NCBI RefSeq assembly: GCF_015169395.1
Contig: NZ_CP063458.1
Coordinates: 372,001 to 436,000 of the forward strand
Source of the DNA: Humisphaera borealis
GTDB lineage: Bacteria; Planctomycetota; Phycisphaerae; Tepidisphaerales; Tepidisphaeraceae
Direction: 5' to 3'
DNA: 64,000 nt
Shown piece after piece: positions 1 through 64,000 of the stretch. The notes beneath the pieces were generated by a model that was not told where the DNA came from, did not search any database, and saw nothing but the letters and a program-made list of their open reading frames with translations. The number at the start of each line of letters is the position of its first letter. Within the stretch, counting starts at the first letter, position 1. A program made the translations under genes and the position numbers.

Positions 1-2
1 TG

Positions 3-3000
3 GTCCACAGCCGGTTCAGCACCAACACCTTCCCGGCCTGGCGGCTGGCGCACCCGTACCGGATGGTCGCGCACAACGGCGAAATCAACACCCTGCGCGG
101 CAACCGCAACTGGATGCGGGCCCGCACCGGCTCGCTCAAGAGCGAGGTCTTCGGCGACGAACTGCCGAAGATGTTCCCCATCTGCACCGAGACCGGCTCC
201 GACTCGGCTACCCTCGACAACGCGCTGCAGTTCCTGTGTGCCAACGGCCGCAGCCTGCCGCACGCCATCCTGATGATGGTCCCCGAGGCCTGGCAGAAGA
301 ACGAACTGATGGACGCCGACCGCAAGGCGTTCTTCGAATACCACGCCTGCCTGATGGAACCGTGGGACGGCCCGGCGTCGATCTCGTTCACCAACGGTTC
401 GCTCATCGGTGCCGTGCTCGACCGAAACGGCCTGCGCCCCAGCCGCTACTACGTCACCAAGGACGACCTGGTGATCATGGCTTCGGAAGTCGGCGTGCTG
501 CCGATCGAGCCGACCCGCGTGCTGAAGAAGTGGCGTCTGCAGCCGGGCAAGATCTTCCTGATCGACATGGCCGAGGGCCGGATCATCGACGACTCGGAAA
601 TCAAGCAGGAGCTGATCGACAAGCGTCCGTGGAAGCGCTGGATCGAAGAGAACATGATCGATCTGGACACGCTTCCAGATCCGAAGAACGTCCACCAGCC
701 CGACCACGACACGCTGCTCAAGCGGCAGCACGTGTTCGGCTACACCGTCGAAGAAATCAAGCTGCTCCTGACCCCAATGGCCGTCAACGGCCTGGAGGCG
801 ATCGGCAGCATGGGCACCGATACGCCGCTGGCCTGTCTCTCGGACAAGCCGCAGCTTCTGTACAACTACTTCAAGCAGCTCTTCGCGCAGGTGACCAACC
901 CGCCGCTGGACGCCAACTTCGAAGAACTGGTCACGTCGCTGATCACGTACCTGGGTCGCGAAGGCAACCTGCTGGACGAAGACCCGACGGCGTGTCACCT
1001 GATCAAGCTGAAGCAGCCGATCCTGTCGAACCACGACCTGGAAAAGCTGCGTGAAGTGGCGACCGGCGAACTGCGGGCCGTCACGCTGCCGGCGCTGTTC
1101 AACGTCGCCGAAGGCGAAGCCGGCCTGGGCAAGGCTGTCGAGAAGCTCTGCCAGGACGCCGCCAAGGCCGTCCGTGATGGCGCGTCGCTCCTCATCCTGT
1201 CCGACCGCGGCACCCACGAGAACAAGTGCCCGATCCCCAGCCTGGTGGCGACCGCCGCCGTGCATCACCACCTGATCCGCGAAGGCACCCGCACGCAGTG
1301 CGGGCTGGTCATCGAGACCGGCGAAGCCCGCGAGGTTCACCACTTCTGCCTGCTGATCGGTTTCGGCGCCGGCGCGGTTAACCCGTACCTGGCGTTCGAG
1401 ACGCTGGCCGACATGGACCTGGAAGGCCTGCTCAAGAGCCCCAAGGGAGAAAAGATCCCGCTGGACGTCGCCAAGAAGAACTACATCAAGGCGGCCAACA
1501 AGGGGATCATCAAGGTCGCGTCGAAGATGGGCATCTCAACGGTGCAGAGCTACCGGGGCGCGCAGATGTTCGAGGCCGTCGGCATCAGCAAGGAGCTGAT
1601 CAAGCAGCACTTCACCGGCACCGCAAGCCGGATCGACGGCATCAACCTGGAAACGATCGCCCGCGAGTCGCTCATGCGGCACCGCCGGGCGTTCCCGCCG
1701 ATCAAGGTCGACGGCGAAGTGCTCGAGAACGGCGGCCAGTACCAGTGGCGTCGCGACGGCGAGTACCACATGTGGAACCCCGATACGGTCGCCAAGCTTC
1801 AGCAGGCGGTCCGCATCACCGGGTATCCGACGTTCAAGGAATACAGCAAGCTCGTCGACGACGAGAGCAAGCACCGCTGCACGATTCGCGGCCTGCTCAA
1901 CATCAAGCCCGGCGCCAAGGCCGTGCCGATCGACGAAGTCGAGCCGGCCAAGGAAATAGTCAAGCGGTTCGTCACCGGCGCAATGAGCCTTGGCAGCATC
2001 TCCAACGAGGCGCACGAGAACATCGCGATCGCGATGAACCGCCTCGGCGGCAAGAGCAATACGGGCGAAGGCGGCGAGGACCCCAGGCGCTTCAAGCCTG
2101 ACGTCGGCGCAGACGGCAAGCCGGTCATCATCGACGGCAAGCCTTTGATCCGCCGCAGTGCCATCAAGCAGGTTGCCAGTGGGCGATTCGGCGTCACGAC
2201 CGAATACCTCGTCAACGCCGACGAACTGCAGATCAAGATGGCGCAGGGTGCCAAGCCCGGCGAAGGCGGACAGTTGCCAGGGCACAAGGTCGATGACTAC
2301 ATCGGCAAGATCCGCCACAGCACGCCCGGCGTCGGCCTGATCTCCCCGCCGCCGCACCACGACATCTATTCGATCGAAGACCTGGCGCAGCTCATCCACG
2401 ACCTGAAGAACGTCAACCCGCAGTCGCGCGTGAGCGTGAAGCTGGTGAGCGAGGTCGGCGTCGGCACGGTCGCCGCGGGCGTCGCCAAGGCCAAGGCCGA
2501 TCACATCCTGATCTCCGGCGACGGCGGCGGCACGGGCGCTTCCCCGTTGACCAGTGTCAAGTACGCCGGCCTGCCCTGGGAACTGGGGCTCGCCGAGGCA
2601 CAGCAGACCCTGGTGATGAACGGCCTGCGCGGCCGCATCGTTCTGCAGGCCGACGGCCAGATGAAGACCGGCCGCGACGTCGTCGTCGCCGCGCTGCTGG
2701 GTGCCGAAGAGTTCGGCTTCAGCACCGCACCGCTGATTGCCAGCGGCTGCATCATGATGCGGGTGTGTCACCTGAACACCTGCCCGGTCGGCATCGCCAC
2801 GCAGGACCCCGAACTGCGCAAGCGGTTCACCGGCACGCCGGAACATGTGATCAACTTCATGTTCTTCATCGCCGAGGAAGTGCGGGAATACATGGCCCAG
2901 ATGGGCTTCCGCACGGTCAAGGAGATGATCGGTCAGACGCAGATGCTGGAGTTCCAGAATCTCGCCGACCACTGGAAGGCAAGGCACCTGGATCTGTCGC

Positions 3001-3932
3001 CGGTGCTGGCCAAGCCCCGTGCCAACCTCGGATCGTACGACCTGTACAACGTCGCGACGCAGGACCACGGGCTGGACAAGTCGCTGGACCAGACGTCGCT
3101 GATCCCGGCGGCCCAGCCGGCGCTGGAGAGCAAGGCGAAGGTCACCGGTACGTACGACATCGTCAACATCAACCGCACCGTCGGCACGACGCTGTCGGGC
3201 ATGATCGCCAAGAAGTACGGCCAGGGCGGTCTGCCGGAAGACACGATCGTCTTCAACTTCAAGGGATCGGCCGGCCAGAGCTTCGGGTGCTTCGGCATCA
3301 AGGGCCTGACGCTGCTCCTGGAAGGCGACGCCAACGACTACGTCGGCAAGGGCCTCAACGGCGCGAAGATTGCCGTCCGCCCGGCCGCCTCGGCGCTGGC
3401 CGAGGGGTTCAAGGCCGAGCACAACATTATCGCCGGCAATACCTGCCTGTACGGTGCGATCGACGGCGAGGCCTATCTCCGCGGCGTCGCGGGCGAACGG
3501 TTTGCCGTGCGTAACTCCGGTGCCCATGCGGTCGTCGAAGGCGTGGGCGACCACGGCTGCGAATACATGACCGGCGGCAAGGTGATCGTCATCGGCCAGA
3601 CCGGCCGTAACTTCGCGGCGGGCATGTCCGGCGGCGTCGCGTATGTCTACGACGGTCCGATGAACGACTATGCCGGCGGGCAATTCCCCGAGCGCTGCAA
3701 CAAGGAAATGGTCAGCCTCGAACTGCTGGAACAGGCCGACGACCTGTCGTACGTGAAGCAGATGCTCGAAAACCATGTGAAGTACACCGACTCGCCGGTC
3801 GCCAGGGGCATCCTGGCCAACTGGGCCAGCGAGCAGAAGTACTTCATCCGCGTGATGCCCAATGACTACCGCCGGGTCATGGAGAGCAAGGCAAAGGCAG
3901 CCGCGCAAGGATTGGCGGCGGCGGGGCGGTAG
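3..3932 (+). CDS. gltB: Glutamate synthase large subunit (5'-truncated by window edge)
   Basis: This is the large subunit of NADPH-type glutamate synthase, which transfers the amide nitrogen of glutamine to 2-oxoglutarate. The reading frame is open from the window start, and the motifs [10 protein letters not shown] and [11 protein letters not shown] appear in its first 30 codons. These lie about 200 residues into full-length GltB, so the catalytic N-terminal cysteine is outside the window. About 1309 residues are visible. The FMN/synthase domain carries [10 protein letters not shown], and the 3Fe-4S cysteines are in [16 protein letters not shown] (C-x5-C-x4-C). The C-terminal GXGXG beta-helix domain follows near [15 protein letters not shown]. 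gltD follows 89 bases downstream, the usual gltBD order. The first internal ATG at 63 is not the start. Confidence 0.97.
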
Positions 3933-4021
3933 GGAAGCTGTTTAGAGTGGTTCACCACCAGCCCGCCGGGCTGGTTTCCGATGTGGGTTCCAAACCGAAC
4001 CCCGTGAGAAGGATAGTTTCG

Positions 4022-5509
4022 ATGGGTAAGCCGACCGGATTCAAGGAATACACCCGCGAATTGCCCGTGCGCCGCCCCGTGGAGCTGCGCATCCTCGACT
4101 GGCAGGAGGTCTACAACCCCATGCCGGACGACAAGCTCAAACAGCAGGGCGCACGCTGCATGGACTGCGGCATCCCCTTCTGCAACAACGGCTGTCCGCT
4201 GGGCAACATCATCCCCGAGTGGAACGACCTGGTGTACAAGGGCCGCTGGAAAGACGCCCTGGCGATGCTCCACAAGACCAACAACTTCCCGGAGTTCACG
4301 GGCCGCATCTGCCCCGCTCCGTGCGAAGAGGCCTGCGTGCTGTCGGTCAACGACAAGCCGGTCACGATCAAGCTGATCGAACAGAACATCATCGACCATG
4401 CCTGGGCGAACGGCTACATCACGCCCGAGCCGCCGAAGACCCGCACCGGCAAGAAGGTCGCCGTCATTGGTTCCGGCCCGGCCGGCCTCGCCGCCGCGGC
4501 CCAGCTCAACAAGGCCGGCCACCTGGTCACGGTGTTCGAGCGAGCCGACCGCATCGGCGGACTGCTGACCTACGGCATCCCCGAGTTCAAGATGGAAAAG
4601 GCCGTCGTCGACCGTCGCGTTAAGCTGATGGAAGCCGAAGGCATTACCTTCAAGACCAGCGCCAACGTCGGCGAGAACGTGAAGGTCGAGGACATCCGCC
4701 GCGACTTCGACGCGATCGTGCTCTGCAATGGTGCGACCGCCCCCCGCGACCTCAAGGCGCCCGGGCGCGAGCTCAACGGGGTCCATTTCGCGATGGACTA
4801 CCTGCCGCAGGCCAACAAGCGCGTCCTGGGCGACGACGTCCCCGACCAGATCGATGCCAAGGGCAAGCATGTCATCATCCTGGGCGGCGGCGACACCGGG
4901 GCCGACTGCCTCGGCACGGCCCTTCGCCAGGGTGCCAAGAGCATCAAGCAGTTCGAGCTGCTCCCCCGCCCGCCCGAAGCCCGCAGCGACGACGCCGTCA
5001 AGAACGGCACCCTGCAGGCATGGCCGTACTGGCCGATGACCTACCGCGTCAGCAGCGCCCACGAAGAGGCGATCGGCCTGGCCGGCATGGACGTCCGTGA
5101 CTATGCGATCAACACGGAGCGCTTCAGCGGCGACGCCGACGGCAACGTCAAGAAGCTGCATGCCGTCCGCCTGGAATGGAAGAAGGACGAGCAGGGCCGC
5201 TGGCAGATGAACAAGCTGCCGAACTCGGAGTTCGAGCTCGACTGCGACCTGTGCTTCCTGGCGATGGGCTTCGTCGGCCCGGAAAAGCCGGGCCCCATCC
5301 AGCAGCTCGGCCTGACGCTCGACCCGCGCGGCAATGTGGTCGTCGATCATAACTACATGACCAACGTCCCGGGCGTCTTCAGCGCCGGCGACATCCGCCG
5401 CGGCCAGAGCCTGGTCGTCTGGGCGATCAGCGAAGGCCGCTGCGCCGCGCACGGCGTGGACAAGTTCCTGATGGGCAAGAGCGACCTGCCGTACTTGAAG
5501 CTGTTTTGA
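4022..5509 (+). CDS. gltD: Glutamate synthase small subunit
   Basis: GltD is the FAD/NADPH-dependent small subunit that feeds electrons to GltB. The start is set at 4022 because GAGAAGGA at 4005-4012 lies 9 bases upstream and [13 protein letters not shown] is the normal GltD beginning; the frame is open further upstream but lacks such support. The product is 495 residues, normal for the family. It shows two 4Fe-4S cysteine groups, [12 protein letters not shown] near residue 45 and CPAPCEEAC near residue 100. An FAD-binding [10 protein letters not shown] is near residue 155 and an NADPH-binding GGGDTGADC near residue 290. It is probably cotranscribed with gltB and ends at a terminator-like hairpin. 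Confidence 0.96.
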
Positions 5510-5521
5510 TTTGTATGTTTC

Positions 5522-5696
5522 GTAGGGTGGGCTTCAGCCCACCAAGGCTCGCGGGAACACCGGTTGTGTGACCTGACGCGAACGACCAGATACTCAAGGC
5601 CGCCGAGGGAAGACGATTTCCTCGGCGGTCTTGCTTTTCGGTCTTGGCACATGGATGGTATTCGCAGGCGATGCGGTGGGCTGGAGCCCACCCTAC
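5522..5696. repeat. Inverted pair of GTAGGGTGGGCT palindromic elements
   Basis: GTAGGGTGGGCTTCAGCCCA begins at 5522 and its inverted partner, ending GGAGCCCACCCTAC, occupies 5675-5696. Each arm is itself a near-palindrome, and the two arms are inverted relative to each other about 130 bases apart, the geometry of a REP doublet (REPIN). A variant pair of the same family lies at 26382-26536. Confidence 0.8.
5597..5637 (+). terminator. Probable intrinsic terminator of gltBD
   Basis: CCGCCGAGG (5600-5608) pairs perfectly with CCTCGGCGG (5620-5628) around an 11-base loop and is followed by TCTTGCTTTT. It lies 90 bases after gltD, inside the palindromic-element pair. Confidence 0.7.
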
Positions 5697-5716
5697 AAAT
5701 GCTCCGCGAGTTCCAC

Positions 5717-6685
5717 ATGATGATGCGATCTTTTGTCGGCGTGTGCGCCTTGCTCCTTTCGCCCGTCGTCGGCCTTGCCGCCGAACCGGTTGGCAATCCG
5801 GCCGTCGTCGAGAAGATGCCCGGCCTTGTCGCGTTCTGGACCTTTGGCGAGAAGGCCGGCGAGCCGCGGGCGTCTCGGGGGACTCCCAACAAGCATGAAC
5901 TCATCGAGGTCGGCGGACCGATCGCCCGCGCTGATGGCGGTCCGTATTCCGGTTACTCCGCCGAGTTCAACGGCAAGCAGTACCTCAAGATTCCCTACGC
6001 CCAGACCAGGGACCTCAACATTGCCGGCCCCAAGGCGGCCGTCAGTATGTTCGCGGTGGTGCGGATCATCGATCTGAAACAGAGCCGGACGATCGCCGGC
6101 ATGTGGTCCGAAGGTAAAGGCCGCGACGACGACTCGGGAACGCGCCAGTACGCGATGCTCATGAACATGCCCACCTACGGCGGGAACCGGCAACTGGTGC
6201 CGCACATCTCCGCCGAAGGTGGTGTCACCCGACGTGCCGACGGCAGCGCCTTTCCCTGGTGTGCCGACTACGCCGCCACGCGCAAGGAAGTCCCCGAAGA
6301 GCAGTGGTGCACGCTCGCGTTCACTTACGACGGCGCGTACATCCGGGCGTACATCAACGGCGTGCTTGACGCCCGGCCGCTCGATCCGGTCAAGGACAAG
6401 CGGAACGACCGCTATTTCACCAGCGAAGGACCCAACGGCAAAGACCGCGGCATGAACCCCTACTTTCACGGCCGGGGCATCTTTCAATTCGACCCCGAGA
6501 AGCACAAGACGACCAAGCCGGACGGCGGGTCCGACTTCACCGTCGCCGCCCGGTTCGCCGTCGGATCGATGCTGAAGGAAGCGACCAGGGGCAAGTTCGG
6601 CGGTCTGGCGGTCTTCAATCGAGCGCTGAGCGACGAAGAGGTTCTGAAACTGCACGAGTCGGCGAATGTCGCGGCATTAAAGTAG
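5717..6685 (+). CDS. Exported LamG/concanavalin A-like domain protein
   Basis: The product is about 322 residues with a signal peptide at residues 1-22 ([20 protein letters not shown], cleaved near AAEP). One LamG-like beta-sandwich fills most of the rest. Recognisable features are an N-terminal [14 protein letters not shown] strand, [16 protein letters not shown], an internal [17 protein letters not shown] strand typical of LamG domains, and a closing [16 protein letters not shown] motif. Such domains bind carbohydrate or act as structural modules; no catalytic residues were identified. Three consecutive ATG codons (5717, 5720, 5723) could start it, and only weak Shine-Dalgarno sequence is present. 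The longer open frame from 5564 runs through the palindromic repeat and is unlikely to be translated. It appears monocistronic. A function beyond surface or periplasmic carbohydrate binding cannot be inferred. Confidence 0.8.
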
Positions 6686-6732
6686 CCTCGCAGCTTGCGA
6701 CGAGACGGCCGATCGCGAAAGAATCATCGCTC

Positions 6733-6760
6733 TGGACATCCGGCGTTTACACCGTACAAT
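6733..6760 (+). promoter_or_regulatory. Candidate sigma-70-type promoter upstream of the 117-bp array
   Basis: TGGACA (6733-6738) and TACAAT (6755-6760) are separated by 16 bases. No convincing gene follows on this strand before 11246, so if active the promoter would transcribe the tandem array. The 12-mer ACCGTACAATAT at 6751-6762 recurs inverted at 24338-24349, beside the second repeat patch. Confidence 0.35.
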
Positions 6761-6920
6761 ATACTAACAAGTATGCGACGTCAACCGGCCGTCAGAGGAG
6801 CCGGCGGATGTCGCAGGGTGACGACTCGGAAGATCGGTAACGATCGGGCCGAGTGGTTTTGTTTGGGGAAGGGAGGATGCGGTGAAACGGAGGGAGACGT
6901 TGGTCGAAAGCGTTGGGTGA

Positions 6921-7297
6921 TCAATCACTTGGGTTCGTTCGGCAGATCACGGTGCCGTTCGCCGTACATCGCTCGGCGCGTCCGCCACGGCGGACCCTAC
7001 TTGCGGTGTCGGGCGGACTATTGTGGGCGATCCGTGATCGATCACTTGGGTTCGTTCGGCAGATCACGGTGCCGTTCGCCGTACATCGCTCGGCGCGTCC
7101 GCCACGGCGGACCCTACTTGCGGTGTCGGGCGGACCATTGTGGGCGATCCGTGATCGATCACTTGGGTTCGTTCGGCAGATCGCGGTGCCGTTCGGCGCG
7201 CATCGCTTGGCGCGTCCGCCAAGGCGGACCCTACTTGCGGTCTCGGACGGACCATTTGAGGCGATCCGTGATCGATCACTTGGGTTCGTTCGGCAGG
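6921..7297. repeat. 117-bp tandem array, three units plus a partial fourth
   Basis: The units begin with CACTTGGGTTCGTTCGGC at 6926, 7043, 7160 and 7277, an exact 117-base period. Units 1 and 2 are almost identical, unit 3 has drifted, and the fourth stops after about 20 bases. Each full unit contains one GGTTCGTTCGGC motif and one palindromic element ending GGCGGACCCTAC (6978-7000, 7095-7117, 7212-7234). Because 117 is a multiple of three, frames stay open through the array; the resulting long ORFs are considered artefacts. The 6686-7407 interval otherwise holds no recognisable gene. Confidence 0.92.
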
Positions 7298-7407
7298 CGG
7301 GGCATCTTCGGGATGGAAGGTGCGCGAGCTGGCACAACAAGAAGACGGGCAGGACGAATCCTGCCCGTCTGGTCGGGATGAGCCTGTTTGGGGGTCGCCG
7401 GATCGGG

Positions 7408-9048
7408 TTACTGCGGCGGCTCGATGCGGACGGTGTCTTCGCGACCTTCGCGACGGACGACCAGGACAACCGGTTCCTTGGGCTTGTCCTTGCGGATCTT
7501 GCCGTACGCCGTCTCGAACTGCTTGATGTCAGTCACCGGCTCGCCGTTGAGCGAGACGATGACGTCGCTGCGGGGCGAGCTGTTGCCCTGCAGGCCGCCG
7601 CTCTGGGCGTTGCTCTGGGGCTTGATCAGCGACACGACGACGCCTTTGCTGTCGGCCGGCAGGCGGCGGGAGTAGGTGTCGAGGAAGACCATCTCGCGGA
7701 CGCCGAAACCAAGGTCCTCGGCGTAGAACCGCGCGGCGAGGTTCATCGGCTTGGGCTGGGCTTCCATGGTGACTTTGATCTCGGTCGGGGGTTCGTTCCG
7801 CTTGCGGACGACCGACAGCGTGACGACTTCGCCGACCTTCTTACGGACCAGGTCGCGGCGGAGGATCATCGGGAGCTCTTCGGCCTCGTCGCCACGCTCG
7901 AGCGGCTTGCCGTTGACCTTGACGACGATGTCGCCTTGCTTGAGCCCGGCCTTGGCGGCGGGGGCGTCGGGGATGACGTCGCCGATCTGCACGGCCGGCT
8001 GGCCCTGCAGCGAGAAGAACGCCGCGACGTCTTTCGTCAGGCCGGTCATGTTGGGCACGCCGATCCAGGGCAGGTCCAGCGGCTTGCCGGCGACGGGCGG
8101 GTCCTGCAGGCTCAGCATGAGGTCGCTGGCGGGCGTGAAGAACTTGGGCGAGTTGGCGATCGCCGCCAGGGCATTGGGGCCGTCATTCAGGAAGACGCCC
8201 TGGCCCTGCTGCTGGTTGACGTAACCGACGGCTTTGCCGGCGTCATTGAAGACGACCGAGCCGACGCCACACAGCCCGCCGCTGACGAGCACCTGCGGCA
8301 CTTCGCCGCGAAGGGTCGTGGCCACACGGGCTTCCATGAGGTAGGTCTTGTAGCTGGCGGCTTCGGGCAGGACGCCGACCGACCAGAGCTGTTCGCCGAC
8401 GGTGAAGCTCACGTCTTCGAACTTGATGGGCGTCCACTTGCGCGGAGCAGCGGCGGGGGATTCCTTGGTGGAGGTGGACGTGTCGGACTTGGCAACCTTG
8501 TCCTTGGCGGGCTTTTTGGCCGGCTTCTCCGCGGGTGACTCCGAGGGCTTCTCGGCGGTTTTCTCGGCGGCGACCGTCTTGTCGTCCCCGTTGCCGCCGG
8601 CGGCCTTATCGGCCTTCTTGTCGTCGGGCTTCTTTTCCGCATCGTCCGACTTCTTCGCCGGCTCCTGCTTCTTGGCAGGGTCGGCCTTCTTCGGGCGAAG
8701 GAACGCGAGGTTGGTGCGCTCGTCACGGCCGACAAACTCGGCCGGGATCTCGTCGGCGTCCTTCTCCTGTGAGGGGACGACGATCTTGAAGTCCTTCATC
8801 TGCGCGTCCGGGATGATCATGTTGAACACGCCCAGCGGCGCCATGATCAGGCCGTCTTCCGACACCACCACGCCGGGGCCGGTCAGTTCCTGTCGGCGGA
8901 GTTCGAAGTCCCAGGTGTACTTGACGGCGACGAACGACGGCGAGACGCGCTCGTACAGCTTGGCCGGCGCTTCGGGCGCGGCTTGTGCGGCGGTCGAGAG
9001 CCCGAGCAACAGGGCGAGAGCGGAAAGGTTCTTGGTCCAACGGGGCAT
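7408..9048 (-). CDS. PDZ protein with degenerate trypsin fold (HtrA-like pseudoprotease)
   Basis: The product is 546 residues, starting at MPRWTKNLSALALL; GGAG lies a few bases upstream. The signal peptide ends near AAQAAP. The N-terminal part follows the HtrA trypsin fold, but all three catalytic positions look replaced: the His region reads LIMAPLGVF, the Asp region RTNLAFLRP, and the Ser region GGLCGVGSVV. A roughly 85-residue Lys/Ala/Pro/Glu-rich linker (about residues 120-205) is inserted between the barrel halves. Two PDZ domains follow, near residues 345-440 (PWIGV...PAAKAGLKQGDIVVKVNG) and 455-540. The gene lies 125 bases downstream of an intact htrA on the same strand. It may be a regulatory or adaptor partner of that protease in the periplasm; this is inference. 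The triad loss was judged by eye. Confidence 0.75.
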   Translation of the reverse strand: MPRWTKNLSALALLLGLSTAAQAAPEAPAKLYERVSPSFVAVKYTWDFELRRQELTGPGVVVSEDGLIMAPLGVFNMIIPDAQMKDFKIVVPSQEKDADEIPAEFVGRDERTNLAFLRPKKADPAKKQEPAKKSDDAEKKPDDKKADKAAGGNGDDKTVAAEKTAEKPSESPAEKPAKKPAKDKVAKSDTSTSTKESPAAAPRKWTPIKFEDVSFTVGEQLWSVGVLPEAASYKTYLMEARVATTLRGEVPQVLVSGGLCGVGSVVFNDAGKAVGYVNQQQGQGVFLNDGPNALAAIANSPKFFTPASDLMLSLQDPPVAGKPLDLPWIGVPNMTGLTKDVAAFFSLQGQPAVQIGDVIPDAPAAKAGLKQGDIVVKVNGKPLERGDEAEELPMILRRDLVRKKVGEVVTLSVVRKRNEPPTEIKVTMEAQPKPMNLAARFYAEDLGFGVREMVFLDTYSRRLPADSKGVVVSLIKPQSNAQSGGLQGNSSPRSDVIVSLNGEPVTDIKQFETAYGKIRKDKPKEPVVLVVRREGREDTVRIEPPQ

Positions 9049-9086
9049 TGAAACTCCAAAATGTATTCGAGAGATGCCGAGGTGCT

Positions 9087-9167
9087 GTGGCATGGGCATG
9101 TACTCATGCCCGTGGAATCGTTCCGCGGGGCGGCAAAGACACGGGCAAGAGTACTTGCCCATGCCAC
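9087..9167. repeat. Inverted repeat of the GTACTC hairpin family
   Basis: GTGGCATGGGCATGTACTC begins at 9087, and its near-complement occupies 9140-9167 (AGAGTACTTGCCCATGCCAC at its end). The arms are about 28 bases with a 25-base spacer. It lies between the htrA-like gene and the downstream pseudoprotease gene. Related hairpins are at 21596-21689 and 45282-45367. Confidence 0.85.
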
Positions 9168-9172
9168 ACAGG

Positions 9173-10969
9173 CTAGTACGTGACCTTCAGGATCACCGTC
9201 CGCTGGCCGCGGCCGCGCTGGACGTTGAACAGGACCTGGTCGTCCTTGTTCTTGACCGACTCATCGAACAGCTTCTGAAGGGCGTCGATGTCATTGACCT
9301 CTTCGCCGTTGACGGCGCGGACCACGTCGCCCGGCGAAAGCTCGGCCTTGGCGGCGGGGTAGCCGGGGCTGAGCGTGGTCACGACGACGCCCTTGTCGTC
9401 ATCCAGCAGGCGCTGGTTGGCGTAGGCACGGGTGACGTCGCGGATGCTCAGGCCCCAGGTCTTGAGCTCGCGCTCCTGGCCGACGGCGCCTTCAAGCTTC
9501 TCGGTCTTGGCCTTGACGGTCAGGTTCTCCTTGCCGCGCTTCAGCGTGAGGGTGACTTCCTTGCCGATCGTGATGTCGGCAATCATTCGGCGGACGGGCG
9601 CGATCTCTTCGGGGAAGCGGCAGTTCACCGACTTGCCGTCGATCTCGAGCAGGATGTCCTGCGACTTGATGCCCGCCTTGGACGCCGGGCTGTTCCGGTC
9701 GACGCTGTTGATCAGAACGCCTTTGTTGATGTCGATGTCGTAGAAGGTTTCCAGATCCTGGAGCGGCTTGAGATCGACGCCCAGGTCGCTGCGGGGAACG
9801 TAGCCTTTCTTGCCGTCCTTCGACGTCTCCAGGATTTTCTCGACGACGTACTTCGCGGTGTCGATCGGGACGGCGAAGTTGAGGTTCTGCCCGCCGCCGC
9901 GGGTATTGATGCCGACGACGTAGCCGTCCATGTCGACCAGCGGGCCGCCGGAGTTGCCGGGGTTGATGGGCGTATCCATCTGGATCCAGTTGGCGAACCA
10001 GCCGGTCTCGAACTCATCAATCGTCAGGCGGTCGGGATAGAAGGTGCGTTCGTTGTTCGAGACGACGCCGAGGGTCATCGTGCGGGCCAGGCCGAACGGC
10101 GTGCCGACCGCCATGACGTCCTGCCCGGGGATGAGCTGTTTGCTGGTACCCAGCTCGGCGAACTTGTAGGTGATGTTCTTTTTCTTCAGCTCGTCCTTGT
10201 CGAGCTGAACGATCGCCAGGTCGGTCCAGTGGTCGTCGCCGATGAGCTTTCCCTTGACGCGTTCCTTGTTGGCGAGGGTGACGTAAATCTCGACGCCGCG
10301 ACCGGCGACATGGTAGTTGGTGAGGATGCGGCCTTCGCCGTCGATGATGACGCCGGAGCCAATGCCCCGCTGCAGGTTGCGCTTGCCGTCGCTGTAGATT
10401 TCCTGGGCGACGTCCAGGCGGACGACGGCGGGGAAGATCTTGTCGGTGACGGCGACGACCTTCTGCGGCGTGGCGGAAGGATAGGGATCGGGCTTGACGT
10501 CCGGCGCGACGGCAGCGGCGGCGGGGTTCTTTTTGGCCTTCTTCTTCGGCTTCTCGGGTGCGGCCGCATCGGCGAGGGCTACCAGTTTGAGGCTCCCGTC
10601 GCCTTCGCGCTGGATCCTGTAAGTCGATTGCAGCGTCGTTTGAAGCTTCTCAATTTCTTTCCTGACCTCGTCGAGTTGTCGCTGACGCGATGCAACTTGC
10701 GGATGGTTGGGGCTCAACTGAGCTGTCAGGCTACCAATGATCAGATACAGGTCGTCGCGGAGTTTGACCTTGTCAGCCATCACGCGGTCAACCTGCGACC
10801 ACTGGTCCGCGGTTGGTGTGTCGATCGTCCGTTCGTCCGCCATCACAACTGGCACGGCAACGCTCATCAGCGCTGATGCCACAACGGCGGCGCGAAGCCA
10901 GCGGCGAGCAAGTTGCGCACTCAAACGCATGGTGGTCGGCGCATTCTTCGAAGTAGTAAGTGTGGTCAT
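9173..10969 (-). CDS. HtrA/DegP-type serine protease with two PDZ domains
   Basis: This is a periplasmic HtrA-family protease of about 598 residues from the ATG at 10969; an ATG at 10930 is an alternative. The frame is open further upstream but crosses a palindromic repeat at 11001-11023, so the longer start is rejected. A signal peptide covers roughly residues 14-44. A helical, possibly coiled-coil region (about 55-115) and an Ala/Lys-rich linker precede the protease domain. The catalytic triad is intact: His220 in TNYHVAG, Asp250 in WTDLAIV and Ser340 in NPGNSGGPL. PDZ1 lies near 375-470 and PDZ2 near 505-595. The N-terminal helical extension is unusual for DegP. It is followed by the degenerate paralogue on the same strand. 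Confidence 0.92.
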   Translation of the reverse strand: MTTLTTSKNAPTTMRLSAQLARRWLRAAVVASALMSVAVPVVMADERTIDTPTADQWSQVDRVMADKVKLRDDLYLIIGSLTAQLSPNHPQVASRQRQLDEVRKEIEKLQTTLQSTYRIQREGDGSLKLVALADAAAPEKPKKKAKKNPAAAAVAPDVKPDPYPSATPQKVVAVTDKIFPAVVRLDVAQEIYSDGKRNLQRGIGSGVIIDGEGRILTNYHVAGRGVEIYVTLANKERVKGKLIGDDHWTDLAIVQLDKDELKKKNITYKFAELGTSKQLIPGQDVMAVGTPFGLARTMTLGVVSNNERTFYPDRLTIDEFETGWFANWIQMDTPINPGNSGGPLVDMDGYVVGINTRGGGQNLNFAVPIDTAKYVVEKILETSKDGKKGYVPRSDLGVDLKPLQDLETFYDIDINKGVLINSVDRNSPASKAGIKSQDILLEIDGKSVNCRFPEEIAPVRRMIADITIGKEVTLTLKRGKENLTVKAKTEKLEGAVGQERELKTWGLSIRDVTRAYANQRLLDDDKGVVVTTLSPGYPAAKAELSPGDVVRAVNGEEVNDIDALQKLFDESVKNKDDQVLFNVQRGRGQRTVILKVTY

Positions 10970-11000
10970 AGGCAGGCTTACCAGTGTGAGGTTGCCGATC

Positions 11001-11023
11001 GTAGGGTCCGCTTTGGCGGACGC
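11001..11023. repeat. Single GTAGGGTCCGC palindromic element
   Basis: GTAGGGTCCGCTTTGGCGGA begins at 11001, 32 bases upstream of the chosen htrA-like start. No inverted partner was found nearby. Confidence 0.75.
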
Positions 11024-11245
11024 GAGGCCGAGCGCGTTGCACTGTCGGGAGTCCCAGTGACATACCCCCGGCTTGGGCGCAAGTTGACTGACCGTCTCGC
11101 GGTCGCCCGTGTGGATAACATGCACCAAGCTTGCCAAGGTCGCAACTGGCGTGCATTCTCCACCCTTTTGGCCCGAACGATCGGGCGGTGCAGCCGTGCG
11201 AGGGTTCGGCCACCAGCAGACGTACTCCAGAACGGATTCTAACTC

Positions 11246-12427
11246 ATGGGCTTCCCATCCGGATCAGTTTCTTTCCGCAGGTTTCTCGTCACCGGCAAAG
11301 GCAGGAAAACCGTCGACCAGGATATGCTCGACAAACTGGCCGAACACGTTCTCAAGGTCGGCGAGTTCGGCGTGCCCGAAGAGGAAGAGTGGGGCTGGTG
11401 CGGCGGACGGCACGTGCTCGACGGCAAGTTCTCGTTCGATCACAACGTCTTCAACGACTGCCTGCACTTTGCCCTGCGCATCGATACCAACCGCTTCCCC
11501 GGTTCGCTGAAGAAGGCGTACGAACTGATGGAAGAAGAGGCGGTCGCCGCGAACAATCCGTCGGGCTTTATCAGCAAGAACCAGAAGAAAGACGTCAAGG
11601 ACACCATCCGGCAGAAGGTGGAGGACGAGCTTAAGAGCGGAAAGTTCCGCAGGAGCAAGCTGGTGCAGGTGCTTTGGGATCTGCCCAACCGCACGCTGTA
11701 CAGCAGCGCAACCGGCAAAAGTTTCGAAAAGCTCGCAGAGCTGTTCGAGCGGACGTTCGGTTTGTCGCTCGAACCGGTGACGTCGGGCACGGCCGCGTTG
11801 CACGTCTGCGAGAAGCTGGGCAAGCGGCGCGAGTACGAAGACACCCGCCCGACGCGGTTCGCCGTTGGTCCGGCCGGCGACGGGCAGCATCCGGAGTATC
11901 CGTGGGTGACCAAGGGTGCCGAGCCGAAGGATTTCCTCGGCAACGAGTTCCTGCTGTGGCTCTGGCACGAAGCCGATGCCCGCAACGGCGTCATCAAGAC
12001 GGCCGAGAGCGGCGACATCGCGATCCTGATCGATAAGTCGCTCGACCTGGATTGCAGCTACGGCCAGACCGGCCGCGACGGTCTTAAAGGAGACGGCCCC
12101 GGCCGCATGCCCGAGGCGATGGACGGCCTTCGCAGCGGCAAGGTGCCCCGCAAGGCCGGCCTGGTGCTGGACATCAACCGCCATCAATACACGTTGACGC
12201 TGGCCGGCGAATCGCTGGCGGTGAACGGCCTGGTGATCCCCGACATCGAAGAAGCCGACACGCCTCGCGTGGTGTTCGAAGAGCGCGTGACGCTGCTGCG
12301 CGATTTCTGCAAGGGGATCGACGAACTGTTCGCCGCGTTCCTGAAAGTCCGCGCCGGCGGAAGCTGGGATACGCACGGCGGGGCGATCAAGAAGTGGATC
12401 AAGAGCCAGGCGAAGGCTGCGGCGTAG
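11246..12427 (+). CDS. RdgC-like conserved protein
   Basis: The product is 393 residues with no signal peptide or membrane segment, so probably cytoplasmic. Its layout resembles RdgC, a DNA-binding recombination-associated protein: an N-terminal half with a conserved GW (EWGWCGGRHVL), a Lys/Glu-rich helical segment (NQKKDVKDTIRQKVEDEL, about residues 110-130), then FEKLAELFERTFGLSLEP. The C-terminal half carries FLGNEFLLWLW, which looks family-specific. It is about 90 residues longer than E. coli RdgC. No Shine-Dalgarno sequence precedes the ATG; MGFPSGSVSF was chosen as the first ATG beyond the upstream intergenic region. The assignment rests on remembered family pattern and is moderate. It stands alone, with a membrane-protein pair following after 34 bases. 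Confidence 0.6.
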   Translation: MGFPSGSVSFRRFLVTGKGRKTVDQDMLDKLAEHVLKVGEFGVPEEEEWGWCGGRHVLDGKFSFDHNVFNDCLHFALRIDTNRFPGSLKKAYELMEEEAVAANNPSGFISKNQKKDVKDTIRQKVEDELKSGKFRRSKLVQVLWDLPNRTLYSSATGKSFEKLAELFERTFGLSLEPVTSGTAALHVCEKLGKRREYEDTRPTRFAVGPAGDGQHPEYPWVTKGAEPKDFLGNEFLLWLWHEADARNGVIKTAESGDIAILIDKSLDLDCSYGQTGRDGLKGDGPGRMPEAMDGLRSGKVPRKAGLVLDINRHQYTLTLAGESLAVNGLVIPDIEEADTPRVVFEERVTLLRDFCKGIDELFAAFLKVRAGGSWDTHGGAIKKWIKSQAKAAA

Positions 12428-12461
12428 CCTCAAGGGTTCCGTAAGCTACACTCGGTGTACG

Positions 12462-13217
12462 ATGCGAATACTGGGGCGAGAGCAATCGGGAGGATGGGCG
12501 GCCGCGATCGTCGCTGCCGTGGTTCTATGCGCCACCGACTCCTCGGCGTCCTCCGTTATCGGAGGAATGCGTCCGCACCCAACCCTGACTGACATCGCCC
12601 GTAGCCGCCTCGACGTGATCTCGTTTTTCGCGCTGGCGTTTCTATTGATGGCACTTCCAGTGAAGTGGGCGTGGAATTACCTTCGTCGCGATTTTACGAG
12701 GCTCCCGCGCATCACGTACTTTCGATCCCTGTGCCTCGTCACGCTTTGGGGACTGCTGTTTGTCATCGTGCTGGCGATGATCTCCGGCGCTCGTGAGCTC
12801 ATGACGCCCGGCGCGTGGGAGAAGAAGCCGACCGGCGGTTATCGCCTCGCCGATGCGCCCGCAGGTGCGGCCGGTGCCGAACCGTCGGCCGATACTGAGG
12901 CCAAGCGCCGATATCGGCTCGAGCGACTCTACAAGGGGATTGAAGAATACCGCTCGGCGCACGCGGGCAAGTACCCGCCACATGACTTTGTGCCCGAGAT
13001 TCCCGAGGCGGTCTGGGAATCGCCGCATCCATCGCGACAGCGATATGTCTACGCCCGACAGCCGCAGGGCGGGGCGTCCCCGCGGCCTGACAGCCTTCTT
13101 GCCAGCGAGCCCTCCTGCTATGGAACGCAGCGGTTGATCCTTCTCGCCAGCGGCAAGATTGAATCGGTACCTGACTACGTTGCATTCGACTTACTCCGAC
13201 GGGGTATCGAACCATGA
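12462..13217 (+). CDS. Membrane protein of unknown function, first of a coupled pair
   Basis: I do not recognise this 251-residue product. It has an N-terminal signal or membrane segment (about residues 12-30), two further hydrophobic spans near 49-70 (ISFFALAFLLMALPVKW) and 88-108 (LCLVTLWGLLFVIVLAMI), then a soluble C-terminal half. That half contains YRLERLYKGIEEYRSAHAGK and a YVYARQPQGG segment reminiscent of the C-terminal region of planctomycete pseudopilin-like proteins, though no prepilin cleavage motif is present. The stop overlaps the next gene's start (ATGA at 13214-13217), indicating translational coupling. Confidence 0.65.
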   Translation: MRILGREQSGGWAAAIVAAVVLCATDSSASSVIGGMRPHPTLTDIARSRLDVISFFALAFLLMALPVKWAWNYLRRDFTRLPRITYFRSLCLVTLWGLLFVIVLAMISGARELMTPGAWEKKPTGGYRLADAPAGAAGAEPSADTEAKRRYRLERLYKGIEEYRSAHAGKYPPHDFVPEIPEAVWESPHPSRQRYVYARQPQGGASPRPDSLLASEPSCYGTQRLILLASGKIESVPDYVAFDLLRRGIEP

Positions 13218-13951
13218 CCTCGGTCTGGACGAAACCACTCCCGAGAGCGGGCCTGCCCGCGATCATCTTGATTGTATTTGTGATCTTTCTGGGTTGCCTG
13301 GGCGTTACGGAACCGATTGACGTCGGGATCCCCATCTTCGTTGGCTGGTGGCGGTACGTCTCCCGCACGCTACCGAAGGTTCGCATTGACGGGTTCAGCC
13401 TCGCAAGCGCCTTGGTCTGGGTTGGTCTTTTCGCGATAGGACTTCACTTCTTCTGTGGCTGGCTGTACCGCAGCTTGGTGCGGGAGGTTGACCGCCCAGA
13501 CGTCCCCCCGCGTGACTGGCGGACTCGCTGGACAGCGATGCTTGTCGGACTGGTTGTCTTCCTCTTCGCTGCCGGGACCGCTGCGGTATGTGTCGTGCAT
13601 CAAATCGGATTTCTCGCAACGGGAAGCGAGCCGATGTTCGCAATCCATGACAACAACGCGAACCTAGATACAGAGGGACTGAAGGCTTTCGTCGAGAGAG
13701 GCAGTCACGAGTCGGCAAACGAGATCTATGAGCGGGCTACCCTGAGCATGGCGTACCACAAGCCCTTTCTGGATCGCCACCACTTGTTTGCGTGGGACGG
13801 CCCCGGCGGAACAAGAGGTGGCGTCATCGTGTTTCACCGCGACCCGTTGCTGCGTGCGGAGCACGGAATTGTCGTCTTCTCCAACAACCGAGCAGTCGTA
13901 CGTTCGGCCGATGAGCTCTCCAAAGTCCTCCAGTTGATACCCGCGCCTTGA
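13214..13951 (+). CDS. Membrane protein of unknown function, second of a coupled pair
   Basis: The product is 245 residues with three predicted membrane spans: near 14-32 (PAIILIVFVIFLGCLG), near 63-84 (ASALVWVGLFAIGLHFFCGW) and near 108-130 (AMLVGLVVFLFAAGTAAV). A soluble C-terminal domain of about 115 residues follows, presumably on one face of the membrane. I do not recognise the family. Its start overlaps the upstream gene's stop by ATGA, so the two are probably cotranslated and may form a complex. It ends close to a hairpin shared with the convergent gene at 14088. Confidence 0.65.
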   Translation: MTSVWTKPLPRAGLPAIILIVFVIFLGCLGVTEPIDVGIPIFVGWWRYVSRTLPKVRIDGFSLASALVWVGLFAIGLHFFCGWLYRSLVREVDRPDVPPRDWRTRWTAMLVGLVVFLFAAGTAAVCVVHQIGFLATGSEPMFAIHDNNANLDTEGLKAFVERGSHESANEIYERATLSMAYHKPFLDRHHLFAWDGPGGTRGGVIVFHRDPLLRAEHGIVVFSNNRAVVRSADELSKVLQLIPAP

Positions 13952-14036
13952 TGCTCGCAGGGTGTGTTTCTGCGGCTGTGGCGACGCAAAGTTGGACGAG
14001 TTCAGTGGATGATTGCGACGCTTGGACCAACGAGAA

Positions 14037-14060
14037 AGGGAGCGCCTCGCGGCGCTCCCT
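14037..14060. terminator. Bidirectional hairpin between convergent genes
   Basis: AGGGAGCGCC (14037 onward) pairs perfectly with GGCGCTCCCT around TCGC. On the minus strand it is followed by TTTCTCG. It sits between the membrane-protein pair and the deoxyhypusine-synthase-like gene. Confidence 0.75.
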
Positions 14061-14087
14061 CGGTTGAGTTTCAGAATGCGTTCTCGC

Positions 14088-15200
14088 TTACGCCATCGCG
14101 GCGGCGGGCTCGAAGATGTTGTTCCACTTCCTGCCTTCGCGGCCCTTGTGGGCGCCGCGGTGGTAGGCGTAGCCGACGATCAGCGGGACGGCGAGCGTCG
14201 CTTCGCTGAAGACCATCTGCTCGTACACCGTGTCGACCTTGCCCCAGCTGCTGGCTTCCTTCAGCGTGCTGCTGGAGAGAGCACCGTCGCGGACGTCGGC
14301 GACGGTGACCTGGACGGCGTACTTGTGCATCGGGGCGTCGTGGCCGAGGACTTCGGCCGCGACGACGATATCCTGCGTGAAGTTCTTCGGAACGCCGCCG
14401 CCGACCATGAAGATGCCGGTCTCGGCATTCTTGATCTTGATCTGCGTCAGCTCGTAGAAGTCCTTGCCGCCGTCCCAGCTCATGTGGGGTTCATCGCCCT
14501 TGCTCGCGGCGATGGCGACGAGGCCGAAGCCGGCCGAGCAGTCACTGAACGCCGGGCAGAAGATCGGGATGTCGCGCTTGTAGGCTTCGTAAATGATGGA
14601 GTCGGCGCACTTGGGGCCGCCGTTCTTGTCGAGATACTCGCCGAAGGCGCGGAGCAGTTCGCGGCTGCTGTAGGCGCGGGGTTCGAGCTCTTCGAAGATT
14701 TTGCCGGTGACGTCGTCGCAGACGCGCAGGTCGTCCTCGCTGATGAGCGTGTCGTAGATGCGGTCGATCGCGTGGTCGCGCAGTTCGCCGTCGAACAGGC
14801 CGCTCTTGAGCCGTTCCTCGGCCATCCAGTGCTTGAAGCCGAGGGCTTCGAAGAAGTCCTGGTCGACCATGTTGGCGCCGGTGCTGACGATGGCGTCGAC
14901 CATGTTGTTGCGGATCATGTCGACGAAGACCTTCTTCAGGCCGGCGGAGATCATCGAGCCGGCGAGCGTCAGGATGATGCCGCATTCGCGGTCGCGGAGG
15001 TTGCGTTCGTAGATGTCGGCCGCGCGGTAGAGGTCGCGGCTGGTGAACGCCATGTGCTTCATGCCTTCGACCAGGGTGGCGATGCCCGGGTTCTTGAGGA
15101 TATCGATGTGCTCGATTTCCTGGGTGAAGTACTTGTCTTGGTTGTGGCTGCTGGTGGCCTTGAGGGGCTTGGTGTTGAGCGTGGAATCCTGTTGCGACAT
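14088..15200 (-). CDS. Deoxyhypusine synthase-like enzyme (probable polyamine aminobutyltransferase)
   Basis: The product is 370 residues, with an AAGGAG Shine-Dalgarno about 9 bases before the ATG. It belongs to the deoxyhypusine synthase family, NAD-dependent enzymes that move the aminobutyl group of spermidine. The NAD-binding GSMISAG and TGANMVDQD motifs (about 81-115) are visible. The catalytic lysine is retained as Lys321 in EASSWGKVDT, matching SWGK of the eukaryotic enzymes. Bacteria lack the eIF5A substrate, so a small-molecule amine acceptor, giving a homospermidine- or guanidino-type polyamine, is likelier. That is inference from the family. No other polyamine gene is nearby. Confidence 0.85.
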   Translation of the reverse strand: MSQQDSTLNTKPLKATSSHNQDKYFTQEIEHIDILKNPGIATLVEGMKHMAFTSRDLYRAADIYERNLRDRECGIILTLAGSMISAGLKKVFVDMIRNNMVDAIVSTGANMVDQDFFEALGFKHWMAEERLKSGLFDGELRDHAIDRIYDTLISEDDLRVCDDVTGKIFEELEPRAYSSRELLRAFGEYLDKNGGPKCADSIIYEAYKRDIPIFCPAFSDCSAGFGLVAIAASKGDEPHMSWDGGKDFYELTQIKIKNAETGIFMVGGGVPKNFTQDIVVAAEVLGHDAPMHKYAVQVTVADVRDGALSSSTLKEASSWGKVDTVYEQMVFSEATLAVPLIVGYAYHRGAHKGREGRKWNNIFEPAAAMA

Positions 15201-15690
15201 GGGTCGTCTCCTTGTGGTGCTGGGCGTGCCACCGGATCAGCGGAGGCAGGCATGATTCGTCAACCCTTACCATTCAGGCGCACCGGCGCGGGGACGCCTC
15301 ACCGGGGCCAACACGATAATGCCGTCGTGGTGTCGTTGATTCTGCCGGCTGCAAGAGCCCGCATTTCAACGCAGAAAGCCACCACGGGGTCGCTACGATG
15401 CCTCGCGTCTTTCGCGATTCACCGCCATTGCGAGCCCGGGTGGCTTGAAGGCAACAATATGAACTGAAGATACGGCTGCGTCAACGCGCTTGTTCGACGA
15501 CGGCGAGGATTTAGCGCAAGGATTTTTTTCTGCGTGTTTTCTCCCTCGGAATCGCGAGGTCGGAAATTGTTCGCTTGCGGACCGGCGAGCGGCTCCTAGG
15601 ATGTCGCTCGCTCAGTCAGGGCCGCGTCGCGTTCTGGAAGACCCCGTCGGGGTCGGCGGTCCGTGAGCCACGTCTGCGGGTGAACCAGTT
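15201..15690. other. Intergenic region between divergent genes
   Basis: About 490 bases separate the deoxyhypusine-synthase-like gene from the glycosylase. There is a T7 run near 15525 and a moderately A+T-rich stretch around 15455-15545, which could hold promoters for either gene, but no hexamer pair is convincing. No gene or repeat was recognised. Confidence 0.4.
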
Positions 15691-16698
15691 TTGGCGGCGA
15701 GCGACTGCATGCTCCCGATTTCGCGACATCGTCTTCGCCTCTGGCTGCGCTCCGAGCGAGCCATGGGCCTGGGTTTTGTTTCCGCTCCGTCGGGTTCCAT
15801 CCTGCCGGGCGAAAATGCCGACGTGGTTTCGTCCGCAACGCCGATGATGGAACAGGGCGAACGGGAAATCCCTTCGGGAAGAAGTTCGAACCCGCGAGCA
15901 CCTGCTACGTTTGACCATGGGGCGCATGCTGCTGTGGCAGATGTGCGGCAGGGGCCCAAGGCGCCTCGATCGGGATCGGCGGTGGTACCGCCGCAAGACC
16001 CGCAGAGGGGAGCGCCATTCCAGGAAATGTCGGCACTTCTGCCGGGAATTCCACCCGCGCCGCAGACGCAAGCGGAACCCTTTGCGACGCCGGAGCTCTC
16101 GCCCGAAGAAAAGGCGAGCGCGCTCGCATTGCTGAACGAAAAATATGTCATCGGATGTCAGAAATGTCCGCTGGCGGGAACTCGACGGAATACCGTCTTC
16201 GGCGAAGGCGATCCGAACGCGCGGCTGATGTTCGTCGGCGAAGGGCCCGGCTTTACGGAAGACCAGACCGGCAGGCCGTTTGTCGGTCGTGCCGGTCAAA
16301 AGCTCGATGAGATGATCCGTGCAATGGGCTACGCACGAGAACTGGTCTACATCTGCAACGTCGTGAAGTGTCGGGCGTTTATCGTCGCCGGTGGGAAAGA
16401 CCGGCCGCCGTCGCCCGACGAAGTGTCGGCTTGCATGCCCTATCTCGAGCGGCAGATCGAGATCGTGCGGCCGCGAGTCATGGTGACGCTCGGACTTTCG
16501 GCATCTCTGAATCTGCTGGGTGTCAAAGAGTCCATGAGCAGGCTCCGAGGCAATTGGCGGATGTGGCGCGGCATACCTGTGATGCCGACGTTCCATCCCT
16601 CCTACATCCTGCGGAACTATACGACCGAGACACGACGGGCTGTGTGGGACGACTTGAAACAGGCCAAGGCCAGACTGGAAACTCCGTCGCCGGGTTAA
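15691..16698 (+). CDS. Uracil-DNA glycosylase, family 4/5 (Fe-S type)
   Basis: This enzyme removes uracil from DNA in base-excision repair. The catalytic core occupies about the last 215 residues: [11 protein letters not shown] (first two Fe-S cysteines), the active-site motif [33 protein letters not shown], a further cysteine in [10 protein letters not shown], and the C-terminal leucine-loop motif [12 protein letters not shown]. The cysteine spacing fits the 4Fe-4S families. The N-terminal 110-120 residues are low-complexity and may be a linker or partly untranslated. Possible starts are at 15691, 15844 and 16027, and none has a strong Shine-Dalgarno at good spacing. dnaA follows. Confidence 0.88.
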
Positions 16699-16836
16699 GG
16701 CGATCGATCAGAAATTCGCTCCGGCATCCGCTTCGCATGGCTGAGAAAGTATCGCCTGGTGGACGAGAAGATTGCAGTATTTTCAGGCGTACCCCGCAGC
16801 CCGCAACCCGGCTGCGGATTTTAGGAGGCAACGAAC

Positions 16837-16917
16837 ATGACACCGCTTTTTCGCCTGATTCTCCGGCCCTCTGTCGTACGTGGGGAAAATTTTGTCCGGG
16901 CGGGGATCGCCTGTTAG
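16837..16917 (+). CDS. Possible 26-residue small ORF upstream of dnaA
   Basis: A TAGGAGG box at 16822-16828, the strongest Shine-Dalgarno in the area, stands 8 bases before an ATG that opens a 26-codon frame ending at TAG 16915-16917. The peptide starts MTPLFRLILRP and is basic. The candidate dnaA promoter overlaps its 3' end, so it would not be part of that dnaA transcript. It may be chance. Confidence 0.25.
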   Translation: MTPLFRLILRPSVVRGENFVRAGIAC

Positions 16918-16920
16918 ATT
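16892..16920 (+). promoter_or_regulatory. Candidate dnaA promoter
   Basis: TTGTCC (16892-16897) and TAGATT (16915-16920) are 17 bases apart, a reasonable sigma-70 match just upstream of dnaA. A start near 16927 would give a leader of about 110 bases. No DnaA-box cluster was seen in the 16699-17037 interval. Confidence 0.4.
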
Positions 16921-17037
16921 CCGCCCTGCACATTCGGCCCGGTGCTTGCAGCCGGCGCAACGTGGGAAAGGTCCGAGACACCGGATCTGCAGCGACGATT
17001 TCGATTTTTCCGAACTGATACCAAAGCGACTCCGCGC

Positions 17038-18417
17038 ATGACCACCACTCACATGCCAACGCGTGAAGTGATCCGTCGCGCCCCTGACAGGGCTCACGAT
17101 CACTCCGGACCACACCCCCTCGACCCGGCGGTATGGCAGCGAATCCTCAACAACGTCCGCATTCATCACCCGACGCTGAACCGCGTCTGGTTCGACCAGA
17201 TGTCGCCGCGGCAGCTGACCAATGGCGTGATCCAGGCGACGGTGCAGACGCCGGCACAGCTCAACTTCTGCCAGAGCCAGTGCCAGCAACCGTTCACCGC
17301 CGCCGCCCAGGCAATCACCGGGCGGCTGGTCTCGGTCAGCTTTCACTGCGACAACTTGCCGCGCACGGGCGGCGGAATCTTCAACGACCACGATCAGCCC
17401 CTGCAGCTCAATCCGGACCTGACGTTCGAGAACTTCGTCATCGGGCCCTGCAATCGCCTGGCCCACGCGGCGTCAACCGCCGTCGGCGAACAGCCGGGCA
17501 AGGCGTATAACCCGCTGTTCATCCACGGCGGCGTCGGCCTGGGCAAGACGCACCTTCTCCAAGCGATCAGCCAGCGCGTACTCGAGCGCGACGCGGGACT
17601 GCGCATCCTCTATCTGTCCTGCGACTCGTTCATCAACCAGTTCATGAACGCCGTCGAGAATGGCGAGATGAATCAGTTCCGTCACCGCTATCGCGATGTC
17701 GACATCCTGATCATCGACGACATCCACTTCCTCGCCGGCCGCGACCGGACGCAGGAGGAGTTCTTCCATACCTTCAACACGCTCTATCAGGGCCACAAGC
17801 AGATCATCCTGAGCGCCGACTGCCCGCCGAGCGAAATCCCCGAACTGGAAGAGCGACTGGTCAGCCGGTTCAATTGGGGCTTGGTCGCACCGATCGACAA
17901 GCCCTGCTACGAGACGCGCGTCGCGATCGTGAAGAAGAAGTCGAAGATGCGCGGCCTCGAACTCCCCGACGACGTGGTCTGCTATGTCGCCGCCAAGATC
18001 GACAACAACACCCGCGAGCTGGAAGGTGCGATCACCAAGCTGCAGGGTATGTCGATGCTGCACGAAGGCCGCATCGACATGGAAGTCGCCAAGGCCGCCC
18101 TCGGCGAAACGGTCAATGCCGAGCAGAAGCGGGTGACGATCCAGCACATCCTGGACGCGGTCACCAAGTACTACAATGTCCGACTGAGCGATCTGCAGAG
18201 CAAGCGGCGTCACAAGAGCATCGCCTTCCCCCGGCAGGTCTGCATGTACCTCGCCCGGCGGCACACGCGGTTCAGCCTCGAGGAAATCGGCGGCTACTTC
18301 GGCGGTCGCGATCACACGACCGTTATGCACGCCGTCCGGACGGTCACCGCCGACGTGGCCGAAGACCCGGAAGTGGCGCAGCAACTGAACCGGCTCGAAG
18401 CGCAACTGACGAACTGA
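17038..18417 (+). CDS. dnaA: Chromosomal replication initiator DnaA
   Basis: The product is 459 residues from the ATG at 17038. Domain I/II covers about 1-125, the AAA+ domain follows, and the DNA-binding domain IV is near 360-450. Walker A is GGVGLGKTH (164-172), Walker B is ILIIDDIHFL (about 223-232), and the domain IV signature GGRDHTTVMHA sits near 422-432. The frame is open to 16942, but those codons overlap the candidate promoter, so the later start is preferred. No Shine-Dalgarno is evident. dnaN, recF and gyrB are not adjacent and no DnaA-box cluster is seen, so this locus does not look like a classical oriC. A hairpin follows the stop. Confidence 0.96.
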   Translation: MTTTHMPTREVIRRAPDRAHDHSGPHPLDPAVWQRILNNVRIHHPTLNRVWFDQMSPRQLTNGVIQATVQTPAQLNFCQSQCQQPFTAAAQAITGRLVSVSFHCDNLPRTGGGIFNDHDQPLQLNPDLTFENFVIGPCNRLAHAASTAVGEQPGKAYNPLFIHGGVGLGKTHLLQAISQRVLERDAGLRILYLSCDSFINQFMNAVENGEMNQFRHRYRDVDILIIDDIHFLAGRDRTQEEFFHTFNTLYQGHKQIILSADCPPSEIPELEERLVSRFNWGLVAPIDKPCYETRVAIVKKKSKMRGLELPDDVVCYVAAKIDNNTRELEGAITKLQGMSMLHEGRIDMEVAKAALGETVNAEQKRVTIQHILDAVTKYYNVRLSDLQSKRRHKSIAFPRQVCMYLARRHTRFSLEEIGGYFGGRDHTTVMHAVRTVTADVAEDPEVAQQLNRLEAQLTN

Positions 18418-18470
18418 GCGCCTCCGAGACACTGCCGCTCAGCCTGGCCCGTTCGTACAGCATCGCTCCT

Positions 18471-18500
18471 GACAAGGCCCGCCCCTCGGCGGGCCTTGTC
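18471..18500 (+). terminator. Hairpin after dnaA
   Basis: GACAAGGCCCGCC (18471-18483) and GGCGGGCCTTGTC (18488-18500) pair perfectly over 13 bases around CCTC. It lacks a clear T tract. It separates dnaA from the synthase gene. Confidence 0.65.
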
Positions 18501-18560
18501 TCGTTCCTACCTGCCACTGCGGGTCTTTGACATCCGTCCGGATCGCTGAAAGATGTCGGC

Positions 18561-19556
18561 GTGTTGCAACGGTTGATTGCCCCCGACCCCGTCGAGTTCG
18601 ACCCGCTCCGTCGAGCCGCATTCATTGCGGCCCGCGACATCTGCCGTCGGAACGCCCGCAGCTTTTACTTCGCGTCGCATTTCCTCCCGCTTCAAAAGCG
18701 ATACGCCGCATACGCCGTCTACGCTTTTTGCCGCCTCCTCGACGACGCGATCGACCTCGACGCCGAGTCGTCGCCGCCCGCAGGCGTTACGACGCCCGCG
18801 GCCGGCGAGGCCAGGTTGGCTCGATTGAGCGCGACGCTCGACCGCTTCCGCGCCACGCTGGATCGCGCTTATGCCGCGGGGAATGACGAGCCTTCTTCGT
18901 TCGACCAGACGTCAATGGCGCTTCATGCGTTCTCGCTGACGGTCCGACGATACCGGATCGACAAGCAGCACTTCCTCGACCTTGCCGAGGGATGCCGGAT
19001 GGACCTGACGGTCTCGCGGTACGCCACCTGGAAAGACCTCGAGCGATACTGCTATCTCGTCGCCGGCGTCGTTGGTTTGATCATGTGCCCGATCTTCGGC
19101 CTCGGCGACGCCCGGGCGGTTGAGCAGGCGGTGCTCATGGGCAACGCGATGCAACTGACAAACATCCTGCGGGATGTTCGCCAGGACTGGGAACTCGGCC
19201 GCGTCTACCTTCCCCTCGAAGACCTCGACCGCTTTGGGTACCAGGAAGCGGACATCGCGACGGGTGTCGTCGACGACCGGTTCCGCCGCCTGATGCGGTT
19301 CGAGATCGACCGCGCAAGAGATCTCTACATGCGTGGGGCGGCGGGGCTTTGCCATCTCGCCAGCGACGGAAGCCGGTTGACCGCTTCCGCGATGGCAGTC
19401 ATTTACAGCGGCATCCTGGGGGCGATCGAACGGGCCGGGTACGACGTCTACGCGTCGCGGGCGCACCTGACCACCGCACAGAAACTCGCCCGACTGCCGT
19501 CGGCCTGGCGGCTTTCGCGGCGCGATGCGGGTGATGTGGTTCCGGCGGTTTTCTGA
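18561..19556 (+). CDS. Squalene/phytoene synthase family protein
   Basis: The product is 331 residues. It belongs to the head-to-head prenyltransferases (CrtB/HpnC/HpnD/SQS), which condense two farnesyl or geranylgeranyl diphosphates. Both Mg-binding aspartate motifs are present: CRLLDDAIDLD (about residues 57-67) and NILRDVRQDWELGRVYLP (about 200-217). ARSFYFASHFLP near residue 32 is the usual substrate-site segment. The frame starts with GTG; an ATG at 18553 is out of frame. With no other carotenoid or hopanoid gene nearby, the product (squalene, hydroxysqualene or phytoene) cannot be settled. Confidence 0.88.
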   Translation: MLQRLIAPDPVEFDPLRRAAFIAARDICRRNARSFYFASHFLPLQKRYAAYAVYAFCRLLDDAIDLDAESSPPAGVTTPAAGEARLARLSATLDRFRATLDRAYAAGNDEPSSFDQTSMALHAFSLTVRRYRIDKQHFLDLAEGCRMDLTVSRYATWKDLERYCYLVAGVVGLIMCPIFGLGDARAVEQAVLMGNAMQLTNILRDVRQDWELGRVYLPLEDLDRFGYQEADIATGVVDDRFRRLMRFEIDRARDLYMRGAAGLCHLASDGSRLTASAMAVIYSGILGAIERAGYDVYASRAHLTTAQKLARLPSAWRLSRRDAGDVVPAVF

Positions 19557-19599
19557 CGTCTAAGCTGGCGCCCCGTCGTACCCTTCCGCGCCCCGTGCG

Positions 19600-19624
19600 C
19601 TTGGCGGGCAAGCCCGCCGGCTAC
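19600..19624. repeat. Single GGCGGGCAAGCCCGCC palindromic element
   Basis: TTGGCGGGCAAGCCCGCCGG, preceded by C and ending CTAC, is a palindrome of the same general design (terminal GTAG on the other strand) as the other intergenic elements. It lies between convergent genes, 19 bases beyond the FHA gene stop, and may double as a terminator. Confidence 0.6.
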
Positions 19625-19642
19625 ACAGTTGGCACGCCTCTC

Positions 19643-21289
19643 CTAGATCTCGTTCATCCACTGCAGGCGGCCCTGGTTGCTCTTGATGTAGAACAGGGTC
19701 GCCTTCTTCCAGCCCTCGTACTTGCCCTTGTCGCGCTTCTGCGCGAGCGCCGTCAGTTCCGCCGAGCTGCTGAGATTGGGTGGTTCGGCTTCACCGTAGC
19801 CCATGTTCTCGCGCAGCGTCTTGGTCGACGTTTCGAGGTCCGACTTCATCGTCTTGATCGCCGCGAGCTTCTGCTTCTTGATGTCCAGGTTGTTCTCGTC
19901 GAACACTTCGTTCTGTGTCTTGTCGATGTCGGTGCCCAGCTTCTTGATCTTCCTGAAAAGCTGATCGATCCGCTCCCACCAGATGCGGTCCATCTTGCGG
20001 TCGATGAACTCGTCAAGCTCCTTGTCGAACTTGCCCGGGTTCAGCCGGCGGAAGTCTTCGAATCGCAGGACCGCAAAACTCTCCTTGCCGGGGTTCTCCG
20101 CGAGCGTTTTCATCGCGTCCCACGACGCCGCCATCGCGGGGTCCAGGTTCTCGGCATCAGGGCCGGTGGGTTTGGCCGGCTCGGGCTTCTTGATCGGGTC
20201 CATCCCGGGTTCGGTATCGCCGGCCGCGGGTTTCTTGATCGGATCCATCCCCGGCTCCGCACCCGTCCCGGCCGCGGGCTTTTTGATGGGGTCCATGCCC
20301 GGCTCTTCGGTGGTTTTCTTCGGCGGCTCCTTGGGTTCCATGCCCGGCGTCACGGTCTGCGATTCCAGCGGGCGGGGCGGCCGGTCCGTTGAGGACGGCG
20401 TGCTGTTCGGGTTCTCTTTCCGCGGGTCCACCGTCGCCGAGCCCTTGGGCTTCGTGCCCGAAGGCACTGCCGCGACCGTATTCTTGGGGTTCTTCCCCTT
20501 CTGCCCCAGGTTGTCGAGCGTCGTGTCAGATGTGTTAAGGCCCTCAAACAGGCCCTGCTGTTTGGACGACTTGACGATCGTCACGTCCGGCTGTTTCTGG
20601 ACGATCACCTTCGGCTCATTGCTCTGGCGATACAGGACGAACCCCACAAAACCGCCGATGAGAATCACCGCGATCACCATCACGGTGATCATGCCGCCGT
20701 TGTTGCTGCGGGGTTTGCGATAGCTGCTGTACGTCGGAGTAGAAGCCGCCGCGAAGGAGATTTCGTCGGACGATGCGGGCGCTTCGGCCACCGCGGGCGC
20801 GTACTGCGGCGGCGCCTCACCGTGCGAGCCGTGGTGCCCGCCGTTGTACGCACCGGCGTATCCGGGACGGCCGTAACTGCCCGACGCCTGATACGAACCA
20901 TAGCCGCTCGCCACCGCCTGTTGCTGCATGTGGGGCAGGCCCGTCCCGGCGTAACCGGTTCGTCCTTCGGCGGCGGCGGCGGGATCGACTTCGATCGTCG
21001 GCGCGCCGGCTTCCGGCCCCACCTGGATCATGTCCCCGATCTGCAGCAGCCTGGCCCCGACCACCTGTTCTCTATTGACGAACGTTCCCGCCCCGGCACC
21101 CAGATCCTGTACGGCCCAGTGGCCTTCGTGAATGAAGAGCACGCAATGCTTGGGTGCCACCGTCACCCAGGGAACCTGCACTTCCGCGCTCGATGCGCGT
21201 CCGACAACCACCGGCTCGTCCACCGTTCGGTCGGGAAGTTCCAGCACTCGCTCGCCCAGTGCGTGTCTAACTCTAATCTGCAAACCCAT
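19643..21289 (-). CDS. FHA-domain single-pass membrane protein
   Basis: The product is 548 residues; GAGGT stands about 6 bases before the ATG. The N-terminal 100 residues form a forkhead-associated domain (VVVGRASSAEVQVPWVTVAPKHC, then DLGAGAGTFVNREQV), which recognises phosphothreonine. A Gly/Tyr/Ser-rich stretch (about 108-160) follows, then one membrane span (about 199-221), a Pro/Lys-rich linker with three copies of EPGMDPIKKP (about 330-370), and a charged, probably coiled-coil C-terminal region. It could link Ser/Thr kinase signalling to an envelope function, but no partner is adjacent. The close repeat copies suggest recent expansion. Confidence 0.85.
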   Translation of the reverse strand: MGLQIRVRHALGERVLELPDRTVDEPVVVGRASSAEVQVPWVTVAPKHCVLFIHEGHWAVQDLGAGAGTFVNREQVVGARLLQIGDMIQVGPEAGAPTIEVDPAAAAEGRTGYAGTGLPHMQQQAVASGYGSYQASGSYGRPGYAGAYNGGHHGSHGEAPPQYAPAVAEAPASSDEISFAAASTPTYSSYRKPRSNNGGMITVMVIAVILIGGFVGFVLYRQSNEPKVIVQKQPDVTIVKSSKQQGLFEGLNTSDTTLDNLGQKGKNPKNTVAAVPSGTKPKGSATVDPRKENPNSTPSSTDRPPRPLESQTVTPGMEPKEPPKKTTEEPGMDPIKKPAAGTGAEPGMDPIKKPAAGDTEPGMDPIKKPEPAKPTGPDAENLDPAMAASWDAMKTLAENPGKESFAVLRFEDFRRLNPGKFDKELDEFIDRKMDRIWWERIDQLFRKIKKLGTDIDKTQNEVFDENNLDIKKQKLAAIKTMKSDLETSTKTLRENMGYGEAEPPNLSSSAELTALAQKRDKGKYEGWKKATLFYIKSNQGRLQWMNEI

Positions 21290-21595
21290 GGTGGAACCTC
21301 ACTTAACTTCAAGCGACTTCGCTCCCAGGCGCGCCCCGCGGGCGATCGTCGCTGTTCCTGAGCACTACATTGTATCGGCAACTCCTTATACCCACTAACG
21401 ATGGCATCGGTTGCCCGCCGCTCACACCCAGACCGCGGTAGTGAACTCCGCCGCGCAGCGATGTTACGCCGCTTAGTTAGTCGACGTTCATCCCATAGAG
21501 TTCCAGCCGTCCATAAAGATTCCGATGTCCCAATCTCCGGTGCGGTTCGCGGCGGCATCGACAATGGTGCGTAACTCGCGTTTTCGGCAACTTCT

Positions 21596-21689
21596 GGGTG
21601 CCATGGGCTGGCGTACTCGCCTGCCCGTGGCCCTTTGACTGCAGTCATGCGTCGCCACGGGCAGCGGAGTACCGCAGCCCATGGCACCC
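21596..21689. repeat. Inverted repeat of the GTACTC hairpin family
   Basis: The left arm starts GGGTGCCATGGGCTGGCGTA at 21596; the right arm ends CCGCAGCCCATGGCACCC at 21689. The arms are about 36 bases with few mismatches and a 22-base spacer. It occupies part of the 498-base gap between the divergent FHA and nuclease genes. Nothing else was recognised there beyond room for two promoters. Confidence 0.85.
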
Positions 21690-21787
21690 GAATAAGACGC
21701 TGTGCCAAAAATCTGCGCTACACCCTCCACAATGCCTGTTGGCCCTACTGGTTTGCCCCGGTACCGCCGTCCGCTACGCTGGTCGCC

Positions 21788-23239
21788 ATGCGCATCCAGT
21801 TCTGCGGCGCCGACCGCACCGTTACCGGCTCGTCCCACCTGATCGAAGTCAACGGACTTCGCATCTTCCTCGACATGGGCATGTTCCAGGGCCCGCGCGA
21901 CGAGGCCCGGCGGATGAACGAATACCTCCCGGCGGACGTCAAAACCGCCGACGCGATCATCCTCTCCCACGCCCACTTCGATCACAGCGGCAAGCTGCCG
22001 GTGGCAGTACGCGCCGGGTTCAGCGGGCCAATCTACTGCACACCACCGACGGCCGAGGTGACCAATGTCATCCTCCAGGACGCCGCCCGCATCCAGGTTG
22101 AAGACGCCGAGCACCTGAACCAGCGGGTCCGCCGGCTCGACGAGCCGAAGATCGAACCCCTCTTCGCGCCCGACGACCTCGCCGCCGTCTTTCGGCTCGT
22201 CAAGCGAGTGCGGTACGGCCAGAAGACCGACCTCGGCAACAACGTCTCCTTCACGTTTCACGATGCCGGCCACATTCTCGGCTCGGCGTACGTCATCGTC
22301 GAATGGACCGAGCCGGCGACTGGCACGCCGCGCAAACTCCTCTTCACCGCCGACATCGGCCGGTACAACACGCCGATCATCAACGACCCCACGCCGCTGC
22401 CCGGCCCGGTCGATCTGGTCATCAGCGAAAGCACTTACGGCAACAATTCCCACGGCGACATCGCCGCCGTCGAGCCGCAACTGCTCGAAGCGGTCAAGCA
22501 CGTCTGCCAGACGCGCGGCCGGCTGATCATCCCCGCGTTCGCGGTCGGTCGGACGCAGACCATGCTCTGGTACTTCGAGAAGTTCATCCGCGAGAAGGCG
22601 ATCCCGCCGCTGCCGATCTTCGTCGACAGCCCGATGGGCGTGGAGGCGACGAAGGTCACGCGGGCGTTCCACGACTACTTTGACCCGCAGACGATCGACC
22701 TGATGGGCGAGACGCCGCTCTTCGGCGGCGGCAGGGTGACGCTGGCGTCGACGCGGCAGGAGAGCATGCAGATCAACGCCGCGAGCGGGCCGTGCATCAT
22801 TATCGCGTCGAGCCCCACGTGCGAGTTTGGTCGGGTGTTGCACCATATCAAGCGAAGCGTTGAAGAGCCGAAGGACCTGATCGTGTTCGTCGGCTGGACG
22901 CCGCACAACACACTCGGCCGACGCCTGCAGGCCGGCCAGAAGCGGGTGCGGATCTACGACCGGTGGTACGACCTGCGCTGCCAGGTACGAACGATCCACG
23001 GCCTGAGCGCCCACGCCGACGGCGACGAGCTCCTGAAGTTCCTCGCCCCGACGATTCGCCAGCAGACGCAGGCGTTCATCGTCCACGGCGAACCCGACCA
23101 GGCCGAAGGCTTCGCGCAGCGCCTGCTGGAAGCCGGCATGGGCAGCGCGATCGTGCCGGCGCTGGAAACGTCGGTCGTCGTCTTCGGCGGCACCAAGCGC
23201 GAAGGGCAGCAGGAACCCAGAATCGCCGACGCCGAGTAA
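21788..23239 (+). CDS. Metallo-beta-lactamase fold nuclease with beta-CASP domain
   Basis: The product is 483 residues, an RNA-processing nuclease of the CPSF73/RNase J superfamily by motif. Zinc ligands are visible in HAHFDH (residues 61-66), DAGHILGS, FTADIGRY and the late HGLSAHAD and VHGEPDQAEG segments. ISESTYGN and FAVGRTQ mark the beta-CASP insertion. The ATG at 21788 was chosen because the frame upstream runs through the GTACTC inverted repeat. The protein is soluble and appears monocistronic. Substrate preference (RNA endo- or 5' exonuclease) cannot be told from sequence. Confidence 0.9.
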   Translation: MRIQFCGADRTVTGSSHLIEVNGLRIFLDMGMFQGPRDEARRMNEYLPADVKTADAIILSHAHFDHSGKLPVAVRAGFSGPIYCTPPTAEVTNVILQDAARIQVEDAEHLNQRVRRLDEPKIEPLFAPDDLAAVFRLVKRVRYGQKTDLGNNVSFTFHDAGHILGSAYVIVEWTEPATGTPRKLLFTADIGRYNTPIINDPTPLPGPVDLVISESTYGNNSHGDIAAVEPQLLEAVKHVCQTRGRLIIPAFAVGRTQTMLWYFEKFIREKAIPPLPIFVDSPMGVEATKVTRAFHDYFDPQTIDLMGETPLFGGGRVTLASTRQESMQINAASGPCIIIASSPTCEFGRVLHHIKRSVEEPKDLIVFVGWTPHNTLGRRLQAGQKRVRIYDRWYDLRCQVRTIHGLSAHADGDELLKFLAPTIRQQTQAFIVHGEPDQAEGFAQRLLEAGMGSAIVPALETSVVVFGGTKREGQQEPRIADAE

Positions 23240-23329
23240 GGACCGCAACGCCGTCGCTCACTACGTCACCGAACGAACCCGACATCGCCGAACGAACCCG
23301 AGACACAACCGTTCAGTAGTCCGGCCATC

Positions 23330-23499
23330 CCGGTGGGGCAGGCATTCTTGCCTGTCGCGAACCTGCGATGCCGGCATTCCTGCCGGCCTGAGCAGGATCG
23401 CAGCCGGACGCCGACAAATACTGTTTCGCATGACCTCGACCGGGCAAGAATGCCCGGCACTCCGTCATGCGAGACAGGCAGGAATGCCTACCCCACCGG
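23330..23499. repeat. Nested inverted repeats of GGCAGGCATTC type
   Basis: An outer pair (CCGGTGGGGCAGGCATTCTT from 23330; partner GGCAGGAATGCCTACCCCAC ending near 23497) encloses inner palindromes GCCGGCATTCCTGCCGGC (about 23370) and CCGGGCAAGAATGCCCGG (about 23440). Together they form a multi-hairpin region inside the repeat patch. Confidence 0.75.
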
Positions 23500-23540
23500 A
23501 ATACAGGACCGAGCGGTCACCCCGAAATCAGAAAACGATC

Positions 23541-23993
23541 CCAAGGCGACCGTCCAACCCGCTAGTTGGGGGCAAGTCCACCTGTCCGTGACGCGGCTTT
23601 CCAAGCCGTGCGGGTTGCGCCACACACACCCAGCAATGTCCATCCTCAGTCCCACCGTTCCGCCGAACGAACCCAACGCAAGCTCACCAACGACCCCGTC
23701 AGTGACACGGGCTTCCAGCCCGTGCATAGTGCGTGATGCTCCAGGCAGCCGTTCAAAAAGCACATCCTTCACCTCCGCCGCCGAATGAACCCGAGACAGC
23801 TAAACGAACCCAAGATTCTCGTGGCTCGGGCGTCCCGCCCGTGTCCCCATCACCTCGCCGAACGAACCCAAGGCGACCGTCCAACCCGCTGTCCGTGACA
23901 CGGCTTTCCAAGCCGTGCGAGTTGCGTCACGTACCCATAAATGTCCATCCTCAGTCCCACCTTTCTGGCGAACGAACCCAGCGCGAGACTGCC
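23541..23993. repeat. Direct duplication of a ~100-bp segment within the repeat patch
   Basis: Both copies begin AAGGCGACCGTCCAACCCGC (near 23543 and 23870). They share GGCTTTCCAAGCCGTGCG, then ATGTCCATCCTCAGTCCCAC, and end in GAACGAACCCA. The copies lie about 310-330 bases apart and differ by small gaps and substitutions. Confidence 0.8.
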
Positions 23994-24416
23994 GAACGAA
24001 CCCGAGCTCGCTCCCGGGACCCGGGGCTTCGCGAGTACGCTGCGCCCGCGGCTTGTTTGCCGAACGAACCCGACGCGACGTGGCCGAACGAACCCAGCGT
24101 GACATCGCCGAACGAACCCAAGAACCCCGGCCACATGGTGAGGACGTCTCGCGGACACCGAAGCTCCTCCCCGACGCCGGATGGTAAAACCAGACCACCC
24201 GGCGCGATCGACCCCGATCGCCCGGCTCGCATCTTTCTCCGCGGAGTAAACGCCAGCGCCAACGGATCACACCCGCCAGTGCCGCGCACGGAGACCGGCC
24301 GCCGACAGGGCTGCCAAAATCCCAACCGGCGACCGCGATATTGTACGGTATATGTTAAGTATGGGCGGTAAAACTGCAACCGCATTCTGGGACACCTGCG
24401 TTCGATTCACGCCGGT

Positions 24417-24727
24417 GTGCCCCAAAGCATCGTCCGCACCTACGAGCGGACGGCGTACCATCTGCAGGTCTCGACACAGTGTGTCCTGACCCTGGCCGAC
24501 GCCGACGGCCCCAACTTCGGCTCAGCGCCAGACCCTGCGGGTGACAGGCGTACACCCGTTCTACCGCACGGCTCCCGCCGCCGGCGGATCGGCCGACACG
24601 CCCGGCTGGACCCCCGCCCGTTCGCTGGCCGCCGGCGATGCGGTGCTCGGCGACTCCGGCATCCTGACCGTCGTCGCCAACGCCGGCGAAGCCCACCGGC
24701 AAGGCGTGAAGGTCTCTAACCTGCTCT
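24417..24727 (+). pseudogene. Hint (hedgehog/intein) domain remnant, 5' part
   Basis: In one frame (24417 onward) the translation reads IVRTYERTAYHLQV...LTLADADG. In another (24490-24727) it reads QTLRVTGVHPFYR, then GWTPARSLAAGDAVLGDSG and GEAHRQGVKV. Together these match the middle of a Hint domain like those preceding toxin modules in polymorphic proteins (HPFY motif, then G-W-x-P-A...L-x-x-GD). A frameshift separates the two parts, the N-terminal catalytic Cys block is not seen, and the second frame stops right after the 25-base direct repeat. The remainder of the domain resumes at 26213. This looks like a decayed gene fragment; the product it once belonged to is unknown. Confidence 0.6.
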
Positions 24728-26237
24728 GAGTGGATTGCGCGACGGGTCCAATCACCGTGGCTGCGCCTCAGCGTGGGAACAATCTGTCTAACGACCACAC
24801 TCTTGGGCCGTTGGAATGGGGGTGAGCGTGCCACACCCGTCGGTACTGCCCGCCGCGTTCCTAGGATCATCGCTGCCCGGGGAATCGGCGGAGTTTCGAA
24901 GGCCATCGCCACAGTCCAAGGGCGCACCGGGAGGTCGTCATGAAGTGGGTGCTCTACCTCATCACATCGGTCGCCGCGTTTCTTTTGCCTCTTTCGGCAC
25001 TCGCAGAAGAACGACCTTCTGCCGCGATCTTCGCAGACCGCCCGGAGTTTTTTGCCGGCGAGCCGATTCGCGTCACGACGATACTGACCAATTCAACCAG
25101 CAAGGCGCTTGCCGTCATGCTGTACGGTCGGTCGTCCACGAAGCTGAGAATCCGATCGCAAGCCGGCGATGTGGTTTGGGAACGCCAATTGATCGATTCC
25201 CCGCTTTCTAACGCGGACGTCACGGAGGTGGAACCGAATAATCGGCTTGTCGTCGAGGTGGCTGCCTGCTGCACTCGTACGGGTCGCAAGCCTGCCGGGA
25301 AGGCTGGCGACCTGACCCCCTTGGTTCTGCCGGCCGGCCGATACGTGATTGAGATCGTGTACTTCATAAGGGGCGGTGCAGAGACATCAGCGAAGACCGA
25401 CTTTGCGGTTGTTGTCCTTCCCGATGCGTTGGCGGCGGCCCAGAAGGAGATGTCGTCGCCGGACGTGCTTGAATTTCTTTCGGACAACTACATATCTCTG
25501 AAGCAGTCCCTGGTCGTTTTGAAACGGATTGCCAAGGACCATCGCGCGGGCGTTCTTGCCGACCAGGCAAACTATGTGCTGGGGTCTTATCTTCTTGCAA
25601 GGATGGAGCATTTGGACGAGGAATCCGCGGCGGCGGCGGTTGAGTATTTTCTGGCCGTTTCCGACGCATCGCCGTCGCTGAAGGCGCGCAGCCGCCTTTG
25701 TCTGCTCGACGTTGTGGAACGATCTGAGTTTGTATTGCCGTTGAGTGTCTGCAGGGAAATTGAAGCCAGCCTCACGATCTCACGGCTGGCATACGCCTGG
25801 TTGAAAACGGAGCAGGAGTGGCGGACTTCACGTCTCGTTCTCGCCAGACGGCGCGCCGTCGCGGAGAACAATATCATGGCGTGCATCGCGATGACGCAGG
25901 GTCGATTCGAACTTCCCGAGCTTTCCACCATGCTGGGGCAGATGAGAGGGCCTGTCGATCGAGAAGTTCCACAGCAGCTCATCTCGGCGATCGAAAGTGG
26001 CACGCCGAACGTCGCGATCCTCAGTGCATTCGCGCTGGCCCGGACAGGATTGAATTGCGGTGTCGGTATCGGCTCCCTGACTTTTGCGGCCCGCGCTGCG
26101 GATGGGGAGTCCGCGAAGCGGGCGATGTATGCGCTGCGCGAGTTGGCCCGCCGGAATGTGGAAGGTGCGGCCGGCGCCATTGAGGGGTCGCGGTAACGTG
26201 ACTCCGTCACAGGCCCACCGTCAAGGCGTGAAGGTCT
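24691..26237. repeat. 25-bp direct repeats bounding a 1.5-kb inserted segment
   Basis: GCCCACCGGCAAGGCGTGAA (from 24691, ending GGTCT at 24715) recurs with one mismatch at 26213-26237. Both copies encode AHRQGVKV of the Hint remnant, and the 1,497 bases between them interrupt that domain. No terminal inverted repeats or transposase are evident. Confidence 0.75.
24940..26196 (+). CDS. Exported protein of unknown function inside the interrupted Hint remnant
   Basis: The product is 418 residues, with GGGAGG six bases before the ATG. A signal peptide covers residues 1-22 (KWVLYLITSVAAFLLPLSALA). Residues 30-155 look like a beta-sandwich (FFAGEPIRVTTILTNSTSKAL is typical of immunoglobulin-like or BsuPI-like folds), ending with LPAGRYVIEIVYF. 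The rest is alpha-helical and may form short repeats. I do not recognise the family. Third-position base use looks less G+C-rich than in neighbouring genes by eye (not computed), consistent with transfer together with the inserted segment. A periplasmic or surface location is predicted. No toxin-immunity relation can be supported. Confidence 0.7.
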   Translation: MKWVLYLITSVAAFLLPLSALAEERPSAAIFADRPEFFAGEPIRVTTILTNSTSKALAVMLYGRSSTKLRIRSQAGDVVWERQLIDSPLSNADVTEVEPNNRLVVEVAACCTRTGRKPAGKAGDLTPLVLPAGRYVIEIVYFIRGGAETSAKTDFAVVVLPDALAAAQKEMSSPDVLEFLSDNYISLKQSLVVLKRIAKDHRAGVLADQANYVLGSYLLARMEHLDEESAAAAVEYFLAVSDASPSLKARSRLCLLDVVERSEFVLPLSVCREIEASLTISRLAYAWLKTEQEWRTSRLVLARRRAVAENNIMACIAMTQGRFELPELSTMLGQMRGPVDREVPQQLISAIESGTPNVAILSAFALARTGLNCGVGIGSLTFAARAADGESAKRAMYALRELARRNVEGAAGAIEGSR

Positions 26238-26314
26238 ACAGCCTGGAGGTCGAGCAGGCCCATACGTATTTCGTCCTCGCCGAACACGCCCCGGCCGACG
26301 CGGATGCGGTTTAG
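26213..26314 (+). pseudogene. Hint domain remnant, 3' part, with an in-frame TAG
   Basis: The frame reads AHRQGVKVYSLEVEQAHTYF, then VLAEHAPADADAV, TAG, VHKN. The block V-Y-x-L-E-V...HTYF is the C-terminal Hint signature, which normally ends V-W-V-H-N. The TAG at 26312-26314 occupies the Trp position, so a single TGG-to-TAG change would explain it. It continues the fragment at 24417-24727 across the inserted segment. Confidence 0.6.
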
Positions 26315-26381
26315 GTGCATAAGAATCGAAAAAGGTGGGAATCGGAGATGGGAGCATCACTTTCGAAACGACACGACTGCC

Positions 26382-26536
26382 GTAGGGTGGGGTTCACCCC
26401 ACCGCATCGCGATCGAGGTCGAGTTGTGTGGGCCTCGCCGTTGGCGTTCGAGTTCGCGGAACACGGACTTGTGTGCCGCTCGGGAAGTAACACAATCGGT
26501 GGTCGAGCGTGGTGCGGTGGGGTGAGCCCCACCTAC
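26382..26536. repeat. Inverted pair of GTAGGGTGGGG palindromic elements
   Basis: GTAGGGTGGGGTTCACCCCA begins at 26382 and the inverted partner ending GTGAGCCCCACCTAC is at 26513-26536. It is a sequence variant of the pair at 5522-5696. The 26315-26660 interval holds no gene. Confidence 0.8.
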
Positions 26537-26660
26537 TTGGCAGGCGAGATTGCTCGGCAGCGTCGCCCGGTGGGCCCGGGTCGGGAATGGCGCGGGCGTC
26601 GGGCCTGCGAGGCAGCCGGGACGGCTGCACCACAACGGCACCGATTCACGCACCGTCATT

Positions 26661-27239
26661 TCAGGCCGGTTGTAATGCCGCCGGCACGAACTTCGCCCCT
26701 TCGCTGATCGCCTTGGAATACGGACAACTCGAGCAGACCTGCATGCCCTGGGCGTCGGTCGGGCGGGCGTCGTGGGCGTGGCCGGTGCCTTCGGCGAGCA
26801 GCTTGGCGGCAATCGCGGGGTCGCCGCTGCGGATGGTGCCGCGGCAGCTGTCGCACTCGAAGCCGTTGCCCTTGCAGTGATTGGCCCGCTTAAACAGCAG
26901 TTCCAGGATCAGGTCGTCGATGCCCAGGGGCATGGCGACGTGGTACTGCGTGCCGGGGTGGCCGACCGCTGCCTCGGCGGCCAGGCGGGGGATGTCGCCG
27001 GTCCAGTGCTTACCGGGTCCGAGGAAGAAGGGGCAGACGACGATGCGCGTCGCGCCGCGCTTCACACACGCCGCGTACGCCGTCGCGATCGACGGCTCGG
27101 CCAGTTCCATGTGGGCGGGCTCGACGATGTCGTACGTCGCGGTGAAGCGTTCGCCGAACAGGCGGGCGACCTCTTCGAGCATTTCGTTGCTCTGGGTTCG
27201 GCGGGAGCCGTGATCGACGATGATGATGCCTGTTTTCAT
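26661..27239 (-). CDS. CbiX-type sirohydrochlorin chelatase with Cys-rich tail
   Basis: The product is 192 residues starting MKTGIIIVDHGSRR. CbiX-family chelatases insert Co or Fe into sirohydrochlorin for cobalamin or siroheme synthesis. His10 (VDHGSR) and His43 (EPAHMEL) fit the metal-inserting histidines, and VVCPFFLGPGKHW is the usual core strand. After the single chelatase domain (about 1-118) comes a Cys-rich tail: Cys122, Cys129 and Cys132, then MQVCSSCPY with Cys169 and Cys172. This recalls the Fe-S-binding C-terminus of some long CbiX proteins. A palindromic element ends 12 bases upstream of the ATG, leaving little room for a Shine-Dalgarno. No cobalamin gene is adjacent. Confidence 0.82.
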   Translation of the reverse strand: MKTGIIIVDHGSRRTQSNEMLEEVARLFGERFTATYDIVEPAHMELAEPSIATAYAACVKRGATRIVVCPFFLGPGKHWTGDIPRLAAEAAVGHPGTQYHVAMPLGIDDLILELLFKRANHCKGNGFECDSCRGTIRSGDPAIAAKLLAEGTGHAHDARPTDAQGMQVCSSCPYSKAISEGAKFVPAALQPA

Positions 27240-27250
27240 GAGAGACGATG

Positions 27251-27564
27251 GTAGGGTCCGCCTTGGCGGACGCGACGGTGTTGGTTGAGGGTGGTCGTCG
27301 GAATTGAAAACTCGTTGATAGCCGATCGCGTCGCGTGTCACAGACGTTGTCGAAACGGGGATTCACCACTAAGGCACGAAGGGCACGAGGGGAACGAAGG
27401 TTCACGAAGAAGAAGCTGGATTTTTGCGCGGCTTCTGTGTCTTTTCATTTCACCGATTCTTCTTCGTGTGCCTTCGTGACCTTCGTGCCTTCGTGGCGAA
27501 TCCCTGTTTCGGGTAGCGCCAGCCGACGCATGCATCCGAACGCGTCCGCCAAGGCGGACCCTAC
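27251..27564. repeat. Inverted pair of GTAGGGTCCGCC elements; right arm supplies a stop codon
   Basis: GTAGGGTCCGCCTTGGCGGA starts at 27251 and its inverted copy spans 27542-27564. The right arm's CTAC end, read on the minus strand as GTAG, contributes the TAG stop (27561-27563) of the M28 peptidase gene. A second repeat pair is nested inside. Confidence 0.85.
27361..27501. repeat. Nested inverted pair of AAGGCACGAAGG type
   Basis: CACTAAGGCACGAAGGGCAC (from about 27366) and the complementary CTTCGTGCCTTCGTGGCGAA (ending near 27500) form inverted arms of roughly 40 bases. The pair is nested within the GTAGGGTCC pair. Confidence 0.75.
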
Positions 27565-29483
27565 TTGCGCTCCTTTAGCGTCGCTTCGAGTTCGACTTCC
27601 TTGCCGCCGCGGAGGACTTTGAGCTTGACCTTTTGTCCCGGTTTGCCTTTGCCGAGCGGTCCCATCATCTCCATGAGGTTGTTGAGCTTCGTGTCGTCCC
27701 AGGAGGTGATGATGTCGCCGTCTTTGAGGCCGGCGGCCTCGGCGGGGGAGCCGGGGGTGGTGCCGGTGATGCGGACGCCTTTGATCGAATCGTCGCTGTA
27801 ATCGGGGACGATGCCGAGCGTCACCTTCGTTCCGCCGCTGGCGCTGCCGGACGAGCCCATGATGCTCATGCCGCTGGAATCGAACTTGGCGACGTATTCC
27901 TCACGCGGCATGACGGCCATGCCCCTGATGACCTTCTCGCCCAGCGCGACGACCTGCTCGATGCCTTCGTAGTTGATCTTGTCGGGCGTATCGGTCGGGC
28001 GGTGGTAATCGGTGTGCAGGCCGCTGAAGAAGAACAGCACCGGCACCCGCTTCTTGGCGAACGACATGTGGTCGCTGGGGCCCATGCCGCCTTTGCTCTT
28101 GGTGTTGAGCTTGAGCGACGAATCGGTTGTCGCTTCGGCCAGGATCTTGTCGAAGCTCGGGGCCGTGCCCGACCCGCCGACCTGAAGGTTGCCGTCGCGG
28201 ATGCGGCCGACCATGTCGAGGTTCAGCATGCCGCTGACCCTGGCCAGCGGGACGGGCGGATTGGTGACGAAGTGGTCGGAGCCGATCAGGCCCAGTTCCT
28301 CGGCGGTGAAGGCGATGAACAGCACCGACCGCTCCTGCGGGCCGGCGGCGGCGATCTGCTCGGCGAGCTTCAGCATCGCGGTGGTGCCGCTGGCGTTGTC
28401 GTCTGCGCCGGGATGGATGTCTTTGCTGAAGGGCGCCAGGCTGCCCGAGCCGCCTCGACCGAGGTGGTCGTAGTGGGCGCCGACGATCACATATTCCTCG
28501 GCGTTGCGGCCCTTGCCGGGAAGCACCGCGGCCACGTTGCGGACGGATTTTTCGGTCCGCTTAAAGACCACTTCGCCCTTGAGCTTGACGTCTTTCAGCA
28601 ACGCCGACTGGGGCTTGGTCTCGGCGTCGATGCGCTTCTGAACTTCCGACAGTGTTCCGGCCTTGCTGGCGGCCAGGATTGCCTCGGCGACCGGCTGCTT
28701 CAACTGGATGACCGGGATGCTCGCCCGCATGAACTGGCTCTGCTTGGCGAAAGGTGTGACGTCGTCTTCGTTGCGCCAGTTCGGCGGGTTGACCAGCACG
28801 AGCGCGATGGCGCCCTTTTCGGCGGCAAGCTTTGCCTTGGTGGGGATCGAGGCGTTCTCGGAATAGTCGTCCTTCTTGCCGGTGAAGGCGCTCTTGCCTT
28901 CCTTGTCGAACGGCTCAAACCGCATCGCCAGCACGACCTTGCCCTTGACGTCGATGCCGGCGTAATCGTCGTAGCCGTACTTGGCATCGACAACGCCGTA
29001 GCCGACGAAGACGACCGGGGCGTCGAACTTGCCTTCGGTCGAGAAGCTGAGGGGTTGGAACTGCTTGGTGAGTTCGAGTTTGCCGCCGAGATCTTTGGCC
29101 CAGTTGACGCCTTCGCCGGCGGCCAGCGTGGTGGCCGGGTCGACGGTCGTTGACGTCGTCATGGTGAACGGCTGGAAGTAGTTGTCCCAGCCGGGCGGGG
29201 GGACGAGGCCAAGTTCCTGGAACTTGGCGGCGATGAAGCCGGAGGCGATGTCGATCCCGGCGGTGCCGGAGCCGCGGCCTTCCAGCGCCGGCGACGCCAG
29301 GAAGCCGAGAGTCTTGCGGATATCGACGACGGCGGGGCGGGTGGCGGCGCTGACGACGGGCCGAGCGTCGGCCGGCGGTGTCGGCGTCTCGGAGCGGAGA
29401 AATCCCGCCGGCGCAACCGCCAGGAGCAGTGACGCTGCCGCGATGGACCAGCGAAGCGGACGGCGAAAGGTCGGCTTGGGCAT
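27561..29483 (-). CDS. M28-family metallopeptidase with PA and PDZ domains
   Basis: The product is 640 residues, an exported zinc aminopeptidase-type enzyme. The signal peptide lies in residues 1-30. A protease-associated insert spans about 150-290 (FVGYGVVDAKYGYDDYAG). The di-zinc site is complete: His337 (GAHYDHLG), Asp361 (HPGADDNASG), Glu395/Glu396 (TAEELGLIGS), Asp423 (NLDMVGR) and His494 (DYHRPTDTPD). A C-terminal PDZ domain (about 555-635, SPAEAAGLKDGDII) may hold substrate or partners. The stop codon TAG belongs to a palindromic intergenic element. The gene is monocistronic. Confidence 0.92.
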   Translation of the reverse strand: MPKPTFRRPLRWSIAAASLLLAVAPAGFLRSETPTPPADARPVVSAATRPAVVDIRKTLGFLASPALEGRGSGTAGIDIASGFIAAKFQELGLVPPPGWDNYFQPFTMTTSTTVDPATTLAAGEGVNWAKDLGGKLELTKQFQPLSFSTEGKFDAPVVFVGYGVVDAKYGYDDYAGIDVKGKVVLAMRFEPFDKEGKSAFTGKKDDYSENASIPTKAKLAAEKGAIALVLVNPPNWRNEDDVTPFAKQSQFMRASIPVIQLKQPVAEAILAASKAGTLSEVQKRIDAETKPQSALLKDVKLKGEVVFKRTEKSVRNVAAVLPGKGRNAEEYVIVGAHYDHLGRGGSGSLAPFSKDIHPGADDNASGTTAMLKLAEQIAAAGPQERSVLFIAFTAEELGLIGSDHFVTNPPVPLARVSGMLNLDMVGRIRDGNLQVGGSGTAPSFDKILAEATTDSSLKLNTKSKGGMGPSDHMSFAKKRVPVLFFFSGLHTDYHRPTDTPDKINYEGIEQVVALGEKVIRGMAVMPREEYVAKFDSSGMSIMGSSGSASGGTKVTLGIVPDYSDDSIKGVRITGTTPGSPAEAAGLKDGDIITSWDDTKLNNLMEMMGPLGKGKPGQKVKLKVLRGGKEVELEATLKERK

Positions 29484-29580
29484 AGGTGGATGATTCTAGT
29501 CGCGACAACGTGGCCGGACAAAGCAAGAAAGGCGACGGAAGGTTGGGGTGCGGTACGCCATTACGCCTAGGGGAGAAGAG

Positions 29581-29756
29581 ATCACCACGGAGGCATGGAG
29601 ACACGGAGGTCAACTCGAATCTCCGGCGATTCACGGGATTTGGGAAAGTCCAGGGCAGATTCAACGCGAATGGATGCTCTTAAGAACCAGCCGTCTCATT
29701 TTGCAAGCATCTTGGTCGCCGGGTTGCCCTCCGTGTCTCTGTGCTTCCGTGGTGAT
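29581..29756. repeat. Inverted pair of CCACGGAGG type
   Basis: ATCACCACGGAGGCATGGAG begins at 29581; the partner ending GTGCTTCCGTGGTGAT is at 29728-29756. It lies between two same-strand genes, and nothing else was recognised in 29484-29801. A related pair is at 57161-57313. Confidence 0.75.
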
Positions 29757-29801
29757 CCCTCCTGCTGCGCCAGGCGTGTTGAGCCCCGATGGGCGGTGTG
29801 A

Positions 29802-31814
29802 TCAGTGAACGGCGGGGGTTTCGGCGATGGCGCGCTCGAGGACGTCCAGGCTCACCGGCTTGGTCAGGTGCAGTTCGAAGCCGGCTTCGCGGCTGCGGCG
29901 GACGTCGTCGTCGGTGCCGAAGCCGCTCAGGACGACGCCCCGGATGTCGGAGAAGTCCCGGACCTGGCGCATCAGGTCCAGGCCGCTGCCGTCGGGCAAA
30001 CCGATGTCGCTGATCAGAAGGTCAAATTGCTGGGCCCGCAACTCGCGGACGGCACCGGCGACGGTGTCGGCCAGGCGAACGTCGTGGCCGACCATTCCCA
30101 GGAAGCGGCCCAGCGCGGCGGCGGTATCGGGGTGATCTTCGACCAGCAGAATCGCCAGGCCGCGACGCCGGGACGGCTTGGACGCCGGCTTCATCGCCGG
30201 ATCGGCCGGGGCGGCGACGACGCTTCGCGGGATCGAGGCGGGGAAGACGACGACGAACGTCGCCCCCTGATCGCGGCCGGCGCTCTGGGCGGTAATGGTT
30301 CCGCCGTGGAGGGCGACCAGCGCCCGGCTGATCGCCAGCCCGAGCCCCAGGCCGCCGAACTTGCGGGTGACCGCCTTTTCCCCCTGCTCGAAGGCGTCGA
30401 ACACCTTGGGGAGCAGGTCGGGGGCGATGCCAATCCCGGAGTCGCGGACGGTCAACTGTACCTGGTGGTTGCCGTTGTCCCCGGGTTGGTCGGTCGTCGA
30501 GATCGCGACGAGCCCGCCGGCGGGCGTGAACTTCACCGCGTTCTTGACGAGGTTCCAGAGGATCTGCCGAAGGCGGGCGGCGTCGGCGATCATCTCGGTG
30601 CATTTGGCCGAGAGGTCCAGTTCGAGCTTCAAGCCTTTGCCGTGGATGTCTCCCTCGCAAATCCGCAGAACGTCCGTGATCGCTTCGTGAAGGTTCGTCC
30701 TGGTCCGCGACAGCGCGAGCTTCCCCCGGCTGATCCGGGTGAGGTCGAGCAGATCGTCGATCAGCCGGGCTTCCAATTCGACGTTGCGGCGGATCATGAC
30801 CATCGCTTCGCGAAGGGAATCGGGCAGCGAGGTATCGCGTGACAGGTTCTGGGCGGTCGTGAGCACGGGGGTGAGCGGCGTGCGCAACTCGTGTGACAGG
30901 ACCGCGAGAAACTCGTCCTTGGCTTGATTGGCGGCGTTCGCCTCGGCGGCAAACGCGCGGGCTTTCTCGGCGGCGGCCTCGGCGGCCTCCTTCGAGCGGC
31001 GGAGCTCCTCCTCCGCGAGCTTGCGGCTCGTCAGGTCGAGTGTGACGCCGACCAGCGTGGGCCCTTTCCCGGACCGGCCGGTGATCAGCTTCGCCCGGCC
31101 GATCAGCCAGCGCATCGGCTGACCGCGGGGAACGACCCGAAACTCCGATTCGCATTCCCCGCCGAGCCGCACGACGTTTGTGAAAGCCTTGGTGATGCGC
31201 TCGATGTCGTCGGGGTGGACGTATTCCAGCATGACCGAAGGCGGAGGCGTTTTTCCGGCCGGTAGTCCGAAGTGGGACAGGCAGATGTCCGAGCACTTCA
31301 GGTCGCCGCGAAACGGCTCGTACTCCCAGGCGCCCATGCCGCCGGTTTCCAGCGCCAGCCGCAGGCGTTGCTCGCTGTCGCGGAGCGCATCGGCTTCAAG
31401 CGCCTTTCGTTCGGCGATGACCTGTCGCAGGACGCGTTCGACGGTGACGGGGAGTGTTTCGAGGAAGTCGTCGGTCTTTCGGACCACGTCGCGCACGCCG
31501 GCACGGAGTGCCTCGAGCACGCGGCCTTCATCGCTGAACCCTGTCACCAGGATGGCGGCGGGGGCGTTGCCCCTGGCGGCGAGTTCTCGAAAAAAGTCCA
31601 GCCCGGTGACGGGCCCGCTGAGCTGATAATCAACCACCACCAGGCCGACGTCGCTTCGCGGGCTTTGATGGGCGGTCAACTGGCGTTCGGCCTCGGCGCG
31701 GCTGTTGGCGGTGATGACCGAGTGGCCGGCGCGTTCCAGCACCCGCCGGCAAAGGGCCAGCAGCCCTTCGTCGTCGTCGAGTACCAGGATCTTGTGAACG
31801 GGTTGATCGGCCAA
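29802..31814 (-). CDS. Hybrid sensor kinase: REC-PAS-HisKA-HATPase-REC
   Basis: The product is 670 residues. An N-terminal receiver (about 8-125, phosphoacceptor in VVDYQLSG) is followed by a PAS/PAC domain (about 150-265, YVHPDDIERITKAF). Next come HisKA with FLAVLSHELRTPL (about 300-365), an HATPase (NLVKNAVKF, DSGIGI, GGLGLGLAIS) and a second receiver (about 553-665, LLISDIGLPDGSG). No membrane span is present, so it is cytoplasmic. The start is a TTG preceded by CGGAG at about 7 bases. It is the third gene of a phosphorelay cassette with the upstream receiver and CHASE3 kinase. Confidence 0.92.
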   Translation of the reverse strand: MADQPVHKILVLDDDEGLLALCRRVLERAGHSVITANSRAEAERQLTAHQSPRSDVGLVVVDYQLSGPVTGLDFFRELAARGNAPAAILVTGFSDEGRVLEALRAGVRDVVRKTDDFLETLPVTVERVLRQVIAERKALEADALRDSEQRLRLALETGGMGAWEYEPFRGDLKCSDICLSHFGLPAGKTPPPSVMLEYVHPDDIERITKAFTNVVRLGGECESEFRVVPRGQPMRWLIGRAKLITGRSGKGPTLVGVTLDLTSRKLAEEELRRSKEAAEAAAEKARAFAAEANAANQAKDEFLAVLSHELRTPLTPVLTTAQNLSRDTSLPDSLREAMVMIRRNVELEARLIDDLLDLTRISRGKLALSRTRTNLHEAITDVLRICEGDIHGKGLKLELDLSAKCTEMIADAARLRQILWNLVKNAVKFTPAGGLVAISTTDQPGDNGNHQVQLTVRDSGIGIAPDLLPKVFDAFEQGEKAVTRKFGGLGLGLAISRALVALHGGTITAQSAGRDQGATFVVVFPASIPRSVVAAPADPAMKPASKPSRRRGLAILLVEDHPDTAAALGRFLGMVGHDVRLADTVAGAVRELRAQQFDLLISDIGLPDGSGLDLMRQVRDFSDIRGVVLSGFGTDDDVRRSREAGFELHLTKPVSLDVLERAIAETPAVH

Positions 31815-31863
31815 ACGTTACTCCGAGGAACAGATGCCGCATCGGGCATCCGCCCAGTTGAGC

Positions 31864-32319
31864 CTAAGCGTCACCGGCCGCACCGGCCGGAAGTTTCACG
31901 ACCTGCAGGAAGAAACCGAGCCGCTTCACGGCGTCCACGAAAGGCTCGTACTCCACCGGCTTGGTGATGTAGACGTTACAGCCGAGCTGATAGCACCTTT
32001 CGACTTCGCGCGGGTCGTCCGTGGTGGTCAGCATGATGACCGGCAGGGTAGCCGTGCGCGAATCGGACTTCAGTCGTCGCAAAACTTCCACGCCGTCCAC
32101 CCGCGGCATGTTGATATCCAGGAGCAGCACGCAATTGCTGGCGGCGTTCTCGGATGCCGTCTTGGCGTCGGGGCCGTGAAAGTAGTCCAGCGCTTCCTGG
32201 CCGTCCCGCAGTCGGGTGAATCCATTGGCGACGCCGGCGCGGCGGAGATTACGTTCGACCAACGAGGCATGCCCGTCGTCGTCTTCTGTCAGGATGATGT
32301 GTACTGGTTCCATTTGCAT
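31864..32319 (-). CDS. Single-domain response regulator (Rcp1/CheY-like)
   Basis: The product is 151 residues, only a receiver domain. Acidic pocket residues lie in LTEDDDGHA (about 10-18), the phosphoacceptor is Asp68 in LLLDINMPRVDG, and Lys120 in YITKP completes the site. The extended beta-4/alpha-4 region and ALDYFHG match the Rcp1 subgroup that works with PAS/CHASE-type kinases. The ATG at 32319 (alternative 32313) lies 13 bases after the kinase stop, so the two are probably coupled. It likely carries phosphate between the CHASE3 kinase and the hybrid kinase. Confidence 0.9.
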   Translation of the reverse strand: MQMEPVHIILTEDDDGHASLVERNLRRAGVANGFTRLRDGQEALDYFHGPDAKTASENAASNCVLLLDINMPRVDGVEVLRRLKSDSRTATLPVIMLTTTDDPREVERCYQLGCNVYITKPVEYEPFVDAVKRLGFFLQVVKLPAGAAGDA

Positions 32320-32332
32320 TGTTGTTCGAGTC

Positions 32333-33982
32333 TCAAACGCGTGGCGTTTCGGAATGCTCGGCGGCGGCAGCAACCGGGAGCGGGGCCTCGCTGCCGGCGT
32401 CGGGCGGCAGCGCGAGATAGAAGGTCGTACCGACGCCTTCGGTGGATTCGACCCAGATTTCTCCGCCGTGGCGTTCGACCGCACGACGCACCAGCGCCAG
32501 GCCGATCCCTTCACCCTTGGCGATGTCGCCGTGCAGGCGCTGGAACGCGACGAACACCTTCCCGAGGTATGCGGCGGGAATGCCCAGGCCGTTATCCCGG
32601 ACATAGTAGGTCATCTTTCCGTGGCGGAGAACGCCGGATTCGCCGGCGGTGCCGACTTCCACCACGCCGGGCCGAGCAGGGTCCAGATAGTTGACGGCAT
32701 TGCCGATCAGGTTGCCGAAGATTTGCTCGACCGCCGCCGGGTCGCCACGGCAGGGGGGCAGATCTCCGACGACGACGCGAGCAGACTTGCCTTCGATGGT
32801 GTTGGCCATCGCGTCGACGACGCGGGCGACCGTGGACTGCACATCGACGGTCTGAAGCCGATACTCCACCCGACCCGCCCGCGACAGGCGCAGAAGAGCG
32901 TCGATAATCGAAGCCGACCGGGTGACCGCCGACTGGATGAATCGGATCGAGTCCACCACATCGGCCTCGAGGAGCCGGTCGACGCGTTTGCGGATGTCGG
33001 GCGGCACGCGGTCGTCGGAAAGCGTGGATCGCAGGTCTGCGCCGGCATGAGCCAGTTCCTGGCTGAAGCCCTGCAGGTTCACCAACGGCGACCGCAGGTC
33101 GTGGCTGACGCTGTAAACGAACATTTCGTTCTCCTGCGTCTGCTGCCGCAGGCTTTCGTTGGCGGCGCTCAATTCGGTGGCTCGCTTCTCGAGCTCGGCC
33201 TTGTACCGCCGCTCGGCCTCTACGCCTTCGGACAGCCGGCGTGCGGTCTCGTGCATGACCGCATCGAGCCGGGCGATCTCGTCCCCGCCGGGCAGGCGAC
33301 CGGCCAGTGGCTGGCCTTCGGCCAGCGCCTCGGCGTTGGCGGTCACGACCGAAACGCGGCGAGACACACCCCTGCTGAAGACGTAAGCAACGAAGCAGGT
33401 GACGAGCGTGGCGCCGAACACGCCGCCCCCGATCATCCAACGCTGGCTCGTTCGGGCGGCATGCAAGGCGCCCAATCGCTGGGCCTCGAGCCGCCCCTCC
33501 TCCCGGATGAACTCGTCGAGTTCGGCTCGAAGCCGGTCCATCCGGCTTTTTCCCTCGAATGCGATGACCTGCGAGACGGCCTGGTCGCGCCGGGCCGCCC
33601 GTACCAGGACCATCATCTGGCGGATCCACGTATCGAGCGACTGCGCACTGCCCAGGACGGCCTTGGCCCGGGACGTCTGCACCGGGTTGTCCGAGACCAG
33701 TTTCGACAGGCCTTTGAACGTGTTCAGGGCAGTGTCAAGAAGTCCTTCTGCCTCAGTGCCGAACGTCGGATTCGAAGTAATGATGTACCCCCGCGCCGCC
33801 GACTGCGCCATGACGATATCGCTATAGGCAGTCTGGGCTTGCACCAGAACGTCCTTGGTGTGCAAAGCCATTTTTTCGGCTTCGGCGGCGTCCGACAGCG
33901 ACCGATTCATGAGGAAGATAAAGACCAGCTGGAACAGCAGCGGGACCGCTATCAGCAACAGGCCTTTTTTGAGGAGGGTCAT
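32333..33982 (-). CDS. Membrane sensor histidine kinase with CHASE3 domain
   Basis: The product is about 549 residues from MTLLKKGLLL. A first membrane span lies near 6-27 and a periplasmic CHASE3-type domain near 30-165 (AYSDIVMAQSAARGYIIT is characteristic). A second span (about 178-200) and a HAMP-like linker follow. The HisKA box is FVYSVSHDLRSPL, the variant found with Rcp1-type regulators, and the HATPase shows NLIGNAVNY, DNGLGIP and GEGIGLALV. The stimulus is unknown. The frame is open 64 codons upstream, but those look non-coding. It is the first gene of the three-gene signalling cassette. Confidence 0.9.
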   Translation of the reverse strand: MTLLKKGLLLIAVPLLFQLVFIFLMNRSLSDAAEAEKMALHTKDVLVQAQTAYSDIVMAQSAARGYIITSNPTFGTEAEGLLDTALNTFKGLSKLVSDNPVQTSRAKAVLGSAQSLDTWIRQMMVLVRAARRDQAVSQVIAFEGKSRMDRLRAELDEFIREEGRLEAQRLGALHAARTSQRWMIGGGVFGATLVTCFVAYVFSRGVSRRVSVVTANAEALAEGQPLAGRLPGGDEIARLDAVMHETARRLSEGVEAERRYKAELEKRATELSAANESLRQQTQENEMFVYSVSHDLRSPLVNLQGFSQELAHAGADLRSTLSDDRVPPDIRKRVDRLLEADVVDSIRFIQSAVTRSASIIDALLRLSRAGRVEYRLQTVDVQSTVARVVDAMANTIEGKSARVVVGDLPPCRGDPAAVEQIFGNLIGNAVNYLDPARPGVVEVGTAGESGVLRHGKMTYYVRDNGLGIPAAYLGKVFVAFQRLHGDIAKGEGIGLALVRRAVERHGGEIWVESTEGVGTTFYLALPPDAGSEAPLPVAAAAEHSETPRV

Positions 33983-34353
33983 TCGCACGGGGGTGACGCT
34001 GGTGGGTGGGATGGTGGATGCCTTATTCGAACGTGGACTGCACTGTGTTCGCGCCAGGCAGTCCCATTTCACAGGCTGGTAACTGAGTTCCAGCGTGAGC
34101 CCGGCGTTTACGGAAGGGCTAGTTCGGGCGACTCTAGAATGTCCCGGGGTAACACACAACGCACAAAGTGCCATACGGCCTCAGCCGGCAAATCCGTCGG
34201 GTCCGGCCGTTCCTCTAGATTTCCGACGCGGCTGTCCGATAATGACTTCGTGGATCGGGGTCCGCGCTGGTGCCCGGGCTGGAAGCCTGTGCTACGCGAG
34301 TCGATTCGGTCGGCAGCCCTGAGCTGCCACCTGCGGCAAGGAGGCCGCACGCG

Positions 34354-35418
34354 ATGGCTGACGTACTTGACCAGTCCGAAGTCGACGCGCTTCTTGCCGC
34401 TGTCGATACCTCCCAGGCCTCCAACGGCCCGCCTCCGCAGGTCTTCTCTTCCGGCGGCACGTCCTCGGTCGAAGTTCACGTTTACGATTTCAAACGTCCC
34501 GAACGCGTCAGCAAAGATCAGATGCGGGCGCTCGAGGCGCTGCACGAGGGTTTCGGCCGAAATTTTGGAGCCGCGCTGTCCGGCTACCTCCGCACGATCG
34601 TGGAAGTTTCCGTCGCCCACATCGAGCAGCTCACGTACTCCGAGTTTATCCATTCGCTGCCCAATCCTACGTGCTTCAATCTGGTCAAGGCCGAGCAGCT
34701 CGACGGGCAGATGTGTCTGGAAATTTCGCCGCTGATCATCTATCCGATCATCGACCGACTGCTGGGCGGGAGCAACGCCGACCTGTTCATCCCGCAGCGG
34801 CCCCTGACGCAAATCGAGCAGCGGCTGGTGCAGCGGATCACCGACCGCGCGATGCAGCACCTCTCGGAGGCCTGGACGAACCTGACGCCGGTCACGTTCA
34901 GCGTCAGCGATTTCGAGAGCAACCCGCAACTGGTGCTGATCGTCCCCCCGAACGAAACGGTCGTGGTCGTCAGCTTCGAACTCAAGATGGGCAACCGCGC
35001 CGGCACGATGAGCCTGTGCATTCCGTACAACGTGATTGAGCCGGTCATCGGGCTGCTGAATCAGCAGAACTGGTTCAGCTATCAGCGTAAGGGAAGCCAG
35101 GACGAGCACCTGCGAAAGCTCACGCGCAACGTCAGCAACGCGCCGATCGAATTGAGGGCATTCCTCGCGGCCACGACGATGACGCTCAATGAGCTCATGT
35201 CGCTGCAGGTGGGCGACGTCATCACCACCGAGAAGCCGATCGAAAAGGAAATCCTGATTCAGGTCGAGGGTCGTAACAAGTTCCTGGGGCAGGTGGGCCG
35301 GCTGCGGGGAAGCAAGGCCGTGCAGATCACCCGGCTGTGTCAGGACGCCACCGAAGGCCTGCGGGCCGAGGCGCTGAGCGCGGCGGCTGGCAGCGCCAGC
35401 GGGACACCAGGGTCATGA
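34354..35418 (+). CDS. fliM: Flagellar motor switch protein FliM
   Basis: FliM is a component of the flagellar C-ring that binds CheY-P and sets rotation direction. The product is 354 residues with AAGGAGG (34338-34344) 9 bases before the ATG. The N-terminal CheY-binding segment is VLDQSEVDALLAAV. RALEALHEGFGRNF and SLPNPTCFNLV belong to the middle domain, and the C-terminal SpoA/FliMN domain is near 270-340 (LQVGDVITTEKP, VEGRNKFLGQVGRLRG). No other flagellar gene is in the window. The stop overlaps the following CPBP gene by ATGA. Confidence 0.95.
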   Translation: MADVLDQSEVDALLAAVDTSQASNGPPPQVFSSGGTSSVEVHVYDFKRPERVSKDQMRALEALHEGFGRNFGAALSGYLRTIVEVSVAHIEQLTYSEFIHSLPNPTCFNLVKAEQLDGQMCLEISPLIIYPIIDRLLGGSNADLFIPQRPLTQIEQRLVQRITDRAMQHLSEAWTNLTPVTFSVSDFESNPQLVLIVPPNETVVVVSFELKMGNRAGTMSLCIPYNVIEPVIGLLNQQNWFSYQRKGSQDEHLRKLTRNVSNAPIELRAFLAATTMTLNELMSLQVGDVITTEKPIEKEILIQVEGRNKFLGQVGRLRGSKAVQITRLCQDATEGLRAEALSAAAGSASGTPGS

Positions 35419-36239
35419 GCCGGTCTGCCAGCCGGGCCGCCGGCGCAAGGCGTCCCTCCGAAGGCACCGGTCGTACAAGAAGTGCGCGGCGGCCGAGGCG
35501 CTCGAACGGTCGGCCACGCGAGGTGACATCGACCTATCTCGAAGCGTCTGAACGCCCGGGCATGAGCCTGCTGGTCCTGCTGCCGTTCGTCATCGTGTAC
35601 GAACTTTACGCAGCGGGACTGATCGCGTCGGGGCCTGTGGGGGCGGTTCGATCGGTGCCTCACATCACGGCTTTCCTGCTGATCGAGGATTTGTTCCGAT
35701 TGCTGGGCGTTGTCGGGCGGCACCTGCCGGCGTTCGCGCTGACCGCGATGCTGCTGGGGGCGCATGTCCTTCGCAACGATCGGTGGCGCTTTCATCCGGC
35801 CGTTCCGTTTGCGATGGGCATCGAGGGGATCGCCTGGGCTGTCCCGCTGCTGATCTTCGGCTGGGTAATGGCAAGATTCGTGACGCTGGGGGGCGGGGGA
35901 ATTGGCGGGGAATGGGCGATTCTTTGCGTTGGCGCTGGGATTTACGAGGAAATGGTGTTCCGGCTGATGCTCGCGTCGATCCTACTGCTGATCCTGAAGG
36001 ACCTCGTCGGCGTACGAACGGGGGCTGCGGTGGTGACGGCTGTAGTCGTCAGTGGGGTGCTCTTTGCACTGTATCATTACCTGAGTCCTGCTGAGGACTT
36101 CCGGCTGCGGACGTGCCTTTTTCGAACAGGGGCCGGTGTCTACTTTGGGGCACTATTTCTGCTGCGTGGATTTGGTGTAACTGCAATTTGTCACATGGCT
36201 TACGACATTTTTGTGGTGGGAATTCTGTCGCAGGCATGA
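35415..36239 (+). CDS. CPBP-family intramembrane metalloprotease
   Basis: The product is 274 residues, translationally coupled to fliM (ATGA). A basic N-terminal tail of about 55 residues precedes multiple membrane spans (LLVLLPFVIVYELYAAG, FALTAMLLGAHVL, FAMGIEGIAWAVPLLIFGWV, VVTAVVVSGVLFALYHYL). The CPBP (Abi/CAAX protease) motifs are present: IYEEMVFRLML (EExxxR), FALYHY with its histidine, and a terminal CHMAYDIF. Family members cleave prenylated or membrane peptides, or act in bacteriocin self-immunity; nothing here points to a specific substrate. Coupling with fliM is unusual. Confidence 0.88.
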   Translation: MSRSASRAAGARRPSEGTGRTRSARRPRRSNGRPREVTSTYLEASERPGMSLLVLLPFVIVYELYAAGLIASGPVGAVRSVPHITAFLLIEDLFRLLGVVGRHLPAFALTAMLLGAHVLRNDRWRFHPAVPFAMGIEGIAWAVPLLIFGWVMARFVTLGGGGIGGEWAILCVGAGIYEEMVFRLMLASILLLILKDLVGVRTGAAVVTAVVVSGVLFALYHYLSPAEDFRLRTCLFRTGAGVYFGALFLLRGFGVTAICHMAYDIFVVGILSQA

Positions 36240-36281
36240 ACCAAAGATGAATTATTTCCTACCCAAGAGGAGTGTGACCTC

Positions 36282-36287
36282 TATAAT
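36282..36287 (+). promoter_or_regulatory. TATAAT -10 element before the candidate structured RNA
   Basis: A perfect TATAAT lies at 36282-36287, about 10 bases before the first hairpin of the candidate RNA. No good -35 hexamer is visible at 16-18 bases. The local A+T enrichment (36240-36290) is unusual for this genome. Confidence 0.5.
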
Positions 36288-36297
36288 GCCTCCATTC

Positions 36298-36421
36298 GTT
36301 GTTCGCGAGGTGCGGACAACCTTCGGCTGCAGGCGGTAAAGCTGGCAGGGAAGCTGGATCTTTACCGGCGGGAACGCACAAGTCGGCCATTCCGGCCTTA
36401 ACTTGCAGCCCACCGTTTTTT
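36298..36421 (+). ncRNA. Candidate structured RNA (small RNA or leader) upstream of the DUF2617 gene
   Basis: The segment folds by inspection into two compact units. A 5' hairpin pairs GTTGTTCGC (36298-36306) with GCGGACAAC (36312-36320), nine pairs including one G-U, around a 5-base loop. A long-range stem pairs GGCTGCA (36325-36331) with TGCAGCC (36404-36410). It encloses CGGTAAAG/CTTTACCG (36334-36341 with 36360-36367) and a smaller GGCC hairpin near 36384-36396. CACCG then leads into T6 at 36416-36421, as at an intrinsic terminator. With TATAAT at 36282 this looks like a short transcription unit of about 130 nt, or a leader controlling the gene at 36501. It matches no RNA family that I recognise (not SRP, 6S or a common riboswitch by eye). 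Confidence 0.5.
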
Positions 36422-36431
36422 CCGATGTCTA

Positions 36432-36466
36432 AGAGGTCCCGGTGGTAGTAACTTCCACCAGCCTCT
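36432..36466 (+). promoter_or_regulatory. Leader hairpin before the DUF2617 gene
   Basis: AGAGG/CCTCT (36432-36436 with 36462-36466) and GGTGG/CCACC (36441-36445 with 36455-36459) form a two-part stem. A small GGAGA/TCTCC hairpin (36473-36489) follows and would bury a Shine-Dalgarno-like GGAG. Both lie within 70 bases of the start codon. Confidence 0.45.
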
Positions 36467-36500
36467 CTATTTGGAGATTGAAATTCTCCTAAGAAAGAGC

Positions 36501-37079
36501 ATGGACGCTATGTCGACCAATAACAGAACCAAACAACGTCGTTCCGGAGGCCTGAGCCTTCACCTGTACCAGCGCGCCCTCCACCCGGAGCTCTTCAAGA
36601 TCCTCGGGAGCGAGCAGGTCGTGCGTCGCGCTTACGAAGCCGACATCTGGCTCGTTGAAGGTGGCCATGTCGTTACGTTTGTCGCCGGCAAGACCTCACT
36701 CGTCGAAGTCATCGTCACGGGCAACGAACAGCTTCCCGATCGCAACCTGATCCAGGCGCTTCAGTGTCGTGGTGAACGCTACCACGAGACAACGATCGGT
36801 CCTAATGTGCGCTACATGATCAGCACCCAGGAAGAGCAGCTGACCCAGACGCTGTACGACGCAACACGCCATGAAATCAGCACTTACGCGGCCAAGCGTG
36901 AGCTGATGAGCGCCGAAGGACAGTTCACCGGCGACGCCGGCGGTTACCTCAGCGTTCTCGATATCGAATGCCGCAGCCACGAACTGCTCGTCCAGAGCTT
37001 CCACCTGTTTGACGACAACCAGCTGGTCATCAAGACGCAGGCCATCTTCGAAGTCGCCAAAGAGCCGCGACAGAACTGA
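36501..37079 (+). CDS. DUF2617 family protein
   Basis: The product is 192 residues from the ATG at 36501; the ATG at 36510 is equally possible. The opening LSLHLYQRALHPELFKIL, the central WLVEGGHVVTF, the LQCRGERYHETT segment and the closing LLVQSFHLFDDNQLVIKTQ match my recollection of the planctomycete DUF2617 family, whose function is unknown. It is predicted soluble and cytoplasmic with mixed alpha/beta character. It is preceded by the structured-RNA candidate and hairpins and followed by a terminator, so it is probably a single-gene unit with leader-level control. Confidence 0.72.
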   Translation: MDAMSTNNRTKQRRSGGLSLHLYQRALHPELFKILGSEQVVRRAYEADIWLVEGGHVVTFVAGKTSLVEVIVTGNEQLPDRNLIQALQCRGERYHETTIGPNVRYMISTQEEQLTQTLYDATRHEISTYAAKRELMSAEGQFTGDAGGYLSVLDIECRSHELLVQSFHLFDDNQLVIKTQAIFEVAKEPRQN

Positions 37080-37140
37080 TCGTCGCCGCGCCTGGCCTAG
37101 GGCGCAATGGAGCCTGCCGGACCTTAATCACAGACCACCC

Positions 37141-37177
37141 AGACGCCCCGGATGTCCGTCCGCGGGCGTCTTTGTTT
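37141..37177 (+). terminator. Intrinsic terminator after the DUF2617 gene
   Basis: AGACGCCCCG (37141-37150) pairs with CGGGCGTCT (ending at 37171) and is followed by TTGTTTT. It lies about 60 bases after the stop, facing the convergent kinase gene. Confidence 0.75.
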
Positions 37178-37224
37178 TGACGCCGAGTTTCCTGCGGGCT
37201 TGCGTCTGGGGCGGTGCCACCTGC

Positions 37225-39642
37225 TTACCGGAACGGCGGCGGGCCGCCGCGCGGACCGGCTTCACGGGGTCGCCCGTCGGGCGGTCGATCGCCCGGCGGA
37301 CGATCATTCCGCTCACGCAATCGCGCCGCCTGCCGCCGGGCTTTATCGGCGGCGGCGGTATCACCCAGCTTCGTCTCCACCTCCACCAGCAACTCATACA
37401 GGATCGCCGGCGACTCCCGATGTCGCGGAGGACCCCGGCTTTCCGATTCGGCCCGCTCTATTTGATTGATCACGCGGACCAGCAGTGCCCTGGCTTCGTC
37501 GGTCCGGCCCTGAGCCAGCAGTACCGCGGCCGCCCGCGACGCCGGATCACCGAGGGTCACCACAGGAGGCCCAGCCCGACCGCCATCACCGTTGGGCCCG
37601 CGGGGCGGACCGACCTCGCCCCTGCGCTCCAGGAGCATCATCGATGCGTTGTACGCCGCAAGTGCCCCCGCGGCGTCATTGGAGGCCTCCAGCAATCGTC
37701 CGGTCCGGTAGTGGCACGCCGCCATCGGCATACCGGCACGTTGATCGACCCCTTCCCGTTCGACGTACTGGTTCATCGCGTACGCGATCTGCTTCAGTGC
37801 GACAGCGCGGCCTTCAGGATCCCCGGGGATCGCTGAGATCGAACCGATCGATTCCAGCAGGCCAGCCGTCGCACTGGCCCTCAAGGCGTCGTCCGAAGAC
37901 GGGCCGGCCAGCGCGCGCTCAAACCGCTCGGCGGCTAGTCCGTACGAGCGATCCGCCGACTCCGTCTCCGACATCAGGCGATAGACGTCGGCGACGCGGT
38001 GATAGCCCCAGGCGGCTTCGACCTCGAGCGACGGGTCAGTGAGATTCCGCTCCGAGAAGCGATCGTAGAATCGCAGCACACCTTCGAGTACGCCGGCGTT
38101 CACGAGGGCACGCATGTCCTTGGCCGGCAGATGGTCCGGCCTGCCGCCGGGCGGCTCGCGCCGGTCCAGGGGCGGTTCGCGGCGTTCGCCGGGCGGACCG
38201 CCGCCCATCGGAAGCTCGAGCTGCTGACTGGCGCTGAGCTGGCCGAACAAGTCGGACAGCGCGTCGAGGCACAGCCGGACGTTGTCGTCCGAAATCTTTC
38301 TTGCCGTTTCGGCTTCGCCCCGACGGATGGATTCGGCTTTCAGGGCGACGCTCGTCTGCTTGTAGCCGATCCAGCCGACGACCAGTGCCGTCAGGATCGA
38401 TAACGTCGTCGCCACGAGCAGGGCGGCGACCGCGCGATTACGACGGCTCCATCGCCATGCTCGCTCCCAAGGCGACACCCGGCGGGCGCTGATCGAACGC
38501 CCGGCGATGAACGCCCTGAGATCGCGCTCCATCGCGACGGCGGTGGGGTAGCGGTGCGACGGCTCCCGTGCGATCGCCTTGAGAACGATGGTTTCAAGGT
38601 CGCGCGGAATGGCCGGATTAATCGACCGAGGCGACGCCGGACTGGCAGTGGAAATCAGGCGGATCAGCTCGGCCGGGCCGGTATCCCGGTACGGCGGCTG
38701 CAGCGTGAGCAGCTCGTAGAGCGTGAGGCCGAGGCCATAGATGTCGGACCGGGCGTCCACCTTCTTGTCGATCGCCTCGGGGGCCATGTACTGGAGCGTA
38801 CCGATGATGTCGCCGGTCCGCGTGACATTGGAATCGTTGCCAACCTTCGCAAGCCCGAAGTCCGCGACCCAGACGATGCCGGCGTCATCCAGGATGAGAT
38901 TCGCCGGCTTCACATCCCGGTGCAGGACGCCGCGATCGTGTGCGTATTGGAGGGCGTCAGCGACTTGCGCGCCGATGTCGGCGACCCATTTGTAATGCTC
39001 CGTCGGGGTCCGCTGCGACAGCGACTGGACTGCGGGCGTCTGGGGTTCTGCGGGATGTCCGGGTTTGGGTCCCGAACTCTTACGCGCTCGGCCGCGGTCC
39101 CGCGTCGCGCTGGCCGCCGATGCGAGCGATCGCGTGACCTGGCCGAGCCCCTGTCCGTCGATGCACTGCATGACGTAGTAGTGGATGTCCCCCTGCTGGC
39201 CGACGCCGAAGATCGGCACGATGTTGGTGTGATGCAGTCGGGCGGCGGCGCGGGCCTCTTGTTCGAAGCGTGCCAGGCGGGTGGGGTCGAGCACGGCCGA
39301 CGCCGAGAGAATCTTGATCGCGACGCGTCGCCCGAGGGATTCCTGCACTGCTTCAAAGACGACGCCCATGCCGCCGCGGCCCAATTCACGCACGATTCGG
39401 AAGTCGCCGACCCGTTCGAGGGTCGGAGTTATAGCGAGCCCGGATTGTGACCGCCGGGCGACATTCATCCGCTCCATCATCGCGACCGACTGGAGGGCGT
39501 TGCGAATCTGCTCGGTGAGTTCGGGGTGTCGGTCGGTGTACTCACTGATGGCGGGCCGCTCGCCACGGCGGTAGCGGGCGGCGAACTCCTCGGCGATGAG
39601 GTCGACGGGATGACGCTCGGGCTCTGAAAGTTCGTCGGTCAT
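37225..39642 (-). CDS. Membrane Ser/Thr protein kinase with helical-repeat C-terminus
   Basis: The product is about 805 residues from MTDELSEPERHP; an in-frame ATG at 39687 is less typical of the family. Residues 1-45 contain the planctomycete header PVDLIAEEFAARYRRGERP. The Pkn2-type kinase domain (about 77-385) shows LGRGGMGVVFEA, AIKIL, LHRDVKPANL and VADFGLAKV. A Ser/Lys/Pro-rich insertion of about 50 residues sits between the N- and C-lobes. One membrane span (AVAALLVATTLSILTALVVG, about 415-437) is followed by a long TPR-like helical region and a Pro/Arg/Gly-rich tail. It lies 84 bases downstream of an ECF sigma gene on the same strand. Confidence 0.92.
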   Translation of the reverse strand: MTDELSEPERHPVDLIAEEFAARYRRGERPAISEYTDRHPELTEQIRNALQSVAMMERMNVARRSQSGLAITPTLERVGDFRIVRELGRGGMGVVFEAVQESLGRRVAIKILSASAVLDPTRLARFEQEARAAARLHHTNIVPIFGVGQQGDIHYYVMQCIDGQGLGQVTRSLASAASATRDRGRARKSSGPKPGHPAEPQTPAVQSLSQRTPTEHYKWVADIGAQVADALQYAHDRGVLHRDVKPANLILDDAGIVWVADFGLAKVGNDSNVTRTGDIIGTLQYMAPEAIDKKVDARSDIYGLGLTLYELLTLQPPYRDTGPAELIRLISTASPASPRSINPAIPRDLETIVLKAIAREPSHRYPTAVAMERDLRAFIAGRSISARRVSPWERAWRWSRRNRAVAALLVATTLSILTALVVGWIGYKQTSVALKAESIRRGEAETARKISDDNVRLCLDALSDLFGQLSASQQLELPMGGGPPGERREPPLDRREPPGGRPDHLPAKDMRALVNAGVLEGVLRFYDRFSERNLTDPSLEVEAAWGYHRVADVYRLMSETESADRSYGLAAERFERALAGPSSDDALRASATAGLLESIGSISAIPGDPEGRAVALKQIAYAMNQYVEREGVDQRAGMPMAACHYRTGRLLEASNDAAGALAAYNASMMLLERRGEVGPPRGPNGDGGRAGPPVVTLGDPASRAAAVLLAQGRTDEARALLVRVINQIERAESESRGPPRHRESPAILYELLVEVETKLGDTAAADKARRQAARLRERNDRPPGDRPPDGRPREAGPRGGPPPFR

Positions 39643-39726
39643 GGTCTTGCCCACAATGAAACCGAAACGGTCATCCCGAGTCATCACGCGGCAGCTTGGA
39701 ATGACCGCGGATACCGGTTCTTGTTT

Positions 39727-40383
39727 CTAAGCCTCAAAGAACCCCGGCAATTTCGCCAGGGCCTCGCGGAGCCGTTCCAATGCACGCACGTAGCGGTTGC
39801 TCGCGGCGGCTTTCTGAAGGCCGAGCAGTTCGGCGACCTGATTGTTGTCGAGTTCTTCGAAATGCCGGAGCGTGAGGATTTCCCGGTCAAGCGGAGAGAG
39901 GGATTGAATCGCCGCCTCCACCTGCTCGACCATTTCCGCCTGCCGCAACGTCTGGCTGGGCGTATCAAGCCGGGCGACCAGTTCGCGCGCCAGCGAGCCG
40001 GGCATGACGCCGCTGAGCGGCTGTGCGTCGATGGCGACCTCCGCGCCGGCCGATCGCATCTTCGCCCCCAGATGCTTGCGGTGCACACCGACGAGGCTCT
40101 GGTTAACGACCATTCGAAGCCAGACATAGAACGACATCCCCGGCTTCTCGAAGAAGTGCGGGAATCGCAGCAGCGCATCGATGTAGGCTTCCTGCAGCAC
40201 GTCCGATGCGCCGACACGGCCGGTGAGCCTCGCGTCGAGCCGCAGATCGACCATCCGCCGCAGCTGCGCCTGATAGTGCGAGAAGAGGCCGGCCAGGGCC
40301 GAGCGGTCGCCGCCGCCAAGCCGCTGGAGCAGGGGCAGGAGTTCGTCGGGGACGGATTTGGGCGGTGCTTCGGATTCAGACAT
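39727..40383 (-). CDS. ECF-type RNA polymerase sigma factor
   Basis: The product is 218 residues. Region 2 lies near residues 35-100 (ASDVLQEAYIDALLRFPHF, SFYVWLRMVVNQSLVGVHRKH) and region 4 near 155-210 (IQSLSPLDREILTLRHFEEL, NNQVAELLGLQKAAASNRYVRALERLR). This matches the planctomycete sigma group commonly encoded with Pkn2-type kinases. No anti-sigma factor is adjacent; the downstream kinase may regulate it, which is inference from arrangement. Confidence 0.92.
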   Translation of the reverse strand: MSESEAPPKSVPDELLPLLQRLGGGDRSALAGLFSHYQAQLRRMVDLRLDARLTGRVGASDVLQEAYIDALLRFPHFFEKPGMSFYVWLRMVVNQSLVGVHRKHLGAKMRSAGAEVAIDAQPLSGVMPGSLARELVARLDTPSQTLRQAEMVEQVEAAIQSLSPLDREILTLRHFEELDNNQVAELLGLQKAAASNRYVRALERLREALAKLPGFFEA

Positions 40384-40604
40384 CGATGATCACAAGGTAA
40401 CGTGCGGCGGGTGAACTTGCTCGTTGCCGTTGCGCGCGAAAGAAGCGAACTTCCAAACCGGCGGGATTTCTTTTCGGAGACAGTGTACCGCGCACAATGG
40501 CGGGCGTTTAAACATTCAGTCGCCAATTTCGGAAAGGCGATAAGACGCGAGGCCCGACATTGTGCCTGGGTCCGCGGCTGCCCCGCGATTCCGGAGGTTT
40601 CGGA

Positions 40605-40745
40605 ATGAATCGCGCCACCCCTCACCTCTTGCCTGCGGAAGTCGGTCTGGCTGTCGGACCGGAACTTGCCAGCCACGTGCTGGCCGGTCCCGATCCGATC
40701 GCCGCGCAATCATTTCTTCACGCCCTCTTCCGCTGCACAGCCTGA
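40605..40745 (+). CDS. Possible 46-residue small protein
   Basis: GGAGG (40593-40597) stands 7 bases before an ATG that opens a 46-codon frame ending TGA at 40745. The peptide starts MNRATPHLLPAEVG and is weakly hydrophobic, with no recognised domain. It lies in the 482-base gap between the divergent sigma and peroxidase genes; the rest of that gap shows no gene. It could be a leader of the peroxidase transcript or chance. Confidence 0.3.
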   Translation: MNRATPHLLPAEVGLAVGPELASHVLAGPDPIAAQSFLHALFRCTA

Positions 40746-40865
40746 TCGTTTCACCCGCCCGCGGCTCTGTCCATAGGCCGCCCGCCGATTCTTCCGTCCG
40801 GTCCGCCCGACGACGTCATGTGGCATTTGCCGCATGGGTCTCCCACCTTGTTTGGAGGAACTACC

Positions 40866-43163
40866 GTGGAGAAGCTTAACCCGCTCGTTCGTGCCGTTCG
40901 TTCGACGTCCATTTTTGAGACGCTCGAGTCCCGCCAGTTGATGTCCGCCGCCGTCCAGTCGATCGACGGCACCGGAAACAACCTGGCCAATGCCTTGTGG
41001 GGGAGCACCGGCCAGTCGCTGCTGCGGCTTGCGCCGTCTGCGTACGCGGATGGGATCGCGACGCCGTCGGGCGCATCCCGGCCGTCGGCCCGCGCCGTGA
41101 GCAACGCGATCGCCGCTCATGGCGCCGAAGAGATTCCCAGTTCCAATCACCTTTCCGCGTACGCCTATCTCTGGGGACAGTTCATCGATCACGACCTGGA
41201 CCTGACCAACTCTGCGACGCCGTCGGAGGCGTTCGACGTTGCGGTGCCGACCGGCGACACCTATTTCGATCCGGCCGGTACGGGTAACAAGACCATCGGC
41301 CTGACCCGCAGCAAGTACGCCGCCGGCACCGGCGTGACGTCTCCGCGCCAGCAGGTGAACGACATCACCGCGTTCATGGACGGCTCTATGGTCTACGGAT
41401 CGGACGCCGTCCGCGCTGCCGCGCTGCGGACCGGCACCGGCGGTCTGATGAAGACCAGTGCCGGAGATCTCCTTCCGTTCAACACCATGGGGTTGGAAAA
41501 CGCCACACTCGGCGGACCGGCGAGTGCATCCTTCGTCGCCGGCGACGTGCGTGCCAACGAAAATGTGGAACTGACGTCGCTACAGACCCTCTGGGTTCGC
41601 GAGCACAACCGCATCGCCACATCGATCGCGGCGAAGAACCCTTCGCTGTCGGACGAGCAGATCTACCAGAAGGCCCGGCGAACCGTCATCGCCGAGATTC
41701 AGGCCATCACCTACAACGAGTATCTGCCCGCGCTGCTCGGGAAGAACGCGATCAAGGCATACACGGGCTACAAGCCGAAGGTGAATCCCGGCATCAGCAA
41801 CGAGTTCTCCACCGCCGCGTTCCGGCTCGGCCACAGCATGCTGCCTGACGATGTCGAGTTCCTCGACAACAACGGCAATGAAGTGCGTGACCCGATCGCG
41901 TTGGCCAATGCGTTCTTCAACCCGTCTATCGTGCAGGAGACGGGTGTCGATCCGATCCTGAAGTACCTGGCGAGCAGCAATTCGGAAGAGATCGATACCA
42001 AGGTTGTCGACGGGCTTCGCAACTTCCTCTTCGGTCAGCCGGGGTCCGGCGGATTTGACCTGGTGTCGCTCAACATTCAGCGCGGCCGGGACCACGGGCT
42101 GTCGGACTACAACTCAACCCGTGCCGCACTCGGACTGCCCAAGGTGACGAGCTTTGCCCAGATCACCTCCGACGTGGACGTGCAGAACGCCCTGCAGAGC
42201 CTCTACGGATCGGTGGACAGCATCGACCTGTGGGTCGGCGGGCTGGCGGAGAACCATGTGCCGGGCAGCAACCTCGGGCAGACGTTCCAGCGGATCCTGG
42301 TAGACCAGTTCACCCGTCTGCGCGATGGCGACCGCTTCTGGTACCAGAACGTGATGAGCCGCGCCGATGCCGACAAGATCAGCCGGACGACGCTCGCGGA
42401 TGTGATCCGTCGTAACAGCGGCGTGCAGAACATCCAGCCGAACGTATTCGTGTTCGAGGCGTCGATCAGCGGGCGTGTCTGGGAAGACGTCAACGCAGAC
42501 CACCGGCCCGGTCGCGGCGAGCGAGGCGTCGCCGGTCGAGAAGTCAGCCTTGTCGATGCCGACGGCGCGACGGTGCAAACGGTCGAGACGGATGCCAGCG
42601 GGCGCTACCATTTCGGGGATGTCGCACTGGGAAGCTATACCATTCAGCTTCAGAACGTGACCGGCTGGTCGTACGAGACAGTTGCGCCCGCGCCGATCAT
42701 GGTGACCCGCGGCGGCGATATCGGGCGGGTGGACGTGGCGGCGAGGCAGGCAGGCGTGACGCCTCCCGTGTTGCCGCCGGCACAGGTGCCGCCCCCGATC
42801 CAGATTCCACCCCCAACGACGGTTCCACCGACCGTGCCGCAGCAGCCGCCCATGGTTCCGCCCCGTCTGGTACCGGCACCGCTGCAGGCGGCGGAGCCGC
42901 CGACTGGCGCTGTGACCGAGATTCCACCGGCTGCGGCATCGAACGAGTCGGCCCCGCCAGAGCGCGAGTCGGCTCGGCCGCCGGTCGGACCGCCGCCGAT
43001 GGGCGAGGCGACGTTACCGCCTCCACAGGGCCAGACGCCCCCGAAAGAGCCCCCGGCCGGGATGCCGCCGCCTCCAATGGGAGATTCGCTCCCGCCGCCG
43101 ATGAGCGATGCGCTCGGCACGGATGGAAGAAGTCCGCAGCGTCCGCCGCGACCGGTGCGCTAA
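40866..43163 (+). CDS. Exported animal-type heme peroxidase with Cna-B/SdrD-like domain and Pro-rich tail
   Basis: The product is 765 residues. GTG at 40866 is chosen because GGAGGA stands about 6 bases upstream; the ATG at 40818 lacks this. The N-terminus carries FETLESRQLMSAA, a motif seen on secreted planctomycete proteins. The peroxidase domain (about 30-530) has the distal histidine His109 in WGQFIDHDLDLT, the proximal-histidine motif AAFRLGHSMLP, and LNIQRGRDHGLSDYN. A Cna-B/SdrD-type beta domain (about 535-620, ISGRVWEDVN...GRYHFGDVALGSY) follows, then about 130 Pro/Ala-rich residues. It probably oxidises halides or organic substrates at the cell surface. It ends at a strong terminator. 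Confidence 0.9.
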   Translation: MEKLNPLVRAVRSTSIFETLESRQLMSAAVQSIDGTGNNLANALWGSTGQSLLRLAPSAYADGIATPSGASRPSARAVSNAIAAHGAEEIPSSNHLSAYAYLWGQFIDHDLDLTNSATPSEAFDVAVPTGDTYFDPAGTGNKTIGLTRSKYAAGTGVTSPRQQVNDITAFMDGSMVYGSDAVRAAALRTGTGGLMKTSAGDLLPFNTMGLENATLGGPASASFVAGDVRANENVELTSLQTLWVREHNRIATSIAAKNPSLSDEQIYQKARRTVIAEIQAITYNEYLPALLGKNAIKAYTGYKPKVNPGISNEFSTAAFRLGHSMLPDDVEFLDNNGNEVRDPIALANAFFNPSIVQETGVDPILKYLASSNSEEIDTKVVDGLRNFLFGQPGSGGFDLVSLNIQRGRDHGLSDYNSTRAALGLPKVTSFAQITSDVDVQNALQSLYGSVDSIDLWVGGLAENHVPGSNLGQTFQRILVDQFTRLRDGDRFWYQNVMSRADADKISRTTLADVIRRNSGVQNIQPNVFVFEASISGRVWEDVNADHRPGRGERGVAGREVSLVDADGATVQTVETDASGRYHFGDVALGSYTIQLQNVTGWSYETVAPAPIMVTRGGDIGRVDVAARQAGVTPPVLPPAQVPPPIQIPPPTTVPPTVPQQPPMVPPRLVPAPLQAAEPPTGAVTEIPPAAASNESAPPERESARPPVGPPPMGEATLPPPQGQTPPKEPPAGMPPPPMGDSLPPPMSDALGTDGRSPQRPPRPVR

Positions 43164-43213
43164 GCTCGATGGCTGAGCTGGCAAGTTTGGAATGTAGCGG
43201 TGTTGCTGACGAA

Positions 43214-43243
43214 GACGCCCACGGACTGCTGTCCGTGGGCGTT
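43214..43243 (+). terminator. Terminator of the peroxidase gene
   Basis: GACGCCCACGGAC (43214-43226) pairs with GTCCGTGGGCGTT (43231-43243) around TGCT and is followed by CTTGTTC. It lies 50 bases after the peroxidase stop. Confidence 0.75.
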
Positions 43244-43318
43244 CTTGTTCGCTGTTCGGCGGGTGCACTGAAAGGGCAATTCAATCCAATCCGGAAAGAC
43301 ACCCGGCAGGTTTGATGG

Positions 43319-43924
43319 TCACGCTTCGTCCGACGCGGTCGCCTCGATCTCGGATTCCTCCGGAGCGACCTTCTCTTCGATCGCCGCCATGATCGCATCG
43401 GTCGGGTTCTGGTCGTAGACGAAGTCGTCGAGCTTGATGCTGCCCTTGACCGCCGGCGCGTTCGGCTGCGAATCAAGTTCGTAGTCGAGGTAGGCGATCC
43501 CCTTCTTGTCCCACTTGGACTTGTCGATCTGCCGGATGGCGTCCAGCGGCACCGGCGGATGGCCGGGCACATACAGGACGTCGTCCTTGAGCCGATAGCA
43601 CCCGCGCGAGTTGTACCGAAGCCACACGATGATCGCGATGCCCAGACCCGGCAGCGAGACTGCGAGCACCTTTTGAAGCCGGATGTCGAGATCGGGGAGC
43701 CTGGGCTTTGCCGGCTTCTCGCCCCGGGCGACGGCGGCATCGAAGTCGGCGTTGATCTTGGGATACCCGACCCAGCCGTCGTACCCGAACCACGCCGCAC
43801 AACCGAACACGATCAATGCCATGATGTACCGCGCTTTGCGGTACCAGGAGCCGGCGTAAGCGACGATCTCTTCGCCTGGTGCGTACTCCCGGCGGGGCGT
43901 GGCGGAAGACTCCGATGACGACAT
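43319..43924 (-). CDS. Two-span membrane protein of unknown function
   Basis: The product is 201 residues from MSSSESSATPRREY. An AGGAG box about 10 bases upstream lies in the end of the preceding gene. Two membrane spans are predicted, near 33-52 (YIMALIVFGCAAWFGYDGW) and near 85-103 (VLAVSLPGLGIAIIVWL). The segment after the second span (CYRLKDDVLYVPGHPPVPLDAIRQID) resembles a bacterial PH-like or photosystem-assembly-type domain: short strands that set a reference level in membrane proteins. The family is not recognised with certainty. It is probably coupled to the 76-residue gene five bases upstream. Confidence 0.7.
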   Translation of the reverse strand: MSSSESSATPRREYAPGEEIVAYAGSWYRKARYIMALIVFGCAAWFGYDGWVGYPKINADFDAAVARGEKPAKPRLPDLDIRLQKVLAVSLPGLGIAIIVWLRYNSRGCYRLKDDVLYVPGHPPVPLDAIRQIDKSKWDKKGIAYLDYELDSQPNAPAVKGSIKLDDFVYDQNPTDAIMAAIEEKVAPEESEIEATASDEA

Positions 43925-43928
43925 GTCG

Positions 43929-44159
43929 TTAAACTCCTGGTTCCGGGGCGTCTGACCCATCGATCGACCGCATTAACTCATTCAGCGCGTCAACCGCAGC
44001 TTCGATCCGCTCGATTCCCTGGCCATATTCGGCCGTCTCACGACGAACGGCCGCCGACTTCAAATCGTCACCGAGCGCCGCCAGATGAGCAACCACCCTG
44101 GCGGCGTGCTCACACGCGGCGGGCAGAATCTCGCCCGTGTTTTGGGGAACATCAGGCAT
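43929..44159 (-). CDS. Small helical protein of unknown function
   Basis: The product is 76 residues, predicted mostly alpha-helical (AACEHAARVVAHLAALGDDL, then GIERIEAAVDALNELM). Its stop ends five bases before the ATG of the membrane-protein gene, and its last codons contain that gene's AGGAG box, which supports real translation and coupling. No homologous family is recognised. Confidence 0.6.
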   Translation of the reverse strand: MPDVPQNTGEILPAACEHAARVVAHLAALGDDLKSAAVRRETAEYGQGIERIEAAVDALNELMRSIDGSDAPEPGV

Positions 44160-44193
44160 CGGGGAAGAATTGTCGGCAAAAACGGCGGGGATG

Positions 44194-44246
44194 AAAGTGC
44201 AGAGTGCCGAGTAGCCTGTTCGAAACTACTCGGCACTCGGCACTTT
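44194..44246. repeat. Inverted repeat AAAGTGC...AGTGCCGAGTAG
   Basis: AAAGTGCAGAGTGCCGAGTA (from 44194) pairs with CTACTCGGCACTCGGCACTT (from 44226) around an 11-base spacer, about 20 pairs. It lies between two same-strand genes and could terminate or stabilise transcripts. Confidence 0.8.
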
Positions 44247-44263
44247 TACCTCGGCACTGTTTG

Positions 44264-45016
44264 TCACGATCGCGACGCGATCGCGGCGCTGATCGGCTTG
44301 AGAATCTTCTGGGCGACGTGCGTCGTGCAGAGCTCGTCAGCCTTCTCGGTGAGCTTCGCGAACATCGCTTCCAGCGATTCCTTCGGGCGATCGCCCCAGT
44401 AGCGGCGGACGATGAGGTAGACACTGATCGCGTCGTCGGAGTAGTCGCCGGTGCGAACCTGGTAGCTGTTGGTCCGTGTGACGACATCGATTCGGGCCTG
44501 CAACCGGCAGTCGTCGCTTAGCGCGACGGTGACCGACGGCTGGAAGTCGACGGCCTTGGCGCCCGTCTCTTCGCTGAGGCAGGTGAGCGGGCTTTCGGGG
44601 AACAGGCTCTCGGCGACGATCTCGTCGTGATTCCCACTGAACGACAGGTCGAAGCCGAACAGGACGTCGAGGTAGTCGATTTCAATGGGGCTGATGCCCA
44701 GGTGATGCGGGGCCATGTCCAGCACAAGCGAATGCAGTTTCAGAGCTTCGTCGAGGCTGGCAGGGTTCACATGGCCGCTGGTGAGCCGCTTCTGTTCGAG
44801 GCTCGTCCAGCGGTAGCTCGGGGCGGTACGGTCTTCTTCAAGGCTGAACTCGTTCGGCTCGCCGCTCTTGCGGAAGCGCGTCATCCCCGGGAAGGCCTTG
44901 CCGAGGCGCTCGAAGAAATGCAGAACGGTTTCCCGCGTGTGCGGCAGGGCCAGTTGCGACCCGAGGCGCATGTTGACGTAGAAGTCGTCGCAGAATGTTG
45001 AGTAGGGTTGCGTCAT
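44264..45016 (-). CDS. Conserved hypothetical protein
   Basis: The product is 250 residues from MTQPYSTFCDDFYVNMRLG. It has no signal peptide or membrane span, so probably cytoplasmic. Recognisable stretches include a beta-rich N-terminal part (FYVNMRLGSQLALPHTRETV), PIEIDYLDVLFGFDLSFSGN and ISVYLIVRRYWGD, a pattern resembling conserved planctomycete proteins of unknown function. I cannot assign a family. The frame is open 22 codons further upstream without support. Confidence 0.7.
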   Translation of the reverse strand: MTQPYSTFCDDFYVNMRLGSQLALPHTRETVLHFFERLGKAFPGMTRFRKSGEPNEFSLEEDRTAPSYRWTSLEQKRLTSGHVNPASLDEALKLHSLVLDMAPHHLGISPIEIDYLDVLFGFDLSFSGNHDEIVAESLFPESPLTCLSEETGAKAVDFQPSVTVALSDDCRLQARIDVVTRTNSYQVRTGDYSDDAISVYLIVRRYWGDRPKESLEAMFAKLTEKADELCTTHVAQKILKPISAAIASRS

Positions 45017-45207
45017 TCGAAGCGTCTCCCGCGGCCCGCCTGGCGATCCGTTCGCCAAAGCCCTGAAAGTCTCTATCGGCATCCACGCCCGATAAAGTCG
45101 AGCGATTCAGTCCCGTATCCTAGAACGTTGGGATCGGGCGGCTGGTTCGGTGGTTCACCAGCAGGCGCGGTCGAAGGCTCAAATTGTGCGCGACACCGGT
45201 GAATGCG

Positions 45208-45237
45208 ACAAGGGCTTCCCCGGTGGGAAGCCCTTGT
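45208..45237 (-). terminator. Terminator-like hairpin downstream of the propeller cytochrome gene
   Basis: ACAAGGGCTTCCC (45208-45220) and GGGAAGCCCTTGT (45225-45237) pair perfectly over 13 bases around CGGT. No T tract follows on the minus strand. Confidence 0.6.
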
Positions 45238-45281
45238 AAATGCGGCTGATTCCTGTCTGCGCCTGAGCTCGATGAGTTCTC

Positions 45282-45367
45282 GGTGCCACGGGTCGCGGTA
45301 CTCCGAGACCCGTGCTGGGATATGCGCGTGCGCATGGGTCTCCGGAGTACCGGCGACCCGTGGCACC
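45282..45367. repeat. Inverted repeat of the GTACTC hairpin family
   Basis: GGTGCCACGGGTCGCGGTAC (from 45282) and the complementary GGAGTACCGGCGACCCGTGG (ending near 45363) form arms of about 33 bases. It lies seven bases beyond the stop of the 849-residue cytochrome gene. The 45017-45373 gap holds only this and the hairpin at 45208. Confidence 0.85.
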
Positions 45368-45373
45368 AAGCAG

Positions 45374-47923
45374 CTACTTCGAGAACGCCGGGTGCGCCTT
45401 GTTCCCGCCGGACTCGACGTACGCCAGCATGTCGAGAATCTCGTCCTTCGTGAGGACATTGATCAGTCCTTCGGGCATCGGCGAGAGCTTGCTCGGGCCG
45501 ACGGACTTCACGTCTGATTTCTTCACCGTCACCTTGGTGTCGGGCTTCAACGGATCGGGCACGACGACGAGCTTGTCGGCGGTGTCTTCGACGATGCGGC
45601 CCCAGACCACGTCGCCGTCTTTCAGCCGTACGTCCATGTTCTGATACTGCTCGGAGATCACCTTCGACGGCAGCACAATGCTTTCCAGGATGTCGCGGCG
45701 CTGGAATCGGCTGCTGACGGCAGTGATGTCCGGGCCGGCGGCGCCGCCCTCATTGCCAAACTTGTGGCACGCCAGGCACTGGGCGTCGATAAACGCCTGC
45801 TTGCCACGATTGAAGTTCCGGCCCTTGCTCGCGCTGGCGATCGACGACTCCAGGTCCTTCATCTCGTACTGCTTCACCAGCGTGCGCGGCTTGGGCTGGT
45901 TCTTTGGCTGCTTCGCGCCGGGCGGCGTGTAGGCGGCGATGACTTCGGCAAACTCCTTGGCCTGCTCGGGCGGGAGGGCCGACGTCACTTCCTTGTGCAG
46001 GTTGCCCAGGAACCGTGCGAAGCTGGAACCGTCGCCATACGCGCGGCCGGCTTCATCGAACCAGCGCATCACGTAATCGGGATGGCCGAGCTTGCTGCGG
46101 TCGATCGTCCACCAGCTCAGGTACTGTTTCCGCAAGGCCGGCGTCCAGCCGACATTGGCGGCCTTCAAAGCCAGCGTGTAGGCGACCTGTTCCTCCTGGG
46201 TCTTGGCCTCGCCCAGCAGTTGTATGGTCTTGGCGACGGCATCGGGCGCTTCCAGTGCGATCAGCGTCTGCGACAGCTCGCGGTTCATCTCCCACTTCGC
46301 CGCTGGGTAGCTTGCCGACAGCTCGGCAACGAGCGGCGCGGCGACGGCGGGGGCCGGCTTGCCCTGTCGGGCAACACTCACCTGCAGTACGCGGATGCGT
46401 TCAAGCTTCTGAGCGTCGCTCAAGCTTGCCGCCGAGAGCTTGGCAAGGTTCGCGAAAATCGCCGGCTGGTCGCCACGACCGCCCAGGCGTGCCACTGCCA
46501 GCAGCGCGGTTAGCGAAGCCTGTGGGTTTGTTTCACCCAATGCCTTCTCTTTCCAGTCGCCCAGCGGCTGCCGTTCAATCGCGATCCTTGCGGCGTAGCG
46601 CAGGTAACGGTCGGCGGAACCGAGATGGGCCCATGCCGCGTCGATCGCCTTGGGTTCAGCCTTGGTGTGGAACTGTTCGAGGCCCTTGCGGGCGGCCCGG
46701 GCCTCGGCACCAGCGGTGTCGGCCGCGACGGCGGCCGTCGCTTCCTTGCCGGTGTAGCTGACGCGGTACAGGTTGCCCTGGGTGTTGCGGCCGCCGGTGG
46801 TGAAGTAAATCGCTCCGTCGGTACCCACGACGATGTCGGTCACATTGTTCGGCGTCTTCTTGCCGGACTTCTCGATCAGGCCCTTGGGGGCGACGAAGTT
46901 TTCGAACGATCCCGTATAGCCCGCGCCGGCAGATGTCAGATGGACGGCCATCACGCGGCCGTAGGTCCAGTCGAGGATGTACAGCGCTTTCTGATACTTC
47001 GCCGGGAACTTTGCACCCGTGCCGAACTCGACGCCGGTGGGGCAGCCGATGCCAATGTTCAGGGTCGCCGGAAGGCTGTCGGGGTAGTACTCCGGCCACT
47101 TGGCGGTGCCTTCGCGGAAGCCGTGGTCGGCGCCGCTGACGGCATGGAATACGCGCGTCGGCCGGTACCAGGGCGTACCCCAGTCCCATTCCATGTCGCT
47201 GTCATAGCCGAAGATTTCGCCGTCCGGGCTCATTGCGATGTCGTAGCAGTTACGCTGGCCGGACGCGTAAAGCTGGGCGTCCTTCCCGTCTTTGTCCAAT
47301 CGGACGACATATCCGCCTGGCGGCTTGCGACCGGCACCGAAGCCGTTGCCGTCTTCCGACCTTGGCAGCACGGTGTCGTCGGCGTAGTTGCGATGGGGAG
47401 ACGTGGGTTCGACATCGGTCGGCACGTTGACGAAGTTGCCGGCGACGACGTACAGGTGGTCGTCCTTGCCGAGCACAATGCCGTGCGCGCCGTGTTCGCC
47501 GGCGCCGCCTTGCCATTCGCGCAGCATCTCGACTGATTCGAAGTTGCCGTCGTCTTCCTTGTCCTTCAGGCGGAACAGGCAGAACTTCTTGCCGTCGGAG
47601 CCGTTGACGTAAAGGCTGTCAAACGCCCAGAGGACGCCCATGATTTCCGATACCGGGAGCTTGAGCACTTCCTCTTTGGTGACCTTGCCCGTGTCGTCCA
47701 GCGTCAGGCGGGTGAGGGGCTGGTTCCGCTGGCCGCCGAGCAGCAAACGGCCTTTGCCGTCCTTGCCGAGCGAAATCCAGGAGCCGTGCTTTTCTTTGTC
47801 GGCCTTCAGAACAAGATCGATCTTGAAGCCGGGGAGGGTGGCCAGATCGTCCACGTCTGCCCGCGCGGCGGCGGGGGCGAAGAGCGATCCGAGGAGAGCG
47901 AACGCGGCAAGTTTTGAGCGCAT
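45374..47923 (-). CDS. Exported beta-propeller (PQQ/sorbosone dehydrogenase-like) protein with C-terminal cytochrome c
   Basis: The product is 849 residues from MRSKLAAFALLGSLF, with a signal peptide ending near ARA. Residues about 30-390 form the six-bladed propeller typical of planctomycete membrane-bound dehydrogenase-like proteins (GAHGIVLGKDDHLYVVAG, DWGTPWYRPTRVFH, NVTDIVVGTDGAIYFTTGG). A helical HEAT-like region spans about 400-650. The C-terminal heme domain (about 700-849) has AQCLACHKFGNEGGAAGPD (CxxCH), continues with SRFQRRDILESIVLPSKVIS and ends in LTKDEILDMLAYVES. Electron-transfer partners are unknown. It lies downstream of the DUF1501 gene on the same strand, separated by a palindromic hairpin. 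Confidence 0.88.
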   Translation of the reverse strand: MRSKLAAFALLGSLFAPAAARADVDDLATLPGFKIDLVLKADKEKHGSWISLGKDGKGRLLLGGQRNQPLTRLTLDDTGKVTKEEVLKLPVSEIMGVLWAFDSLYVNGSDGKKFCLFRLKDKEDDGNFESVEMLREWQGGAGEHGAHGIVLGKDDHLYVVAGNFVNVPTDVEPTSPHRNYADDTVLPRSEDGNGFGAGRKPPGGYVVRLDKDGKDAQLYASGQRNCYDIAMSPDGEIFGYDSDMEWDWGTPWYRPTRVFHAVSGADHGFREGTAKWPEYYPDSLPATLNIGIGCPTGVEFGTGAKFPAKYQKALYILDWTYGRVMAVHLTSAGAGYTGSFENFVAPKGLIEKSGKKTPNNVTDIVVGTDGAIYFTTGGRNTQGNLYRVSYTGKEATAAVAADTAGAEARAARKGLEQFHTKAEPKAIDAAWAHLGSADRYLRYAARIAIERQPLGDWKEKALGETNPQASLTALLAVARLGGRGDQPAIFANLAKLSAASLSDAQKLERIRVLQVSVARQGKPAPAVAAPLVAELSASYPAAKWEMNRELSQTLIALEAPDAVAKTIQLLGEAKTQEEQVAYTLALKAANVGWTPALRKQYLSWWTIDRSKLGHPDYVMRWFDEAGRAYGDGSSFARFLGNLHKEVTSALPPEQAKEFAEVIAAYTPPGAKQPKNQPKPRTLVKQYEMKDLESSIASASKGRNFNRGKQAFIDAQCLACHKFGNEGGAAGPDITAVSSRFQRRDILESIVLPSKVISEQYQNMDVRLKDGDVVWGRIVEDTADKLVVVPDPLKPDTKVTVKKSDVKSVGPSKLSPMPEGLINVLTKDEILDMLAYVESGGNKAHPAFSK

Positions 47924-48015
47924 AGTCCTGCTTCGGTTGAGAGTATGAATACCAGAGTTGTAGGAGATACCACGGGGGCCGCGAGAGGTTGAATCCCGCG
48001 GCCAGGTGTGTCTGA

Positions 48016-48081
48016 TTAGCGGTCGCACCGCAGGTGCACCTTGAAGGAACAGAAGAAGTGCGCCTTCGGTGCGACCGCTAA
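48016..48081. repeat. Inverted repeat TTAGCGGTCGCACC
   Basis: TTAGCGGTCGCACCGCAGGT (from 48016) and its partner CTTCGGTGCGACCGCTAA (ending 48081) form arms of about 26 bases. It lies three bases after the DUF1501 stop, so it probably acts as an inter-cistronic hairpin or terminator. Confidence 0.8.
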
Positions 48082-48084
48082 GCT

Positions 48085-49542
48085 TCAAGCCAGGATCGGC
48101 TGGATCGCCTTGGCCGGTTCGACACCGGTCAGCTTGGCATCCAGCCCCTGGAACTTGACCGAGAACTGGGTGTGATCGATCCCGCAGAGCTGGAGCATGG
48201 TTGCGTGCAGGTCGCGCAGATGGACCACGTTATCGACCGATCGATAGCCGAGGTCATCGGTCGCGCCGTGGGTCACGCCACCTTTGATGCCGCCGCCGGC
48301 CATCCACATGGAGTACGCCAGGATGTGGTGGTCTCGGCCGGTGCCCTGACCCATCGGCGTGCGACCGAACTCGCCGCCCCAGATCACGAGGGTGTCGTCG
48401 AGCATGCCGCGCTGCTTGAGGTCCTGTACCAGGGCGGCACAGGCCTGATCGGTCTCTTTCGCGGAGATGGGCATGTCTCGTTCGAGGTTGCCGTGGTGAT
48501 CCCAGCCGCGGTGGTAAAGTTGGATGAACCGCACGCCCCGCTCGGCCAGCCGCCGGGCGAGCAGGCAGTTGCTGGCAAACGTGCCGTCGCCGGCTTGCTT
48601 GACGCCGTATTGATCAAGGACGTGCTTGGGTTCGTTCGCGAAGTCGGTCAACTCGGGAATCGACGTCTGCATCTTGAACGCCATCTCATACTGGCTGATG
48701 CGGGTCTGGATCTCGGGGTCGTAGCGTTCCTCGGCGAGCATGCCGTTGAGCTTTCTGATCTCGTCAACCATTGCTTTCTGAGCGCTGGCCGGCACGCCCG
48801 GCGGATTGCCGACGTAATGGACCAGGTCGCCGCGGGACTGAAACTGAATCCCCTGGAAGCGGCTCGGGAGGAAACCCGCCGACCATTGCCGCGCCGAAAC
48901 CGGCTGAATGCCGCCGCCCTTGGTCTGCGACATGAGCACGACGAAGCCCGGCAGGCTTTCGGTCTCAGAGCCCAGCCCGTAGAGCAGCCAGGAGCCCATG
49001 CTCGGCCGGCCCTTCAGGATGGAGCCCGAGTTCATGAACGCCTGGGCCGGGTCATGGTTGATCTGTTCGGTCACCATCGAGCGGACGATGGCAATCTCGT
49101 CGGCGATCCCGGCGATGTTGGGGAATAGCGAAGAGATCTCCTGTCCGCTCTTGCCGTGTTTATCGAACTTACAGAAGGGGCCACGGGCGATCAGCGGGGT
49201 GTTCTGCAACTGCGCCAGTTGTTGCCCCTTGGTGAAGCTCTCGGGCATCGGCTTGCCGTTTAGCTCGGCAAGCTTCGGCTTGTAGTCGAAGCTCTCCAGG
49301 TGCGACGGCCCGCCGGCCATGCACAGGTGAATGACACGCTTGGCCTTGACTGGAAAGTGCGCCGTGCGAATGACGCCAGGCCACTTGCCGCTCTGAGCGC
49401 CGGGCAGCGGCGGGGCGGTCATGGCGCGGACGAGGTCGGGGTTCAGAAGCCCGCTCAGCGCGACCGCACCCAGACCCAGCCCGGATCGGCGGAGGAATGT
49501 GCGGCGATGGATCTCGGTGGGGATGTCGATATCGAATGACAT
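48085..49542 (-). CDS. DUF1501 family exported protein
   Basis: The product is 485 residues from MSFDIDIPTEIHRRTFLRRS, which carries a twin-arginine signal (RRTFLRRSGLGLGAVAL). The DUF1501 body, related to sulfatase/alkaline-phosphatase-fold proteins, shows IHLCMAGGPSHLESFDYKP, QLYHRGWDHHGNLERDMP, VIWGGEFGRTPMGQGTGRDH and a conserved C-terminus (LCGIDHTQFSVKFQGLDAKL). DUF1501 proteins are commonly paired with DUF1549/DUF1553 proteins, as here (upstream, same strand). Their molecular function is not established. A pair of palindromes separates the two genes. Confidence 0.92.
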   Translation of the reverse strand: MSFDIDIPTEIHRRTFLRRSGLGLGAVALSGLLNPDLVRAMTAPPLPGAQSGKWPGVIRTAHFPVKAKRVIHLCMAGGPSHLESFDYKPKLAELNGKPMPESFTKGQQLAQLQNTPLIARGPFCKFDKHGKSGQEISSLFPNIAGIADEIAIVRSMVTEQINHDPAQAFMNSGSILKGRPSMGSWLLYGLGSETESLPGFVVLMSQTKGGGIQPVSARQWSAGFLPSRFQGIQFQSRGDLVHYVGNPPGVPASAQKAMVDEIRKLNGMLAEERYDPEIQTRISQYEMAFKMQTSIPELTDFANEPKHVLDQYGVKQAGDGTFASNCLLARRLAERGVRFIQLYHRGWDHHGNLERDMPISAKETDQACAALVQDLKQRGMLDDTLVIWGGEFGRTPMGQGTGRDHHILAYSMWMAGGGIKGGVTHGATDDLGYRSVDNVVHLRDLHATMLQLCGIDHTQFSVKFQGLDAKLTGVEPAKAIQPILA

Positions 49543-49558
49543 AACTACTCGTTTCGTC

Positions 49559-49655
49559 GCAGGGCGGGCATTGCCCGCCGAACAGGGCGTCCACGTGTGA
49601 GGCGGCTTCAATCGACCCGTCACGGTCATTCCGGCGGGCAGTGCCCGCCCTACAG
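49559..49655. repeat. Inverted pair of GGGCGGGCA-TGCCCGCC elements
   Basis: CAGGGCGGGCATTGCCCGCC (about 49560-49579) and GGCGGGCAGTGCCCGCCCTA (about 49633-49652) are inverted palindromes occupying nearly all of the 117-base gap between the DUF1549/1553 gene and the DUF1501 gene. Confidence 0.85.
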
Positions 49656-49659
49656 AACG

Positions 49660-52600
49660 TCAATACCGCGTGATCATCTCATGCAGGTTCAGCACCACAC
49701 GGCAGGTGTTGGTCCATGCCGCCAGTTCGACGGCGTCGCCGCTCGTCGGTGCGTTGCCGACGGCGAGCAGCTTCGCGGCTTCCTCGGGCGATGCCTTGTA
49801 GATCTCGCGCTGAGCGCCCAGCAACTTCAGCAGCGAAGCCTTCTCCGCATCCTTCGGCGACCGCGCGAGTGCCCGCTGGTACAGACGATCCACCTTGTCG
49901 CCATCCGTGCCGCCGGCCGCAATCAGGTTCTGCGCCAGCACGCGGCTGGCTTCGACGAACTGCGGATCGTTCAGCAGCGTCAGCCCCTGCTGCGGCGTAT
50001 TGCTGACCACGCGCGTACAGGCGCTGTCCTCTCGGCTGGGTGCATCGAAGTTCGCCAGCATCGGGTGCAGGAACGTCCGCTGCCAGTGCATGTAAACGCC
50101 CCGGCGGTACTGTCGATCGTCGGCGTCGGCGGCGTAAACGCGACTGGGGAACTGGATCGCCGCGTAGTATCCCTCCGGCTGGTAAGGCTTCACGCTCGGC
50201 CCGCCGATGTCGGCCAGATTCAAGAGCCCGGCGGCAAAGAGCGCGTTGTCGCGAACGAACTCCGCTTCCAGACGGACCGGCGACTGTGCCGATAGCCAGC
50301 GGTTGGCCGGATCGACATCCCGCAGTGCCGGGCGAAGTTCCGACTTCTGCCGGTAGGTGCTGCTGGTGACGATCAGCCGGACGACGTGCTTGACGTCCCA
50401 CGGCTTGGCCCCACCAAGTTTCGGCTCCCGGAACTCCAGAGCGAGCCAGTCGAGCAGTTCGGGGTGCGACGGCCACTCACCCTGCAGCCCAAGATCCTCA
50501 ATACTGGCGCACAGCCCGGTGCCGAAGTACAGCTTCCAGAACCGGTTGACGACCGTGCGGGCGGTCAGCGGGTTTTTGTCAGACACGATCCAATTCGCAA
50601 GGTCCAGCCGGTTTTGCGTTCGCGTTTCGGTTCCAGGCAAGGCCGAGAGGAAGTGCGGCGTCTTTGGAGCGACCACTTCGCCGGTTTCGTCCTGCCAGTT
50701 CCCGCGGGGAAGGACGCGCGTCGTGATCGGCTGTTGGGAGACGGTCACCTGCATCCAGGCCTTGCCGTCGCGGCATTCGAGGATCTCGCGTTGCAGCAAC
50801 TTGTAACGGGCAAACGCGTCGGGATTGGCGGCGGTGCTGATGAGCCACGCCACCCGGGCGGTATCCAACAGGCTTGCACTCTTGCCGGCGGCGGGGCCGG
50901 CAAACGCGGCGATCAATGAGGCATCGGCGACCTTCATCGGGTCCCATGCCGCTAGCGGCGACACGGACACCCGCACGGGCACGGCCGTGTCGCCGGCAAT
51001 AGAGATCACCAGCGTCTCGCCTGCCGCCAATTTCAACGGCGGATCGAGCAGCCAGACGGATGTCTGCGTCTGCTTGAGGTGCGCCGCGGACAACTTCCAT
51101 CCGTCCTTGACGCCGATCAGTTCTGCGGTGCTGGCGTAGCGTGGCTCCTTGAGGTCGGCGTCGGCGTGGTAGACGCCCGCCTTCCGCAACGCGCCCTTGG
51201 CTGGTTTGATCGCCGCCGACAGCCGGATGCCCTGGCGCTGCGAGCCGTTGTTGAGCGCTCCAACCACCAGATCGCCGGCGGCTTCGAGCCGAACGGAAGC
51301 GATCCAACCCGGCGACGGCTTGAACGACAGGTCATTGGTCTTGCCCGCCCCCGGCGGCTTGAGCGTGGCAAACCCGCCCGGCAGCGATGCCGGCTTGGCC
51401 GGGTTTGCGGTCGCCGCACCGGCCGGTTTGGTCGCCGGCTTGGTGGCAGGCTTGGCCGGTTCGGGCAGGGCGGCCAGGGCCTCCCATCCGCCGGGGTTCT
51501 TCTTCAGAAACTCCGATACCGAGCCGGTCCACGCCTCGAATGCCTCAGACAGCGAATTGTCCTTCGACAGTTGATCGAACACGGCGACCATTTCGCTGCT
51601 TAGGTTTTTTGCCAGGCGATCCTGGCGGGCCTTCAGGTACGGGCTGTCGACGCGAATTTCCGGCGGGAACGGGTGATCGTTGCTCCAGCCTTTGAGGTCT
51701 TCATTCGGCGTGTACTTGTAGTCGCTGTAAACGCCCCATTGCCGAATGTCGGCGAAATAGGCGGACATCGAATAGAAGTCCTTCGCCGAGATCGGATCGA
51801 ACTTGTGGTCGTGGCATTCGGCGCAACCGAACGTGCTGCCGAGCCAGGCCAGGCCGACAGTGCGGACGCGGTCGGCCTGGTACTTGGTGATGTACTCCTT
51901 CGCCTGGGCGCCGCCTTCGCGGGTCATCATGTTCAAGCGGTTGAACCCGCTGGCGACCAATTGCTCTGTCGAAGGATTTGGCAGCAGATCGCCGGCGATC
52001 TGCTCCCGCGTGAACTGGTCGAACGGCTTGTTGCTGTTGAACGCGTTGATGACGTAGTCGCGAAACGGGAAGACATTGGCGTTCTGATCGCCGTGAAAGC
52101 CGACGGTATCGGCGTATCGAACGGCGTCGAGCCAGGGCGCGGTCATCCGCTCGCCAAAATGCGGCGATGCCAGGAGCCGCTCGACCTGCCGCTCGTAGGC
52201 GTCGGGTCGTTCGTCGGCGACAAACGCTTCTACCTCGGCCGGGGTCGGCGGAAGGCCGGTCAGATCGAGCGACAGCCGACGGAGCAGCACCCGCTTGTCG
52301 GCCTCCGGCGACGGCGACAGCTTCTTGCCTTCCAGATTGGCCAGAATGAATGCGTCGATTGGGTTGCGCACCCACTTGGCGTCCTTGACGGCTGGTGCTT
52401 CCCAACGCACCAGCGGCACGTACGCCCAGTGTGGCTGGTATTCGGCGCCCTCGGCGATCCACCGTTTGAGCAGGTCTTTCTGCTTTGCCGAGAGCTTCTT
52501 GTGCGCTTCCGGCGGTGGCATGATCTCGTCGGGGTCTTCCGTGAGGATTCGCGCGATCAGCTCGCTCGCCTCGGGCTTGCCCGGCACGATCGCCTTGCGG

Positions 52601-52791
52601 GTGATCGCCGCGTCGCGGTCATTCAATAGCAGCTTGCCCTTGATGTGGTTCTTGTCGTTGCCGTGACAGTGGTAACAGTTGTCCGAAAGGATCGGACGAA
52701 TATCACGGTTGAAAAGGATCTTACCGTCGTCGGCGAGCGCCGATGAGGTGAGCAGTGCCGTAACCACGACTGAGAGACAGGATTTAAGCAT
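49660..52791 (-). CDS. Planctomycete cytochrome-type DUF1549/DUF1553 protein
   Basis: The product is 1043 residues from MLKSCLSVVVTALL with a signal peptide ending near ALA. An N-terminal cytochrome c-like domain (planctomycete cytochrome C) has CYHCH followed by IMPPPEAHKKLS. DUF1549 comes next (NPIDAFILANLEGKKL, LTGLPPTPAEVEAF, ending GCAECHDHKFDPIS with a second CxxCH). An Ala/Pro/Lys linker (about 440-470) and a roughly 200-residue insertion precede DUF1553 (TARTVVNRFWKLYFGTGL, GEWPSHPELLDWLA, SSTYRQKS, TPQQGLTLLNDPQFVEAS). The family is abundant in planctomycetes; a role in exported redox or polysaccharide metabolism is suspected only. Confidence 0.93.
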   Translation of the reverse strand: MLKSCLSVVVTALLTSSALADDGKILFNRDIRPILSDNCYHCHGNDKNHIKGKLLLNDRDAAITRKAIVPGKPEASELIARILTEDPDEIMPPPEAHKKLSAKQKDLLKRWIAEGAEYQPHWAYVPLVRWEAPAVKDAKWVRNPIDAFILANLEGKKLSPSPEADKRVLLRRLSLDLTGLPPTPAEVEAFVADERPDAYERQVERLLASPHFGERMTAPWLDAVRYADTVGFHGDQNANVFPFRDYVINAFNSNKPFDQFTREQIAGDLLPNPSTEQLVASGFNRLNMMTREGGAQAKEYITKYQADRVRTVGLAWLGSTFGCAECHDHKFDPISAKDFYSMSAYFADIRQWGVYSDYKYTPNEDLKGWSNDHPFPPEIRVDSPYLKARQDRLAKNLSSEMVAVFDQLSKDNSLSEAFEAWTGSVSEFLKKNPGGWEALAALPEPAKPATKPATKPAGAATANPAKPASLPGGFATLKPPGAGKTNDLSFKPSPGWIASVRLEAAGDLVVGALNNGSQRQGIRLSAAIKPAKGALRKAGVYHADADLKEPRYASTAELIGVKDGWKLSAAHLKQTQTSVWLLDPPLKLAAGETLVISIAGDTAVPVRVSVSPLAAWDPMKVADASLIAAFAGPAAGKSASLLDTARVAWLISTAANPDAFARYKLLQREILECRDGKAWMQVTVSQQPITTRVLPRGNWQDETGEVVAPKTPHFLSALPGTETRTQNRLDLANWIVSDKNPLTARTVVNRFWKLYFGTGLCASIEDLGLQGEWPSHPELLDWLALEFREPKLGGAKPWDVKHVVRLIVTSSTYRQKSELRPALRDVDPANRWLSAQSPVRLEAEFVRDNALFAAGLLNLADIGGPSVKPYQPEGYYAAIQFPSRVYAADADDRQYRRGVYMHWQRTFLHPMLANFDAPSREDSACTRVVSNTPQQGLTLLNDPQFVEASRVLAQNLIAAGGTDGDKVDRLYQRALARSPKDAEKASLLKLLGAQREIYKASPEEAAKLLAVGNAPTSGDAVELAAWTNTCRVVLNLHEMITRY

Positions 52792-52950
52792 GACGGTCCG
52801 TCGCAAAAGGCGAGGCGTTTGTCCACTTCCCCGCCTCAGGGAAGAGGAAGGCAATTTGATTACACCAAAGGGTAAACCGCAATATTCTTTTGCACACTTA
52901 TAGGTGCATTCAAGTCCAAAGCCGAACGCTACATACATCGCGAGGTTTCC

Positions 52951-54780
52951 ATGTCCACGGCCAAGCCCGCAAGTCTTCGTCATCTCTGGACGAGAGTTCC
53001 GCTCGCAATGGTTCTACTGCTGGTTTCCACAACGGTTCATGCGGGCTCAGCACCCGAAGGATCGGCCGCGCGTTCGTTGCCCGAAGACCAGAAAATCCTG
53101 CACGCCCTGAACCGCCTGGGGTTCGGTGCCCGGCCGGGGGACGTGGAACGGGTCAGGGCGATGGGCCTGGATGATTACATCCGCCAGCAACTCGATCCCA
53201 CGAAGATCGACGACAAGGCCTGCGAAAAAGCCGTGGAACCGCTCGATACGCTCAAGATGTCGTCCGAGCATTTTATGGGGCAGTTCTTCGAGGACATCAA
53301 GTTTTTCCTGCAGATGCAGATGGCCTCCGGCAACGCCGACGACATGAAGATGCGTTTTGGCGTCGATCTGCCGAACGACAAGAAGGCACTCAGCAAGGAC
53401 AACCCCTATCAGCAGAACGGACTGCCCAACCTCGGTGCCCTCGCCAAGCGAGATTCCATCCGCTGCATGGCCGAACTTCAGCAGGCGAAGCTGATGCGGG
53501 CGGCCTTGTCGGAGCGACAGTTGCAGGAGGTAATGGTCGACTTCTGGTCGAACCACTTCAACGTCGATATGCGCAAGAACGCCTGCCGGGCGCTGATCGT
53601 CGCGCACGACCGCGACGTCATCCGTACGAATGCCCTGGGGAAGTTTCACGACCTGTTGTCGGCCGTCGCGCACAGCCCGGCGATGCTGGCGTACCTTGAC
53701 AACAATGAGAACTCCGTCGCCCGCGAACGCGGGGCGATCGAGACCAAGCTCATTGAGTGGTACGTCAGCTACAAGTTCGGCTACAGCGTCAAAGGGCAGA
53801 TCTCCAATAAGGAGGGCCCGAACGAAAACTACGGCCGCGAGCTCTTGGAACTGCACACCCTCGGTGTGGACGGCGGCTATACCCAGAAAGACGTCCAGGA
53901 AGTCGCCCGCTGTTTTAGCGGGTGGTCTTACTCCGGCATGGGGGGCAAGTTCGAGTTCAACAAGAACCGTCACGACCAGGGAGAGAAGACCGTCCTCGGC
54001 GTCAGGCTCCCCAAGGATCACGGCATCAAGGACGGCGAAGATGTTCTGAAGCTATTGAGCAGGCACCCATCGACCGCGAAGTTTATCAGCCGAAAGTTGT
54101 GCCAGCGTTTCGTTTCCGACGAACCGCCGACGGAGTTGGTCGAACGCGTTGCAAAAGTTTTTACCGGGACCGGCGGCGACATCCGCAAGGTGATTGAATC
54201 GATCGTGAACAGCGACGCGTTCTACGCGCCGACCGCCGTCCGATCGAAGATCAAATCGCCCTTCGAGTATGCGGTGTCGGCGGTGCGAGCGACGGGAGGT
54301 GAGTTCACCGGCCGCGGGTGGGGCATGTTCGGCAAGTTGAGCTATATCGAAGAAGGCGGAGCACTCCTGGGCAACGACCCCAAGCTGTCGAAAGAGAAAA
54401 AGAAGTCGTTGAACTGGCACGTCCACGACATGGGCCAACCGTTGCTCGCGTTCGCGGCACCGACGGGCTATCCGGAATTGTCGAGCAAGTGGGTGAGCCC
54501 CAGTGCCCTGATCGACCGACTGAACTTTGCCGTCGCGCTGACGGAGTCGGACATGAAGGACATCAAGGTGGACGTGAGTCGGCTACTGGGGAAAAAGGTG
54601 GACGCCGACAATGCCGAGGCGGTGATCGAGCGCTTGGCGGCAACGCTCCTGCACCAGCCCCTGAGCGATGCCACCAAAGCGACGCTGCTGCGATCGCTGG
54701 ATGTGAAGGAGGGCAGGACGATCGACATCAAGAAGGCCGCAGGACTGATTCTGGGGTCGCCGGAGTTTCAGCGGCGGTGA
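52951..54780 (+). CDS. DUF1800 family exported protein
   Basis: The product is 609 residues with a signal peptide ending near VHAG. DUF1800 features include ILHALNRLGFGARPGDVERV, MVDFWSNHFNVDM, NYGRELLELHTLGVDGGYTQ, DVQEVARCFSGWSY and a C-terminal FEYAVSAVRATGG. The protein is probably periplasmic. DUF1800 genes usually precede a DUF1501 gene, as here (gap 101 bases); their function is unknown. It diverges from the DUF1549/DUF1553 gene, with about 160 bases between them for two promoters. Confidence 0.93.
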   Translation: MSTAKPASLRHLWTRVPLAMVLLLVSTTVHAGSAPEGSAARSLPEDQKILHALNRLGFGARPGDVERVRAMGLDDYIRQQLDPTKIDDKACEKAVEPLDTLKMSSEHFMGQFFEDIKFFLQMQMASGNADDMKMRFGVDLPNDKKALSKDNPYQQNGLPNLGALAKRDSIRCMAELQQAKLMRAALSERQLQEVMVDFWSNHFNVDMRKNACRALIVAHDRDVIRTNALGKFHDLLSAVAHSPAMLAYLDNNENSVARERGAIETKLIEWYVSYKFGYSVKGQISNKEGPNENYGRELLELHTLGVDGGYTQKDVQEVARCFSGWSYSGMGGKFEFNKNRHDQGEKTVLGVRLPKDHGIKDGEDVLKLLSRHPSTAKFISRKLCQRFVSDEPPTELVERVAKVFTGTGGDIRKVIESIVNSDAFYAPTAVRSKIKSPFEYAVSAVRATGGEFTGRGWGMFGKLSYIEEGGALLGNDPKLSKEKKKSLNWHVHDMGQPLLAFAAPTGYPELSSKWVSPSALIDRLNFAVALTESDMKDIKVDVSRLLGKKVDADNAEAVIERLAATLLHQPLSDATKATLLRSLDVKEGRTIDIKKAAGLILGSPEFQRR

Positions 54781-54881
54781 CAATCAGTGGCATGGGCGTC
54801 TCGTCCATGACTTTCATCGGTTGCGAGATCAAAGAGAACACGTGCCTGTCGCCAATTCACGCACGCCACGAGGTTATCGCC

Positions 54882-56201
54882 ATGAACCTGTCCCGCCGAA
54901 TCTTCGTTCGTAATGGCCTTGTCACGCTCGCGGCTTTGGGCAGCGGGGCGATGCTGGAGCCAGGATTCCTGGCGAACGCTGCCCTGGCGGCCGAGTCGTC
55001 GGCCAAGCCGCGGCGCAAGGTGCTGGTGTGCGTCTTCCAGCGTGGCGCGGCAGACGGCCTGTCGATGGTCGCACCGCACGGAGACCCGTTCTACTACAAG
55101 CTCCGCCAGGAGATTGCCGTTCCGCGACCCAGGAAGGGTGATACCTCGGCGGCGATCGACCTGGACGGGTTCTTCGGCCTGCACCCGCGTCTCGACGCGC
55201 TCGCCCCCCTCTACCAGCGCGGCGAACTGGCCGTCATCCACGCCTGCGGATCGCCGAGCAACTCTCGGTCGCATTTTGACATGCAGGACTTCATGGAGTC
55301 CGGCGTCGCCGATGACAAGAGCGTGAGCAGCGGTTGGGCGAATCGCGCGTTGTCTGAGCGGCCCGCGGCAAGCAAACCCACGCCGTTTCGCGCCGTCGCG
55401 ATGAGCGCCTCGATCCCGCGCACGCTCCAGGGCGATCTGGACGTGATGGCGATCCGCGATCTCGACAGCTTCGGCGTCCGAGGTTCCCCCGGCGTGGTCG
55501 GTTCACCGACCATGAACGAAGGCGCCACGAAGACGAAAGAGATGAACGGGTTCGAAGGGCTTTACTCCAACGCAGTCGACCAGACCCTCAGCGGCGCGGG
55601 CAGGGAATCGTTCGATGCGATCGCGCTGCTGAAGAAGGCGAACCCCACGCAATACAAGCCGGCCAAGGGCATCGACTACCCCAAGACGTCGCTGGGGCAG
55701 TCGCTGCTGCAGGTGGCCCAGCTGATCAAGGCCGATGTCGGCGTGGAGATCGCATTCGTCCAGGACGAAGGTTGGGACACGCACGCCAACCAGGGCGGAC
55801 CTTACGGCCAAATCGGTAACAAGCTTCTCGATTTCGGCCGTGCGCTCGCGACGTTCAACGCCGATCTCGGCGACCGGATGGCCGACGTCATGGTGCTGAG
55901 CATGACCGAGTTTGGCCGGGCCGTCCGCCAGAACGGGAACCGAGGTACCGACCATGGCCACGCGAGTTGTTTCTTCGCGATCGGCGGCGGTGTGAAGGGC
56001 GGGAAGGTCTACGCCGACTGGCCGACCCTCGCCCCCGAAAAGTTGTTCGAAGAGCGCGATCTGGCCGTCACGACGGATTTCCGGAATGTCTTCGCCGAGG
56101 TATGTGTGAATCACCTCGGTGTGAAGTCGGACGCGATTCCGAAGGTGTTGCCGAAGTTCAAGTGGGATGCTGCGCGAGGGGTTGGGTTCACGAAGTTGTA
56201 G
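54882..56201 (+). CDS. DUF1501 family exported protein (paired with DUF1800)
   Basis: The product is 439 residues from MNLSRRIFVRNGLVTLAALG, a twin-arginine-type signal; CGAGG stands about 9 bases upstream. Body motifs are VFQRGAADGLSMVAPHGD, IHACGSPSNSRSHFDMQD, EGWDTHANQGG and MTEFGRAVRQNGNRGTDHGH, typical of the DUF1501 subgroup found with DUF1800. Its stop codon TAG (56199-56201) is formed by the first bases of a GTAGGGTCC palindromic element. It differs in subgroup from the DUF1501 protein at 48085. Confidence 0.92.
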   Translation: MNLSRRIFVRNGLVTLAALGSGAMLEPGFLANAALAAESSAKPRRKVLVCVFQRGAADGLSMVAPHGDPFYYKLRQEIAVPRPRKGDTSAAIDLDGFFGLHPRLDALAPLYQRGELAVIHACGSPSNSRSHFDMQDFMESGVADDKSVSSGWANRALSERPAASKPTPFRAVAMSASIPRTLQGDLDVMAIRDLDSFGVRGSPGVVGSPTMNEGATKTKEMNGFEGLYSNAVDQTLSGAGRESFDAIALLKKANPTQYKPAKGIDYPKTSLGQSLLQVAQLIKADVGVEIAFVQDEGWDTHANQGGPYGQIGNKLLDFGRALATFNADLGDRMADVMVLSMTEFGRAVRQNGNRGTDHGHASCFFAIGGGVKGGKVYADWPTLAPEKLFEERDLAVTTDFRNVFAEVCVNHLGVKSDAIPKVLPKFKWDAARGVGFTKL

Positions 56202-56263
56202 GGTCCGCCTTGGCGGACGCCTGTGTTGTTCGCTGCCGTCGCGTCCGCCAAGGCAAACCCTAC
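56198..56263. repeat. Inverted pair of GTAGGGTCCGCC elements at a convergent junction
   Basis: GTAGGGTCCGCCTTGGCGGA starts at 56198 and the inverted copy (GCGTCCGCCAAGGCAAACCC, then TAC) is at 56241-56263. It fills the space between two convergent genes and provides the TAG stop of the left one. Confidence 0.85.
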
Positions 56264-56267
56264 AAGA

Positions 56268-56501
56268 TCACGCGTCTGGCGGGTCCTGCGGTTTCTCGCG
56301 CGGAGGCCGTGCCCTTTCGTACCACCCGGGGACGATGCTGATAGCAATGACCGCTAGCGACGCAGAGATGACGAGCGCAAGCCACCATGGGGAACGTTCC
56401 GTGGTCCACCATCCTGCCAGCGAACCTAAGGCGACTGCTCCGTTGACAACGATCAGGCAGAGTGCGAGCCAGTAGATTGCCTTCAAAAGCCTCTTACTCA
56501 C
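56268..56501 (-). CDS. Small two-span membrane protein
   Basis: The product is 77 residues starting with GTG; a GGGGGA box lies about 6 bases upstream. Two membrane spans are predicted, near 7-28 (AIYWLALCLIVVNGAVALG) and 40-58 (WLALVISASLAVIAISIVP), with a Pro/Arg-rich C-terminal tail. No family is recognised. It stands alone between the DUF1501 gene and the prepilin cassettes. Confidence 0.6.
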   Translation of the reverse strand: MSKRLLKAIYWLALCLIVVNGAVALGSLAGWWTTERSPWWLALVISASLAVIAISIVPGWYERARPPREKPQDPPDA

Positions 56502-56576
56502 TGATTTCCCCCTGACAGCTCTAGGACACGCGGGAAGGATCTAACAGCGGACGAAGGGTAGCCGGATCGCGGGTCG

Positions 56577-57182
56577 TTACCAAGCATTCCGTCGTGGCAT
56601 CACCGATCCCGACAGCGTAAGCGACTGCGTGCTCGTGCCTTCGCCAGGGCCGGTGGCGTCGCCGGCTTTGACGGTCAGTTGGATCGTCGCGCGTTTGAGC
56701 AGGTCCCACCCGCCGCCGGTCCGAATGGACGTCGCCGACCGCATGGGCTCCATCGTGACGCTGAACGCCTCGACATTGCTCGCCATCGTATGCGTGCCGG
56801 TGTCGGTGGTGACCATGAGCTTTTTGTTGGCGGCGTCGAGGTAGAACCGAAGCAGGTTGTCGTCGGCGTCGTACATGACCAGAGCAGTATCGGTCACGGT
56901 TTTGCCCGTCGCGAAGTCGGCCCGCAGGTCGGTGTCGTCGGGTGCATGCAGCTTGGTCGTGCGGATCTGCGAGGTGATGAACGCGAGCGACACGCGCGCC
57001 TTCGAAAGCAGCACCGCCTGTTCCTGGTTGACCTCATGGGCTTTGAACGCCGCATTCACCGCGACGGCGGTCGCCGTCAGCAGGCTCGCGACGATCGAGA
57101 GCGAAACGAGCAGCTCGACCAGGCCGATACCGCGACGGCGCGGTCGCGAAGAGCGGAGGTCGCCATGGAGGCAGGGAGGCAC
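56577..57182 (-). CDS. PilW/GspJ-like prepilin (second cassette)
   Basis: The prepilin signature RRRGIGLVELLVSLSIVASL is clear, with processing expected after the Gly of RRRG. The mature part is mixed alpha/beta, about 180 residues. The start is uncertain: GTG at 57182 gives an 18-residue leader but falls in an arm of the CCACGGAGG-type repeat; a GTG at 57338 overlapping the upstream stop would give an improbable 70-residue leader. It is the last gene of the second V-X-W cassette and parallels the gene at 60277 (both contain a FYLDAANKK / YQFDAANKQ-type strand). Confidence 0.75.
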   Translation of the reverse strand: MPPCLHGDLRSSRPRRRGIGLVELLVSLSIVASLLTATAVAVNAAFKAHEVNQEQAVLLSKARVSLAFITSQIRTTKLHAPDDTDLRADFATGKTVTDTALVMYDADDNLLRFYLDAANKKLMVTTDTGTHTMASNVEAFSVTMEPMRSATSIRTGGGWDLLKRATIQLTVKAGDATGPGEGTSTQSLTLSGSVMPRRNAW

Positions 57183-57313
57183 GGAGGTGCGTTTGTACGA
57201 CAATACTGTTGGGGTGTGCGGACCTTCTCCAGATGGTTGTTCTCTACATGTCCCATGTAAGAATTGATTGAGATGGAACGAAGCGCCCTCCGTGTCTTCG
57301 TGCCTCCGCGGCG
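57161..57313. repeat. Inverted pair of CCACGGAGG type near a prepilin start
   Basis: CCATGGAGGCAGGGAGGCAC (from about 57163) and the complementary CCTCCGTGTCTTCGTGCCTC (ending near 57304) are inverted arms of the family also found at 29581-29756. They lie between two prepilin genes, and the left arm overlaps the probable start region of the downstream one. Confidence 0.7.
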
Positions 57314-57334
57314 ATCTCTTTTCTTCGGCGTAAA

Positions 57335-59422
57335 TCACAGTCCCGCCTCCGTGTAGGTTCCCGTGTCGGGAAGGATATCGATCGCGACGTTGATTCCGTC
57401 GGGCAGCGCCCGGTTCGGGTTGTAGCGAATATTCAGCCGGCCGTAGCCGCCTTCGGGCATGGGGGTGGTGACGTCGGTCGAGCCGTCGCTGGGTCCGAAC
57501 CAGCCCTGGGTGGTGTTACCCGCGCCGTCGCCGGTGATGATGATCGACCCGTCGACGATGCTCTTGCCGCGTATGTCCAGGTTGCCCGCGACGACCACGC
57601 CGACCAGTGTGCTGGGGGCTTGGCCGGGGTTGGTGAAGGAACCCATTTCGATATTGGTCTGGGGGGCGACGATGGTCGCCGTGTCGTCGGCGAGGTTGTT
57701 GAACAACGTCGATCCGGTGAACTCCCAGGAGTTGGTGAAGTGGGTGTACGCGGTCGGATTGTCGGACACCACCGGTCCCTTCATGGTGCAGTTGTTGAAC
57801 CGCAGGTTGTTGCCGCGGCTGAAGCCGTACGACGTAGTGCTGGTTAGCGCCGTGTTGGCATTGAAGCTGCCGGACTTCATCTGCTTCGACCAGGTCATGC
57901 CGTCGCTGGCGCTGGTGGTGGTGCTGCCGGAACTGTTGGTGATGTTCGTCGTCAGGTCGACATATGTCACACCCTCGAACGTGCAGTTTTCGAACAGCGC
58001 ATTAAGCCCTTTGGGAATACGGCAGTTCTTGAACGTGATGTTCTGGAACTTGGGCCGGCGGTAGGTGGCCTGCCAGCTGGTCGAGCCGTACGGCGTACGT
58101 TCATCGACGGTGCCGCCGTTCGCGTCACTTGCGGCGATGATGACGTTCTGAAGCACGGTCGCGGTCTTGCTGGATGCGCCATTCTCCGGACCGGTTCGAG
58201 GGCGGAACACGGTCGGATCGAAGTTCGTGGGCGAAAGATCGAAGATCTGGCTCGAGTCGGCGCCGAACTGCACCGGCAACTGCGTGCCTTCTGACGGCTG
58301 GATCGGGCCCTGCAGGTAGTCGCCGATCTTGCCCGATGTACCGAGGTTCGACTGCCACGCGTTGGCGGTGGTCGCCATGGTGACGGTGCCGCGGATCTTG
58401 GTGTAAGCGTCGGAGTTATCGATCTTGCCGTCCATGTAGCCCAGGCGCTGGGGCTCACCGGCAACCTGGGCTGCGCCCAGAGCGTCGATCGCCGCGAAGA
58501 GGTCGGCGTCGTAGGACTGTCCGGTGGAGGGGTTGATGAACTCGGAAGCGCTGATCGCCTTGTCGCCGTTCCCGTCGAACTCTTTCAGGAACAGGTCATA
58601 CTCGTCTATGAAGTAGTCGCCGTTGTAGTCGGTGTAGCCGGCCTGGGTGGCCTTTCCATATTCGACGGGGTTGTGGACGTTGATGCGGTTGTCGTAGCCG
58701 TTGTGCTCGGCTTTCAGGAAGGTGTTGAAGTTGTCGATCTTCGTCTTCAGTGACGGCTTCAGATGGCGGAAATCGCTCAGCAACAGGAAGGGCGGGTACT
58801 TGTTGGGCGTCGCCATGCCCATGGGGCCTTCGACGATCGTGTTTCGACCGATCTGAATCGGCACCTTGCCGACGATTGCAAACTTCACCTTCTTGTCGAT
58901 CTTGAAGCTCATCGAGATCGAGTGCTTTGCCGACCCATAGGTACCGGTGCTGGTCACCTGCACATAGCGTTCGTCTAGTGGGTCGCTCGCGTCGATCGGA
59001 TGCAGCCGCATCGATACGCTGAACCGGGCCGACGTCTCGTCGACCGCGATGGGGTTGCTCTTGAGCGTGGTGCCGTCGTAGGTCAAGGCACGTTCCGAGG
59101 CGGTCGTCACGTTGGCAAAGTCGTTGACGATCGCGGTGCGGATGGACGGCCAGAGCGTTTCGGCGACGGCAGGGGTGATGTTACCGATGGTGGTCTTCGG
59201 CCGGACCATGCGGGTGAACCGCCAGGCCGTCCAGCGCAGGCCGGATTCGGCCGTCGAGCGGGCACGCTGCTGTTCGGAGTAGTTCTTGGCAGTCTGCACG
59301 TTCATTGTCGCGGTGGAGTACATCGCGACCGAGAGCGTGGCTAGCAGGGAAAGAAAGATCATCGCCATGACCGCGGCCATGCCGCGGCGGCGCGAGCGGG
59401 ATGCTTGTGACCTGTTACGCAT
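57335..59422 (-). CDS. PilX-like minor pilin with EF-hand-type segment (second cassette)
   Basis: The product is 695 residues from MRNRSQASRSRRRGMAAV, with a basic leader followed by a hydrophobic stretch MAMIFLSLLATLSVAMY and an AESGLRWTAWR motif, the PilX/GspK-like N-terminus. The large C-terminal part is beta-rich, with a right-handed-repeat look in its last 250 residues (FQNITFKNCRIP, LRFNNCTMKGP, VVVAGNLDIRGKSIVDGSII). Near residues 260-300 are two Ca-binding-like loops, DYNGDYFIDEYD and DGNGDKAISASEF. It parallels the 458-residue gene at 60860 but is larger and carries the calcium loops. It is probably part of a type II secretion or type IV pilus-like surface fibre. Confidence 0.8.
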   Translation of the reverse strand: MRNRSQASRSRRRGMAAVMAMIFLSLLATLSVAMYSTATMNVQTAKNYSEQQRARSTAESGLRWTAWRFTRMVRPKTTIGNITPAVAETLWPSIRTAIVNDFANVTTASERALTYDGTTLKSNPIAVDETSARFSVSMRLHPIDASDPLDERYVQVTSTGTYGSAKHSISMSFKIDKKVKFAIVGKVPIQIGRNTIVEGPMGMATPNKYPPFLLLSDFRHLKPSLKTKIDNFNTFLKAEHNGYDNRINVHNPVEYGKATQAGYTDYNGDYFIDEYDLFLKEFDGNGDKAISASEFINPSTGQSYDADLFAAIDALGAAQVAGEPQRLGYMDGKIDNSDAYTKIRGTVTMATTANAWQSNLGTSGKIGDYLQGPIQPSEGTQLPVQFGADSSQIFDLSPTNFDPTVFRPRTGPENGASSKTATVLQNVIIAASDANGGTVDERTPYGSTSWQATYRRPKFQNITFKNCRIPKGLNALFENCTFEGVTYVDLTTNITNSSGSTTTSASDGMTWSKQMKSGSFNANTALTSTTSYGFSRGNNLRFNNCTMKGPVVSDNPTAYTHFTNSWEFTGSTLFNNLADDTATIVAPQTNIEMGSFTNPGQAPSTLVGVVVAGNLDIRGKSIVDGSIIITGDGAGNTTQGWFGPSDGSTDVTTPMPEGGYGRLNIRYNPNRALPDGINVAIDILPDTGTYTEAGL

Positions 59423-59563
59423 AAAGACACCTTTTGCCTTCACCGCTACCTGACTGATGGGAGGCACAGGCGTGTCGGAGTGGTGGCATCGGGCCCAACC
59501 TCCGAACAACAGGCCCGACAATCCGACACCCCGACACGCCGCTGCCTCATGAGACCGTCGCCG

Positions 59564-60121
59564 TCAGCTCGCCGTCCGAATCCAGCTCGCCCGGTACACC
59601 TCTTGGGCGACCGATCCGGAGGTTCGCTTGTACATAATCCTCACCATGACCCGCACCGCCCCCGTGTACGCCGTCTTGGGAAGGTCCAGGGACGTCGGGT
59701 TCGTGTTGCTGTTGAGCTTGTTCGCGTAGATCGGCAGGACCGAGATGACCTGCGAATACTGCGAGAGGTTCGGTATCGTCTGACGGGCGGAATCGATCGG
59801 CGGGCTGATCGTCAAGCTGTCGAAGTCGTCCACGTCGTTGTAGCTCGCGAGCGTCTCGCCGGCCTCGGGACCGAAATAGGTATTGCTGTAGGCCGGATCG
59901 TTGAAGCTCAGCCCCGCCATCGCTTCCTGGATGTTGGAGGCCAGCAGCATCGCGGTGGTCGACTGCCCCGCGTTCGCGTTCTGCCCGGTCAGCGCGCCGC
60001 TGAGACCCATGAGGGCCAAGATCGCGACGCCGACAATGACCGTCGTCAGTGCAGCTTCGATCAGCGTGAAGCCTCGGCGACGCGGGCGGCCGAGCAGGGG
60101 AGTTACAGATGTCGCACCCAT
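59564..60121 (-). CDS. PilV/GspI-like prepilin (second cassette)
   Basis: The product is 185 residues with the prepilin motif RRRGFTLIEAALTTVIVG; the Glu at mature position 5 is present. The mature domain is about 165 residues (NIQEAMAGLSFNDPAYSNTY). It resembles the 168-residue gene at 62294 (FTLIEAAWVTVIVG, MREIALGLPFNDPEQ), indicating paralogy. It begins the second V-X-W cassette. Confidence 0.85.
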   Translation of the reverse strand: MGATSVTPLLGRPRRRGFTLIEAALTTVIVGVAILALMGLSGALTGQNANAGQSTTAMLLASNIQEAMAGLSFNDPAYSNTYFGPEAGETLASYNDVDDFDSLTISPPIDSARQTIPNLSQYSQVISVLPIYANKLNSNTNPTSLDLPKTAYTGAVRVMVRIMYKRTSGSVAQEVYRASWIRTAS

Positions 60122-60276
60122 GCCAATGACGTGCGATATGTCGGACGTGGCGTCAAATCTTCGCTGGTTTTACTGGTCTAGTCAGATTCTCGTGCGATTT
60201 GAATGAATCGGAATGGGGGCGGGATTTGCGGTGCCGTAAGAATCAGCCAGGGGCTGGAATGGCGTGGAAAATTCGT

Positions 60277-60837
60277 TCAGAAGCTCATGGCTCGCCGTGG
60301 CCCGGCGGCACCGTTGAGCGTCACCACGTTCTTCCCCACTTTCACTGTCAGAACGACCGGAAGCCGTTGAACGACCACGGCGTTGTTGGAATCCTTGCCT
60401 GTCTGAGGCGGTCCGAATTCTGCCGCCTCGACATGGCGCACCATCACGTAGGCCGGGCTGGTGGTGTTGTCGTTGTAATGGATGGTCATTGTGATCTGCT
60501 TGTTGGCCGCGTCGAACTGATAACGTCGGAAGACCTCGTTGGTGTCGAGCACTTCTTCGGGGCGAATGACGTCGAAGTAGTTATAGGTGCCCGTATTGCT
60601 GCACTGAAGGGCATCCGCGCGTCGGCATTCGACCAGGATCTGATTCAGCGTGACGCGCGACGCCTGCGTGGCGCGGAAGAACTGGTCGTTCTGTTCGACC
60701 ACGTCGGCCGAGGTGACAAATGCAGTTGCCAGGCCGGACAACAGCATGCTCGTGATCGCGATGCTGATCAGCATCTCCGCCATGCTCAGGCCATGACGAC
60801 GGCGGTGCGAACAGAGGATTGGTGCTGCTGGGTACAT
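60277..60837 (-). CDS. PilW/GspJ-like prepilin (first cassette)
   Basis: The product is 186 residues with the prepilin motif RRRHGLSMAEMLISIAITSM. The residue before the usual cleavage Gly is His, and the conserved Glu is retained (MAEML). A globular domain follows (YNYFDVIRPEEVLDTNEVFR). It closes the first cassette and is followed by the second cassette's PilV-like gene after 155 bases. Confidence 0.82.
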   Translation of the reverse strand: MYPAAPILCSHRRRHGLSMAEMLISIAITSMLLSGLATAFVTSADVVEQNDQFFRATQASRVTLNQILVECRRADALQCSNTGTYNYFDVIRPEEVLDTNEVFRRYQFDAANKQITMTIHYNDNTTSPAYVMVRHVEAAEFGPPQTGKDSNNAVVVQRLPVVLTVKVGKNVVTLNGAAGPRRAMSF

Positions 60838-60859
60838 GGTCTATCTCGTTTCGTCGCGG

Positions 60860-62236
60860 TCATTCCATCGGGAGCTCAACGTAGGTGTCCGGGAGCGGGG
60901 CGAACTTTGCGCCGAAGGTCACGCCGGTCGGGTAGTTGCTGGTCCCAGTGCTGGCTATGGTGACTTGCGAGCTTCCGCCCACGTCCATCTGCACGTCATT
61001 CATATTGATGACGGATCCTTTGACCACGCCGCCGGCATTACCCCAGAACTTGATCTTGCTCGCGATGATGTGCCCGCTGACGGTGCCGAAGTTGCCGGAA
61101 AACGAGGTGTAGAAATTGTTCGCCAGGACAAAAGCACCGGTGAGGTTTCGGAGGCCGCCATAGCTGGCGGGGAGGGTTTCGACGCCGGTCGCGTTGACGT
61201 TGCCCGTGAAGTTCAACTGGTTTTTGGTCAGGTCGAGGGCCGCACCGTTTTCCACGACGATCACGCCCTGAATGGTCACTGTGCCGCCAAAGTCCACGAC
61301 ATTTGGCGCTTTGATGTAAAGCACGCCCTTGATGGTTGTGTTGCCGGTGAACTTGGGGTTGGTGTTCGCCGGTATGTACACGTTGTCCAGCGTCTTCTGG
61401 CCTGTGTATTTGGTCACGGCGTAGGCCGCGTAGGCGCTGGTGTCTACATCGGGAAAATCCGGCTCCTGAACACCCTTGTGAATGTGGTCCTGTATCAGGA
61501 TGGTGTTGCTCGTCCCGCCAATCGAAGCGCCGGAGTAACTGACGCTGCCGGTCGGGTTCACGATGCTGATGTCGCCGGACACTTCCTTGCCGTTGATGAC
61601 GACCGGGGTCGCGTCGGTCATGTTTGTCGAGAGGATGCTTCCGCGAGCGGGGTCACCCTGGCCGATGATGCGTGAGGAACCCGAGGTAACGATCTTTCCC
61701 TTGGACGCTACGCCGTAGTCGAACAGCGCGCTGGCACGAGGTGCCTTCTGGAACTTGATTCGAACCGTGCGGGTGATCGCCGGATCCGGGCCCTGGCCGA
61801 TGACGGTCAGGATCAGGAAGGCACCCGATTGCGTGACCGAGGCCTGGAATTTCTGCTTGCCTGCGCTATCAAGATTGATCCAGGCGGACGAACCCGGAAT
61901 GGAGACCACGCCATTGACCGCCTGAACAGTCTTGCCGCCCATGTTCGTGGTGCCGTCAAGTAGTTTGGCCAGTTCGGCGGTGACCGCGGGAAACATCGCG
62001 TCGTTGGTCGTCGACACCGGGATGTCCACTTGCCCCAGTTGATACCGCATGAACGCCAGACCCGACTCGGCCGCAAGCTGCGCATCTGCCGACACGCGCT
62101 CGTTACGGGCTACCTGTGCCGACATGTTCGAACTGGCGTAGAACCCGATCGCCAGAACAGAGAAAAGAATAAGAAACAGCATCGCCAGCATGGAAGCGAC
62201 GCCTCGACGACGATTTGACATGTGTGCACGACGCAT
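60860..62236 (-). CDS. PilX-like minor pilin (first cassette)
   Basis: The product is 458 residues; an internal ATG at 62221 (MSNRRRGVASML) is an alternative start. The leader RRRG and hydrophobic segment VASMLAMLFLILFSVLAIGF are followed by QLAAESGLAFMRYQLG, as in PilX/GspK-like proteins. The rest is beta-rich and Gly/Thr/Asn-rich (IQGVIVVENGAALDLTKNQL), suggesting a solenoid. It is the shorter paralogue of the gene at 57335 and lacks its calcium loops. Confidence 0.82.
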   Translation of the reverse strand: MRRAHMSNRRRGVASMLAMLFLILFSVLAIGFYASSNMSAQVARNERVSADAQLAAESGLAFMRYQLGQVDIPVSTTNDAMFPAVTAELAKLLDGTTNMGGKTVQAVNGVVSIPGSSAWINLDSAGKQKFQASVTQSGAFLILTVIGQGPDPAITRTVRIKFQKAPRASALFDYGVASKGKIVTSGSSRIIGQGDPARGSILSTNMTDATPVVINGKEVSGDISIVNPTGSVSYSGASIGGTSNTILIQDHIHKGVQEPDFPDVDTSAYAAYAVTKYTGQKTLDNVYIPANTNPKFTGNTTIKGVLYIKAPNVVDFGGTVTIQGVIVVENGAALDLTKNQLNFTGNVNATGVETLPASYGGLRNLTGAFVLANNFYTSFSGNFGTVSGHIIASKIKFWGNAGGVVKGSVINMNDVQMDVGGSSQVTIASTGTSNYPTGVTFGAKFAPLPDTYVELPME

Positions 62237-62293
62237 AGTGGCACCGTTCTGTGTCGATCCTTCCCGGGTCGCAACGTCCGACGCGCTGCGCTG

Positions 62294-62800
62294 TCATCCG
62301 GGGTTCGGAGCGACAACCAGCCAGCTCATCTCGTGAACCTGCTTGTTGTTCTGGAGAATTTTTACAGTGACACGTGCGGTGGCGGTGGTGGCGTTGTTCG
62401 GCCGGACGGATGGAACTGCATCGGGTGCCACCGACTGCACGGTGACCGTTTGCTTCCAGCTGGTGAGGTCGGCAATGGGCTGACGCCGGACATCCAGAGG
62501 AGGGCTGAAGCTCGTCCCATCCAGATCCAGGACGTCGTCGTAGGAGGCAACCGACGCCTCCTTGGTCGCCCAGGTGACCGGCTGCTCGGGGTCGTTGAAC
62601 GGCAGTCCGAGCGCAATTTCGCGCATGTTGTTGGCCAGGTTGACCGCCGTCGTCATCTGGTTGCCATTGGCATTGACGACGGTACCGGCGGCGAGCAGTT
62701 CGAGCATTGCTACCGCTCCGATACCTACGATCACGGTCACCCATGCCGCTTCAATGAGGGTAAAGCCTTTGCGTCGAGATTGGACGGTGATAATACGCAT
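62294..62800 (-). CDS. PilV/GspI-like prepilin (first cassette)
   Basis: The product is 168 residues from ATG 62800 (a GTG immediately before it is an alternative); GAGGTT lies a few bases upstream. The prepilin motif is RRKGFTLIEAAWVTVIVG. The mature domain includes ANNMREIALGLPFNDPEQPV and a C-terminal VKILQNNKQVHEMSWLVV strand pair. It is the first gene after the GspF/PilC gene and its hairpin. Confidence 0.85.
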   Translation of the reverse strand: MRIITVQSRRKGFTLIEAAWVTVIVGIGAVAMLELLAAGTVVNANGNQMTTAVNLANNMREIALGLPFNDPEQPVTWATKEASVASYDDVLDLDGTSFSPPLDVRRQPIADLTSWKQTVTVQSVAPDAVPSVRPNNATTATARVTVKILQNNKQVHEMSWLVVAPNPG

Positions 62801-62897
62801 CACAACCTCATATCGGATTGAGACATTGACCCGTCAACCGCCAGAACGGATCGCCGGAAATTGAAGGCCCGCCAATCGGCGGACTGTGCCAATGAGG

Positions 62898-62929
62898 ACG
62901 GCCATGACGACTGTCGTCGTCATGGCCGT
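62898..62929 (-). terminator. Hairpin between the GspF/PilC gene and the prepilin cassettes
   Basis: ACGGCCATGACGAC (62898-62911) and GTCGTCATGGCCGT (62916-62929) pair perfectly over 14 bases around a 4-base loop, 30 bases after the GspF/PilC stop. No T tract follows on the minus strand, so it may attenuate rather than end transcription. Confidence 0.65.
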
Positions 62930-62959
62930 TTGCGTTGGCTATGTCGATTATCCGACAGA

Positions 62960-64000
62960 CTACTTGACGATCTGGCTCAGCTTGAAGATTGGCAGGATGA
63001 TGCTCATGGCGATGAAGCCGACCATGCCACCCATCAGCACGATCATCAGCGGCTCGATCATCGCCGTTACGCTCTTGATGACGCTCTTGAGCTCGCGGCT
63101 GTAGAACTCGGCGACCTCATCGAGCACCTCGCCGAGCTTACCCGACTCCTCACCTGCGTTGACCATCTGCACGACCGCCTTGGGCAGCAGCGGGCTTTTC
63201 TGCAGCGGATGACTGATCTTCTTACCCTGCTTCACGGAGGAATAGACGTTCTTCCACATCCGCTTATAGAGAACGTTGCCGCTGATATCCGCGGTGATGC
63301 TGATCGTGTCCAGGATCGGCACGCCGGCGTTCACCAGCTGGCCCATCGTGTGCAGGCCGCGGCTGATGTACATGGCGCGGAACATCTTCTTGAACAGTGG
63401 TACCGACAGCTTGGCCTTGTCGAACCAGGTGCGGCCCCAGTCGGTCTTGATCGTTAGGACAAAGCCCCAGATCGCAACGACCAGGCCGATCAGGATGATG
63501 TACCAGTAGCCGGTCATGAACTTCGACATAGCCAGCAGGAACTTGGTCGGCGCCGGCAGGGCGGCTTCCTTGCCTTCGAAGATCTTCATGAACCGCGGCA
63601 GCACGAACACCAGCAGGAAGACGGTGGTGCCCATCGCCATAGTGCCGATGATCGCGGGGTAGATTGCGGCACCGATGACCATCGCCTTGGTCTCGATCTG
63701 CTGCGCGAGGTAGGTCGCGATACGGTCAAGCATCTTGGAAAAGCCGCCGGAGAGCTCCGACGCCTTGACCATGTTGATATAGAGCGGGCTGAAGTACTTG
63801 GGGTAACGCGAAAGTGCGTCGGAGAACTGCTTGCCGCTCTCGACGTCCTTCTTCATCTGCGTCAGCATCGCCTTGAACTTGACGTTGGTCGTCTGGTCGG
63901 CGATGCCTTCAATCGCGGCGCGGATGCTGATGCCGGCGCGAATCATGACCGAGAGCTGGCTGGTGAATGCCTGGATGTCCTTCGCGCCCGGACCAAAAGA
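62960..64000 (-). CDS. GspF/PilC inner-membrane platform protein (5' end beyond window)
   Basis: This is the polytopic platform protein of type II secretion or type IV pilus machines. The frame is open to the window edge, adding ...KDIQAFTSQLSV before the first in-window ATG at 63946, so the gene starts outside. The visible 346 residues contain two GspF domains: IRAGISIRAAIEGIADQ...SGKQFSDALSRYP...VKASELSGG, then the second copy GLHTMGQLVNAGVPILDTI...QKSPLLPKAVVQMVNAGEESG. Membrane spans include AMVIGAAIYPAIIGTMAMG, YWYIILIGLVVAIWGFVL and a C-terminal LMIVLMGGMVGFIAMSII. The downstream prepilin cassettes support this role. Confidence 0.95.
   Translation of the reverse strand, partial: SFGPGAKDIQAFTSQLSVMIRAGISIRAAIEGIADQTTNVKFKAMLTQMKKDVESGKQFSDALSRYPKYFSPLYINMVKASELSGGFSKMLDRIATYLAQQIETKAMVIGAAIYPAIIGTMAMGTTVFLLVFVLPRFMKIFEGKEAALPAPTKFLLAMSKFMTGYWYIILIGLVVAIWGFVLTIKTDWGRTWFDKAKLSVPLFKKMFRAMYISRGLHTMGQLVNAGVPILDTISITADISGNVLYKRMWKNVYSSVKQGKKISHPLQKSPLLPKAVVQMVNAGEESGKLGEVLDEVAEFYSRELKSVIKSVTAMIEPLMIVLMGGMVGFIAMSIILPIFKLSQIVK

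Follow-up and report, generated by a model that had tools for sequence, protein, structure and literature searches.

The stretch of Humisphaera borealis DNA analysed here (64 kb, hereafter the window) carries a set of predicted helices directly 5′ of a gene for a DUF2617 protein, and the question raised by this locus is whether these helices belong to a stand-alone small RNA or to a cis-acting leader of the DUF2617 mRNA, and how such an element would act. The elements listed in an earlier note on this DNA (TATAAT, a 9-bp hairpin, a GGCTGCA/TGCAGCC stem, a CGGTAAAG/CTTTACCG stem and T6) were all found again and are collated below with the further features of the locus.

36282–36287, + strand: –10 box TATAAT, read directly; the sole + strand TATAAT in the 64 kb
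36298–36320, + strand: H1, 5′-terminal hairpin GTTGTTCGC-GAGGT-GCGGACAAC, from the fold; a covarying stem in 15 hand-aligned leaders
36325–36331 with 36404–36410, + strand: P2, long-range stem GGCTGCA/TGCAGCC, from the fold; encloses P3 and a small hairpin
36334–36367, + strand: P3 hairpin; lower stem CGGTAAAG (36334–36341) with CTTTACCG (36360–36367)
36342–36346/36353–36357, + strand: apical stem of P3, CTGGC/GCTGG, continuing the lower stem
36347–36352, + strand: P3 hexaloop AGGGAA (6-nt loop), predicted upstream CsrA-type site
36385–36388/36394–36397, + strand: small hairpin within P2, GGCC, from the fold
36416–36421, + strand: T6 run, read directly
36432–36466, + strand: P5 hairpin, from the window fold; a hairpin lies at the same place in many relatives
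36473–36489, + strand: P6 hairpin GGAGA-ttgaaat-TCTCC, just 5′ of the ribosome-binding site; covarying in 18 hand-aligned relatives
36492–36499, + strand: Shine–Dalgarno(SD)-like AGAAAGAG, near-invariant in family leaders
36499–36508, + strand: predicted SD-proximal CsrA-type site GC-ATGGAC-GC; GC-AYGGAM-GC in nearly all family leaders
36510–37079, + strand: DUF2617 coding sequence (Pfam PF10936, E 5.5e-7), the presumed regulated gene

The genes 5′ of DUF2617 are, nearest first, one for an Rce1-like CAAX protease and fliM. No open reading frame of at least 60 aa and no tRNA or tmRNA was found across the leader region, the GC content of which is 56% (63% for the window); the region is more A+T-rich than its surroundings, as had been claimed. 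The promoter-like signal reported earlier stood as far as the –10 box is concerned, a TATAAT-like hexamer being present at the matching place in the 22 family leaders used, whereas the –35 box is weak. From the position of the –10 box, transcription is expected to start near 36294. An ATTATTTyCTAC-like stretch 5′ of the –10 box (window about 36250–36287) is common to most family leaders and is possibly an unusual –35/UP element of the lineage.

The predicted fold is moderately better in energy than dinucleotide shuffles (z –2.26 for 36290–36425 and –2.71 for 36293–36512). Because this difference is modest, the window sequence alone would not settle the structure, and the evidence beyond chance for it is comparative. 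DUF2617 orthologues were present in 23 of the 26 family genomes searched. A comparison with 60 relatives by DNA similarity reached the sister genome only (the third match was a 21-nt stretch), and the orthologous leaders were therefore located via the DUF2617 protein; no second copy of the leader was found in the genome. The leader structure is kept 5′ of DUF2617 in about 20 relatives, all within the same family. The shared layout begins with a TATAAT-like box and with a hairpin where the transcript is expected to start; these are followed by a near-invariant long-range GGCGG/CCGCC stem, which encloses a hairpin and corresponds to P2 of the window, by a hairpin adjoining the ribosome-binding site, by AGAAAGAGCAYGGACGC and by ATG.

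Paired cells in a hand alignment amounted to 91% for H1, 85% for P3 and 98% for P6, as compared with 68%, 47% and 62% after swapping of arms between sequences; the arms had been picked for pairing, which favours high values, a bias partly answered by the arm-swap control and by an alignment of ten sequences. The latter (A2) is a subset of a first MAFFT alignment of 22 leaders, in which divergence was too high to derive a consensus fold; a shorter sub-alignment, in which P2 was misaligned, was dropped. In A2, 86% of the cells of H1 and P2 were paired (39–55% for slid partners), and six of the seven H1 pairs showed double changes; P2 hardly varies in this alignment and so adds no covariation. 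A covariance model was built from ten leaders, none of them from the genus of the window. This held-out model matched the window at 36289–36507 over all 211 model positions (41.1 bits, E 9.7e-10). The covariation looked for upstream of DUF2617 orthologues was thus found in the hairpins, with a full-length match to the window, and the suggestion of a cis-acting leader was borne out. Across 61 whole genomes all strong matches (E < 1e-6) fell on DUF2617 leaders within the family of the window; matches elsewhere were weaker (best E 8e-4, in G058) and unconvincing. Several held-out leaders were matched in part only (e.g., L009, L014 and L022), and under the stricter filters of the whole-genome scan the window's own leader was not among the listed matches. 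A search of the window region against Rfam 15 up to E 10 yielded no family (two sub-threshold chance matches lay elsewhere), and 19 orthologous loci gave no match either, in agreement with the earlier view of an undescribed structured RNA of no known family. Judged from these sequence comparisons, the DUF2617 mRNA has a real leader that is structured, conserved and undescribed.

The –10 box, the 5′ hairpin and T6 at 36416–36421 could also be taken to delimit a stand-alone small RNA of about 130 nt with its 3′ end at T6. This reading, which the earlier note had offered together with a terminator-like signal at T6, is very improbable. The T6 run is a weak signal that was not reported by a terminator scan; it is absent from the sister genome (G001), the leader of which goes on in like manner, and conservation extends through P6 to the ATG. 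Because T6 is missing in the closest relative, the element is regarded as an mRNA leader (5′ UTR) rather than as a terminated small RNA, and because T6 is unconserved and was not reported by the scan, the predicted unit is the entire DUF2617 5′ UTR, from about 36294 to 36509. The conserved unit does not end at T6, as had been supposed, but reaches the start codon at 36510. The stretch probably acts as a switch of translation and not as a small RNA in its own right. In the predicted fold of the window the T run pairs with the ribosome-binding site (36415–36422 with 36493–36500). This pairing is unconserved, and the idea that the U run acts as a conserved anti-SD element was rejected, as only the window's fold supports it.

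The feature that recurs within the leader points to CsrA, an RNA-binding regulator widespread in bacteria, the high-affinity site of which (CsrA/RsmE) is an ANGGAN hexaloop on a stem (PMC4005645). In 20 of the 22 leaders the apical loop of P3 has a GGA at the homologous position, on covarying stems of changing sequence; in the window the loop reads CUGGC-AGGGAA-GCUGG (36342–36357), with a GGA loop-exposure probability of 1.0. The highest GGA loop exposure per leader averaged 0.55, as compared with 0.14 ± 0.05 for dinucleotide shuffles and 0.12 ± 0.05 for control windows from the same loci; owing to the common descent of the leaders, the shuffle comparisons are not independent trials. Among the 64 trinucleotides GGA was the most loop-exposed in the leader region. 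ANGGA was present in 13 of the 20 loop GGAs (e.g., UUC-ACGGAU-GAA, AUAC-ACGGAA-GUAU and GCG-AGGGAU-CGC); the A two bases upstream is missing in seven, which counts against CsrA. Directly 5′ of the ATG, the family leaders carry a near-invariant AGAAAGAG-GC-AYGGAM-GC. A GGA close to the start codon is in itself no rarity, as it forms part of AAGGAG Shine–Dalgarno sequences. Elsewhere in the 26 genomes the 14-mer SD pattern occurred near chance (about eight extra matches, four for a reversed control). The SD-proximal GGA was unpaired only to about 0.4 on average in the models, which likewise counts against CsrA.

Exceptions were found within the family: both sites are missing in L018 (G009) and L026 (G017), in which DUF2617 and csrA are present, L014 (G020) lacks the P3 GGA, and in L027 the SD-proximal ANGGA is missing although there is a strong ACGGAU hairpin (GAGGCUCU-ACGGAU-GGAGCCUC). 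In DUF2617 leaders from other families of the class the paired sites were missing; L029–L034 had no ANGGAN hairpin of at least 3 bp, and L028 had one weak ANGGAN hairpin. From these exceptions and the other-family leaders, the two-site design appears to be specific to the family of the window and to have been lost at times.

CsrA (PF02599) is encoded in all 26 family genomes, and owing to this invariance a comparison of co-loss between csrA and the sites is uninformative. In the genome of the window, CsrA has the key RNA-binding residues L4 and R44, and an intact fliW lies directly upstream of csrA. The features expected of a CsrA-controlled leader were thus found together: a CsrA with RNA-binding residues, an ANGGA in a hairpin loop of the 5′ UTR, and a GGA adjoining the SD and start codon. 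The glgC leader has one site in an upstream hairpin and another at the ribosome-binding region (PMC7652899). Translation of DUF2617 is quite likely controlled by CsrA via the leader in a glgC-like manner. The leader would be transcribed from its own promoter as the 5′ untranslated part of the DUF2617 mRNA and would fold into H1, P2 enclosing P3 with its A-N-GGA-N hexaloop, P5, and P6, with AYGGAM between SD and ATG. Being a dimer, CsrA has two RNA-binding faces; it would most likely hold the P3 loop at high affinity and also reach the weaker of the two sites, at the ribosome-binding site, so that ribosome entry would be blocked. DUF2617 would be made once CsrA is titrated, probably by FliW. 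We infer from this arrangement physical binding by CsrA, repression rather than activation, bridging of the sites and an input from FliW. The distance of about 152 nt between the two sites in the window counts against bridging unless the path is made shorter by the helices in between; E. coli CsrA has been shown to bridge over 10–63 nt (PMC7652899).

Two other explanations of the conserved helices were weighed against control by CsrA. The GGA of the P3 loop may be a site for an RNA-binding protein other than CsrA or for a base-pairing small RNA, or may contribute to the stability of the mRNA, its resemblance to a CsrA site being incidental. The several helices conserved beyond the two sites, more than CsrA alone would need, and the members in which the A of ANGGA is missing speak for this reading, which is unlikely all the same: csrA leaders of the same family share the design of ANGGAN on a stem, and a hexaloop hairpin also occurs at the fliM start. 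Similarly unlikely is a ligand-sensing riboswitch (for example for polyamine or S-adenosylmethionine) that exposes or hides the ribosome-binding site. It would fit the length and multiple branching of the leader, the pairing of the window's U run with the Shine–Dalgarno sequence, and the best structural match of the DUF2617 model, S-adenosylmethionine decarboxylase. The U run, however, is unconserved, Rfam riboswitches gave no match, and an aptamer-like core is missing, the 13 invariant columns in ten leaders being one H1 base, letters of the P2 stem, one loop G and the SD block. The riboswitch- or attenuator-like function considered in the earlier note is therefore less likely than a CsrA-type translational leader, because the recurring feature is the ANGGA loop together with AYGGAM beside the ribosome-binding site. 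A family-specific planctomycete leader that docks CsrA and in addition senses another signal, by its multi-branched P2 core or by the U run paired with the ribosome-binding site, in connection with a DUF2617 protein resembling AdoMet decarboxylase, is a doubtful proposition.

The predicted structure of DUF2617 is confident (pLDDT 90). Its best structural match by VIA-align was human S-adenosylmethionine decarboxylase (Z 8.6, 151 residues, 4.0 Å; the next row had Z 5.6). Foldseek alone returned only weak hot-dog-fold matches, and a profile search of PDB sequences with DUF2617 gave no support for the likeness to S-adenosylmethionine decarboxylase. Actinobacterial DUF2617 has been reported from operons with polyamine genes (PMC11237479). 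The likeness of the model and this operon context hint at a link of DUF2617 to polyamine or AdoMet, and may serve as a lead.

Candidate sites for CsrA were also found at other genes. ANGGAN hairpins of at least 4 bp, not more than 250 nt upstream of csrA, were present at 16 of 30 csrA loci, as compared with 10% of random windows, and their stems varied; most csrA leaders of the family (L076–L099, among them L097) have a perfect hairpin of this kind. In the genome of the window (L097), CGCGAC-ACGGAC-GUCGCG lies about 148 nt before csrA. The perfect hairpins in csrA leaders suggest that csrA is autoregulated. Only five ANGGAN hairpins of at least 5 bp were found on the two strands of the 64 kb window taken together, one of them P3 and another at the fliM ribosome-binding site, which lies within the hexaloop of UGCGGC-AAGGAG-GCCGCA (34332–34349, + strand). 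The fliM starts of L035 and L036 read GCGGC-AGGGAG-GCCGC and GUGGC-AUGGAG-GCCAC, a compensated stem. The flagellar gene fliM is a possible second target of CsrA. No description of CsrA targets in Planctomycetota was found in the open-access literature. If the proposal is true, DUF2617 would be a directly testable CsrA target, its regulation would offer access to a protein the function of which is unknown, and the FliW–CsrA system of this lineage would use the classical ANGGAN hexaloop; a structured leader missing from Rfam could thus be explained by a known mechanism.

The DUF2617 leader is most likely a new leader family with a mechanism of a known kind. It resembles the CsrA-repressed glgC leader of E. 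coli in combining, on the same mRNA, a loop GGA in an upstream hairpin with a GGA at the ribosome-binding region; it differs from it in its gene, its length (about 215 nt), its several further conserved helices and the spacing of its sites (about 152 nt), and CsrA binding is here predicted from sequence. With the RsmE/RsmA site of hcnA and the stem-loops of RsmZ it shares the ANGGAN hexaloop placed directly on a stem, as in UUC-ACGGAU-GAA of the relative L043. The hcnA site overlaps the SD itself, whereas the hexaloop hairpin of the DUF2617 leader lies far upstream and its SD-proximal site has a stem of only 2–3 bp. The csrA leaders of the same family likewise have perfect ANGGAN hairpins ahead of their gene; strong matches to the DUF2617 covariance model in the 61 genomes were confined to DUF2617 leaders.
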